Source: Pontiellaceae bacterium B12219 (GTDB taxonomy: Bacteria > Verrucomicrobiota > Kiritimatiellia > Kiritimatiellales > Pontiellaceae). From it: DNA of 42,624 bases. The position numbers were made by a program, and so were the translations under genes. The stretch lies in the NCBI GenBank assembly GCA_029432795.1, contig JARNMJ010000036.1, positions 1-42,624 on the forward strand. The letters run 5' to 3'. This document shows positions 1-42,624 of this stretch, in pieces. The stretch's first letter is position 1; every line of letters begins with the position of its first letter. Under the pieces are notes generated by a model that was not told the origin of the DNA, did not search any database, and saw only the letters and a program-made list of their open reading frames with translations.

Positions 1-93
1 TTTTTCGTTTCACAAACCGGTTGCCGCCGGATAATTGGCAGGCCCGCAGAAAATTGGGCCTGTGTCTGGGTGCTAACTCCGACAGACTGCTAG
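1..93. mobile_element. Right end of an insertion sequence (truncated by window)
   Basis: Positions 75-93 carry a 19-bp sequence (AACTCCGACAGACTGCTAG) whose reverse complement recurs at 42532-42550 with one mismatch. The right-hand copy is followed by a short leader and a possible transposase start, so the repeat behaves like a terminal inverted repeat. Bases 1-74 would then be the inner end of an IS copy whose transposase lies outside the window. I cannot assign the IS family from the repeat alone. Confidence 0.6.
39..62. terminator. Hairpin near the IS end, terminator-like
   Basis: A perfect 7-bp stem (CAGGCCC at 39-45, GGGCCTG at 56-62) encloses a 10-nt A/T-rich loop. It lies just inside the putative terminal repeat, where the 3' end of a transposase transcript would fall. 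There is no following T-run on the plus strand, so a termination role is inference. Confidence 0.35.
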
Positions 94-147
94 CTGGTAA
101 AAAAACTTCAATTCTGACACTCTTTTTTGAGGTTGAATAACTTGTTG

Positions 148-180
148 AATGAATCGGTTCTTCCGGGGTTTGGAAAGAAG
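148..180 (+). pseudogene. Possible decayed tail of a propeller-family gene upstream of GH43 A
   Basis: Read in the frame of the aat at 148, the translation is NES-VLPGFGK. This resembles the last residues of the propeller protein that ends at 4115 (NES...VVLSFGE) with an internal deletion. The following bases (about 173-216) also resemble the linker 4108-4152 between that protein and GH43 B, including the shared aagga-tggatttyaaggag block before the ATG. The match is short, so this is tentative. Confidence 0.25.
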
Positions 181-216
181 GCAAGTTTGTTAAGGATGGA
201 TTTCAAGGAGATAGGT

Positions 217-1155
217 ATGAGTAAATTGAACGTTTTGACGATATTCCTGTGTGTGGGAGGAGTTGCTTTGGCGAACGGGAATCCCATTTTAAAGAAAGGT
301 GATCCGGATTTTATTTATACGCCCGATCCGGCAGCGGAGGTTTTTGACGGCAAGGTCTATGTCTACTGCTCGCGCGATGTGGAAGGGGCGACCGGTTTCA
401 GTACGATGCAGGATTATTCAGTGCTGGAATCGTCGGATCTGAAAACCTGGATCAATCATGGGGTCGTGCTTCGGCCGCGCACGGATGAGGGATTTGATTA
501 TGCCGATGGCCAGATGAACGCACCCGATGTGGCCTACAAAGACGGCTGGTATTACTACTATTTCCCCTACAACAAAACCCACGTCGGTGTGGCGAAGAGT
601 GAAACGCCGATCGGCCCGTGGGAAACTGCTGTGACGGATAAGATTGCCACCATTTTTGATCCGACTGTTTTTGTGGATGATGATGGGCAGGCCTATATCT
701 ATGGCAATGACCACAAGGTGCCATTTGAAGAAAGCAAGGCGCTCTCAAAGGGAAAACGTCCGCCGTCCTTTATCTATGGCGCTAAGTTGAAGCCGAACAT
801 GGTCGAACTGGATGGCCCCTGGGTCCGTTTGTCAGAGGAGCCGGTCAATGAAGCCGTTCATGTGTTCAAGCGCGATGGAAAATATTATTTCCATGCGCGG
901 GTGGGCGGCGTAACGAAATACTGGATGGCGGACTCCCCGTTACCGAAGTTTGCAGAACCCAAGGGGCTGCTGGCGCCCGATGCTCCGGATGCCCCGAACC
1001 ATGCGTCGGCCATCGAGTTTAACGGCGAATGGTATTTCTTCTATCATCGCGGCGATGTGAATGATGGCAGTTTCCACCGGCGTTCGGCCTGTTTTGATAA
1101 GATGATTTTCCGCGAAGATGGAACGATTGAGCCGATCGTCTATACGCTGGATTAG
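217..1155 (+). CDS. Secreted GH43-like glycosidase (copy A)
   Basis: This 312-residue five-bladed beta-propeller glycosidase has an N-terminal signal peptide (hydrophobic residues about 5-19, cleavage near ALA-NG). GH43-type catalytic landmarks are visible: Asp37 in PDPAAEV (general base position), Asp148 in DPTVFVDDDG (pKa modulator) and Glu212 in the VNEAVHVF stretch (acid position). The family commonly removes arabinose, xylose or galactose from side chains; the actual sugar here is unknown. I start at the ATG at 217 because AAGGAG lies at 205-210 and the signal peptide begins there; the reading frame stays open further upstream. It is a close paralogue of the gene at 4153, with about nine extra residues after YIYGND. 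A sulfatase follows after 13 bp, suggesting cotranscription. Confidence 0.85.
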   Translation: MSKLNVLTIFLCVGGVALANGNPILKKGDPDFIYTPDPAAEVFDGKVYVYCSRDVEGATGFSTMQDYSVLESSDLKTWINHGVVLRPRTDEGFDYADGQMNAPDVAYKDGWYYYYFPYNKTHVGVAKSETPIGPWETAVTDKIATIFDPTVFVDDDGQAYIYGNDHKVPFEESKALSKGKRPPSFIYGAKLKPNMVELDGPWVRLSEEPVNEAVHVFKRDGKYYFHARVGGVTKYWMADSPLPKFAEPKGLLAPDAPDAPNHASAIEFNGEWYFFYHRGDVNDGSFHRRSACFDKMIFREDGTIEPIVYTLD

Positions 1156-1168
1156 TTTGGAGGACTTT

Positions 1169-2539
1169 ATGCGTAGACTATTTCCAATCCTTGGAATGCT
1201 GCTTCTGGTCAGTGGTGCTGTTGCAAAGCAGCCCAATTTTCTGATCATTCTGGGGGACGATATCAGTGCCACCAGTCTTGGTTGTTACGGCTCAATGAAT
1301 CCTCATACTTCGCCGAATATAGATAAGCTGGCAAACGAGGGGGTTCGGTTCACCAACATGTTTGTGTCGGAGGCGATTTGCGGGCCGACCCGCGCGGAAT
1401 TATATACCGGCCTTCAGCCGCATCGAAACGGCTGCATGCAGAATCACAAAGCGACCAACAAAGGCGTGTTGAGCGTTGTCCAACGATTGGAAAAATTGGG
1501 CTACCGGGTTGGACTGACCGGCAAGCGGCATTTCAAACCGCAGTCGGTTTATCCCTTCGAGTTTGTGGAGGGGTTTCCGCAGAACTGTAATTTGCGGGAA
1601 AAGACGGATGAAACATGGGTCGGCGTTGAGGAGTTTATGACGCGCAATTCGGATCAGCCGTTCTGCCTCTTCATCTGTTCCATCCACGCTCACGCGCCGT
1701 GGGATTCCGGCGACACCTCCTTGTGGAAACTCGATGAGCTGAACCTTCCGCCGCATCTGGTGGATACCCCGGAGACGCGGCATTATTTCCGGGAACACCT
1801 GGCGGAGGTGCGCCTGTTCGATGAGCAGGTCGGCCAGGCACAGGCGCTGCTTGAAAAAACAAAGCTGAATGAAAATACCGCGTTGATTGTGCTGGATGAA
1901 AACGGAACCGGTATGCCGGGCGGGAAATGGACCAACTATGACTGGGGCGTGCGCTCGGCCTGTGTAATCAAATGGCCGGGAGTGGACGAGGCTTTCGTGA
2001 CGGATGCGCTGGCGCAGTATTGCGATGTTCTGCCGACCCTGATTGATGCCGCCGGAGGCGAGGTGCCCGCTGAGCTGGATGGAAAAAGTCTGCTTCCACT
2101 GCTCACGGGCAAAACGAAAAAGCACCGCGATGAAGCGTTCTTTGTTTATAACAGCGGTCCGGAGGGACCGCCGTTTGCCTCGCGTGCGGTAACGGATGGA
2201 CGGTTCAAACTGATGTGGAATTTTACACCGGACAACCTGTTCGCGGTCCGTGTGATTAATGGATTTGATTACGGCTATGAGGATAAAAAGGATCCTAACC
2301 GGCATGTGCGCATGCTATACCTCTCCTGGCTGAAAAAGGCGAAGACTGATCCGGCGGCGGATCTATGGATTCAGCGCTATCGCAGACATCCGGAATTCCA
2401 ACTTTTCGATCTGCAAAATGATCCGTGGGAACTGAACAACCTGGCGGAAAATCCGGAATATGCCGGGCAGCTGCAGCGGATGAAAGGTTCCATTCTTGAA
2501 TGGATGGATCAGCAGGGGGATCGCGCAGCAACGAAATAA
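1169..2539 (+). CDS. Secreted sulfatase with atypical metal-site motif
   Basis: This 456-residue type I (formylglycine-dependent) sulfatase would hydrolyse sulfate esters on a glycan outside the cytoplasm. A signal peptide covers residues 1-19. The maturation motif is CGPTR with Cys71 as the residue to be oxidised to formylglycine; the N-terminal metal-binding GDD follows PNFLII. The second metal motif is unusual: where the other three sulfatases here read SDNG, this one reads LDENG (Asp243-Glu244-Asn245), so Glu may stand at the usual Asp position. The start at 1169 follows GGAGG at 1159-1163 and gives a clean signal peptide. It sits between GH43 A and the propeller gene, all on the plus strand. 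The sulfatase subfamily and target position cannot be read from sequence alone. Confidence 0.9.
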   Translation: MRRLFPILGMLLLVSGAVAKQPNFLIILGDDISATSLGCYGSMNPHTSPNIDKLANEGVRFTNMFVSEAICGPTRAELYTGLQPHRNGCMQNHKATNKGVLSVVQRLEKLGYRVGLTGKRHFKPQSVYPFEFVEGFPQNCNLREKTDETWVGVEEFMTRNSDQPFCLFICSIHAHAPWDSGDTSLWKLDELNLPPHLVDTPETRHYFREHLAEVRLFDEQVGQAQALLEKTKLNENTALIVLDENGTGMPGGKWTNYDWGVRSACVIKWPGVDEAFVTDALAQYCDVLPTLIDAAGGEVPAELDGKSLLPLLTGKTKKHRDEAFFVYNSGPEGPPFASRAVTDGRFKLMWNFTPDNLFAVRVINGFDYGYEDKKDPNRHVRMLYLSWLKKAKTDPAADLWIQRYRRHPEFQLFDLQNDPWELNNLAENPEYAGQLQRMKGSILEWMDQQGDRAATK

Positions 2540-2612
2540 ACGGGGTCCAGAATGACGCTTTACCGGCGTAGTGATAGTAATGATTTTTGAAAAATAATAG
2601 GAAACTGAATCT

Positions 2613-4115
2613 ATGATGAATCTAAAACAAACAATGACGTTGGGCAGCCTTTTGGTGCTGGCCGGAACGGTGCAGGCCGGAGAATGGAAGATTGAAACGC
2701 AGGAAGAGTGGCTGGGGAATACGGCCTCGCAGTCGAGCCTTGAAATTACGGACGGCAAAGCGGCTCCGACAGCGGTTGAAGCGACATTCCAAAGCGTTGT
2801 GAAACGTTTTCCGGAAAAGCGTTCTGCAAAAACAATCACTTTTTCGCAGTCGCCCGACTGGCTGAACTGGACGGCGGTGCCGAATGTGGGACCCGGTAAT
2901 ATGGGGGATGCGCCGGTCGCGCTGCAGTTGGGCGATGGCAACTACTGGATGTTCGGGCGGTATGGACAGCATAAGAGCCAGAAGGATGGAAGTTTCAAGG
3001 CGGAGCCTGCCACGCTGGATGGCTATGATATTGAACTCATGACCACGCCGCACAAAAATCAGTTTGATGCACCCGGGGGCCTGCAGGAGAAGAAGGGCGG
3101 TTATCACGCCTGGCACAGTAAGGACATGACCAACTGGGTGCACCACGGCGCCATTACGGAGCACTTCTCCCGCTGGATGACCACGGCTGAGGTTGTGGAT
3201 GGAACATTCTATTTTTATTATGACTTCCCTAACGATCAGGATCCGCATCTGTATCTTGATGACAATCTGGAAGATGGAAAGCCTGGAGAAATGATGGGGA
3301 TGGTCTTTAAAGATCCGTCGCACGGTTCCGACTGCGCGGTCATTCGCGAGCTGGATGGAACATTTCACATCATCGCCGAGGACTGGAGCCCGATCAAAGC
3401 CTCCGTTCGTTCCTGGGATTCGCCGCTGGCGATCCGCGGCGTGAGCCCTGATGGCATCAAGCCGTTTGAAGTGCAGGAGGTGCGTCCGGTGGACAACCGC
3501 ACGAACCCGACGGGTAAGATCGGTACCTACAAACATCCGCATTGGGCGAAGGAAGATCCGAAAAATTACAAAACCAGTGTAGCGGAATATGAAATCCATG
3601 AGCCGGAGCAGGAAGCCTATGGAGATTGGGCACTGATCAACATTGGTGGGCAGTATTATATGTTCGGCGATTTTGATAAGCATGAAGGCGGAACCATGAG
3701 TACCTGCTGGTTTACGTCGGACAGTCTCGAAAAAGAGTTTACCTGGTGCGGCGATGTCGGCAAGGGCCATCCTGATCCGGAGATCCTTTTTGCAGAAAAC
3801 CAATTCTATATGCTGACCCAGCAGAAGGTCGATCAGGTCAGTCCAGGGCCGTGGGTGGAAACCGTTGAGGTACGTGTGGGGGTCGATACGTCCAATGATG
3901 GGAAGATTGATCAGTGGTCCGATTGGCAGACCGTTTCCGAGCAGTATGATTATATCGAGGGCTTTTCCAGACAGGTGGCCAAAACCGCAGCGCAGATGGA
4001 TCTGTCTGTATTGCCGGAAGGCTATGGTTTCCAGTTTGAAGTCAAAATGACCGATACAACCGAAAACGAATCCAAACCGGTTCTGGACAACGTCGTTCTT
4101 TCGTTCGGGGAATAA
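2613..4115 (+). CDS. Secreted beta-propeller glycosidase-like protein, family unassigned (copy A)
   Basis: This protein is 500 residues long with a signal peptide (residues 1-22, ending VQA). Repeated aromatic blade motifs (NYWMFGRY, YHAWHSKDMTNWVHHG, FYFYYDFPNDQDPH, EDWSPI, YGDWALINIGGQYYMFGDF, FAENQFYMLTQ) indicate a five-bladed propeller like GH43 and GH117. I cannot place it in a named family with confidence. Conserved acidic candidates lie in NDQDPH, GSDCAVI and GHPDPE. A C-terminal segment from about residue 410 (VETVEVRVGVDTSNDG onward) looks like a beta-sandwich extension. It is a clear paralogue of 36035-37597, but this copy ends its leader in Ala-Gly with no lipobox, so it should be soluble. 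GH43 B begins 37 bp downstream. Confidence 0.7.
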   Translation: MMNLKQTMTLGSLLVLAGTVQAGEWKIETQEEWLGNTASQSSLEITDGKAAPTAVEATFQSVVKRFPEKRSAKTITFSQSPDWLNWTAVPNVGPGNMGDAPVALQLGDGNYWMFGRYGQHKSQKDGSFKAEPATLDGYDIELMTTPHKNQFDAPGGLQEKKGGYHAWHSKDMTNWVHHGAITEHFSRWMTTAEVVDGTFYFYYDFPNDQDPHLYLDDNLEDGKPGEMMGMVFKDPSHGSDCAVIRELDGTFHIIAEDWSPIKASVRSWDSPLAIRGVSPDGIKPFEVQEVRPVDNRTNPTGKIGTYKHPHWAKEDPKNYKTSVAEYEIHEPEQEAYGDWALINIGGQYYMFGDFDKHEGGTMSTCWFTSDSLEKEFTWCGDVGKGHPDPEILFAENQFYMLTQQKVDQVSPGPWVETVEVRVGVDTSNDGKIDQWSDWQTVSEQYDYIEGFSRQVAKTAAQMDLSVLPEGYGFQFEVKMTDTTENESKPVLDNVVLSFGE

Positions 4116-4152
4116 GGCCTGCTGGTGAAGGACGGATTTTAAGGAGAGAGTA

Positions 4153-5073
4153 ATGAGTACATTGAGGGTTTTGATAGTCTTTCTGTGTGTGGGTGGTGCG
4201 GCCATGGGAGACGGGAATCCCATTTTAAAAGACCGTGAACCCGGATTCCTCTATGCGGCGGATCCAGCGGCTGAAGTCTATAATGGCAAAGTCTATGTCT
4301 ACTGTTCGCGCGATGTCGAGGGGGCGACAGAATACGGTACGATGCAGGACTATATGGTGCTGGAGTCGGCGGATCTCAAGACCTGGGTCAATCATGGCGT
4401 CGTGCTTAAGCCACGCACGGATGAAGGCTTTGAATATGCATCCGGGCAGATGAATGCACCGGATGTGGCCTATAAGGATGGCTGGTATTACTATTATTTC
4501 CCGTACAATAAAACCTACGTGGGCGTGGCGAAAAGTAAGACGCCAATCGGTCCCTGGCAAACGGCGGTCGCGGATAAGATCGCAACCATTTTTGATCCGA
4601 CCGTTTTTGTGGATGACGATGGTCAGGCCTACATTTACGGCAACGATACCAAAGTGAACATCGGGGATAAGGGGCGGCATGTGATGGGCGCCAAGCTCAA
4701 AGCCAATATGGTGGAACTCGACGGGCCGTGGATCCGGTTGAGCGAAGAACAGGTCAACGAGGCCGTACACGTTTTTAAACGTAATGGAATTTACTATTTC
4801 CATGGACGGGTCGGAAAGGACACTAAATACTGGATGGCGGATCGTCCGTTGCCGCAATATGCTGAAATGAAGGGCCTGCTGGCTCCTGCCGCACCGGATG
4901 CACCAAACCATGCTTCGGTGATCGAATTTAACGGCGAGTGGTATTTCTTTTATCACCGGGGAGATGTGAACGACGGCAGCTTTCACCGTCGGTCCGCCTG
5001 TTTTGATAAAATGACCTTCCGCAAAGACGGCACCATTGAACCGGTGGTTTATACGCTGGATTCAACGGAATAG
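4153..5073 (+). CDS. Secreted GH43-like glycosidase (copy B)
   Basis: This 306-residue paralogue of the protein at 217-1155 is near-identical through long stretches (for example NAPDVAYKDGWYYYYFPYNK). It has a signal peptide (residues 1-19) and the same GH43 landmarks: Asp37 in DPAAEV, Asp148 in DPTVFVDDDG and Glu203 in VNEAVHVF. The loop after YIYGND is shorter than in copy A. The start follows AAGGAG at 4141-4146. The protein ends YTLDSTE, three residues beyond the end of copy A, immediately before a remnant of a propeller-family gene in the same frame. Retention of two copies may reflect different linkage preferences or recent duplication; I cannot tell which. Confidence 0.85.
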   Translation: MSTLRVLIVFLCVGGAAMGDGNPILKDREPGFLYAADPAAEVYNGKVYVYCSRDVEGATEYGTMQDYMVLESADLKTWVNHGVVLKPRTDEGFEYASGQMNAPDVAYKDGWYYYYFPYNKTYVGVAKSKTPIGPWQTAVADKIATIFDPTVFVDDDGQAYIYGNDTKVNIGDKGRHVMGAKLKANMVELDGPWIRLSEEQVNEAVHVFKRNGIYYFHGRVGKDTKYWMADRPLPQYAEMKGLLAPAAPDAPNHASVIEFNGEWYFFYHRGDVNDGSFHRRSACFDKMTFRKDGTIEPVVYTLDSTE

Positions 5074-5145
5074 ATTAAGCCGGCCGACACGACCGAAAAT
5101 GAATCCAATCCGATGCTCGATACAGTGATCGTTGAATTTGATTAA
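5074..5145 (+). pseudogene. 3' remnant of a third propeller-family gene
   Basis: Directly after the TAG of GH43 B, and in the same frame, 23 codons read IKPADTTENESNPMLDTVIV plus EFD and then TAA. This matches the C-terminal tails of both full propeller proteins (TDTTENESKPVLDNVV in the gene ending 4115, TDTTENESKPILDTVS in the gene ending 37597). The DNA is similar as well. No upstream part of the gene survives, so this is a deletion scar from a duplicated propeller/GH43 unit. Suppression of the single TAG would fuse the tail to GH43 B, but nothing indicates that happens. Confidence 0.75.
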
Positions 5146-5151
5146 ATCATC

Positions 5152-5170
5152 GGGCGAGGCCCTTTATTTC
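5152..5170. terminator. Short hairpin with T-rich tail between convergent genes
   Basis: GGGC (5152-5155), loop GAG and GCCC (5159-5162) are followed by TTTATTT. It lies where the plus-strand cluster ending at 5073 meets the end of the convergent lacI-type gene. The 4-bp stem is weak, so confidence is low. Confidence 0.3.
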
Positions 5171-6213
5171 CAGTGTTTGAAAATAGATTTCTTCGGCATC
5201 ATAGAGCCGTCGACCCAGCTTCCTTCGATAAGGAGTTCACTGCGGTTTCGGGGGAGTCCAAAGCTTTTTTCATTCATCAGAGCGGTTAACATACGTGTGG
5301 CGGCCCAGCCTATTTCGTAGGGGCGCTGATCAATCCCGGTATCGATGTCGGTATCATGTACCGTCGTGGTTGCCAGGGCGATGTCTTCGGGAATGCGATA
5401 GCCTAGATTATCCAGCATGCGGTGGGTTTCGCTGTTATCGGTCAGAATGGCATCGGGACGGTTCTGTTCGAGCCACTGTTTGAGCTTGATCTGTTGTTCT
5501 GAAATGTTTTCAGGATGCCAGGTGAGTATGGGCAGCTGTTGTGAAAGCGGAAGTTTTTGCTGCGCCCAGAAAAAACCGCTACCGAAGAGGCGCCTTCTCT
5601 CATATTCGCAGGCGCAACCAATCCGCTGATAGCCGAGTTGCTGAATGCGGTCAAAGGCCATCATGGTGTTTTCATGTTGCGAACTGCTCACAAAATGGGC
5701 GCGGGGTTCGGGGGTGGCGCGGCCGAAGCGGACGACGGCATAGTCGGACCAATCGAAATTCTCCAGCACCGCAGGTATATTTCCGACGGGAGGGAGCAGG
5801 ATGCCCTGAATATTCCGGGTTCGCAGAATGGTTTTAAGTCGAAGCAAGGGAATCTCTGAAAGGTTGAATTCAACTACGCGATAGCCCATCCGCCGGGCAT
5901 TGTCAGATGCGCCCTGCCAATAGAGTTCAAACTCCTGAAACTGTCGCAGTTTTTCAGGAGGCGTCCAGGTATTCAGCCAGGCCAGTTCCGCCTGAACCGG
6001 ATTGTTTCCTCCGGTTTTACTGTATCGGGAGAGGGATGCCAGAAGAGGGTCGGGGACATAGCCCATTTCATCGGCTTTCGCCAGAATCCGGGCCTTCAGC
6101 TCCGGGGAAACGTTGGCCATATTGCGCAGGGCTCTTGAGACGGTAACGTGGGAAATTCGCAGTTCACTGGCAATATCTCGCTGGGAGATTCGGTTGAATC
6201 GTTCATTCTTCAT
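5164..6213 (-). CDS. LacI-family transcriptional regulator
   Basis: This 349-residue regulator has an N-terminal helix-turn-helix (residues about 9-31: ISQRDIASELRISHVTVSRALRN), the LacI hinge region around residues 45-60, and a periplasmic-binding-protein-like effector domain to the C-terminus (GILLPP, RFGR, AFDRIQQLGYQRIGC, PDAILTDN, and the typical DQRPYEIG near the end). Family members are usually cytoplasmic repressors released by a sugar. The ATG at 6213 has no strong Shine-Dalgarno sequence, but the HTH begins immediately, so the start is secure. It diverges from the GH95 gene, and a cre-like palindrome lies between them. Regulation of GH95 and its downstream genes, plus autoregulation, is the simplest inference. 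Confidence 0.92.
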   Translation of the reverse strand: MKNERFNRISQRDIASELRISHVTVSRALRNMANVSPELKARILAKADEMGYVPDPLLASLSRYSKTGGNNPVQAELAWLNTWTPPEKLRQFQEFELYWQGASDNARRMGYRVVEFNLSEIPLLRLKTILRTRNIQGILLPPVGNIPAVLENFDWSDYAVVRFGRATPEPRAHFVSSSQHENTMMAFDRIQQLGYQRIGCACEYERRRLFGSGFFWAQQKLPLSQQLPILTWHPENISEQQIKLKQWLEQNRPDAILTDNSETHRMLDNLGYRIPEDIALATTTVHDTDIDTGIDQRPYEIGWAATRMLTALMNEKSFGLPRNRSELLIEGSWVDGSMMPKKSIFKHWK

Positions 6214-6272
6214 GATGCGGGTTTAGTGGAATTCAAACTTTTATCACAGTAAATAATATAAAAACCGCAAGT

Positions 6273-6286
6273 TGTAACAGGTTACA
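6273..6286. promoter_or_regulatory. Candidate LacI-family operator
   Basis: TGTAACAGGTTACA has perfect 6-bp arms (TGTAAC/GTTACA) around AG. It fits the LacI-family/cre consensus TGWAANCGNTWWCA with one mismatch (A for C at the centre). It is 60 bp from the lacI-type start and 100 bp from the GH95 start, in the 173-bp divergent gap. I saw no second copy elsewhere in the window. Confidence 0.55.
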
Positions 6287-6386
6287 TATTGGAAGGCTTG
6301 GTGCATAACCGCTCCTCCGATATAGCTATCCGTTTAAATGCGGAAAACCTCGCAGAACATAAAGCTTCAGCATCTGGAACTGCAGA

Positions 6387-8798
6387 ATGGTAGAAATAAA
6401 AAGATTTTCAGCACTTTTGGCGATTGGATCGATGGCCCTGTCGGCGGGAACGGTATGGGCTTGGCCGAAACAGCCGGAAGAACCGAATAATCCTTCGATC
6501 GATTATCAGTTTTCGAAAGAAGCTGAGCCGCCGGAAGAACCGTTGACGCTGTGGTACCGTCAACCGGCCACGATGTGGGAAAGTGAAGCGCTGCCGGTGG
6601 GGAACGGTCGGCTGGCGGCGATGGTTTTCGGCGGTATTAATCACGAACGCATTCAGCTGAATGAAGAGACGCTGTGGGATGGCGAGCCGACGGATTACAC
6701 GAATCCGGAAGCCTTGGCGGCGCTGCCCGAAGTGCGGCGTTTGCTGTTCGAAGGCAAAAACAACGAGGCCAAAAGTCTGGCGAAACGCAAGATGATGGGC
6801 AATCCGTATAAGATTAAATCTTATCAGACGCTGGGGGATCTGTTTCTTGACTTTCCAGACACTGGGAAAGTGTCCGGCTATCGCCGCGATCTCGATCTGA
6901 CGACGGCGATCAGCCGCACGCAGTACACGGTGGACGGCGTGGAATATGTCCGCGAAGTTTTGGTGAGCGCACCGGATCAGGCGATCGTGATCAACCTGAA
7001 GGCGAGCCGGTTGGGAAAGATAAATTTTTCAGCCGGGTTTTCCCGTGAAAATGCAACGATGACCTCTGCCTCCGGAAACCGCGTTTTGCTGCGCGGCAAA
7101 CTGGGCATTGATTATGAAGCGCAGCTTTTTCCGGTCGTTGAAGGAGGAACCGTGGTTTCCAGGGATGGGAAACTCGAAGTGTCCAACGCCAATGAAGTCA
7201 CGCTGCTGATTGTTGCCGCGACAAGCTATAACTGCGCGACGGATATTTCGGGCGATGCCACGGCGCGCTGTGAAGCCTATCTGAAAGCCATCGGAAGAAA
7301 GCCCTATGAGCAGATTCGTGCGGATCATATTGCTGACCATCAGGCCCTGTTTAATCGCGTCAAACTCGATCTGGGAACGACCGAAGCGGTGAACCTGCCG
7401 ACCGATGAACGTATGCAGGCGATCAAGGAGGGCGAGTTTGATCCGCAGCTGGAAGCCCTCTATTTTCAGTTTGGTCGTTATATGCTGATCGGCAGCTCCC
7501 GTCCGGGCGGTCTGCCGGCCAACCTGCAGGGCAAATGGTGCCAATCCATCAGCGCGCCCTTTAACAGCGATTACCATTTTAACATTAACTTTCAGATGAA
7601 CTATTGGCCGGCGCAGGTCTGCAACCTGTCCGAATGCCATCTGCCGATGTTTGACTATCTTGAAAGTCTGCAGGAGTCCGGAACGCGAACAGCACGGGTG
7701 CATTATGATGCCGACGGCTGGGTGGTGCACCATCTATCGGATATCTACGGCTTTACCGCACCGGCCGACGGCGTTCACGGTATCTGGCCGTTCGGCGCGG
7801 CCTGGGCCGTGCGCGACATGATGGAATATTATTGGTTTAACGGAGATCGGGAGTTTCTGGAAACGCGGGCGTATCCGCTGATGAAAGGGGCATCCGAGTT
7901 TCTACTCGATTTTCTGATCGTTGCTCCGGAAGGTACGCCGGCGGCCGGATGGTTGGTGACGTCGCCGTCGCACTCACCGGAAAACTATTTTATCCTGCCG
8001 GATGGGTCCAGGTCCGACTTCACCTATGCGCCAACCATGGATCTGGAAATTATTTACGACCTGTTTACCAACGTGCTGGAAGCAAACCTCATCATTGATC
8101 CGTCCGGTCAGTTTGATGCGGCGTTCCGGATGGAAATCGAAGAGGCATTGGCCAATCTGCAACCGTTGCAGATAAGCGAGAAGACCGGTCGCCTGCAGGA
8201 ATGGATCGAAGACTACGAAGAAACCGATGTGGATCATCGCCACACCTCCCACCTGTATGGTCTGCATCCCGGAAAACAGATTACCAAAACCGCTACGCCG
8301 GAGCTGTATGATGCCGCGCGTAAATCGATGGAAACCCGTGGTGATCGGGGTACGGGGTGGAGCATGGCATGGAAGCTGAATTTCTGGGCGCGTTTCCACG
8401 ATGGAGATCATGCCTATGTGCTGCTGAATAACCTGCTGACAAAGAACACGATGAACAACCTGTTCGATTATCATCCGCCGTTCCAGATTGACGGCAATTT
8501 CGGTGGTACAGCCGCCATCGCGGAAATGCTGCTGCAGAGCCACGACGGAGCAATCGATCTTTTGCCGGCACTGCCCGCTGTCTGGAAAGACGGCTCGGTT
8601 AAAGGGTTGCGTGCGCGTGGCGGTTTTGAGGTTGATCTCGAATGGAAAGAGGGTGAGCTGAAGCGTGCTGAAATCCTGTCACTCAACGGCAATCCCCTGA
8701 AGCTTCGCTATGGAGATGAGGTGGTTGATAAGCAACTCGCCAAGGGGGATGTTTTTGCCTGGAACGGAAAAACATCTTCAGTTTGCTTAACTGATTAA
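6387..8798 (+). CDS. GH95 alpha-L-fucosidase/alpha-L-galactosidase family enzyme
   Basis: This is an 803-residue GH95 protein. The family removes terminal alpha-L-fucose, or alpha-L-galactose in some members, by an inverting mechanism. The N-terminal domain starts with [20 protein letters not shown], and the (alpha/alpha)6 barrel carries the family's catalytic positions by motif: Asn399 and Asn401 in NINFQMNYW, Glu532 in SPSHSPEN and Asp702 in [10 protein letters not shown] signal peptide is present (residues 1-25, ending VWA), so it acts outside the cytoplasm. Length is typical of the family. It is the first gene after the divergent operator region, and the next gene starts 88 bp downstream. 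Its presence with GH141 is the main argument for a fucose-containing substrate. Confidence 0.95.
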
Positions 8799-8886
8799 AC
8801 TGCGGGGGAGTGGTTGTACCTAACCGGGTGGGTTAAATTAGTAAGGTTTGGGAAATCGTGGATAGGGCATCATTGGAGACTGGAAT

Positions 8887-11800
8887 ATGAATCGTTTAGT
8901 TAAGAGAACATTGAAGCTGTTATTGATCATGCTGCTTGGAGCGGGATCCGCCTCTGCATTATTCTTTGAAAATGACCTGACGGATGCGGCCAGTGTGGCG
9001 ATGGATTTTAAGGAGTATCGTTCCTCTCATAACAACAGTGTCTGGTCCTACACAAATGACTATGCACTGGCGCAGGACGGTACGGCCAATACCGTTCTTC
9101 AGGGGGGGGCCGTATTGGATTTTGTGACGGCCGATGACGATACCGCCCGCAGTTATCTGGGAACGGTCTATTCCAACTGGATGGATCATTCGTGGACGGC
9201 CCATATTGCGGTGGAAACTGTGAATGTCGACCCGAAGAATTATCTGTTCTTCGGACTGGGTGATCCGACGCCGAAAGAGAGTTATTACAACGAACCGCAG
9301 AATGGGCAGAGTATTTTTCTGTATTGGCAGTCAGGATCTTCCGGCTCCAAGATTTCAGTAAAGCTTAATGGTGCAACAGTAGAAAACACCGGGGTCTGGC
9401 AGGGCGATCCGGGGTATGACCTCTACATGACCTATAACCACACCAATAAGACTGTTAAATTTGATGTCGACAATTGGAACGGGGGCCGGGGGCTCGGCTC
9501 GGATCTCGATGTTTCAACGACAGAGATTTCCGTTGAGGGTCTCCTGACCGATACTAACAAAATGCACATCTTTTTTGGTGCGAATGCCAAGGTGACCTTT
9601 CGTGATTTTGATGTTGTTGAGGCCGGTGTGGCTGTCGAGGATCCTTCCTCGACTTCTGACGGTCGCTGGCTGACGGTCGAAGCCGAAGCGTATACGAGTC
9701 AGTCCGGCACACAGCTGGAAACCTGCAGTGATACCGGTGGCGGTCAAAATCTTGCCTATATTTCTGATGGCGACTGGTGCCTGTATGAAGATATCGCACT
9801 GGGTGCGGGGCAATCCTTGTTGAAACTTCGCACCGCGCGGGAAGACGGCGGCGATACTGGAAAAATTGAGGTGCGTCTGGACAGCACGACCGGAATCCTG
9901 CTGGGCGAGGTGGATGTTCCTGAAACCGGCGGATGGCAAAACTGGGAAACATTATACCTTCCCGTCTCTGTCACGAACCCGACCAACGATGTGGTTCTCG
10001 TCTTTACAGAAACGGGCACCACGAATGGCGGCTCCCTGTTCAACCTGAACTGGTGGTCGCGGTCTCCTCTGGTTGAAGCAGAAAATTTTGATGCCGGCGC
10101 CGGTTATCGCTTTGAAACCACAGCGGATATCGGCGGCGGGCAGAATCTGGGTTGGATTGATGCCGGAGAATGGATGGAATACACCATCAATGTGGAAACC
10201 ACCGGACTGCATCAGATTGATTTCCGTGTTGCTTCCGACGGTGGCAGCGACGGAATTGAAATCGTCAGCGATGGAAACACCATTGGCACGATGGCAGTTG
10301 CCGACACCGGCGATTATCAGGTGTGGGAGACGCAAAGCGTCTTTGTCAATTTTTCCGAAACCGGCGAGCAGACCCTGCGACTCGAATTTCTTGGCGGAGG
10401 ATTCAATCTGAACTGGTTCTCCTATGCGTCACTTTCTCTGGATGATGCGACTGAACTGACTGTAGGCACCGCGCGAAAGCAGATGATGCGATTAGGCTTG
10501 GATTATGAGCGTCTCTGGTACTGGTATGGCGATGGTCTCGATCCGGTTCCGGAGTGGTCGGTGAATGACTGTAATGTTGATTATCTCCGTACGGCAGTCG
10601 TTGCTAAATATGAGCTGGAGGAGGCGACCGATCCATCCGGTTATAATTTGTCGGCTTATACGAGCAAGGTTATCCCGATGATGACGGCCATGCAGCAAGC
10701 CAATCCGAATATTAAATGGTTTGCTTCACCGCGTCCGCTGAATGAATCCTATCCGAATAAAAAATGGGAAGGCTCAAACGTGACGTGGCAACCCTATCCA
10801 ATTTGGGTGACAGGTGCCACGACCCCGATTAGTGGAGATTATGCTTTTGACCCGATTAAGTGCGCCCAATATCTGATTCGCTACCTGCGCTTGATGAAGC
10901 ATTATGGATTTAAAATCAGCTATCTTGATCTGACGAATGAATGGCAGGAAAATGATAATTCCTCTGGTAATCCTCCGGGACGCATCAATCAGGCCGCTGC
11001 GCGCGATTTAGTGGAATATATGAAAGCGTATATCGCCATTCCGCCGGATCCGGCCTCTGACCCTACCGATCCGACCGGTTTCTATGCGGCCAATTATCCT
11101 CAGCTTGAGGCCGATGACATGCCGCTGACAATTGGCGCTTCTTCCTGGAACTATTTGCAGGGAACATCCTGGATCCATAATCTGGATACGCAGCGCCGCC
11201 GGGACGCCATTGATATTGCATCCAGCCATAATACGGATAGATCCGGGACGGCTCAGGCCTTCGTGGATGAAGTTCATGCGACGCTGGGTGCAGATACCGA
11301 AGTCTGGGAAACCGAGCAGCATGGCTGGAAGAGCACGTCGGGCGAAAACGAAGTCACATCTTTTTATTATTACATTCAATCCATTCGTGCCGGCTTTACC
11401 GGACTCAATGGCTGGTTGGCTATCGGCACTTCCGGGCAGGGGCACAGCTACTTGATCAACAACGGCTCCACGGTGACCCGCAACGTGAAGTATTATATCT
11501 TCAAAAAGCTCTCAACCACATCAAACTACGGCTATGCGTTGGATATGGATGAACTTTCAACAGATTCCACCATGGCGCTGGTTCGCGATAACCTGCTGAC
11601 TGTATGGGTGAACAATACGTCAACCGCCTCTGAATTGGTTGAAATCGATTTCAGCGGCCATGTTCGTGACGGTTCGCCGATAACGTACACACGCTGGAGC
11701 GAATCGCTTGCGGTAGAGGGCATAGAAGGAACGCCCATTTCTTCAGATAGTTCTTCGTTTCTGGCATCCATCGATGGCGAATCGCTCTACTGCTTCGAAA

Positions 11801-13206
11801 TTCCGCTCGTCGACAACGAAGACAACTTCCCGTTCGTGCAGGCGGAGACTTACGATGCCGGATCGGGCGTTTCTGTTCTGGGAGATGGCGTGGCGTTTGC
11901 TACTGCCGGTTCAGAAATCGAATTCGATCTGGACGTCACGAAAACGGGAGGCTTTGGTGTTGGATTCCGGGTTTCTTCCGCCAGTGCTCATATTCGGTTC
12001 GACATCTACGAGGGCTCGACCCTGATGGGCTCGGTCGATCAGGCTCCCACCGGCGACGCGCAAACCTGGACCACCGTCTATACGACGCTGCAGCTCGACG
12101 GCGGTCCGATGAATCTGAAAATCGTGGCAACCGGCGGCGGTTGGAATCTGGACTCGATTGAGTTCGAGTCGGGCGATGCTCCCGCCGCACCAACCGGTCT
12201 CTACTCAACGCTCGGCACGTTGATGGTAGCCCTTGATTGGGAAGCGGTCGATGGCGTCGACACCTATGAGGTGAAGCGTTCCACGGTCAAAGGGTCGGGC
12301 TATGTCACGATTGCCAGCACAAGCGGACTGACTTACACCGACACAACCGTTGAAGCCGGCCAGACGTACTATTATGTGATTTCCGTATCCAACCGGTATG
12401 GTTCGAATGAGTCCGCTGTTGCAACGGGATATGGTCTTGCCTACGACATGATCGGTCCGGATTCATCTTACGCGGAGAGTAATCCGGAATTGGAGAAAGA
12501 CAACCTGTTCGACAAGGATGTGAATACCTTCTATGACACCACCGCCAACAACAGCTGGGCGGGCCTTGACTTCGGTGCGGGCAACGAACAGCAGATAACA
12601 CAGGTTGACTATGTGCTGCGGGATTGGTCACTCTCTTATGAGCGTGCAACCAACGCCACGTTCGAGGCGGCCAACTCGGCCGACTTCTCGGATGCGGTGG
12701 TTCTGTTTACGGTCACGCCAGCTGTTCAGACCTTCCCGGCAGTGAATTCCGAGACGATTGCCGACCCGAACGGCTACCGTTATGTTCGACTCAAAGCGGC
12801 TCCAGGCAGACCCCTCTATACCTTTGCCGAGCTGGATATTAGCAGTGTGGCCGCTTCAACAACAAACGGCACTTCGATGGCCTGGCTGAAACAGTATGGA
12901 TTGTCGCCCGTTGATGACGAGCTCGATAACGACCACGATGGTCTGCTGACCTGGGAAGAATATATTGCAGGGCTGAATCCAACGAACCCGGATGCCTTCC
13001 TCTTGTCAGGAACGATGTCCGATGCTGCGAAGAGTCTCTCCTGGGATGCCGTGAGTGGCCGTGTCTATAACATCTATTGGGCGAGTAATTTGGTTGATGG
13101 GTTCTCGCTGGTTGAAAGCAATGCTCTTAATGGATTCTATATCGATTCAGCGCATGCAGATGACGAAGCAGGATTCTATAAAATCACGGTGGAACTTGAG
13201 CCGTAG
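8887..13206 (+). CDS. Large secreted GH30-like glycosidase with CBM6, FN3 and F5/8C-like modules
   Basis: This is a 1439-residue modular enzyme. After the signal peptide (1-25) come a lectin-like beta-sandwich (about 26-258), CBM6 modules at about 263-394 and 395-514 (VEAEAY..., VEAENFDAG, both with GGGQNL), and a clan GH-A TIM barrel plus beta domain at about 522-975. The barrel carries LTNEWQ with Glu685 as acid/base candidate and VWETEQHG with Glu810 as nucleophile candidate, closest by eye to GH30. A third CBM6-like module (981-1096), an FN3 domain (1099-1181), an F5/8C-like module (1188-1321) and a C-terminal segment with DNDHDGLLTWEEY follow. GH30 assignment is by pattern; other GH-A families are possible. 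The many binding modules suggest endo-action on an insoluble or gel-like glycan. Confidence 0.8.
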   Translation: MNRLVKRTLKLLLIMLLGAGSASALFFENDLTDAASVAMDFKEYRSSHNNSVWSYTNDYALAQDGTANTVLQGGAVLDFVTADDDTARSYLGTVYSNWMDHSWTAHIAVETVNVDPKNYLFFGLGDPTPKESYYNEPQNGQSIFLYWQSGSSGSKISVKLNGATVENTGVWQGDPGYDLYMTYNHTNKTVKFDVDNWNGGRGLGSDLDVSTTEISVEGLLTDTNKMHIFFGANAKVTFRDFDVVEAGVAVEDPSSTSDGRWLTVEAEAYTSQSGTQLETCSDTGGGQNLAYISDGDWCLYEDIALGAGQSLLKLRTAREDGGDTGKIEVRLDSTTGILLGEVDVPETGGWQNWETLYLPVSVTNPTNDVVLVFTETGTTNGGSLFNLNWWSRSPLVEAENFDAGAGYRFETTADIGGGQNLGWIDAGEWMEYTINVETTGLHQIDFRVASDGGSDGIEIVSDGNTIGTMAVADTGDYQVWETQSVFVNFSETGEQTLRLEFLGGGFNLNWFSYASLSLDDATELTVGTARKQMMRLGLDYERLWYWYGDGLDPVPEWSVNDCNVDYLRTAVVAKYELEEATDPSGYNLSAYTSKVIPMMTAMQQANPNIKWFASPRPLNESYPNKKWEGSNVTWQPYPIWVTGATTPISGDYAFDPIKCAQYLIRYLRLMKHYGFKISYLDLTNEWQENDNSSGNPPGRINQAAARDLVEYMKAYIAIPPDPASDPTDPTGFYAANYPQLEADDMPLTIGASSWNYLQGTSWIHNLDTQRRRDAIDIASSHNTDRSGTAQAFVDEVHATLGADTEVWETEQHGWKSTSGENEVTSFYYYIQSIRAGFTGLNGWLAIGTSGQGHSYLINNGSTVTRNVKYYIFKKLSTTSNYGYALDMDELSTDSTMALVRDNLLTVWVNNTSTASELVEIDFSGHVRDGSPITYTRWSESLAVEGIEGTPISSDSSSFLASIDGESLYCFEIPLVDNEDNFPFVQAETYDAGSGVSVLGDGVAFATAGSEIEFDLDVTKTGGFGVGFRVSSASAHIRFDIYEGSTLMGSVDQAPTGDAQTWTTVYTTLQLDGGPMNLKIVATGGGWNLDSIEFESGDAPAAPTGLYSTLGTLMVALDWEAVDGVDTYEVKRSTVKGSGYVTIASTSGLTYTDTTVEAGQTYYYVISVSNRYGSNESAVATGYGLAYDMIGPDSSYAESNPELEKDNLFDKDVNTFYDTTANNSWAGLDFGAGNEQQITQVDYVLRDWSLSYERATNATFEAANSADFSDAVVLFTVTPAVQTFPAVNSETIADPNGYRYVRLKAAPGRPLYTFAELDISSVAASTTNGTSMAWLKQYGLSPVDDELDNDHDGLLTWEEYIAGLNPTNPDAFLLSGTMSDAAKSLSWDAVSGRVYNIYWASNLVDGFSLVESNALNGFYIDSAHADDEAGFYKITVELEP

Positions 13207-13274
13207 GCGGCGTCCTTGGACAAGATGCAAATGCCGATTTCAGGTGTAACAATTAAGATCTGGGAAAAGATAAT

Positions 13275-14144
13275 ATGAAGGTAATGAACACAATGATGAC
13301 AGGCGCGCTCGTTTGCGCGATTGCGGGTTGCCAGCATGCCAGGCAGGAGGAAACCATTCAGCCGTTGGTGCTGGGTTATGGCGAAGATGCATTCACGGTA
13401 GGTGAGCTGCTTTATGAAACCGATTTTTCCGATGCAGACGATTGGGTGCTGCAGATTTCGGAAAATCCGAATTCGGATGCAGAAGCCGTGGTTCAACTGG
13501 AAGACGGGATGATGGATCTTTACATGCCGGCATTGGGATGCACTGCGTGGCTGGATGAAGAATTCGAAGGTCCGATTGCGATTGTTTATCAGGTGCGCTG
13601 TCCGCTGGAGACCATTGATGGCGAAGACATCATCGCCACCGATATTAATAACTTCTGGAACTGCTCCGATCCGCGCGATTCTGATGCGGTGCTGGATGCG
13701 ACGGACACACATTATAACGGCGGCTTTGTGAGCTACCATGAAATGCACGGATATTATGCCAGCACGGGCGGAGGTCTCAACACGACCACGCGCATGCGCC
13801 GCTATCCGCGCTGGATCGACGGAAAGGATGTCCCGCATCTATCGCTGAACAGTCAGGATGGAAATCCGGAACACCTCATTACGCCCGGGAAATGGCATAC
13901 CATTCAGCTGGTCGCCTGCGACGGGCTCGTCCAGTACATCCAGGACGGCAGCGTGGTATATGAAATCAAATACGGGGATAAAATCATGTCCGAGGACCGC
14001 CCGGACGGGAAGCCCGTTCAGTCCGAGGCCGTCTACACTCGCGAAGCGTATCCCGCCTATACCGAAGGCTACTTCGGCTTCCGCCTGGTGCGTACGCATC
14101 ATCAGTATCGAAACCTGAAAATCTATCAGCTGGATCCTCGTTGA
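13275..14144 (+). CDS. Lipoprotein of unknown function (DUF6250-like, tentative)
   Basis: This is a 289-residue lipoprotein: the leader ends AIAGC, placing lipid-modified Cys near residue 19. The body has features of a concanavalin-like jelly roll (LLYETDFSDADDWVLQ, GFVSYHEMHGYYAS, NTTTRMRRYPRW, GKWHTIQLVACDG, GYFGFRLVRTHHQYRNLKIY). This resembles domains annotated DUF6250 next to glycan-degradation genes, but I cite that from memory. No catalytic motif can be named. It lies 68 bp after the GH30-like gene and may bind or cleave the same polysaccharide at the cell surface. The start has no strong ribosome site; the lipobox supports it. Confidence 0.65.
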   Translation: MKVMNTMMTGALVCAIAGCQHARQEETIQPLVLGYGEDAFTVGELLYETDFSDADDWVLQISENPNSDAEAVVQLEDGMMDLYMPALGCTAWLDEEFEGPIAIVYQVRCPLETIDGEDIIATDINNFWNCSDPRDSDAVLDATDTHYNGGFVSYHEMHGYYASTGGGLNTTTRMRRYPRWIDGKDVPHLSLNSQDGNPEHLITPGKWHTIQLVACDGLVQYIQDGSVVYEIKYGDKIMSEDRPDGKPVQSEAVYTREAYPAYTEGYFGFRLVRTHHQYRNLKIYQLDPR

Positions 14145-14146
14145 GT

Positions 14147-14210
14147 GTGTCCAGAATTGTAGAGCGGAAATGGCTGAGGAACGATGCCTTTCCGCCGAGC
14201 GGCTGGACAC
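14147..14210. repeat. Long nested inverted repeat (64 nt hairpin)
   Basis: The outer arms GTGTCCAG (14147-14154) and CTGGACAC (14203-14210) are perfect. The inner arms GCGGAAA (14164-14170) and TTTCCGC (14189-14195) are perfect, and GGC/GCC continue the inner stem past one bulged T. It starts 3 bp after the lipoprotein stop. It has no T-run, so it is either an mRNA-stabilising or attenuating hairpin, or a small palindromic repeat element. Confidence 0.5.
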
Positions 14211-14297
14211 GAAGCGAGGCTGAAAACTTGCAAGCCAACGTTTAGCAAGCTCAACCATTCCATCCCTACAAACCCAGTAGTATAACAAAGGAACAAA

Positions 14298-15203
14298 ATG
14301 TTGAAAACTAACGAAATTCAGATCAGAGACCCGTTCATTGTGCCGATTGCAGCAGAGGGTGTGTATTATATGTTCGGCACCACCGATAAAAACTGTTGGC
14401 TGCCGCCGGGCACCGGCTTCGACTGCTACAAAAGCAACGACCTCGAAAACTGGGAAGGGCCGATTCCGGCGTTCCGACCTTCTGCAGCTTTCTGGGCGAC
14501 GAAAAACTACTGGGCACCGGAGGTGCACGAATATAACGGCCGGTTTTATATGTTTGCCACCTTCAAGGCGGAGCGGCGCTACCGCGGCACACAGATTCTG
14601 GTGTCGGATTCAATCGAAGGACCCTACGAACCGCTGACGGATGGACCGGTCACGCCGTACAATTGGGAATGCCTGGACGGTACGCTGTTTGTCGATGAGG
14701 AAGATCAGCCGTGGATCGTATTCTGCCATGAATGGACGCAGGTGCATAACGGTTCGATCTGCGCTATGCCGCTTTCAACCGATCTGAAAGAGGCGGTGGG
14801 GAAACCGCAGTTTCTTTTTGATGCCACGGAAGCCAAGTGGGTGCGTCAGTTAAAGGACTGGCCGGTTGAGGGCGATGGCGAGCGCCATCGGATGCCGGCG
14901 TATGTGACCGACGGACCGAGTTTCCAACGATTGGAAAACGGAACGTTGGCGATGCTCTGGTCGAGCATGGGCGATCAGGGCTATGCCATGGGCGTAGCGT
15001 TGTCGGAATCGGGCAAGATTTCCGGACCCTGGAAACAGGTGGATGAACCGCTCTGGGGAAAGGACGGCGGGCACGGCATGATTTTCCAAACCCTGGAAGG
15101 TCAGCTGATGATGACGTTCCATTCCCCGAATGATACCCCGAATGAGCGCCCGGTATTTATTGCCATCGAAGAGACTTCGGGCGGCATTTGTATTAAGACA
15201 TAA
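14298..15203 (+). CDS. Cytoplasmic GH43-like glycosidase
   Basis: This 301-residue GH43-type propeller lacks a signal peptide: it opens directly with MLKTNEIQIRDPFIV, placing the general-base Asp at residue 11. Further landmarks are YWAPEVHEY (blade 2), Asp127 in LDGTLFVDEEDQPW (pKa-modulator position) and TDGPSF around Asp205, where many GH43 enzymes have a Glu in an EGP motif. KDGGHGMIF near the C-terminus is usual for this subgroup. It is distant from the two secreted GH43-like copies. The start follows AAAGGA at 14287-14292. An intracellular location implies that small oligosaccharides are imported, though no transporter is encoded in the window. Confidence 0.85.
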   Translation: MLKTNEIQIRDPFIVPIAAEGVYYMFGTTDKNCWLPPGTGFDCYKSNDLENWEGPIPAFRPSAAFWATKNYWAPEVHEYNGRFYMFATFKAERRYRGTQILVSDSIEGPYEPLTDGPVTPYNWECLDGTLFVDEEDQPWIVFCHEWTQVHNGSICAMPLSTDLKEAVGKPQFLFDATEAKWVRQLKDWPVEGDGERHRMPAYVTDGPSFQRLENGTLAMLWSSMGDQGYAMGVALSESGKISGPWKQVDEPLWGKDGGHGMIFQTLEGQLMMTFHSPNDTPNERPVFIAIEETSGGICIKT

Positions 15204-15326
15204 AGTTCCATTATGTTGTTTCATTCGCAGGCCTGCGTGCGGAGTGGCTTTCCTTATTCAGCCGGTTGGGAAAAGTTTCATGCCTGTTGGTGTAGAGTCG
15301 TAAATCGTAGCAAAGGAGTAAATTGA

Positions 15327-16670
15327 ATGAAGTTGTCCATATTAATTACGTTATTCGGCCTGATGCTTAGTCCATCATGGGCTGCTCAGCCCAATTTTAT
15401 TGTGATCTACGCCGATGATATGGGCTATGGCGATCTGGGGTGCTACGGTGCCGAAGGGTATGAAACGCCAGCATTGGATCAAATGGCGAGGGAGGGCATG
15501 CGTTTTACCGACTTTTCGACATCGAGTTCGGTGTGTACACCATCGCGGGCCGGTATGCTGACCGGCCGTTTTGCTCAGCGCTGGGGGCATGATAACAGCG
15601 TTTATTTTCCGCACAGCAAAAACGGGATGCCGCCTTCGGAAATTACGATCGCAGAATTGCTAAAAGGGGCGGGATACCGGACGGCGCTGGTTGGTAAATG
15701 GCACCTTGGCCATCGCTCTGATTATCTGCCGACTTCACAGGGGTTTGATCTGTTTTACGGAATCCCCTACAGCAATGATATGTGGCAGGCCCCTGAAATA
15801 CCGTTGGCTGATACCGTGATATTTAACGAGGGACTGACCCTCGAAAACTATCTGGAAAAGAAGGACCTGAAGAAAAAATACAAAGGCAGGGTTCCTTTGA
15901 TGTCGGGAATGCAGGTGATTGAATGGCCGGTTGACCAATCGACCCTGACGAAGCGTTACACCGAAAAGGCGCAGGCGTTTATATCAGCCAATAAAGAGAA
16001 CCCGTTCTTCCTCTATCTGGCGCATGCGATGCCGCACGTCCCGCTGTATGCTTCCGAAGCCTTTGCAGGGAAAACGGAGCGAGGTCTGTATGGCGATGTG
16101 ATTGCAGAGTTGGACTGGTCCGTTGGGCAGATTCTTCAAACGTTAAGGGAAAATGACCTCGCTAAAAACTCCTTGGTCATCTTCACCTCCGATAACGGCC
16201 CATACCTAGCCGGCAAAGAGCACGGCGGCAGTGCCGGGCCGCTGCGGGATGGAAAGTTCAAAGCCTACGAAGGTGGCTGTCGGGTGCCTTGTATTGCCTG
16301 GCAACCCGGAACGGTTCCGTCGGAATCTGTCTGCGAAGCGCAACTGTCCACACTGGATCTGTTTCCGACCTTTTCCGCGTTGGCCGGGATCGATGTTCCG
16401 AAGAATCGCCCGATGGACGGTTTCGATATTTGTTCCGTGCTGAAGGGCGATTTCAAGAATGCTCCGCAGCGCGAATGGTATCTGTACCGTGGGCAGGCAA
16501 TCCGGGTTGGCGACTGGAAATATGTGCGGGATAAAAATCGAGACCAGCTGTTTGATCTGGCTACAGACATTGGCGAGAAAAACAATGTGGCGCAGCAGTA
16601 TCCGGAAAAAACACAAGAGTTGGCCGAGAAGTTGACAGAGGTAACCGCTCAGATCACCACGGGGAAATAA
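15327..16670 (+). CDS. Secreted arylsulfatase-type sulfatase
   Basis: This is a 447-residue formylglycine sulfatase with a signal peptide (1-20, ending WAA). The maturation motif is CTPSRAGMLTGR with Cys70 as the formylglycine precursor. ADDMGYGDLGCYG provides the first metal ligands, GKWHLGH the catalytic Lys/His, and TSDNG the second metal pair. The C-terminus (RVGDWKYVRDKNRDQLFDL) is typical of the family, and all expected residues are present. The start follows AAAGGAG at 15312-15318. It lies between the cytoplasmic GH43 and the GH2-like enzyme on the same strand, so it probably desulfates an intermediate of the same polymer; the sulfated position is unknown. Confidence 0.93.
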   Translation: MKLSILITLFGLMLSPSWAAQPNFIVIYADDMGYGDLGCYGAEGYETPALDQMAREGMRFTDFSTSSSVCTPSRAGMLTGRFAQRWGHDNSVYFPHSKNGMPPSEITIAELLKGAGYRTALVGKWHLGHRSDYLPTSQGFDLFYGIPYSNDMWQAPEIPLADTVIFNEGLTLENYLEKKDLKKKYKGRVPLMSGMQVIEWPVDQSTLTKRYTEKAQAFISANKENPFFLYLAHAMPHVPLYASEAFAGKTERGLYGDVIAELDWSVGQILQTLRENDLAKNSLVIFTSDNGPYLAGKEHGGSAGPLRDGKFKAYEGGCRVPCIAWQPGTVPSESVCEAQLSTLDLFPTFSALAGIDVPKNRPMDGFDICSVLKGDFKNAPQREWYLYRGQAIRVGDWKYVRDKNRDQLFDLATDIGEKNNVAQQYPEKTQELAEKLTEVTAQITTGK

Positions 16671-16759
16671 TCCGACCTGGTTCTGGTTGATGGGGAGCGA
16701 AGAGAATGGTTTATGACGGTATCTTTGGTGTCGTTTGGATGAATGAAAAGGAATGACTG

Positions 16760-19700
16760 ATGAAAAAAGGTTGTATGCTATTGGGCGGGCTGCTGGTTGT
16801 CGCTTCGGCACAGGCGAGGGATCAGGTCGACCTCAGTGGTTCGGGGTGGAAACTCTGGCGGGATGTGGATGCCGCCTGGCAGCATGAGCCGCTGTTTGCT
16901 CCGCCGGTTAATCTGGCGGACGTGCCGGCGTTCCCTCCGACGGGCGGATGGGCTGTTTTGAACGGTGCGAGCGCGTTGGATGTTGCTGTTCCGGGAACGG
17001 TGGTGGAGTATGTGTTTGAAAATCCGGATGTGGATGAAACGAACGCGTCCAACCTGTATTCGCCGTTCCTCGGGGTCAGCTGGTGGAGCCGCTCGGTTGC
17101 GGTACCGGAGTCTTTCTCCGGCAAACGCCTGATCCTGAAGTTTGAAGCGGTGCGGCAGCGTGCGGAGGTTTTTGTCAATCAACAGCTCGTGGCCTACGAC
17201 GTGGTCGGCTACACCCCGTTTGAAGTGGATCTTACGGACCTCGTGAAACCCGGTAAATCTTTTCAATTGGATGTTCGGGTGACCAATCCCGGCGGTAATT
17301 ATGACTGGGAAGACTTTCGGCAGTTTAAGTGGGGTGACTATGTGCTGCCTTATGGACATGCGTTCGGCGGCATTACCGGCGATGTACAGCTTGAGGCGGT
17401 TGATCCCGTGTACCTGGAAGATGTCTATGTGCAGAATACGCCCGATCCGAAACGTGTCGTGGTGCATACAACGCTCCGGAATACGCAGGCGGCTGCAAAA
17501 ACAGCGGATCTGCAGGTTCGGGTTTTCGAAAAAGCGAACCCGGAAACAGTGGTTTTTTCCAATGTTCGGAAATCAGTGCAGGTCGATCCCGGGGACCAGA
17601 CGGTCGAGGTCGCGGTCGATGCGCCGGAGGCAAAGCTATGGGATTTGGAAAACCCGAATCTGTATGTGGTAGATGTTCAGTTGGTTCAGGACGGAGCGCC
17701 AACCGACGGGGTTGCAACGCCGTTTGGATTCCGCTGGTTTGAAGTGGATGGAATTGGAGAAAACGCGCTGTTCCGCTTGAACGGAAAGCGCATTGTGGTC
17801 CGCACGGCGATTAGCTGGGGCTACTGGCCGGTCAATGTATATACCCCGACCGAGGCGCTGGCTGAGCAGCAGATTCGTACCGCTCAGGAGCTGGGGCTGA
17901 ATATGCTCGATTTCCATCGCAGCATTGGTCAGCCGTTGGTGCTCGATAAGGCGGACGAAATGGGACTGCTCTACTATGCAGAGCCGGGCGGATATATTGC
18001 CGGTGGCACTGATCCGTTTGCACAGCAACTGGCGCGCGAAAAACTGTTCCGCATGATCAAGCGCGATCGCAGCCATCCTTCGCTGGTGATTTATAACATG
18101 GTCAACGAGCAATGGGATTTCTTTGGTGCGGATGAAAATCCCGAGATGCGCGAAGTGTTTAAGAAAGACATCGCCGCCGCGCACGCCATCGATCCCAGTC
18201 GCGTCATCACCTTTGCCTCCACCTGGTCGGAACCCGGTGAGCACGAGCAGTTCACCAAACTGCACATGCGGCCTTTCGACGATCAGCTCCATTTTACCGG
18301 CTGGTGGGATTTGCACCGCGCGAATGGTCCCGAAACCTGGCGCGATAGTTTTTATCGCGGGCCGGAAGATCATTTCATGCATACTGACAATGCCTCTGAA
18401 ATCGTTTTCTGGGGCGAGGAGGGAGCTGTTTCTGCGCCGCCGCGGATGGCGCTGCTGAAGAAGGATTTTGAAGCGGAGCCGCGGTTGGGATTCGATGGTG
18501 CCATCTACCTGCATTGGTATGACCTGATGGATGACTATCTGACCCGCAAAAATCTGCGTGATGTGTTCCCGGATGTGGATACCTTTACAAAAAAACTCAG
18601 CGAGGTCAGCTTTGTCCACCAGGGCCGCAAGATTGAGGATTTCCGAATTTGCGACCTGAACGACGGCTACACGGTGAATGGCTGGGAGGCGCAGCCTTTT
18701 GAAAACCACTCCAGTGTGGTGGATATTTTCAGGCATCCGAAATCGAATCCGGAGATCATTTCCTACTATAACCAGCCGCTTTATATCGCCGTGAAAATCC
18801 GCGGTCAGGTGAACCGTCTGCCGGCGAAACCGATGGTGGACTTTTATATGGTCAACGAGAAGGATCTCAACGGTCCGCATTCCTTGGAAATGAAAGCCAT
18901 TGCTCCCGATGGAAACGTTGTGTTCAACAAAACGCAGACCGTTGATGTGGCGGGTGGAGATACCTATGGCCAACTGCTGTTGCGTGATGTGGAGATGGAG
19001 CTTGCGGGACTGCCCGGAGAATATCGGGTGGAAGCGCGCCTGTTGGATAAACAAGGGAATGTGAAAGCGGAGGGGCATGACACCGTGGTGACGGTCGACT
19101 GGCAATCTGCCGACCTTTCCGGGAACGGCGCGGTGTTTGAGAGCAACCCGGATGTCTCTCGCTTTTTGCAGGAAGGGTTCGGGCTGACGGTTCCGGCGTA
19201 TGACGGAACGCAGGGGAAACTCGACTGGCTGGTTGTCACTCGGCCTCCGGAGCCTTTCATGGAACTCGTGGGGTGCGATGATCTGATCGATAAAAACGGG
19301 CAACCCGGCGGGTTAACCGTCAGCTACTATCGCGGGGATGACTTCCGGGAAAAGTTCGGCGAACGTATTGATGAGCGCGTGTACTTTGATGCCGACCGCG
19401 GGGCAACACCCGATGCATGCGTGCCGTTGATTCAGGATTACAGTATTCGCTGGGAAGGTCAGGTTGTTCCAACTGCGAGCGGTGAGTATGAATTCGAAAT
19501 GCTGCGCGACGGTCGTGATGAAAAACTGCGCCTGCAGGTCAACGGGCAAACGATTATCGATAACTGGAGCAATCCGCGTAAACGAGGAAACCTTTCAGGA
19601 AAAATCATGCTGGAGGGCGGCACGCCGGTTTCGATCGTGGTGGAGAGTTATAACGGCGATGGCGGCGCACGAACGCATTTGCTCTGGAAAGCGCCCGGAC

Positions 19701-20215
19701 AGGAAACCATTGATCCGGTCGATGTGCTGAACCGCGCAGAACGCGACGGCACCACCATCATTATTGCCGACTATGCGGAAGACTGGATGGAGGCGATGCA
19801 GGAAGTAACGGGAGTGGAATATAACGGCCGGATTGATGTGGGGATCAATTGGCGCGGCGGTCAGTTCTTTGCCCGCGAGCACGAATTGTTCGATGGCCTT
19901 CCGGTCAACACGGCGCTCAACTGGCCCTATCAGCGGTTGGTTAAAAACGGCCGAAGCCGGTACGCATTGGAGTTGGAGGGCGAGGAACTGGTTGCCGGAG
20001 CATGGCAGTCGATGGGCTGTCGCCTGGGAACATCTGTAGGCGTGGTACCGGCCGGCGAAGGAAACATTATCCTGTCCACATTGGAAATCTGTCCGGCGAT
20101 CAACGAACCCGCCGGACCGGCAGATATTGCGCGTAAACTGATGGTCAACTATCTGGATTACGCGAATGATGATCAACGCGCGTCCAAGGAACTGAAGGAA
20201 AGTAATGAATTTTAA
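16760..20215 (+). CDS. Secreted GH2-like glycosidase with PA14 domain
   Basis: The 1151-residue protein has a signal peptide (1-19), a jelly-roll sugar-binding domain (about 50-220), an immunoglobulin-like domain (about 225-330) and a TIM barrel (about 335-625), the GH2 order. Glu450 in NMVNEQW is the acid/base candidate and Glu553 or Glu554 in VFWGEEGA the nucleophile candidate. A PA14 carbohydrate-binding domain follows at about 850-985 (GGLTVSYYRGDDF, SGEYEFEML). The C-terminal ~150 residues (TIIIADYAEDW, HELFDGLPV) look like a degenerate beta-galactosidase accessory domain. GH2 enzymes release beta-galactose, -glucuronate, -mannose or others; the sugar is not readable here. The start follows AAAAGGA. 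Its stop overlaps the next gene by 11 bp, indicating translational coupling. Confidence 0.88.
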   Translation: MKKGCMLLGGLLVVASAQARDQVDLSGSGWKLWRDVDAAWQHEPLFAPPVNLADVPAFPPTGGWAVLNGASALDVAVPGTVVEYVFENPDVDETNASNLYSPFLGVSWWSRSVAVPESFSGKRLILKFEAVRQRAEVFVNQQLVAYDVVGYTPFEVDLTDLVKPGKSFQLDVRVTNPGGNYDWEDFRQFKWGDYVLPYGHAFGGITGDVQLEAVDPVYLEDVYVQNTPDPKRVVVHTTLRNTQAAAKTADLQVRVFEKANPETVVFSNVRKSVQVDPGDQTVEVAVDAPEAKLWDLENPNLYVVDVQLVQDGAPTDGVATPFGFRWFEVDGIGENALFRLNGKRIVVRTAISWGYWPVNVYTPTEALAEQQIRTAQELGLNMLDFHRSIGQPLVLDKADEMGLLYYAEPGGYIAGGTDPFAQQLAREKLFRMIKRDRSHPSLVIYNMVNEQWDFFGADENPEMREVFKKDIAAAHAIDPSRVITFASTWSEPGEHEQFTKLHMRPFDDQLHFTGWWDLHRANGPETWRDSFYRGPEDHFMHTDNASEIVFWGEEGAVSAPPRMALLKKDFEAEPRLGFDGAIYLHWYDLMDDYLTRKNLRDVFPDVDTFTKKLSEVSFVHQGRKIEDFRICDLNDGYTVNGWEAQPFENHSSVVDIFRHPKSNPEIISYYNQPLYIAVKIRGQVNRLPAKPMVDFYMVNEKDLNGPHSLEMKAIAPDGNVVFNKTQTVDVAGGDTYGQLLLRDVEMELAGLPGEYRVEARLLDKQGNVKAEGHDTVVTVDWQSADLSGNGAVFESNPDVSRFLQEGFGLTVPAYDGTQGKLDWLVVTRPPEPFMELVGCDDLIDKNGQPGGLTVSYYRGDDFREKFGERIDERVYFDADRGATPDACVPLIQDYSIRWEGQVVPTASGEYEFEMLRDGRDEKLRLQVNGQTIIDNWSNPRKRGNLSGKIMLEGGTPVSIVVESYNGDGGARTHLLWKAPGQETIDPVDVLNRAERDGTTIIIADYAEDWMEAMQEVTGVEYNGRIDVGINWRGGQFFAREHELFDGLPVNTALNWPYQRLVKNGRSRYALELEGEELVAGAWQSMGCRLGTSVGVVPAGEGNIILSTLEICPAINEPAGPADIARKLMVNYLDYANDDQRASKELKESNEF

Positions 20216-22796
20216 AAAGTATATTCTGAGAAGCGTTGCCGCTGTTGTTATGACGGTTTCTGGTGAGGCACTTGCTGAGCCGGTTGTTGAAGCGACGGAT
20301 CGCGTGCAGATTAACGAAACCGTTACGGATGGATTTATTCATCCCGGCATCGGGCTTACCAAAGAAATCCTGGATACGGCGCGGGCGCAGGTGATGGCCG
20401 GGCGGGATCCGTGGCTGTTCGGCTTTAATAAACTGGCTGCGCATCAGCATTCTTCAAGGGACGTGACCTGTCGTAACCAGAAGCGTAAGGGCTCATATGA
20501 ACCCGACGATGATGCGTTTAACAGCCGGAGCACGTTGCGGCGTCTTCAGGGAGATGGGGATAAAGCCTATCGGCAGGCGCTGATGTATTATTTTACAGGT
20601 GATCTCCAGTATCGGGCGAATGCGATGAATATCATCCGGGTCTGGTCGCAGATGGATCCTGATAAGTATGGCAGTTTTAACGCCTCTCACATTCATTCCG
20701 GGTATGCGGTCAAATACCTGGTCATGGCCGCCGAGCTGATGCGCTATACGGAGAGTCCGGATTCCGCGTTGGTCTGGACGGATGAGGATACGGATAATCT
20801 GAAGAAAAACATCATCGACCCGGGTATTCGTACCTTCATGTATTCAAACGGATGGTTCATGAACCAGAGCGGCTATCCGAACGCCGGGGCGATGGCGTGT
20901 TATATCTTTCTTAATGACCGCAGGAATTATGATAAGCGGGTCGAGTGGTTCACAGTCAATGAGACTGCTCCCAACAAAGGGTGGGTGTATTCGATCAGGG
21001 ATCTGTTCCGAAAGGAGGAAGTTAATGCCGTGACGGGTGAGCGGGTTGAAGAACCTTTTGTGCAATTGATGGAAATGGGGCGTGATCAGGCGCACGCCGC
21101 CGGGGACATGGAGATTGCTGTAAGAACGGCCCGGTTGATGAATGCGCAGGGCACGAAGGTCGATCCGGTGCGAGGAACGGTTTCCACGGCGGCGAATGCG
21201 GTCGGACCCTATGAATTCATGAATAATCGACTCCTGGAAGGGGCGGAATATGTGAGCCGCTATATGCTGGGCTACGATACGCCTTGGATTCCATCGCCTT
21301 CCGATATCGATTCAGATGGGGAGGTTAAACAGATTTATACGCGGCTTTCGGATAACTATCGCGGCCGCATTCGGGACCTCAGTTACTGGGATATCTACTA
21401 TTACTTTACCTACAAAAAAGGGATCAACGTCGCCGAGGTTGCGCCGTATTTCGATGAAGCGTTCAAAAAACGCGTGGTGAGCGACGATTTTGAATGGATC
21501 TTCATTCCGCCGGAAGCTACCGGCGAAGCCGCCCGGATTCCGCAGACCGAGCAGGAACCCGATGAGGTCGAGATTGTGGAGCGGTCCACAGGATTCGGTA
21601 ACGCCTCGGTGGTGGAAGAGGATGGTAATTCTTTTCTGCGCGTGAAGCCTGCGGAAGCCGGTGCCCGCATCGCGCTGCTCAGTATCAAAACGCCCAGCAA
21701 AACCATCGGGCTTAAGATGCGAACCACGGGCGTCGTAACGCTGGAAATGGAAGGCTTTGAAAAGCCCTGGCTGTTACCGAATACGCAGGGAGAGTGGCGC
21801 TATGTTACGTATACCATGTCGCCGTTTGAGTATGTGGAAGACATTATTTTTGTTCGGGTTAAGGCGTCGCCGGAAACGAGGGTTGATTTAGACCTGTTCC
21901 TGCGCATGCCCGAAAACCAGCTGACCCCGCCGGCCTTTGTTTCCGGTAATGAGCCGCTGTATGTAAATGCCTATGCGGGCGCAGCCATCACCCTTGGTTT
22001 TTCTGCCACAAATGCGCAGCAGATCAGCAGTCAGGGACTGCCGGAAGGGGCGGAGCTGAATGCGGAAACCGGCGCCTTCACCTGGTCGCCGCAGGAAGCG
22101 GGAGAAATTTCTTTTGTGGTGGAAGCCTTGAATGGAAAAACCGTTGCACCGCTCCGGGTGACGATTGCGGTTGCACCTGATCGTAAGGCGGCGATGGAGG
22201 CGATTAAATCAGTGCATGATGCCGATGTTATCTACGTTCAGGGAACATTGGATACTTGTATTGAGCTCTACGGTAAAGTGGCGCGGGCTTCCGAGGGCAC
22301 GAGCGATGAAGTGTTCTGGCAGGGGCTGCTTCTGCTTCAGCAGGCGTTCGATAATCTCGAAGTGCTGACACCGCTGCTGCCGGACGGCAGTGTTGATTAC
22401 CCGAAAATCGCCGTTTCATCCGAAATCGGGAATTCCATCGGCTTGCTGATCGACAGCAACGACGATACGTTTCCGCTCTCCGGCCTGGCCAAAGACATGG
22501 GCTATATTTTCGACTTCGGCCCGGATTTCCAAATGTCATTTTCGGCCTTTGCTATGGAGGGGCGCATGAACTTTGAAGACCGGATGGAAGGTACGGTCTT
22601 CTACGGCTCGAATGATCAGGAAAAATGGGTCGAATTAACGGATTCGACGGAGCTCTCAACGGAGATGGTAAAAGTGGACGTGTTTAAAACACGGCGGGAA
22701 GACCGTTTTCGGTATCTGCGTATAAAGAAACATGGCCGTGGACTGTTTGAACCGTCTGAACTGCGCATTTACGGCGAGCGTCACGATGCCGAATGA
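20205..22796 (+). CDS. Secreted alginate-lyase-fold protein (PL38-like, tentative) with discoidin module
   Basis: This is an 863-residue protein with a signal peptide (1-24, ending ALA). Residues 40-425 form a helical toroid of the alginate_lyase type: HPGIGLTKEILDTARAQV at the start, NASHIHSGYAVKYL, MNQSGYPNAG and the MGRDQAHA motif, which supply candidate Asn, His, Tyr and Arg residues for beta-elimination of uronic acids. PL38 is the nearest family I can recall, with unproven substrate here. A beta-sandwich (about 455-575), a putative-Ig domain (about 576-655), a helical linker and an F5/8C module (about 725-863) follow. The ATG lies inside the end of the GH2-like gene. If active, it implies a glucuronate-like unit in the substrate. 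Confidence 0.65.
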   Translation: MNFKKYILRSVAAVVMTVSGEALAEPVVEATDRVQINETVTDGFIHPGIGLTKEILDTARAQVMAGRDPWLFGFNKLAAHQHSSRDVTCRNQKRKGSYEPDDDAFNSRSTLRRLQGDGDKAYRQALMYYFTGDLQYRANAMNIIRVWSQMDPDKYGSFNASHIHSGYAVKYLVMAAELMRYTESPDSALVWTDEDTDNLKKNIIDPGIRTFMYSNGWFMNQSGYPNAGAMACYIFLNDRRNYDKRVEWFTVNETAPNKGWVYSIRDLFRKEEVNAVTGERVEEPFVQLMEMGRDQAHAAGDMEIAVRTARLMNAQGTKVDPVRGTVSTAANAVGPYEFMNNRLLEGAEYVSRYMLGYDTPWIPSPSDIDSDGEVKQIYTRLSDNYRGRIRDLSYWDIYYYFTYKKGINVAEVAPYFDEAFKKRVVSDDFEWIFIPPEATGEAARIPQTEQEPDEVEIVERSTGFGNASVVEEDGNSFLRVKPAEAGARIALLSIKTPSKTIGLKMRTTGVVTLEMEGFEKPWLLPNTQGEWRYVTYTMSPFEYVEDIIFVRVKASPETRVDLDLFLRMPENQLTPPAFVSGNEPLYVNAYAGAAITLGFSATNAQQISSQGLPEGAELNAETGAFTWSPQEAGEISFVVEALNGKTVAPLRVTIAVAPDRKAAMEAIKSVHDADVIYVQGTLDTCIELYGKVARASEGTSDEVFWQGLLLLQQAFDNLEVLTPLLPDGSVDYPKIAVSSEIGNSIGLLIDSNDDTFPLSGLAKDMGYIFDFGPDFQMSFSAFAMEGRMNFEDRMEGTVFYGSNDQEKWVELTDSTELSTEMVKVDVFKTRREDRFRYLRIKKHGRGLFEPSELRIYGERHDAE

Positions 22797-22848
22797 TGGA
22801 CTGAATACGCATTGAGCGCTGTTTTTTTTCGGTGTCTCAGTCATGAAT

Positions 22849-22865
22849 CTTCCAATGATTGGAAG
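22849..22865. repeat. TTCCAA-N3-TTGGAA palindrome, intergenic
   Basis: CTTCCAA TGA TTGGAAG is a perfect 7-bp inverted repeat in the 271-bp gap between the lyase-fold gene and the GH172 gene. The same core occurs exactly at 1182-1196 and 14922-14936 inside genes. The rest of this gap shows a T8 run at 22823-22830 and the palindrome at 22949. Confidence 0.5.
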
Positions 22866-22948
22866 TATCGCCGTTTTCTGTATCGGTTCCGACACGGACG
22901 CCGGATCGGGGCATGATACCAAGGTAACTTAAAAACTGCCCGTTTCTG

Positions 22949-22964
22949 GTTGGATGATTCCAAC
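22949..22964. repeat. GTTGGA-N4-TCCAAC inverted repeat
   Basis: Perfect 6-bp arms around TGAT lie 104 bp upstream of the GH172 gene start. The half-sites are inverted relative to the palindrome at 22849. It could be an operator or chance. Confidence 0.3.
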
Positions 22965-23067
22965 TGACAAAGCATTTTACCGTATTGCAATTTCAGGACT
23001 ATCCAAACCTGTGGCAGAGGTGAAGATGCGTATTCAGTATGAGAATATTTTTAAAGGAAATGGATGC

Positions 23068-25149
23068 ATGAAAAAACGATCAAAAATAATTCGTCTGTTA
23101 TGTGCCGCGGCAGCTCTGTCTGTTCTTGCTGTTCAGGCTCGGGAGCCGGTAACCATCGAATCGCTGTTGAATGAAATGGTCGATTATGAGTCGGTGGCGC
23201 GTTTCCCGGAACAGAATTTCCGCTTGAAGCAGCAGAGCAGTTATAACCGGGCCTCGAAAACACCGGATGAACCCCAAGGGTGGTTTGAGAATCACGATTA
23301 TAACAGCAACGATAAGGACCATAATTTTATCCGCATAGAGGAAAATAACGGACGGAAAGAATGGGTTCTGATGGATCACGCCGGGCCGGGGGCGATCGTG
23401 CGTTCCTGGATGCCGTTTTTAAAACCGGACAAGCCGGATACGGATATTATTATTCGCATCTATCTGGATGGGGCGGAAGAGCCGGTGCTGGAAGGTAATA
23501 TGCTGGGGCTGCTGGATGGTACCGGGGTGATTCCGTATCCCTTCGCGCATCAGTCGCTCCGTTCCGCGGTCAGTTTTTTCCCGATTCCCTATGCCAAAAG
23601 CTGCAAAGTGACGACGGATCAACGGCCGTTCTTTTTCATCTTTACGTTCCGCGAGTACGATGAAGGAACGCCGGTAAAAACCTTCACCATGGCGGAGTTT
23701 GAACAGGCGAAAGCGTTAACAGAAACCGTGGGAAATACGTTGCTGAATCCTGAGTTCGGAGAAAACGAGAGTCCGCAGTCCAAACAGGGAACATTGCTGC
23801 CGAAGCAGGAAAAAACGCTTAAGTTTCCTTCCGGTGAAGCGGCTGCCGTGCGGGAATTGCTGGTCAAACTGGGGAATTATGACGATCCGGAAATCACCCG
23901 CAAGGTGGTGCTGAAAATGGAGTTTGATGGTTTGGAAACCGTATGGTGCCCGATCGGGGATTTCTTTGGGTGCGGCATTGGCCTGAATCCATTTAAGGGA
24001 TGGTATCGTGAAGTGTCTCAAGACGGTGAAATGAAGTGCCGCTGGGTTATGCCGTATCAGAATGCCGCCCGTATGACGCTCGTTAATCTGAGCGATGAAC
24101 CGGTGGACTTTCTGATGGAAGCCACGATTGAACCCTGGAAATGGGATGACCGTTCCATGTATTTCAATGCGGCGTGGCGCGGACAGTATCCGGTGCCGAC
24201 CCGGCCTTATTCGGACTGGAACTATGTTACGCTGAAGGGGCGGGGCGTTTATGTTGGCGATACGCTGACGATTATGAATCCGGTTGAAAAGTGGTGGGGC
24301 GAAGGCGATGCAAAAATCTGGGTGGACGGTGAAGATTTTCCCTCCATTTTCGGAACCGGTACGGAAGATTATTATGCCTATTCGTGGGGCGGGCGCAGCA
24401 CCGACTTCTATGAACATCCATTCCACGCTCAGCCATTCAGCTATAAGTACAACAAGCTGAACCGCAAAACAGCGAAAGGAGAACGAAATACGCAGGGCTA
24501 CAGCACGGAAACCCGGACGCGGGCGCTGGACACCATGCCCTTTGGCCGTTCGCTTCAATTGGATATGGAGGTTTGGTCGTGGACGGAATGCGATATGGGC
24601 TACGGCGTGGGCGTCTATTGGTATGGCGATGCGGCAACAACTTCCAACCGTAAACCGGATCCGGAAGGCGCGTTAGCTGTTCCCCGGCTTCCGGTGAGCG
24701 AAGCGGAAGAGGCTTTCGCGGGGGCCGTGGAGTTTGAAGAGATGACGATTCTTTCCGCACCGCAGCAGCTGGAACAAATGCCGCAGAAGCTGAAGAAATA
24801 TAAGGGAACCTGGAATGGGGATGATCACGTTCTTTACAAAGGCCTGGAAGTTGGCGATGTCGTGGAGTTTAACATTCCGGCTTCGAGTGCGGTTGCCGAA
24901 AAACTGGTGCTGCAGGCAACCCAAAGCAATGATTTCGGCAAACTTCGTTTTTCGGTGAATGGAAAGCCGGCAGGAAGTGATGTTGATTTTTATGCCTCCA
25001 AACCCGGTTCCGCCAAGCCGATTGAGCTAGGCGTATTCGAGCCGGTCGAGAATGCATACATCCTGCGTGAGGAAGTGGTCGGTAAAAATTTGAAAAGCAA
25101 GGGAAGCCGTTTCGGCCTCGATTGTGTGATGCTGAAAGAGAAAAAATAA
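23068..25149 (+). CDS. Secreted GH172 (DUF2961) family protein
   Basis: This 693-residue DUF2961/GH172 protein begins with a signal peptide (1-24, ending VQA). Characterised family members act on D-fructofuranose or D-arabinofuranose linkages. Visible family motifs are DHAGPGAIVRSW, the jelly-roll segments IRIYLDGAEEPVLEG and YVTLKGRGVYVGD, and GTGTEDYY with Glu433 as a catalytic candidate. The C-terminal ~150 residues form an additional beta-sandwich beyond the usual core. I use the ATG at 23068 because the signal peptide and AAAGGAA (23053-23059) sit there; the frame is open 114 bases further upstream but that stretch is unlike a leader. It is the last gene of its cluster, 39 bp from the convergent response-regulator gene. 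Confidence 0.88.
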   Translation: MKKRSKIIRLLCAAAALSVLAVQAREPVTIESLLNEMVDYESVARFPEQNFRLKQQSSYNRASKTPDEPQGWFENHDYNSNDKDHNFIRIEENNGRKEWVLMDHAGPGAIVRSWMPFLKPDKPDTDIIIRIYLDGAEEPVLEGNMLGLLDGTGVIPYPFAHQSLRSAVSFFPIPYAKSCKVTTDQRPFFFIFTFREYDEGTPVKTFTMAEFEQAKALTETVGNTLLNPEFGENESPQSKQGTLLPKQEKTLKFPSGEAAAVRELLVKLGNYDDPEITRKVVLKMEFDGLETVWCPIGDFFGCGIGLNPFKGWYREVSQDGEMKCRWVMPYQNAARMTLVNLSDEPVDFLMEATIEPWKWDDRSMYFNAAWRGQYPVPTRPYSDWNYVTLKGRGVYVGDTLTIMNPVEKWWGEGDAKIWVDGEDFPSIFGTGTEDYYAYSWGGRSTDFYEHPFHAQPFSYKYNKLNRKTAKGERNTQGYSTETRTRALDTMPFGRSLQLDMEVWSWTECDMGYGVGVYWYGDAATTSNRKPDPEGALAVPRLPVSEAEEAFAGAVEFEEMTILSAPQQLEQMPQKLKKYKGTWNGDDHVLYKGLEVGDVVEFNIPASSAVAEKLVLQATQSNDFGKLRFSVNGKPAGSDVDFYASKPGSAKPIELGVFEPVENAYILREEVVGKNLKSKGSRFGLDCVMLKEKK

Positions 25150-25188
25150 CAGCACTGATTTTATGTGTCTGGTGGTGTTCCTATTCGA

Positions 25189-25866
25189 TTATTCATTCCG
25201 GTATACATCGTGGGGCAGGATACCGGCCTTATAGGATTTTGAAATGGCGGCTGCGGCATTTTCCACCTGCAGTTTTTCATAGATACGGCGAATATAGGTG
25301 GCCACGGAGCCGAAACCGATATTCAGCTGGTCGGCGATCTCTTTTTTTACCAAGCCATCGGCCAGCAGGGAGAGAATTTCGAGTTCCCGTTCGGATAGGG
25401 GTTTCTCGAGTTTGACCTTGCTGGATTTGGCGGTTACCGCATTGATGATGTATTGTGCAACGCCCTGGTCCAGCAGGGTGTTGCCTTCCATCACGCTGCG
25501 GATGCCTTCTTTGATTTGGGTAACGGAAGAGGACTTCAGCAGGTAACCGGAGATGCCCAATGAGATGGCGTGAAGAACATCCGCCTCTTTGTTGGACTGT
25601 GTGAGGGCAATGATTCTGGTGTCCGGTGTGTACTGTTTTATCCACGGAACAGCATCGAGCCCGCTCATGCCGGGCAGATTCAGATCCAGCAGAATCAGGT
25701 CGGGCTGATTGGAGGGAGAGGGGTTCTGAAGGTTGCGGAGCCCGACTTCGGCCGCTCCAAACATATCAATCAGTTCCATGTCGGGTTCCGGCTCGATGGC
25801 CAGCGAAATAATATCGCGGTAAACGGGACTGTCTTCGATAATGATTATTTTAGTGGGTGTGCTCAT
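25189..25866 (-). CDS. NarL/LuxR-type response regulator
   Basis: This is a 225-residue response regulator. The receiver domain (about 5-120) has the acidic pair Glu11-Asp12, phosphoacceptor Asp61 in LILLDLNLPG, and the conserved Thr and Lys of IALTQS and YLLKSS. The C-terminal LuxR-type HTH (about 158-215) contains LSERELEILSLLADG and the recognition helix region SVATYIRRIYEKL. Its start overlaps the end of the kinase gene by 17 bp, so the two are translationally coupled and surely form one two-component system. Its targets are likely the divergent plus-strand genes beginning at 28065, where an inverted repeat at 27909 is a candidate site. Confidence 0.95.
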   Translation of the reverse strand: MSTPTKIIIIEDSPVYRDIISLAIEPEPDMELIDMFGAAEVGLRNLQNPSPSNQPDLILLDLNLPGMSGLDAVPWIKQYTPDTRIIALTQSNKEADVLHAISLGISGYLLKSSSVTQIKEGIRSVMEGNTLLDQGVAQYIINAVTAKSSKVKLEKPLSERELEILSLLADGLVKKEIADQLNIGFGSVATYIRRIYEKLQVENAAAAISKSYKAGILPHDVYRNE

Positions 25867-27850
25867 GATTTTTCCGCTTCAGGTGAAAGATTAACGGGCG
25901 TAAACGAAAGTTTAACTCAATTTTTGTTCCGCCTTCATCGGGGGTAAGAACCCGCACATGCGCGTGTAAAAAACGGGCTCTTCGTTTCAGGGAGGGGGGA
26001 GTTTTATTTTTACTGGAATCGGGTAAGCCCCGGCCATTGTCTGCAATGGATAAGTAAACCCTGTGCGGTGTGATCTTCAGTCTGGTGGCCAGTCGGGTCG
26101 CTCCGGAGTGGCGGCTGATATTGATCAGGCACTCTTTATAGAACAGAAAAAGGTCTATACGTGTTTTTTGCGGAATCAGCGGGAGCAGGTCTTCTCCTTC
26201 AATAACGATCTGATGATGCTGCCGGGCCACGATTCGTTCGGCGGCCCGCTCCATATCAGCTTTGAGTTCTGCAAATAGATCATTGGAGTTTTTGAGATCG
26301 GTAATATTGCGAACGGCGATTCCTGAACGTTTAACCACATCCAGAATTCGGTTCAGATAATTCTGGAGGTTCTCCGGATGCTCTTTTGCTTCTTCGGCCA
26401 GATTGGTCAACAGTCCGATACCGTGCAGATTGGCGCCGATCTCGTCGTGCAGATCGGCTGCAATTCGATCTTTCAGCTGCTTCTGCATGTGTCGATGCAA
26501 TAACCAAACCAGTAGGCAGATAAGGGCCAGTGCTACGGCCGCCCCGCGCGTGAGGAGAAGATTTGTTTTCTGGCGTTCATGACGTTTGTTTAATTCAGCA
26601 AGGATCAGGGGGCGGAAGCTTTCCAGATCATGCCGCCGGGAAAGCTGCGTCATCCAGACTTTTAACGGCAGGATCTCTCCGTAATAGTTACAGCCATCTG
26701 TAATCCGAAGGAGCGCTTCATCGGGATAGGTAATGGTATTGCTCACCGAGACAGGAGCATGAAGGGCTGTATTGCGTCCTGCTGATAAAACTTCAATTTC
26801 GGAAAAGGCAATCTGGGGCGGAGCGGGGGGGATTGTGACAACGGGAATATGGTCAAGAATATTGATTGCGATGTGGCGGCACAGGGTGGCCGGAAAACGC
26901 CGCATAATGATCGGCCCGTTATCATAGATGGTTTCCTGGCGATATTCACATAAAAGAGTTTCATCTGAAAAATCGGGTTCCATTGCACCCGTAACCTGAA
27001 CATGGCGCGGTACGGCCCAGCTGGAAAAGTTTCCCATGGGAACCGCGTATGAAAGCGCGGCGGAATGAAAGTTGATCTGGTTGATTGTATAGGGCGCATT
27101 AAGGTCAATGGTCAGACGGGGAGTGAGATTCGTTTCGAGGATATGCAGCAGCAAAGCCTTGCTTTCCTTGCCGTAAGCGGCATCCATCGTATAGGGCGTG
27201 AATCCGTCCACTGCAAACTGCATACCAAGTGAGGTGGCCGGCTTCGGGGCATCTTCCGGAGTTATAACGGGTTTGTTCAGCGCCACATTTTCCATGCCGC
27301 TGAATACCATGATTTCAGAAAGCTGCAGCAAATACTGATTCCCCGAAGGGCGCGAAGTCAACTCCGAGGTTTCTATGCGGATCCATGAAGCGGTGGTGGG
27401 CGGGAAGGAGAGGGATAAGGGTGCTGTGCGGGGGGAGCTGTTCTGATCCGCCGATACGGTTGCAACGGTGTTGGTGTTTTGGCCGGTTCCCGCCAGCACA
27501 CGAAAGGCTCGGGGAAAACCTTCTGCCCGGAGGGTGGAATGCGATTCACGAAACAGCATCGGCACCAGAACGACGGTGTCAACAGTGCATTCCTTTTCCA
27601 ACTCAATCTGGACCCACTCCATTTTACCGGACGTTTTATGTACGTTGGACCGATAGCCTAAAGAGCCCACTCCTCTTCGAAAGGTGAGGCGGGCGAGTTG
27701 TTCGAGTTCTGCATCAACTTCAGCCTGTTGCTGCTTCAGTTCTTTCAGACTTAACTTTGTAAGTGGGATGGCCTGATGAAGTCCATGGGCCGGAGCAGTA
27801 AAAAGTCCGGCAAGGAGAAGGGGCAGCATCTGGAGAAACAGTGATTTCAT
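25850..27850 (-). CDS. Sensor histidine kinase with periplasmic discoidin-like domains
   Basis: This is a 666-residue NarX/DesK-class kinase. A signal peptide or first membrane helix (1-23) precedes a large extracytoplasmic part with two F5/8C-like (discoidin) beta-sandwiches (about 60-195, ending LQLSEIMVFSG, and about 200-365, ending IAFSEIEVLSAG). One membrane helix follows (about 430-450). The HisKA_3 segment LKDRIAADLHDEIG places the phosphoacceptor at His468; the ATPase domain shows an N-box NISRHS and ADNGRG. Discoidin modules often bind sugars, so direct sensing of the glycan or its fragments is plausible. I chose the ATG at 27850 for the signal peptide; an in-frame ATG at 27871 adds seven residues. 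Confidence 0.92.
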   Translation of the reverse strand: MKSLFLQMLPLLLAGLFTAPAHGLHQAIPLTKLSLKELKQQQAEVDAELEQLARLTFRRGVGSLGYRSNVHKTSGKMEWVQIELEKECTVDTVVLVPMLFRESHSTLRAEGFPRAFRVLAGTGQNTNTVATVSADQNSSPRTAPLSLSFPPTTASWIRIETSELTSRPSGNQYLLQLSEIMVFSGMENVALNKPVITPEDAPKPATSLGMQFAVDGFTPYTMDAAYGKESKALLLHILETNLTPRLTIDLNAPYTINQINFHSAALSYAVPMGNFSSWAVPRHVQVTGAMEPDFSDETLLCEYRQETIYDNGPIIMRRFPATLCRHIAINILDHIPVVTIPPAPPQIAFSEIEVLSAGRNTALHAPVSVSNTITYPDEALLRITDGCNYYGEILPLKVWMTQLSRRHDLESFRPLILAELNKRHERQKTNLLLTRGAAVALALICLLVWLLHRHMQKQLKDRIAADLHDEIGANLHGIGLLTNLAEEAKEHPENLQNYLNRILDVVKRSGIAVRNITDLKNSNDLFAELKADMERAAERIVARQHHQIVIEGEDLLPLIPQKTRIDLFLFYKECLINISRHSGATRLATRLKITPHRVYLSIADNGRGLPDSSKNKTPPSLKRRARFLHAHVRVLTPDEGGTKIELNFRLRPLIFHLKRKNHEHTH

Positions 27851-27908
27851 ATTGTCCCAACTGGATAGCATGAAATGGGCGAAGCACCAAGTCTGTGCCT
27901 TTTACATT

Positions 27909-27932
27909 TCTGTCTACTGATTGGTAGACAGA
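27909..27932. promoter_or_regulatory. Candidate response-regulator binding site
   Basis: TCTGTCTAC and GTAGACAGA form perfect 9-bp arms around TGATTG. The site lies between the divergent kinase gene (start 27850) and the binding-protein gene (start 28065), where a NarL-type regulator would be expected to act. No T-run follows, and it is outside both genes, so a dimeric operator is more likely than a terminator. Confidence 0.5.
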
Positions 27933-28064
27933 CGAATTCCTGAAAGCAACTTACCTTAGGTTCTCTATAAGTAGAAAAAGGGACACGTATGGATGTGTAG
28001 TATCCATTCAGGAAGACGTAATCGTGCTGATATGAAAGGCATGCTTAAACAAAAGGATGAGATA

Positions 28065-30935
28065 ATGAAAAAAAAGAAAATCATAGGAATGCTCCTGTTG
28101 ACGGCACTAGGAGCCGCTCAGGCCGCTCTGGTAGGTGAGTGGACGTTCGAGGGCGGGCTTGCGACGGACAGCAGCGGCAACGGTTATGACGGAACGATTG
28201 TGGGCAGTCTTTCTCCTGTTGCCGGAGTGGAAGCCGGTACGGATGCCTTCGCGTTTAATGATGTTGCCAACTATGTGAGTATTCCATCCGGCGTGTTCAG
28301 TACGGTTGGTGACGAGATTTCGATTGCGCTGTGGACTTTCGGCGATCCGGAAATCCTCGGTGACGGTTCGACCGGAAACAGTGCCTTCGGCAGCAACAGC
28401 CGCAATATGCTGCATTCGCATACACCATGGAATAACGGTAATTTGTATTGGGATGCCGGCAATTCCCGCCAGAACTACAACATTGCTGATGCGTCAAAGT
28501 ATGAAGGCAAGTGGAACCACATGGTCTTTACGATGGATTCCGTTTCCGGAGATAAGAAAGTTTACATTAACGGTGTGGAAGACGCCGGCTGGAGCGGACT
28601 GAGTTTATCCCCGATTTCCGGGATTACCTCGTTTTTCATCGGCAGGGCTGCACATAGTGGAATTGCGTATCACGGTAAACTGGATGAGTTCCAGATCTAC
28701 GACCATGAACTGGATGCGGCGGCAGTCTCTAACCTGTATGCAAGTTATACCGTCGATGCGTATGCAACGGCCATTATTGAAACGTCTGAAACGAGCGGTG
28801 CGGCTCCGTTAGACGTTGCATTTGACGGATCAAGCAGCACCGCCTCCGGTGATATCATCAGCTACAACTGGAATTTCGGTGATGGGAATACCGCCTCCGG
28901 TGCGGTGGTCACGAATACCTATAATGCAGGAAGCTATACGTCCGAACTGGTGATTGCTACCTCAGAAGGATTGTACAGCACCTCTACGGTTGAAATTGCT
29001 GTGTTTAATTATGTCGGTGTGGATCTGGTGGCGTCAGTTGAAGGCTCGGCTGATAGCAATCCTCCAGATTTTTATACCGATGATTTGGGACAGACCGCAG
29101 TGGCGAGCATTTCGGGCACCGGCACTCCGGGGAATCCCGGAGTTCATGCCGTTCCTGAGAGACTGTTCGACGGCACCATCGGTAATACCGATGAGAGCAT
29201 CGGCGGTGACGGTGAGGTGCGCTGGAATTCTTCCTGTACGGTCACCATTGAGTTTGACCTGTCAGAGAATACGCTCGGTTACGACATCACTGAAATTTCA
29301 AGCATTGCCGGATGGGCTACGCTCGGCGGTGGACGGGCCAATCAGGGCTACGGTATTCGGGTGACGTATGCGGATGATTCTGAGGCCATCCTGACCGACT
29401 CCGAGCATTGGGCACCCAACAGTCCCGCTGAATACTGGACCAAGGTTACGCTTGTTGAAACGAATGGGCTGCCGATGGCGCGAGGCGTGAAATCGGTCAC
29501 GTTTTTTGATTTTAACGATGCGAATGCCAGCGGAGTCGTGATTGGTCGTGAATTTGATATTCTGGGCACACCCACCACCGAGGACTATGTATTCGCCGGT
29601 ATTGCGGCATCGCCTCAAGGCGGGCCTCCGGCACTTGACGTTGCATTTGACGGATCCTCCAGTTACGCCAGCTCCGAAATTGTTTCCTATGTCTGGAACT
29701 TCGGCGATGGAAACAGTGCCGCTGGAGTTCTGGCCACTAACACCTATACCGCCTCCGGGGATTATGCTGCGCAGCTGATTGTTACGGATGAAAATGGTCT
29801 GATGGCGACCAATACGGTTGATATCGAAGTTTTCGATGTGGTTGAGGCTGTGGCAACAGCCACCCCGCTCAGCGGAAACCTTCCGTTGGAAGTGGTCTTC
29901 GAGGCCACCAACAGTACATCGAGCGGTACCATTATTTCATATGAATGGGACTTTGGTGACGGCAATACAGATAGCGGTGCGGTGGTAACACACACCTATA
30001 ATCTTTCCGGATCGTTTACTGCCACGCTCACAGTTACCGATTCAAATGGTCTGGAGGATACCGCGACGGTTGAGCTTGCGGTTACCAAAGCTGTGGTTGC
30101 TGATTATATTCAGTATTCAGAACAGATTCTGTCGAACTCAATTCCGGTGGTCAGCAGCACGGACCTGGCTCAGACGGCTTATCTGAGCAGTGCCGGTGCC
30201 GGCGGAAATGAAGCCGCGGAGCATGCGCAACTGTTTGACGGTGAAATCGGGAACCAAAGTGGCAGCACGGGCGATCCCAGTAAAGTACGGTTGACCGGTG
30301 ATAACACCATTACCGTTACCTTCGATACGTCGGTGAATACCTACGGGTATGATATCGATGTGATCGAAACCTTTGCCGGCTGGACGCCCACGACCTACGA
30401 CGGGGTTTCCGCAACGAATAATCTCAGCCGCTCGAATCAGGGCTATGAACTGATCATCGGTTTTGCGGATGGGTCCTTCGGCACCTTCGCCGGTCCGGCC
30501 CACTGGGAACCGAATGGTGATGCTGTGGTGACGAATGCAGTGGGAACGGAAATTAACGATACCTACTGGACCAAAGTTGGTTTTTCCGGAGTGGGCGGCA
30601 ACCCGATGCTACGCAATGTGGAGTCGATCACGTTTGATATTTCGAATAACGCCCGGGCCGGTGGTGTTGTGATCTACCGCGAATTTGATGTCTTCGGGGA
30701 TCCTTCAACCGGATTCTATCCGAGCGCGATCGTACTGGATTCCTTTGATGGCGGTGAATCGCTCTCCTGGGCAACGGACAGTCCCGCCTATGTCTACAGT
30801 GTGCAGACCAATGCGAATTTGGTGTACCCGAACTGGGGAACCTGGACCAATGTCATCGGCACGCCGCCGTCAACAACGGTGGAGATGCCTCCGGCAACTG
30901 AAGACCAGCAGTTTATCCGTGTGATTGTTGAGTAG
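28065..30935 (+). CDS. Secreted LamG/PKD protein with two copies of an unassigned domain
   Basis: This 956-residue extracellular protein has no recognisable catalytic domain. After the signal peptide (1-20, ending AQA) come a LamG/concanavalin-type domain (about 21-230, starting GEWTFEGG), PKD 1 (231-315), unassigned domain copy 1 (324-502), PKD 2 (509-590), PKD 3 (594-675) and unassigned domain copy 2 (683-881). The last ~75 residues resemble the short C-terminal beta segment of other large secreted proteins here. PKD domains carry the NFGDGN or DFGDGN signature. The start at 28065 follows AAAGGATG; the frame is open upstream to 27993. It opens the third cluster, next to the kinase pair, and probably binds glycan or links enzymes to it. 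Confidence 0.85.
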   Translation: MKKKKIIGMLLLTALGAAQAALVGEWTFEGGLATDSSGNGYDGTIVGSLSPVAGVEAGTDAFAFNDVANYVSIPSGVFSTVGDEISIALWTFGDPEILGDGSTGNSAFGSNSRNMLHSHTPWNNGNLYWDAGNSRQNYNIADASKYEGKWNHMVFTMDSVSGDKKVYINGVEDAGWSGLSLSPISGITSFFIGRAAHSGIAYHGKLDEFQIYDHELDAAAVSNLYASYTVDAYATAIIETSETSGAAPLDVAFDGSSSTASGDIISYNWNFGDGNTASGAVVTNTYNAGSYTSELVIATSEGLYSTSTVEIAVFNYVGVDLVASVEGSADSNPPDFYTDDLGQTAVASISGTGTPGNPGVHAVPERLFDGTIGNTDESIGGDGEVRWNSSCTVTIEFDLSENTLGYDITEISSIAGWATLGGGRANQGYGIRVTYADDSEAILTDSEHWAPNSPAEYWTKVTLVETNGLPMARGVKSVTFFDFNDANASGVVIGREFDILGTPTTEDYVFAGIAASPQGGPPALDVAFDGSSSYASSEIVSYVWNFGDGNSAAGVLATNTYTASGDYAAQLIVTDENGLMATNTVDIEVFDVVEAVATATPLSGNLPLEVVFEATNSTSSGTIISYEWDFGDGNTDSGAVVTHTYNLSGSFTATLTVTDSNGLEDTATVELAVTKAVVADYIQYSEQILSNSIPVVSSTDLAQTAYLSSAGAGGNEAAEHAQLFDGEIGNQSGSTGDPSKVRLTGDNTITVTFDTSVNTYGYDIDVIETFAGWTPTTYDGVSATNNLSRSNQGYELIIGFADGSFGTFAGPAHWEPNGDAVVTNAVGTEINDTYWTKVGFSGVGGNPMLRNVESITFDISNNARAGGVVIYREFDVFGDPSTGFYPSAIVLDSFDGGESLSWATDSPAYVYSVQTNANLVYPNWGTWTNVIGTPPSTTVEMPPATEDQQFIRVIVE
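29034..29573 (+). repeat. Unassigned ~180-residue domain, copy 1
   Basis: Encodes residues about 324-502 of the LamG/PKD protein. Landmarks shared with the other three copies: DDLGQT, LFDGTIGN, GEVRW, TIEFDLSENTLGYDI, NQGYGI, HWAPNSPAEYWTKV and GVVIGREFDILG. Confidence 0.7.
30111..30707 (+). repeat. Unassigned ~180-residue domain, copy 2
   Basis: Encodes residues about 683-881 of the same protein. Landmarks: TDLAQTAYL, LFDGEIGN, KVRLTGDNTITVTFD, YGYDID, RSNQGYELIIGF, HWEPN, YWTKVGF and GVVIYREFDVFG. It has two insertions relative to the other copies: about 8 residues before RSNQGYE, and a dozen or so between HWEPN and YWTKV. Confidence 0.7.
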
Positions 30936-30955
30936 TTCATCTCTGCTCCGAGCTT

Positions 30956-30989
30956 CCCTCCCTGCCGGTTTGCTGCTGTGCAGGGAGGG
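30956..30989 (+). terminator. Strong hairpin after the LamG/PKD gene
   Basis: A perfect 10-bp G+C-rich stem (CCCTCCCTGC at 30956-30965, GCAGGGAGGG at 30980-30989) with a 14-nt loop starts 20 bp after the stop codon. The T-run is weak (ATTTGGATTT further on), so it may be a terminator or a 3' stabilising hairpin. Confidence 0.6.
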
Positions 30990-31049
30990 CGCTCATTTGG
31001 ATTTGTAAGAACAGGGCTCTGATAGAGAGTCGTAATTAAAGGAGAAAAA

Positions 31050-31688
31050 ATGAAAAAAAGTACAAGCATAGGGGCGGCTCTTCTGTTGGCTGCCGGAGTG
31101 GCTCAGGCGGCAACGATTAGTTGGGGAAGTGCGACGACCGTGACGGATGAAACCGATGTTTCAACCTTGGGAACGTTGGAATATGCCGAAAGCTGGGGCG
31201 CGGCGGTGAGTGATGTTAACGGTGTTGATTTTGTTTTGGCCAGCAATGGCAATGTAACGCGCTCGGATGGGGCAACGGACAGAACACATAACCGAACCGA
31301 TAATGTGCCGAGTCAGGTTGCCCAGAGTGGTGCATATTACGATCTGCTTCGCAGTGGGTGGTATTCTGCTGATGCCGGAAAAAGCATCACACTGAACAAT
31401 TTGACAGAGGATCAGGAATATCTGGTTCAGATCTGGTCCTCCGATGACCGCTATGGTATCAACCAGGAACAAGTGGTCGATGGTGTAACGTTGGAAACCA
31501 GTCTGGGCCAGTATGTCATTGGAACCTTCACGGCAGATGCGACAACGCAGGATCTGGCATTCAGTGGAACAGACAGCGGCATCATGACTGCGGTTCAGGT
31601 ACGGGCAATTCCGGAACCGGCAACGATTGGGCTGATCGGAGCCTTCGGCGGAGGACTTCTCTTCGTTCGCCGCAGATTCATGGTGTAA
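31050..31688 (+). CDS. PEP-CTERM protein of unknown function
   Basis: This is a 212-residue exported protein: signal peptide 1-21 (ending AQA), a beta-rich body (SAGKSITLNNLTEDQEYLVQ, YVIGTFTADA), and a classic PEP-CTERM tail, with IPEPATIG followed by a short hydrophobic helix and RRRF at the very end. Such tails are recognised and cleaved by an exosortase, which is not encoded in the window. The body resembles generic PEP-CTERM beta-sandwich proteins and no enzyme motif is visible. The start follows a strong AAAGGAG (31038-31044). It is flanked by hairpins on both sides, suggesting it can be a separate, well-expressed transcript, perhaps a surface or matrix protein used during growth on the glycan. 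Confidence 0.85.
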   Translation: MKKSTSIGAALLLAAGVAQAATISWGSATTVTDETDVSTLGTLEYAESWGAAVSDVNGVDFVLASNGNVTRSDGATDRTHNRTDNVPSQVAQSGAYYDLLRSGWYSADAGKSITLNNLTEDQEYLVQIWSSDDRYGINQEQVVDGVTLETSLGQYVIGTFTADATTQDLAFSGTDSGIMTAVQVRAIPEPATIGLIGAFGGGLLFVRRRFMV

Positions 31689-31715
31689 CTCACTTATTAA
31701 ACTTATGAGTGGCAG

Positions 31716-31750
31716 CACTGTGCCTTTCAGTTCGAGGCACAGTGTTTTTA
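31716..31750 (+). terminator. Rho-independent terminator after the PEP-CTERM gene
   Basis: CACTGTGCCT (31716-31725) and AGGCACAGTG (31735-31744) form a perfect 10-bp stem with a 9-nt loop, followed directly by TTTTTATT. It lies 28 bp after the stop codon and 29 bp before the next start. Confidence 0.85.
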
Positions 31751-31778
31751 TTGTGCGGGATGGTGTTGGAGCATCAGA

Positions 31779-34700
31779 ATGAAAATATTGAAAAGTACAG
31801 TTCTTTTAGTTTACGGCCTTTGCTCTTTTTCGTGGGGTATGGATTTTTATGTGGCCACAACGGGCAGCGATACAAACAGCGGTTCCTATTCCGAACCGTT
31901 CCAGACCTTGGAAAAAGCGCAGCAGGCCGTTCGGGCGGCGTTGCCCACGGCGACCGAAGAAATTAAAGTCTGGGTGCGCGGGGGTACCTACTATCTGGGA
32001 ACACCACTCGAATTCGGAATCGCTGATTCGGGGTCAGCCTCCGTGCCGGTGACCTGGTCCGGGTATTCAAATGAAACGGCGGTGATCAGCGGCGCCATAC
32101 CGCTGTCTCCCAGTTGGAGCACCTATTCCGGTGAGATCCAGGTGGCCACGATCGGGAGCGGGCTGACCTTTGACATGCTGTTTGTTGATGACGATCTTCA
32201 GGTGCTGGCGCGTTACCCGGATTATGACCCGGATACGAAGATTCTCAACGGTTATGCCGCCGATGCCATCAGCAGTGCAAAGGTGAACAGCTGGGCCAAT
32301 CCGGCGGGCGGTTTCTACCGAGGCCTTCATGGTAATGAATGGGGGGGCAATTCCTATCGTATCACCGGTAAAAACGGCAGCTCGCTGAATTTGGATTGGG
32401 TGGGTGATAACAACCGTGGGTCCGGTGTACACAGCACTTACCGTATGGTGGAGAATATTTTTGAGGAGTTGGATGCCGAAGGTGAATGGTTCTATGACGA
32501 GCCGGCCGGAAAACTCTATTTCTATCCTCCGACGGGGCTGGATCCAAATACCGCAACATTTGAAGCCGCTTCGCTGGAGGAGCTGATTCGCGTTGTGGGA
32601 ACAGCGGAGACCAAGGTGAAGCATCTGACTTTTTCCAATTTCACCTTCACGCACACACATCGTACACTTTTTACCGGGATCTATGAGCCGATGAACCGCA
32701 GCGACTGGCGGCTGGTTCGTTCCGGTGCCGTTTATATTGAGGATGCCGAACATATCACCGTCTCCAACTCGCTCTTCGATCGTATTGGCGGGAACGGGGT
32801 GTTCTTCAGCGACTACAACCGCGACCATCTGATCACAGACAATGAGTTTCTCGACAACGGGGCAACCTGCGTGAATGTCTGCGGAAGCAAGGATGCGCTT
32901 TGGAATACAAATGAATGGGATGACTATCCAACCGAGATCTCTGAAATTGTCAACACCGCAGGGCCCCGGACCGATGACTACCCCAAAGATATTACGATCA
33001 GCTATAACCACATGGTTAATATGGGGCGGTTCGAAAAGCAGACGTGCGGCGTGAACCTTTTCATCGCCGAGGAGATTGTCATCAGCCACAACACCATCCA
33101 CCGCAGCCCGCGTGCGGGAATTAATATTTGTGACGGATCCTGGGGCGGGCACATTATTGAGTTTAATGATGTCTTCGACTGCATTCGGGAAACGCACGAT
33201 CATGGGCCTTTTAACTCATGGGGGCGCGACCGCTTTTATTCCATAGGCGGCTATAACCACAGTGGTTCAGACGGTACGATCAAACGGCCCTACGCTTTTC
33301 TGGATGCATGGAAGACCACCCACATCCGCAATAACCGTTTCCATTATGAAGAGCCTACTCAGTTCGGTATTGATCTCGACGATGGGTCCAGTGATTACGA
33401 AATCTACAACAATCTGATTCTGAACACATCGGTCAAACTGCGCGAAGGGTTCAGTCGCAAGGTGTATAATAATATTATCATCAACCGGGGGCTCGATCTG
33501 CATGTCTGGTTTGCTGAATGCAGGGATGTCATTTCAAATAATATTGTGGTCGGTTCCTCGGCCTATAATCCGATCAGTGTCGGAGGCTCCGACGAAGAGG
33601 CCTATACGGACTATAATCTGTTTTTTAACGGGGATAATGAGGTGGATGTGGATTCCTTTAACTGGTTGGCCAGCGATGAAAATTCCGTTATTGCCAATCC
33701 TCTCTTCCGGAATCCTCAGTCGAATGATTATACCGTGGCTACCAATTCACCGGCATTGGCGCTGGGTTTTGTAAACTTTCCGATGGACCAGTTCGGCAAG
33801 CCCGGTGCGCCGGAGCCCGATCCGATCAGCTATGATGGCGGCATACCGCCGGGATCGGATGCAGAACCGTTCATGGGAGCTTCCATCTCCAGTATTTACG
33901 GGGATGGGATTCAGTCCGTTCTGGGGGCGCCGGACCATGATGGCGTCTTTTTCGAATCCTTACCTTATGGAAGTTATGCGCAAACGGAGGGTTTCGAGCA
34001 GTATGACCTGATTCGGGAAATGAACGGGACGGCGGTTACGACCAAACAGAGTTTCTGGCTGCTCTATAATTCCATCCCGTCGGGCTCGACGATCGACTGC
34101 ACCCTTATCCGGAATCAGCATGAAGTATCGTTTTCCTTTGAAAAGACCACCGGCTCTGAACAGCTGAATCAGACCGCCGGTTTGGTCTATACCGGTTCCT
34201 GGACCACGCAGCAGAATGTCAGCTGTTTTAACAGTGATGTCCAGATCACAACCCGTGCCGGGGATCAGTTTGAACTCACCTTTTACGGAACGGACGTTTC
34301 TTTTGAATCCATCAAAGGCCCCGATATGGGCCAGGTGAATGTATATGTGGATGGGGTGCTGGATCAGACGGTGAGTCTGTATCATGCAACGGAACTTTAT
34401 CAGGAGACCGTTTATAGCAAAAGTGGTCTGACCAAGGGGCTGCACACGTTGCGGGTGGTCAATGCCGGGGCGGCGGGCATGAATGTCGATTCGCTTCATA
34501 CGGGCATTATTCCAACGCTGAACTGGCAGGTTTCCACGAGTAAGCTGGCCGCAGAAACACCGCCATCGTTCAGCACAGATGATCTGGGGCAAACCCATGT
34601 GTTGAGTACATCGGCGACCGGTGGTGAATCCGTGGCAACGCGCCACGGGGATCTGTTCAACGGCGAGATTGGCGATTCCGGCAGCGGAACATCCGATCCG

Positions 34701-35891
34701 GGCGCTGTCCGCATGGATAATAACAATACCATCACGCTGACACTGGATACGGAATCACATCCATTCGGTTTTGATATCACCGGTATAGATACGATTTTCG
34801 GGTGGAATACGGATGGGAACGGGCGTTCGAATCAGGGCTATGAGTTGATTCTCTCCTTTGTTGATGGAACCGTTACCTCGCTGGCCGGTCCGGAACACTG
34901 GGAACCCAATTCGCCGGCTTCCTATTGGACCAAAGTTTCATTCACGGCTTCGGCCGCAAACGGCATTATGGCTTCGGGAGTCAGGGCGATCACCTTTGAT
35001 ATTACCCACAACGCCAATGCAAACGGGGTTCTCATTGCCCGCGAGTTCGATGTTTTCGGGGCTCCAACTCCTGATCCCGATGTACTGCCGCCGAATATTT
35101 CAACCAACATCACGGTGCTTACGGACAAATCAGGCAGTGCTCCGACCGTCAGTAGCAATGACCTTGCGGAAACTTACTATGCATTCAGTTCGGGTTCCGG
35201 CGGCAACGATGCCGATTCCGAACACGATCAGCTTTTTAACGGACAGGCCGGCAATGAAGATGGCGATACGAATGATAGCGGCGAAGTCCGTTTGACCAGC
35301 GGGAACTCGGTGACCGTTAATTTCGATATTTCAGAAAACACGTTGGGATATGATATTACAGGCATCGTCACCTGTTTCGGCTGGGGAACGGAAGGAAACG
35401 GCCGTTCCAATCAGGGCTATGAAATTATTCTCGGCTATGTCGGGGGCGGTTCCCAAACGCTTGCGGGGCCGGACCATTGGGAACCGAACAGTCCCGCTTC
35501 ATACTGGACAACCGTTTCCTTCGCTGATGCCTTTGGAGGACCTCTGGCTTCCGGCGTCAGCTCGGTTACCTTTAACATTTCCGAAAATGCCAATGCCGGC
35601 GGAGTTGTGATCGCCCGCGAGTTTGACATCTTTGGAGCGCCCACCGTATTGAACGACAGGTATGAGCCTGTATTTGATCCGGACATGGTGAGGGTTTCGA
35701 ATGGAATTTTTCAGGCGGCGTTTTCCGGGTATATCGGTGCGGACTATCTCGTGGAATGCACGGATAGTCTGATCAGTTCCAATCCCTGGGAAGTTATTAC
35801 AAATCTCCAGCCATTGGAAATCTCTCCATTCATTGTTTCGGTTCCATCAACGAATGACGCCGGGTTCTATCGGGTTCGTTGGTTGCCGTAA
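31779..35891 (+). CDS. GH141-like beta-helix enzyme with PDZ-like domain and two unassigned domains
   Basis: This is a 1370-residue secreted protein. The signal peptide (1-20) is followed by DFYVATTGSDTNSG, the usual opening of right-handed beta-helix enzymes of the GH141/GH120 type, and a helix of repeated coils to about residue 680. HDHGPFNSWGRDRFY (His473-Asp474-His475) is a strong GH141-type block. GH141 includes alpha-L-fucosidase and xylanase activities. Next comes a PDZ-like region (about 684-791: GVFFESLPYGSYAQ, LIREMNGTAV), a galactose-binding-like sandwich (about 801-909), unassigned domain copies 3 and 4 (about 915-1097 and 1111-1288) and a short C-terminal beta segment. Its start lies 29 bp after a terminator, so it likely has its own promoter. 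Confidence 0.8.
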   Translation: MKILKSTVLLVYGLCSFSWGMDFYVATTGSDTNSGSYSEPFQTLEKAQQAVRAALPTATEEIKVWVRGGTYYLGTPLEFGIADSGSASVPVTWSGYSNETAVISGAIPLSPSWSTYSGEIQVATIGSGLTFDMLFVDDDLQVLARYPDYDPDTKILNGYAADAISSAKVNSWANPAGGFYRGLHGNEWGGNSYRITGKNGSSLNLDWVGDNNRGSGVHSTYRMVENIFEELDAEGEWFYDEPAGKLYFYPPTGLDPNTATFEAASLEELIRVVGTAETKVKHLTFSNFTFTHTHRTLFTGIYEPMNRSDWRLVRSGAVYIEDAEHITVSNSLFDRIGGNGVFFSDYNRDHLITDNEFLDNGATCVNVCGSKDALWNTNEWDDYPTEISEIVNTAGPRTDDYPKDITISYNHMVNMGRFEKQTCGVNLFIAEEIVISHNTIHRSPRAGINICDGSWGGHIIEFNDVFDCIRETHDHGPFNSWGRDRFYSIGGYNHSGSDGTIKRPYAFLDAWKTTHIRNNRFHYEEPTQFGIDLDDGSSDYEIYNNLILNTSVKLREGFSRKVYNNIIINRGLDLHVWFAECRDVISNNIVVGSSAYNPISVGGSDEEAYTDYNLFFNGDNEVDVDSFNWLASDENSVIANPLFRNPQSNDYTVATNSPALALGFVNFPMDQFGKPGAPEPDPISYDGGIPPGSDAEPFMGASISSIYGDGIQSVLGAPDHDGVFFESLPYGSYAQTEGFEQYDLIREMNGTAVTTKQSFWLLYNSIPSGSTIDCTLIRNQHEVSFSFEKTTGSEQLNQTAGLVYTGSWTTQQNVSCFNSDVQITTRAGDQFELTFYGTDVSFESIKGPDMGQVNVYVDGVLDQTVSLYHATELYQETVYSKSGLTKGLHTLRVVNAGAAGMNVDSLHTGIIPTLNWQVSTSKLAAETPPSFSTDDLGQTHVLSTSATGGESVATRHGDLFNGEIGDSGSGTSDPGAVRMDNNNTITLTLDTESHPFGFDITGIDTIFGWNTDGNGRSNQGYELILSFVDGTVTSLAGPEHWEPNSPASYWTKVSFTASAANGIMASGVRAITFDITHNANANGVLIAREFDVFGAPTPDPDVLPPNISTNITVLTDKSGSAPTVSSNDLAETYYAFSSGSGGNDADSEHDQLFNGQAGNEDGDTNDSGEVRLTSGNSVTVNFDISENTLGYDITGIVTCFGWGTEGNGRSNQGYEIILGYVGGGSQTLAGPDHWEPNSPASYWTTVSFADAFGGPLASGVSSVTFNISENANAGGVVIAREFDIFGAPTVLNDRYEPVFDPDMVRVSNGIFQAAFSGYIGADYLVECTDSLISSNPWEVITNLQPLEISPFIVSVPSTNDAGFYRVRWLP
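34521..35070 (+). repeat. Unassigned ~180-residue domain, copy 3
   Basis: Encodes residues about 915-1097 of the GH141-like protein. Landmarks: TDDLGQTHVL, LFNGEIGD, AVRMDNNNTITLTLD, FGFDITGID, RSNQGYELIL, HWEPNSPASYWTKVSF and GVLIAREFDVFG. Confidence 0.7.
35110..35643 (+). repeat. Unassigned ~180-residue domain, copy 4
   Basis: Encodes residues about 1111-1288 of the GH141-like protein. Landmarks: SNDLAETYYAF, LFNGQAGN, EVRLTSGNSVTVNFD, LGYDITGIV, RSNQGYEIILGY, HWEPNSPASYWTTVSF and GVVIAREFDIFG. Confidence 0.7.
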
Positions 35892-36034
35892 GCTGCAAAT
35901 AATGAAAACAAGAGGAATGCGGGCAGGACCGATATCTCGTTAAGGGCTTATTGATGAGGGACATTGAGTGCGGTATGGTGCAGATCGTTTGCTTTAGTTT
36001 TTGAGGGTGAATTTAATCAAAAGGAATACGAATC

Positions 36035-37597
36035 ATGAAAATATATCAACTGACATCTGCACTTCTCGGCCTGTCAGTGCTGGCCGGATGCACTTCAACG
36101 ACAACCTGGAAGATAGATTCCGAGGAGGAATGGAAGGCAAACTCATCTAAGCAAACCAACCTGGAATTCAGCGGGGGAAAAGCGACACCGACGGACGCTG
36201 ACGCAACCTTTCTGAGTGTGATGAAACGGTTCCCCGAAAAAAAAGCTGTGGAATCGCTGACAATTTCGCAGTCGCCGGAATGGCTGAACTGGAATCCGGT
36301 TCCAAACATTGGACCCGCCAATCTCGGGGATGCGCCGGTGGCGCTGCAACTGGGCGACGGCAACTACTGGATGTTCGGGCGCTACAGCAAACACAAGAGC
36401 CAGAAAGACGGATCCTTCAAGGCGGAACCGGCGACGCTGGAAGGCTTTGATATGGAACTTTGGACAACGCCATACAAAAACCAGTTTGACGCACCCGGCG
36501 GACGGACAGAGGCCCAGGGCGGTTATCATGCCTGGCAGAGTAAAGATATGACGAACTGGGTGCATCACGGGTCGGTTACTCCCACAAAAGGGAAATGGAT
36601 GACCACCGCTGAGTATGTCGATGGGAAAGCCTATTTTTATTATGACTTTCCGAACGATCAGGATCCGCATCTGATTATTGATGAAGATCTGTTTGACGGG
36701 AAAGTCGGCACCGATATGGGTATGGCGTTTAAAGATCCTTCCGATGGGTCCGACTGCGCCTTTATTCGGGATCTTGACGGAAACTTCCATGTGATTATTG
36801 AAGACTGGAGTCCGATTGATGCGAGCACCCATGCCTGGGATTCGCCGCTGGCGAGCCATGCGGTCAGTCCGGATGGAATCGGCAACTTCGAGATCCTTGC
36901 TCCGGCCGTGGACGAGCGCACCTCGCCGACTGGAAAATTCGCCGAATATGTGCATCCGCACTGGCATGCGGAAGATCCAACAAACTATCCGGGAAAAACA
37001 GCGACGGAAGATGTCCCGCAGCATCGGGTCAGGAAAGGCGATATACGGGCATATGGAAAATATGAAATCCATGAACCGGAGCAGAATGCTTACGGCGACT
37101 GGGCCGCGATTTCCATCGGTGGACAGTATTACCTTTTTTCCGATTTTGATCCCGCGACGGAACATGGCGATAAAAGTGCGATGAGCGTGGCCTGGTTCAC
37201 TTCGGACGATATTAATAAGCCATTTACCTTTTACGGAAATATCGGAAGTGGTCACCCCGACCCGGATATCCTGTTTGCAGAGGGGCAGTTCTATCTGCTG
37301 ACCCAGCTGAAGAACGATTTTGTCAGTCCGGGGCCGTGGGTTGAAACGGTGGAGGTCCGTGTTGGAGTTGATACGTCCAATGATGGGAATGTAGATCAGT
37401 GGTCCGATTGGCAGACGGTTTCCGAGCAGTATGAACCGATCGACGGCTTCTCGAAACAGATTGCCAAAACCGCCGCGCAGATGGACCTTTCCGGTCTGCC
37501 GGAAGGCTACGGATTCCAGTTTGAAATCAAGCTGACTGATACCACCGAAAATGAATCCAAACCGATCCTCGATACGGTTTCTGTGATGTTTAATTAA
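36035..37597 (+). CDS. Lipoprotein beta-propeller glycosidase-like protein, family unassigned (copy B)
   Basis: This 520-residue paralogue of the protein at 2613-4115 shares the same blade motifs (NYWMFGRY, YHAWQSKDMTNWVHHG, YFYYDFPNDQDPH, EDWSPIDAS, GSGHPDPD) and the same C-terminal extension. It differs in its leader, which ends VLAGC and marks it as a lipoprotein anchored in a membrane, and in an insert of about 20 residues near 320-345 (KTATEDVPQHRVRKGDIRA) that copy A lacks. The catalytic family is unclear; GH43 and GH117 share the fold. The start follows AAAAGGA. A sulfatase starts 17 bp downstream, echoing the sulfatase/propeller pairing at 1169-4115. Upstream, 35892-36034 shows no clear hairpin. 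Confidence 0.72.
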   Translation: MKIYQLTSALLGLSVLAGCTSTTTWKIDSEEEWKANSSKQTNLEFSGGKATPTDADATFLSVMKRFPEKKAVESLTISQSPEWLNWNPVPNIGPANLGDAPVALQLGDGNYWMFGRYSKHKSQKDGSFKAEPATLEGFDMELWTTPYKNQFDAPGGRTEAQGGYHAWQSKDMTNWVHHGSVTPTKGKWMTTAEYVDGKAYFYYDFPNDQDPHLIIDEDLFDGKVGTDMGMAFKDPSDGSDCAFIRDLDGNFHVIIEDWSPIDASTHAWDSPLASHAVSPDGIGNFEILAPAVDERTSPTGKFAEYVHPHWHAEDPTNYPGKTATEDVPQHRVRKGDIRAYGKYEIHEPEQNAYGDWAAISIGGQYYLFSDFDPATEHGDKSAMSVAWFTSDDINKPFTFYGNIGSGHPDPDILFAEGQFYLLTQLKNDFVSPGPWVETVEVRVGVDTSNDGNVDQWSDWQTVSEQYEPIDGFSKQIAKTAAQMDLSGLPEGYGFQFEIKLTDTTENESKPILDTVSVMFN

Positions 37598-37614
37598 AGG
37601 TATAAGGGAACGTG

Positions 37615-39084
37615 ATGATGAATTCTTTGTTTAGGTGGGTTGCTGGTTTTGTGGTCTTTTCGGGGGCGGCTTTTGCAGCCCCGGATCGGCCGAATATTGT
37701 TTTTGTGCTGTGCGATGACCTGGGCTACGGCGATGTGCAGTGCCTGAATCCGGAGCGTGGAAAAATTCCGACGCCGAACGTCGATAAACTGGCGGGCGAG
37801 GGAATGGTTTTCACGGATGCGCATTCCGGGTCCTCGGTTTGTTCGCCCACGCGCTATGGTTTACTGACAGGACGCTACAGTTGGCGCACCCGGTTGCAGC
37901 ACGGTGTTACGAAGGGGTATGCACCCAACCTGATTGCACCGGACCGTCCAACCCTTGCGAGCTTCCTGCAGGACCAGGGATATCATACCGGCATCATTGG
38001 AAAATGGCATCTCGATTTTCAATATCTGGATCCGGACACCGGCGAGCTGCTGAAACGTCCGAAAAAAAATACACTGCCGCCGGTGGGAACGAAAATCCCC
38101 GACGGACCGTTGACGCGCGGCTTTGATTATTATTACGGCTTCCATCATGCCCGCGATATGAAGGCCGTCATCAAAAACGATACCGTGATTGAGCACGACG
38201 ATGAAATCAACATGCTGCCGCGGATGACGCAGGAGGCGGTTGAATTCATCGAATCGCATGCGGCGGGAACAAGTGGGCTGCCCTTTTTTCTGTATGTTCC
38301 GCTGGGTTCGCCCCATACCCCAATTGTGCCCACGCCGGAATGGCAGGGAAAAAGCGGCATTAATGCGTATGCGGATTTTGTGATGCAGACCGATGCCGCA
38401 TTCGGGGTCATTCTCGATGCGCTCGACCGGAGCGGATTGAGCGAAAATACCATCGTGATTTTCAGCAGCGATAACGGCTGTTCAAAAGCCGCCAACTTTA
38501 AAGAGCTGGAAGCGGCCGGGCACTATGCAAGCGCCGACCTGCGCGGCTCAAAATCCGATATCTGGGATGGCGGACATCGGGTTCCGTTCATCGTCCGCTG
38601 GCCGGGCAGGGTACAGGGCGGATCAACCAGCGATCAACTGATCTGTCTGATCGACTGCTTTGCAACGCTCGCGGATCTGACCGGAGCACCGTTGCCGGAA
38701 AACGGAGCAGAGGACAGTGTCAGCTTCATGCCGGCACTCAATGGAGAGGAAATTGTTTCCACTCGGAACGGTGTGATTCATCATTCGATCAGCGGACATT
38801 TTGCGTATCGTTCGGGTCCATGGAAACTGTGCCTGGCGAAAGGATCCGGCGGCTGGACGGCACCCAAAGAAAATGCCGTGCCCGACGGAGCTCCGCCGGC
38901 TCAGCTTTATAATCTGGAAACCGATCCGGCTGAAACAAACAACCTGTACGAATCGCACCCGGAAGTGGTGGAACGCCTGCTTAAACAGCTGGAAGCCGAT
39001 GTGACAGCCGGACGCAGTACAGCGGGTGCCGATTCACAGAATGACGTCGAAACGATTGTGCTCTGGAAAAGTGCAGGAAATTAA
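37615..39084 (+). CDS. Secreted sulfatase
   Basis: This 489-residue formylglycine sulfatase has a signal peptide (about 1-21). The maturation motif is CSPTRYGLLTGR with Cys76. CDDLGYGDVQC gives the first metal ligands, GKWHLDF the catalytic Lys/His, and SSDNG the second metal pair, followed by GSKSDIWDGGHRVPF, as in arylsulfatase A-like enzymes. A GTG three bases upstream is in frame, but the ATG at 37615 (or the next ATG at 37618) gives the better leader. It is followed after 1 bp by another sulfatase, so the two are almost certainly cotranscribed and may remove sulfates from different positions. Confidence 0.93.
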   Translation: MMNSLFRWVAGFVVFSGAAFAAPDRPNIVFVLCDDLGYGDVQCLNPERGKIPTPNVDKLAGEGMVFTDAHSGSSVCSPTRYGLLTGRYSWRTRLQHGVTKGYAPNLIAPDRPTLASFLQDQGYHTGIIGKWHLDFQYLDPDTGELLKRPKKNTLPPVGTKIPDGPLTRGFDYYYGFHHARDMKAVIKNDTVIEHDDEINMLPRMTQEAVEFIESHAAGTSGLPFFLYVPLGSPHTPIVPTPEWQGKSGINAYADFVMQTDAAFGVILDALDRSGLSENTIVIFSSDNGCSKAANFKELEAAGHYASADLRGSKSDIWDGGHRVPFIVRWPGRVQGGSTSDQLICLIDCFATLADLTGAPLPENGAEDSVSFMPALNGEEIVSTRNGVIHHSISGHFAYRSGPWKLCLAKGSGGWTAPKENAVPDGAPPAQLYNLETDPAETNNLYESHPEVVERLLKQLEADVTAGRSTAGADSQNDVETIVLWKSAGN

Positions 39085-39085
39085 C

Positions 39086-40636
39086 ATGATGCAAAAAATA
39101 AATATTGCGGTTACCTGTTTAGCCCTGACGGCCATAACGCCTTTTGTTCGGGCTGACGGTTTGGCGGATCGACCGAATATTATTTTTCTGATGACCGATG
39201 ACCAGCGCTGGGACAATATGGGTTGCTACGGACGCCCCGAATTCAAGACGCCGAATATCGATGCCCTGGCTGAGCAGGGCGTTGTTTTCGATCAGGCGTT
39301 TAATACGGTCGCGATCTGCATGCCGAGCCGGGTGACGATGATGACCGGGCGCCATTATTCCAGTCACCGCGTAGGCTTTGTTGCGCCGAACGACTACACC
39401 TTGTCGCGGCCCGATTTTGCCAAAGGCTATCCGGCGCTGCTCAAGAAAGCCGGCTACCGTACGGGCTTTATCGGTAAGGTGGGGTTTACGGTATCCGAGA
39501 AAGCGCAGCGGCCGTGGGCGGGTGTGCCGTTCAATTATAAAGAGAATATGGGCGATGTGTTTGATTTCTTTGCCGGAGCCGAGACGGTGGAGGATAAGGC
39601 GCTGGAGGTGTGGCCGGAAGAGGATGCCGCACTGCAGGCCATTTATTCGAATAAAAAGAAGGGCGAGAACCGTACGTTGAGAACCGGGAAAGCGATGCTG
39701 CGTTTTCTCGATACCCAACCTGAAGATCAGCCGTTCTGTCTTTCGGTCAGTTTCTATGCGGTCAAGCATGACAGCAACTCCCATATGTTCATGCCGCACT
39801 ATGAGCTGTTCAAAAATCAGGAGTTCTCCATTCCGGAAAACTGGGTGGAAGGCGATAACGAAGCGCTTCCGCAGGTGGTGAAGGAGCATGCCCGGGGTGT
39901 TCGGTTGCACAAACAGCGAACCTCAACTACGGCGCTCTACCAGCGGCAGGTGCGCCGTTTTGCAACGCAGGGCTATACCGTCGATCAGCAGGTCGGAATG
40001 CTGTTGGAAAAACTGGCGGAAATGGGGTGCCTGGACAATACGGTTATTATCTACACCAGCGACAACGGACGTTATCAGGGGTCGCACGGCCTTTTCGACA
40101 AGTGTATTCTCTACGAAGAGGCGGTCCGAGCTCCGCTGATTGTTTTTGATGGCCGGGTGGCCGGAGCTGGGAAAGGCCGGCGGGAAGATGCGCTGATTTC
40201 CTCGGTCGATATGGCGCCGACGATACTTTCGCTGGCGGGGCTGGACGCGCCGGAGATCATGCAGGGCCGGGATTTCAGCGGAGTTCTGAATCAGACGCAG
40301 GATCTATCCGAATGGCGCGATGCGGTACTGTTGGAAAACCTCTTCATTGTGGATCTCTTCAACTCAAAATCCAAACCGAATGTGATGGAGATTAACCAGA
40401 ACCTGATTGATCGCAATGCCTCCTACCGCAGTCGCGGCGTCCGCACCGACCGGTTTAAGTATTTCATCTATTACGAGCATAACCCGCCGGTTGAGGAGTT
40501 GTATGATCTGGATAAAGATCCGCTGGAGCAGAACAACCTGGTGAACAATCCCGAATTTGTCCAAACACTGGAAAAACTGCGGAAACGGACAGAGGAATTG
40601 TATTTAAATGCGGTTCAGGAAAACGAGGAAATATAA
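39086..40636 (+). CDS. Secreted sulfatase
   Basis: This is a 516-residue formylglycine sulfatase with a signal peptide (1-23, ending VRA). The maturation motif is CMPSRVTMMTGR with Cys78. MTDDQRWDNMGCYG carries the first metal ligands, and TSDNGRYQGSHGLFDK the second metal pair and catalytic Lys. This resembles the choline/iduronate-sulfatase-like branch more than the gene just upstream. The start at 39086 is one base after the previous stop, with CAGGAA at 39074-39079; the frame is open 60 bases further upstream inside the preceding gene. It is the last intact gene of the cluster; the following 142 bp hold no clear terminator, only a degenerate palindrome near 40731. Confidence 0.93.
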   Translation: MMQKINIAVTCLALTAITPFVRADGLADRPNIIFLMTDDQRWDNMGCYGRPEFKTPNIDALAEQGVVFDQAFNTVAICMPSRVTMMTGRHYSSHRVGFVAPNDYTLSRPDFAKGYPALLKKAGYRTGFIGKVGFTVSEKAQRPWAGVPFNYKENMGDVFDFFAGAETVEDKALEVWPEEDAALQAIYSNKKKGENRTLRTGKAMLRFLDTQPEDQPFCLSVSFYAVKHDSNSHMFMPHYELFKNQEFSIPENWVEGDNEALPQVVKEHARGVRLHKQRTSTTALYQRQVRRFATQGYTVDQQVGMLLEKLAEMGCLDNTVIIYTSDNGRYQGSHGLFDKCILYEEAVRAPLIVFDGRVAGAGKGRREDALISSVDMAPTILSLAGLDAPEIMQGRDFSGVLNQTQDLSEWRDAVLLENLFIVDLFNSKSKPNVMEINQNLIDRNASYRSRGVRTDRFKYFIYYEHNPPVEELYDLDKDPLEQNNLVNNPEFVQTLEKLRKRTEELYLNAVQENEEI

Positions 40637-40778
40637 TACGGGAAGTTGGCTGGTGATCGGGACAGCGATGAAATAAGGAATGGAATCGATTGATATGGAG
40701 CCGGATGGGCCCGATATTAAAAACCGGTAAAGTTCCGGACATTGGAACGGAGTAACAATTCTAACAGGAGTTATCGAG

Positions 40779-41093
40779 ATGAAGGTTTCAACGCAGATAG
40801 TTATTCCGATGATTACAGCTGTGGCCGTTTTATCCGGTTGTCAAACGATGAAAACACCACCTGCTGAAGGTTCGTTTGCATCGGATCAGATGTTTCTGAA
40901 AAACTATACCGATGTTGTGATTTTGAAAGAAGGCGATTCCGCTATAGCGGTCGTTCCGGAATATCAGGGGCGCGTTATGACGAGTTCGTTCGATTACAAA
41001 AAGGGCCCGAGTTTGGGTTGGATTAATCGGCCGGTCATCGAAAAAGGATTTCTTTCAGCGGGAATAATAATACGTTTGATCTCACCGGGGTAA
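40779..41093 (+). pseudogene. 5' fragment of a DUF6786-type lipoprotein gene
   Basis: The reading frame codes for 104 residues, with a lipoprotein leader ending VLSGC. About 70 residues (FASDQMFLKNYTDVVIL, VVPEYQGRVMTSSF, LGWINRPVIEKG) resemble the start of DUF6786 proteins, which I recall as some 350 residues long. Similarity stops near 41050, and the last ~11 residues (AGIIIRLISPG) are simply another gene read in the wrong frame. The ribosome site (ACAGGAG, 40764-40770) is intact, so a truncated product could still be made. This looks like the left half of a deletion junction with the beta-helix gene that follows. Confidence 0.65.
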
Positions 41094-42202
41094 CCATTGA
41101 GGTGAATACCGAACAGCTCAATGATTTCGGCGCGAGGGTCATGGAGTTTTACGTGTCCGGCAATAACAACCGGATCGGTGGTTTGACGGTTACTGATATC
41201 GGGAATGCTCCGACGGCCAAGGGCGGGCAGTCGTTTGTGGTCGGCGGCAGTGAAAATACGATTAAGGGGGTTACACTGAATATGAGCGGTTCTTCTCCTT
41301 ATGGATATGGTGATTTGATCGGAAAGGGGGGCGGAAGCCTGGTTCGCCTGCAGAAACACAGCGGCATGCTCGTTACCGGTTTAGATATTCAGATACTCGA
41401 CTGCTCCATTTATTCCAGATCGTTCGGCCACCTGTTTTTTGTTCAGGGCGGTCGGAATGTGTATTTTGAAAACTGCTATGCGGAGGCCGTAACGCGGACC
41501 ACCGATGAAATACTGGCGGAAACTTCGGGCCTTGCCTTTGATGTGGATTTTGCGGCGGTATATAAAAACTATGCGGGCGAGAAAGTCATCACCCCGGGCT
41601 ACACAAAATCTCTCAGCGAATGCGGTTTCCGCAACTATGGATCCGGCGGGGCTGAAGGACATACCACCGGAGCGATGCAGTTTGTGAATTGCCGGGCAAA
41701 AAACTGCCGCATCGGTTTTGCGCTGAGCCGGATGGAAGGCGATATTCTGGTTCAGGATTGCGAGGCCTCCGGCTGCGAGGCGGGATACAATCTGGATGGT
41801 GTGACCGTTGAAAACAGCCGTGGCGATGCCGTGAACGGTCCGTTGCTTTACATCAATGATGGTGAGCCTTCTACGGTGGATTTGGCGTTAATGCCGGAAG
41901 CCAGTACAACAACGGTCCATGCCATTGCTGCAATTGCAGGTAAGGACCATGTGGTGATGCTGAAACCATGGAGAAATATGATCCGTGCGCAGGAACTTCC
42001 CATTCTGATTGGATCAAGCCGTCCGTCTGGATGCAATCCGTTTTCTCCGCTCGGAACGAGGCCGGCTGCAGGGATCACCCTGAACAATGAAACCGGCATG
42101 CCGGTGAATCTTGGATCAACCGTCAGCTCCAGCACGATCACCAGTAACGGTCCCGTTAGCGATAACGGATCAGATAATACCGTCTCGATGATCCGGAATT
42201 AG
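41048..42202 (+). pseudogene. Beta-helix protein lacking its N-terminus
   Basis: From about 41048 the frame reads ISFSGNNNTFDLTGVTIEV and continues open to 42202. It has right-handed parallel beta-helix coils (NNNRIGGLTV, SENTIKGVTLNM, LIGKGGGSLVRLQKHSG, FVQGGRNVYFENCYAE, GAMQFVNCRAKNCRIGF). No leader or ribosome site exists in this frame; it opens only at 41027 after a stop, inside the DUF6786 fragment. A GTG at 41102 could in principle start a shorter product. The protein family is often part of glycan-degradation loci (lyases or epimerases), but no catalytic residues can be named. I treat it as a 5'-deleted gene. Confidence 0.6.
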
Positions 42203-42324
42203 CCGGCAGTATGAATCGCCGCCATGTGGTTACCGTCCGGTTCTTTAAAATCGACCGTGAAAATATGGCGCAGTTTCATTTAAAGTCCCTGAGTTTATTA
42301 TGCTCTTTCTGAGTTTTGAAAGCT

Positions 42325-42382
42325 TACGCCAGGATGTGCCGTACTGACAAAAGATTCTTTGCGCCATGATGTGCTGTAATGA
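42325..42382. repeat. Imperfect direct repeat upstream of the HTH pseudogene
   Basis: Two 23-bp copies (42325-42347 and 42360-42382) match at 19 positions, with core CGCCAKGATGTGCYGTA. Their starts are 35 bp apart, and the second overlaps the ATG at 42379. Such an arrangement would suit an autoregulatory operator of the HTH gene. The gap 42203-42324 holds no other clear feature. Confidence 0.35.
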
Positions 42383-42531
42383 ATCGGACCATTGAAAATC
42401 AGCTAAAGACCTTCGGGGGAAACGTGTGTCATCTTCGCAATGACGCGGGCATTACTCGGGAAAAACTGGCGGAATTGGTTGAACTCAATATCTGAACCAT
42501 CCGGAAAATTGAAGCCGGCCAGACTAATATT
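42379..42531 (+). pseudogene. XRE/Cro-type HTH regulator, interrupted
   Basis: From ATG 42379 the frame gives MNRTIENQLKTFGGNV, then LRNDAGITREKLAELVELNI, a TGA stop at 42493-42495, and TIRKIEAGQTNIL in the same frame. Together these form one XRE-type helix-turn-helix domain. The TGA stands where related proteins typically have Arg (CGA to TGA would be a single transition). The similarity ends at 42531, exactly where the IS terminal repeat begins, so the gene is broken twice: by a nonsense codon and by the insertion. It is probably unrelated to glycan degradation. Confidence 0.7.
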
Positions 42532-42624
42532 CTAGCAGTCTGTCGGACTTATCCTTTTTCAGTTAACAAATACCATGCTAGACTGGTCCAGTCTCAGTCT
42601 TAACGGAATATGTCTATGGCTACT
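42532..42624 (+). mobile_element. Left end of an insertion sequence (truncated by window)
   Basis: Positions 42532-42550 (CTAGCAGTCTGTCGGACTT) are the inverted counterpart of 75-93 with one mismatch. The repeat interrupts the HTH pseudogene, and about 60 bp of leader follow before a possible transposase ATG at 42610. This is the layout of an IS left end. The rest of the element lies outside the window. Confidence 0.65.
42610..42624 (+). CDS. Possible transposase start (partial)
   Basis: ATG at 42610 begins MSMAT and runs off the window, 78 bp inside the putative IS end, preceded by AACGGA. Only five codons are visible, so the assignment rests on position within the element. Confidence 0.3.

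Follow-up and report, generated by a model that had tools for sequence, protein, structure and literature searches.

A tandem-discoidin histidine kinase, its partner regulator and a predicted operator in a sulfated-glycan locus of a Pontiellaceae bacterium

Introduction

PVC bacteria possess very large sets of sulfatases and glycoside hydrolases, and no paper was found on the switching of individual loci. This question is raised by a stretch of 42,624 nucleotides from Pontiellaceae bacterium B12219 (contig JARNMJ010000036.1; hereafter the window), in which a sensor kinase gene is surrounded by genes for four sulfatases, GH95, three GH43, GH2, DUF2961 and alginate-lyase-like proteins. The sulfatases and the GH95, GH43 and GH2 genes bear out an earlier note, made from the sequence alone, which had placed the kinase within a sulfated-glycan locus, and the locus content points to a sulfated glycan that contains fucose, galactose or arabinose. 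Which signal would such a kinase read, and which genes would it control?

The best-known precedent is found in Bacteroides, where hybrid two-component systems (HTCS) form locus-linked, paralog-expanded kinases that sense glycans outside the cytoplasm and activate the adjacent utilization locus (PMC3404733). For Pontiella agarivorans, the available part of a published account mentions PF07730/PF02518 kinases and PF00072 regulators near GH/sulfatase clusters and suggests substrate sensing, and this part contains no analysis of sensor domain, operator or family (PMC10880615). A literature search for discoidin/CBM32 kinases or PVC operators, with most subscription papers outside its coverage, returned nothing on the family described here, and no description of its sensor, operator or recognition code was found in the literature searched.

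Architecture of the kinase and its partner regulator

The minus-strand ORF at 25850-27871 (673 aa) encodes a one-pass histidine kinase. Since M8 is the conserved or invariant start in the family, the gene probably begins at this residue (Table 1), in agreement with the upper coordinate of 27850 in the earlier note. Residues 8-29 form a signal peptide-like segment, followed by a short helix, and a single transmembrane (TM) segment is located at about residues 437-463, which places residues ~30-440 outside the cytoplasm. From the N to the C terminus, the protein consists of two beta-sandwiches, a conserved linker, a juxtamembrane helix, the TM segment and a HisKA_3/HATPase_c core. In Pfam, HisKA_3 is matched above the cut-off at residues 468-523 and HATPase_c weakly; the H-box (DLHDEIG at 473), N-box (579), G1 box (DNGRGLP at 611) and G2 box (GGT at 647) are present and the nearest fold is that of DesK (Z 16), so that by cut-off, motifs and fold the core has the HisKA_3 phosphoacceptor and HATPase_c domain of the DesK/NarX-NarL class. 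Gene calls were mechanical.

Table 1. Positions of the kinase, its domains and the neighbouring features in the window
Feature	Position	Strand	Remarks
Partner response regulator, REC + GerE	25189..25866	-	225 aa; DesR/NarL type; overlaps kinase gene by 17 bp
Sensor histidine kinase	25850..27850	-	666 aa counted from M8; ORF reaches 27871
Kinase core, HisKA_3 + HATPase_c, DesK-like	25853..26473	-	
Conserved juxtamembrane helix + TM	26474..26665	-	residues 403-466; helix continuous with DHp helix in model
Discoidin-like domain 2	26774..27289	-	residues about 195-366; model, tandem matches, domain-1 profile match
Discoidin/CBM32-like domain 1	27290..27682	-	residues about 64-194 of 673-aa ORF; Pfam, model, Foldseek, VIA-align
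Predicted operator	27910..27931	.	CTGTCTACTGATTGGTAGACAG; perfect 8-bp arms, 9 bp with flanking T/A
Predicted -10 of divergent promoter	27952..27957	+	TACCTT; exactly 20 bp after operator
Divergent gene (predicted target), LamG + PKD exported protein	28065..30935	+	ORF from 27993; AAAGGATGA RBS before start at 28065
PEP-CTERM protein, second gene of divergent set	31050..31688	+	
Beta-helix protein, downstream, co-oriented	31779..35891	+	
Two sulfatases, downstream, co-oriented	37612..40636	+	

The sensor had been described in the earlier note as two extracytoplasmic F5/8C beta-sandwiches in place of PAS, Cache or Reg_prop domains. None of these three is found by Pfam, and PF22633 (F5_F8_type_C_2) is matched at residues 78-166 (29 bits; cut-off 27.8), with PF00754 scoring slightly below its cut-off; across 81 family members, PF00754 is matched in 74 and PF22633 in 64. 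An AlphaFold model of the sensor alone, a check along the lines proposed in the note, has a discoidin fold at a mean pLDDT of 90 and a pTM of 0.86. Foldseek matches to this model at E<=0.001 are mostly discoidin or galactose-binding-like folds, including the tandem CBM32 of ZmpB (7jnd, E 2e-8), neuropilin b1b2, fucolectin and SUN. In VIA-align, domain 1 matches CBM32 chains with Z about 11, the best single-domain matches being carbohydrate-binding CBM32 modules, and factor V C1C2 spans both domains (213 residues, rmsd 5.0). Domain 2 is without a Pfam match and a sequence search of each domain against the PDB returned weak matches only; the profile of domain 2 matches that of domain 1 (hhalign E 3.8e-5), so that domain 1 belongs to the F5/8C superfamily by Pfam and fold, and domain 2 by fold and profile. 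The structural prediction thereby confirms the modelled sensor as two tandem F5/8C (CBM32-type) domains. Outside these domains, the linker at residues 367-398 (26678-26773 of the window), GRNTALHAPVSV...ITDG, echoes the domain-2 start motif ENVALNKPV...VDG, as if a third discoidin domain had been truncated, and the segment that follows (D392, G398, W406) ranks with the best-conserved parts of the protein beyond the kinase core.

The partner regulator, whose recognition-helix residues are A189, T190 and Y191, is nearest to DesR. A REC-GerE gene is located directly downstream of the kinase in 90 of 93 testable family cases, often with a 4-bp overlap, which adds the adjacent REC-GerE partner of the DesK/NarX-NarL class. 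In NCBIfam, no equivalog cut-off was reached by the kinase-regulator pair.

A family of locus-linked paralogs

The source genome (4.75 Mb) carries 14 further copies of the kinase at 38-55% identity and one distant copy, and family kinases make up 16 of its 19 HisKA_3 matches. A scan of GTDB genomes identified 386 relatives, the best 78 loci of which belong to Pontiellaceae, Akkermansiaceae, Opitutia, Puniceicoccaceae and Rhodopirellula-type planctomycetes, and a match at E<=1e-60 is present in at least 33 of 383 Verrucomicrobiota genomes, a lower bound because three candidates were scored per genome. The kinase is one of a large family, little described so far, that occurs across Verrucomicrobiota and Planctomycetes. 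A distant homolog (L016 / L031, G000:C230:5953-8037; about 24-26% identity) has its own REC-GerE partner and no recognisable operator, and is possibly an outgroup. Another relative, L099 (Gammaproteobacteria bacterium UBA4475), looks near-identical around the kinase to L098 (Opitutia UBA977) and is therefore probably a contaminant contig in a gammaproteobacterial MAG.

A divergent upstream neighbour accompanies 73 of 92 family kinases, encoding PKD/LamG surface proteins, TonB receptors, sulfatases, GH29 fucosidases and others. Within the source genome, the order of LamG/PKD protein, PEP-CTERM protein and enzymes is repeated, and a sulfatase lies within 10 kb of 10 of the 15 kinases, a moderate enrichment (P 2e-4). 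Many loci of this genome have a leader pair of an exported LamG/PKD protein and a short PEP-CTERM protein opposite the kinase, among them the window (27993-31688), L017, L019, L020 and L023. Two kinase-regulator pairs occur in each of the loci L063 (5316-7280, 12528-14501), L071 (7076-9244, 9968-11986) and L075, and those of L063 come with two different operators.

Palindrome and promoter across the family

Motif discovery in 95 kinase upstream regions yielded a palindrome of 20-24 bp (LLR 334, versus 94-102 in shuffles), and a 22-bp palindrome with the consensus CYATCCYNYGTTTANRGGATRG lies upstream of most family kinases. In the own-genome set, the first motifs of 12-16 bp corresponded to the RBS of the divergent gene and were set aside as the common motif. 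The outer arms of the palindrome are constant, while inner arm positions are variable yet complementary, with 45 complementary cases against 23.7 expected for pair 10/19 and 44 against 19.5 for pair 11/18. Since G-T mismatches are depleted in the arms to about the same degree as A-C mismatches, protein-bound DNA is favoured and an RNA hairpin was rejected. PWM sites are 29x denser upstream of kinases than in the rest of these loci. A clear palindrome is missing from the searched upstream region of about one quarter of the kinases, several of which carry one elsewhere, and a genome-wide search with the strict consensus YATCC-TTT-GGATR was uninformative.

On the divergent side, TANNNT follows 19-20 bp past the palindrome in 40 of 56 loci, against a background of 1.5 hits per offset. 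With a -10 element at this distance, the centre of the palindrome lies about 42-43 bp ahead of the start site and its arms cover the -35 region, a placement known for class II activators, for instance at the lux box. A scan for consensus sigma-70 promoters found none, as is expected where a -35 element is lacking. On the kinase side, 15 of 66 loci, the window not among them, have a -10-like element at a distance of 20 bp from the palindrome, and some family members are therefore likely to be autoregulated.

Upstream of the window kinase, the best-scoring place is TCTGTCTAC-TGATTG-GTAGACAGA at 27909-27932, in the 22-bp register of the family. The match of this palindrome to the family PWM is poor (log-odds -0.5); the palindrome was recognised by its symmetry, its register, the Y191/G6 match and the -10 spacing, and was added to the counts by hand. 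Its CTGTC outer arms suit Tyr191 of the regulator, as in L033 and the planctomycete L109. No further copies are present in the window, and in a search of the genome only this site has fewer than two mismatches, looser counts not rising above the reversed control. A single copy gives no support for control of the operons at 1-25 kb, and the predicted operator speaks for control only of the genes that run rightward from 28065.

Regulator-operator covariation and locus-specific regulons

Among 59 non-identical regulator-operator pairs, the strongest covariation links half-site positions 6, 7 and 11 with regulator residues 191, 190 and 189, respectively. These residues are within the GerE recognition helix, and we take them to be homologous to the base-contacting residues of NarL. 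D189 accompanies G at position 11 in 16/16 cases, compared with 0/43 for other residues (P 9e-15 in a Fisher test that ignores shared ancestry); Y/F191 accompanies the loss of A6 (7/7 vs 1/52), and T190 accompanies T7 (35/37 vs 5/22). His191 pairs with A6, Tyr or Phe191 with G6 or T6, and Asp, Glu or Tyr190 mostly with C7. On the kinase tree, joint changes were counted in 3/3, 5/5 and about 4/8 independent pairs for the three residue positions, and the opposite almost never; each sign test falls short of 0.05 because independent changes are too few. Some columns of the REC domain also score high, so shared ancestry contributes to the signal. Which operator goes with which regulator can be told from sequence.

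Outside the kinase upstream regions, 43 extra sites near a gene start, none of which was used for motif discovery, precede other operons of the same locus and share its half-site, with 33 TANNNT hits at 19-20 bp. The half-sites of these extra sites differ from the operator of their own locus at 4.5 positions, compared with 7.6 (sd 0.38) when loci are permuted. The sensor also tracks the locus: given the kinase core, sensor similarity predicts common flanking genes (partial Mantel r -0.21, P 2e-4), a correlation that comes mostly from close pairs (r -0.09 at sensor distance >=0.35), and given the sensor, kinase-core similarity does not predict them (P 0.14). L033 and the window, at a sensor distance of 0.41 and a core distance of 0.55, have the divergent gene and one further gene in common.

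Proposed switch and alternative explanations

Taken as a whole, the arrangement is probably a two-component switch of a glycan locus. Two tandem CBM32-like domains would read a signal outside the cytoplasm, which is most likely a glycan fragment from the substrate of the locus itself and may be bound directly by the sensor, and pass it through the conserved juxtamembrane helix to the DesK-type kinase core, which would phosphorylate the REC-GerE protein encoded just downstream. A dimer of this regulator would then bind the 22-bp palindrome overlapping the -35 region and activate the divergent promoter, which would drive the LamG/PKD and PEP-CTERM genes and probably further enzyme genes. If each paralog reads its own half-site, as is proposed here, many parallel systems in one cell would be insulated from each other.

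The step that most invites another explanation is the ligand. The same circuit could operate with discoidin domains that bind a protein partner, lipid or cell-wall material, or that serve as a structural stalk: discoidin folds bind proteins and lipids too, neuropilin and factor V/VIII are among the matches, and the conserved divergent LamG/PKD gene beside many paralogs encodes a possible partner. This is regarded as unlikely, though it is the most plausible of the alternatives, given the locus context, the link of sensor sequence to the gene content of the locus, and the carbohydrate-binding nature of the best single-domain matches. The palindrome could also be bound by another regulator or act only in repression or autoregulation, as a site over the -35 region could repress and the kinase-side -10 elements would fit autoregulation. 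We consider this improbable, since the half-site bases covary with the recognition helix of the adjacent regulator and the fixed 19-20 bp spacing of the -10, on the target side and at the extra sites, is the spacing expected of an activator. DesK and LiaS have no large external sensor and perceive their signals within the membrane, a difference that speaks against an ordinary envelope-stress kinase of this type placed in a glycan locus by chance; the likeness of the core to DesK and of the regulator to DesR would accord with such a kinase, and the repeated association with glycan genes and the many paralogs make it very improbable.

Beyond the window, we somewhat favour the broader view that PVC polysaccharide loci are run by tandem-discoidin kinases whose regulators and operators have co-diversified, such that the regulon and, in part, the substrate class could be predicted from residues 189-191 and the sensor. 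Seaweed-sugar clusters tend to come with a sensor, a partner regulator and a DNA switch of their own.

Comparison with known systems

The earlier note had viewed the kinase as a non-Bacteroidetes counterpart to the HTCS. In function this comparison is backed by paralog expansion, operator logic and sensor-locus tracking, and both kinase families are locus-linked, paralog-expanded and equipped with an extracytoplasmic sensor; control of the adjacent glycan locus, a feature of the HTCS, is predicted for the window kinase from computational operator and promoter evidence. In structure the comparison fails: a Bacteroides HTCS is one polypeptide with an AraC-type HTH, whereas the window kinase ends after HATPase, carries a discoidin sensor on a HisKA_3 core and leaves REC-GerE, unfused and not of AraC type, to a separate gene. 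The best reading is therefore a PVC functional counterpart of the Bacteroidetes HTCS that has the construction of a classical DesK/NarL-type pair and whose regulons are insulated and limited to one locus each. The HisKA_3 core and REC-GerE partner are common to the DesK-DesR and NarX-NarL pairs, from which the window system differs in sensor input, genomic role and operator. Similarly, fold and tandem arrangement of the sensor resemble CBM32 or F5/8C proteins (ZmpB tandem, lectinolysin, fucolectin), which are enzyme appendages or lectins, whereas here, at about 10-20% identity, the domains are the input of a kinase.

The results define a kinase family together with its partner, a predicted operator and the geometry of the promoter, all of which can be tested by single bases and residues. 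Operators that differ between loci and are read by closely related regulators represent a natural data set on the insulation of duplicated two-component systems, and would permit the sequence-based prediction of regulons and hence of co-induced enzymes for seaweed glycans.

A second candidate regulator, of the LacI family (5164-6213, minus strand), is encoded between the GH43 and GH95 genes on the left side of the window, and may serve that part of the locus.
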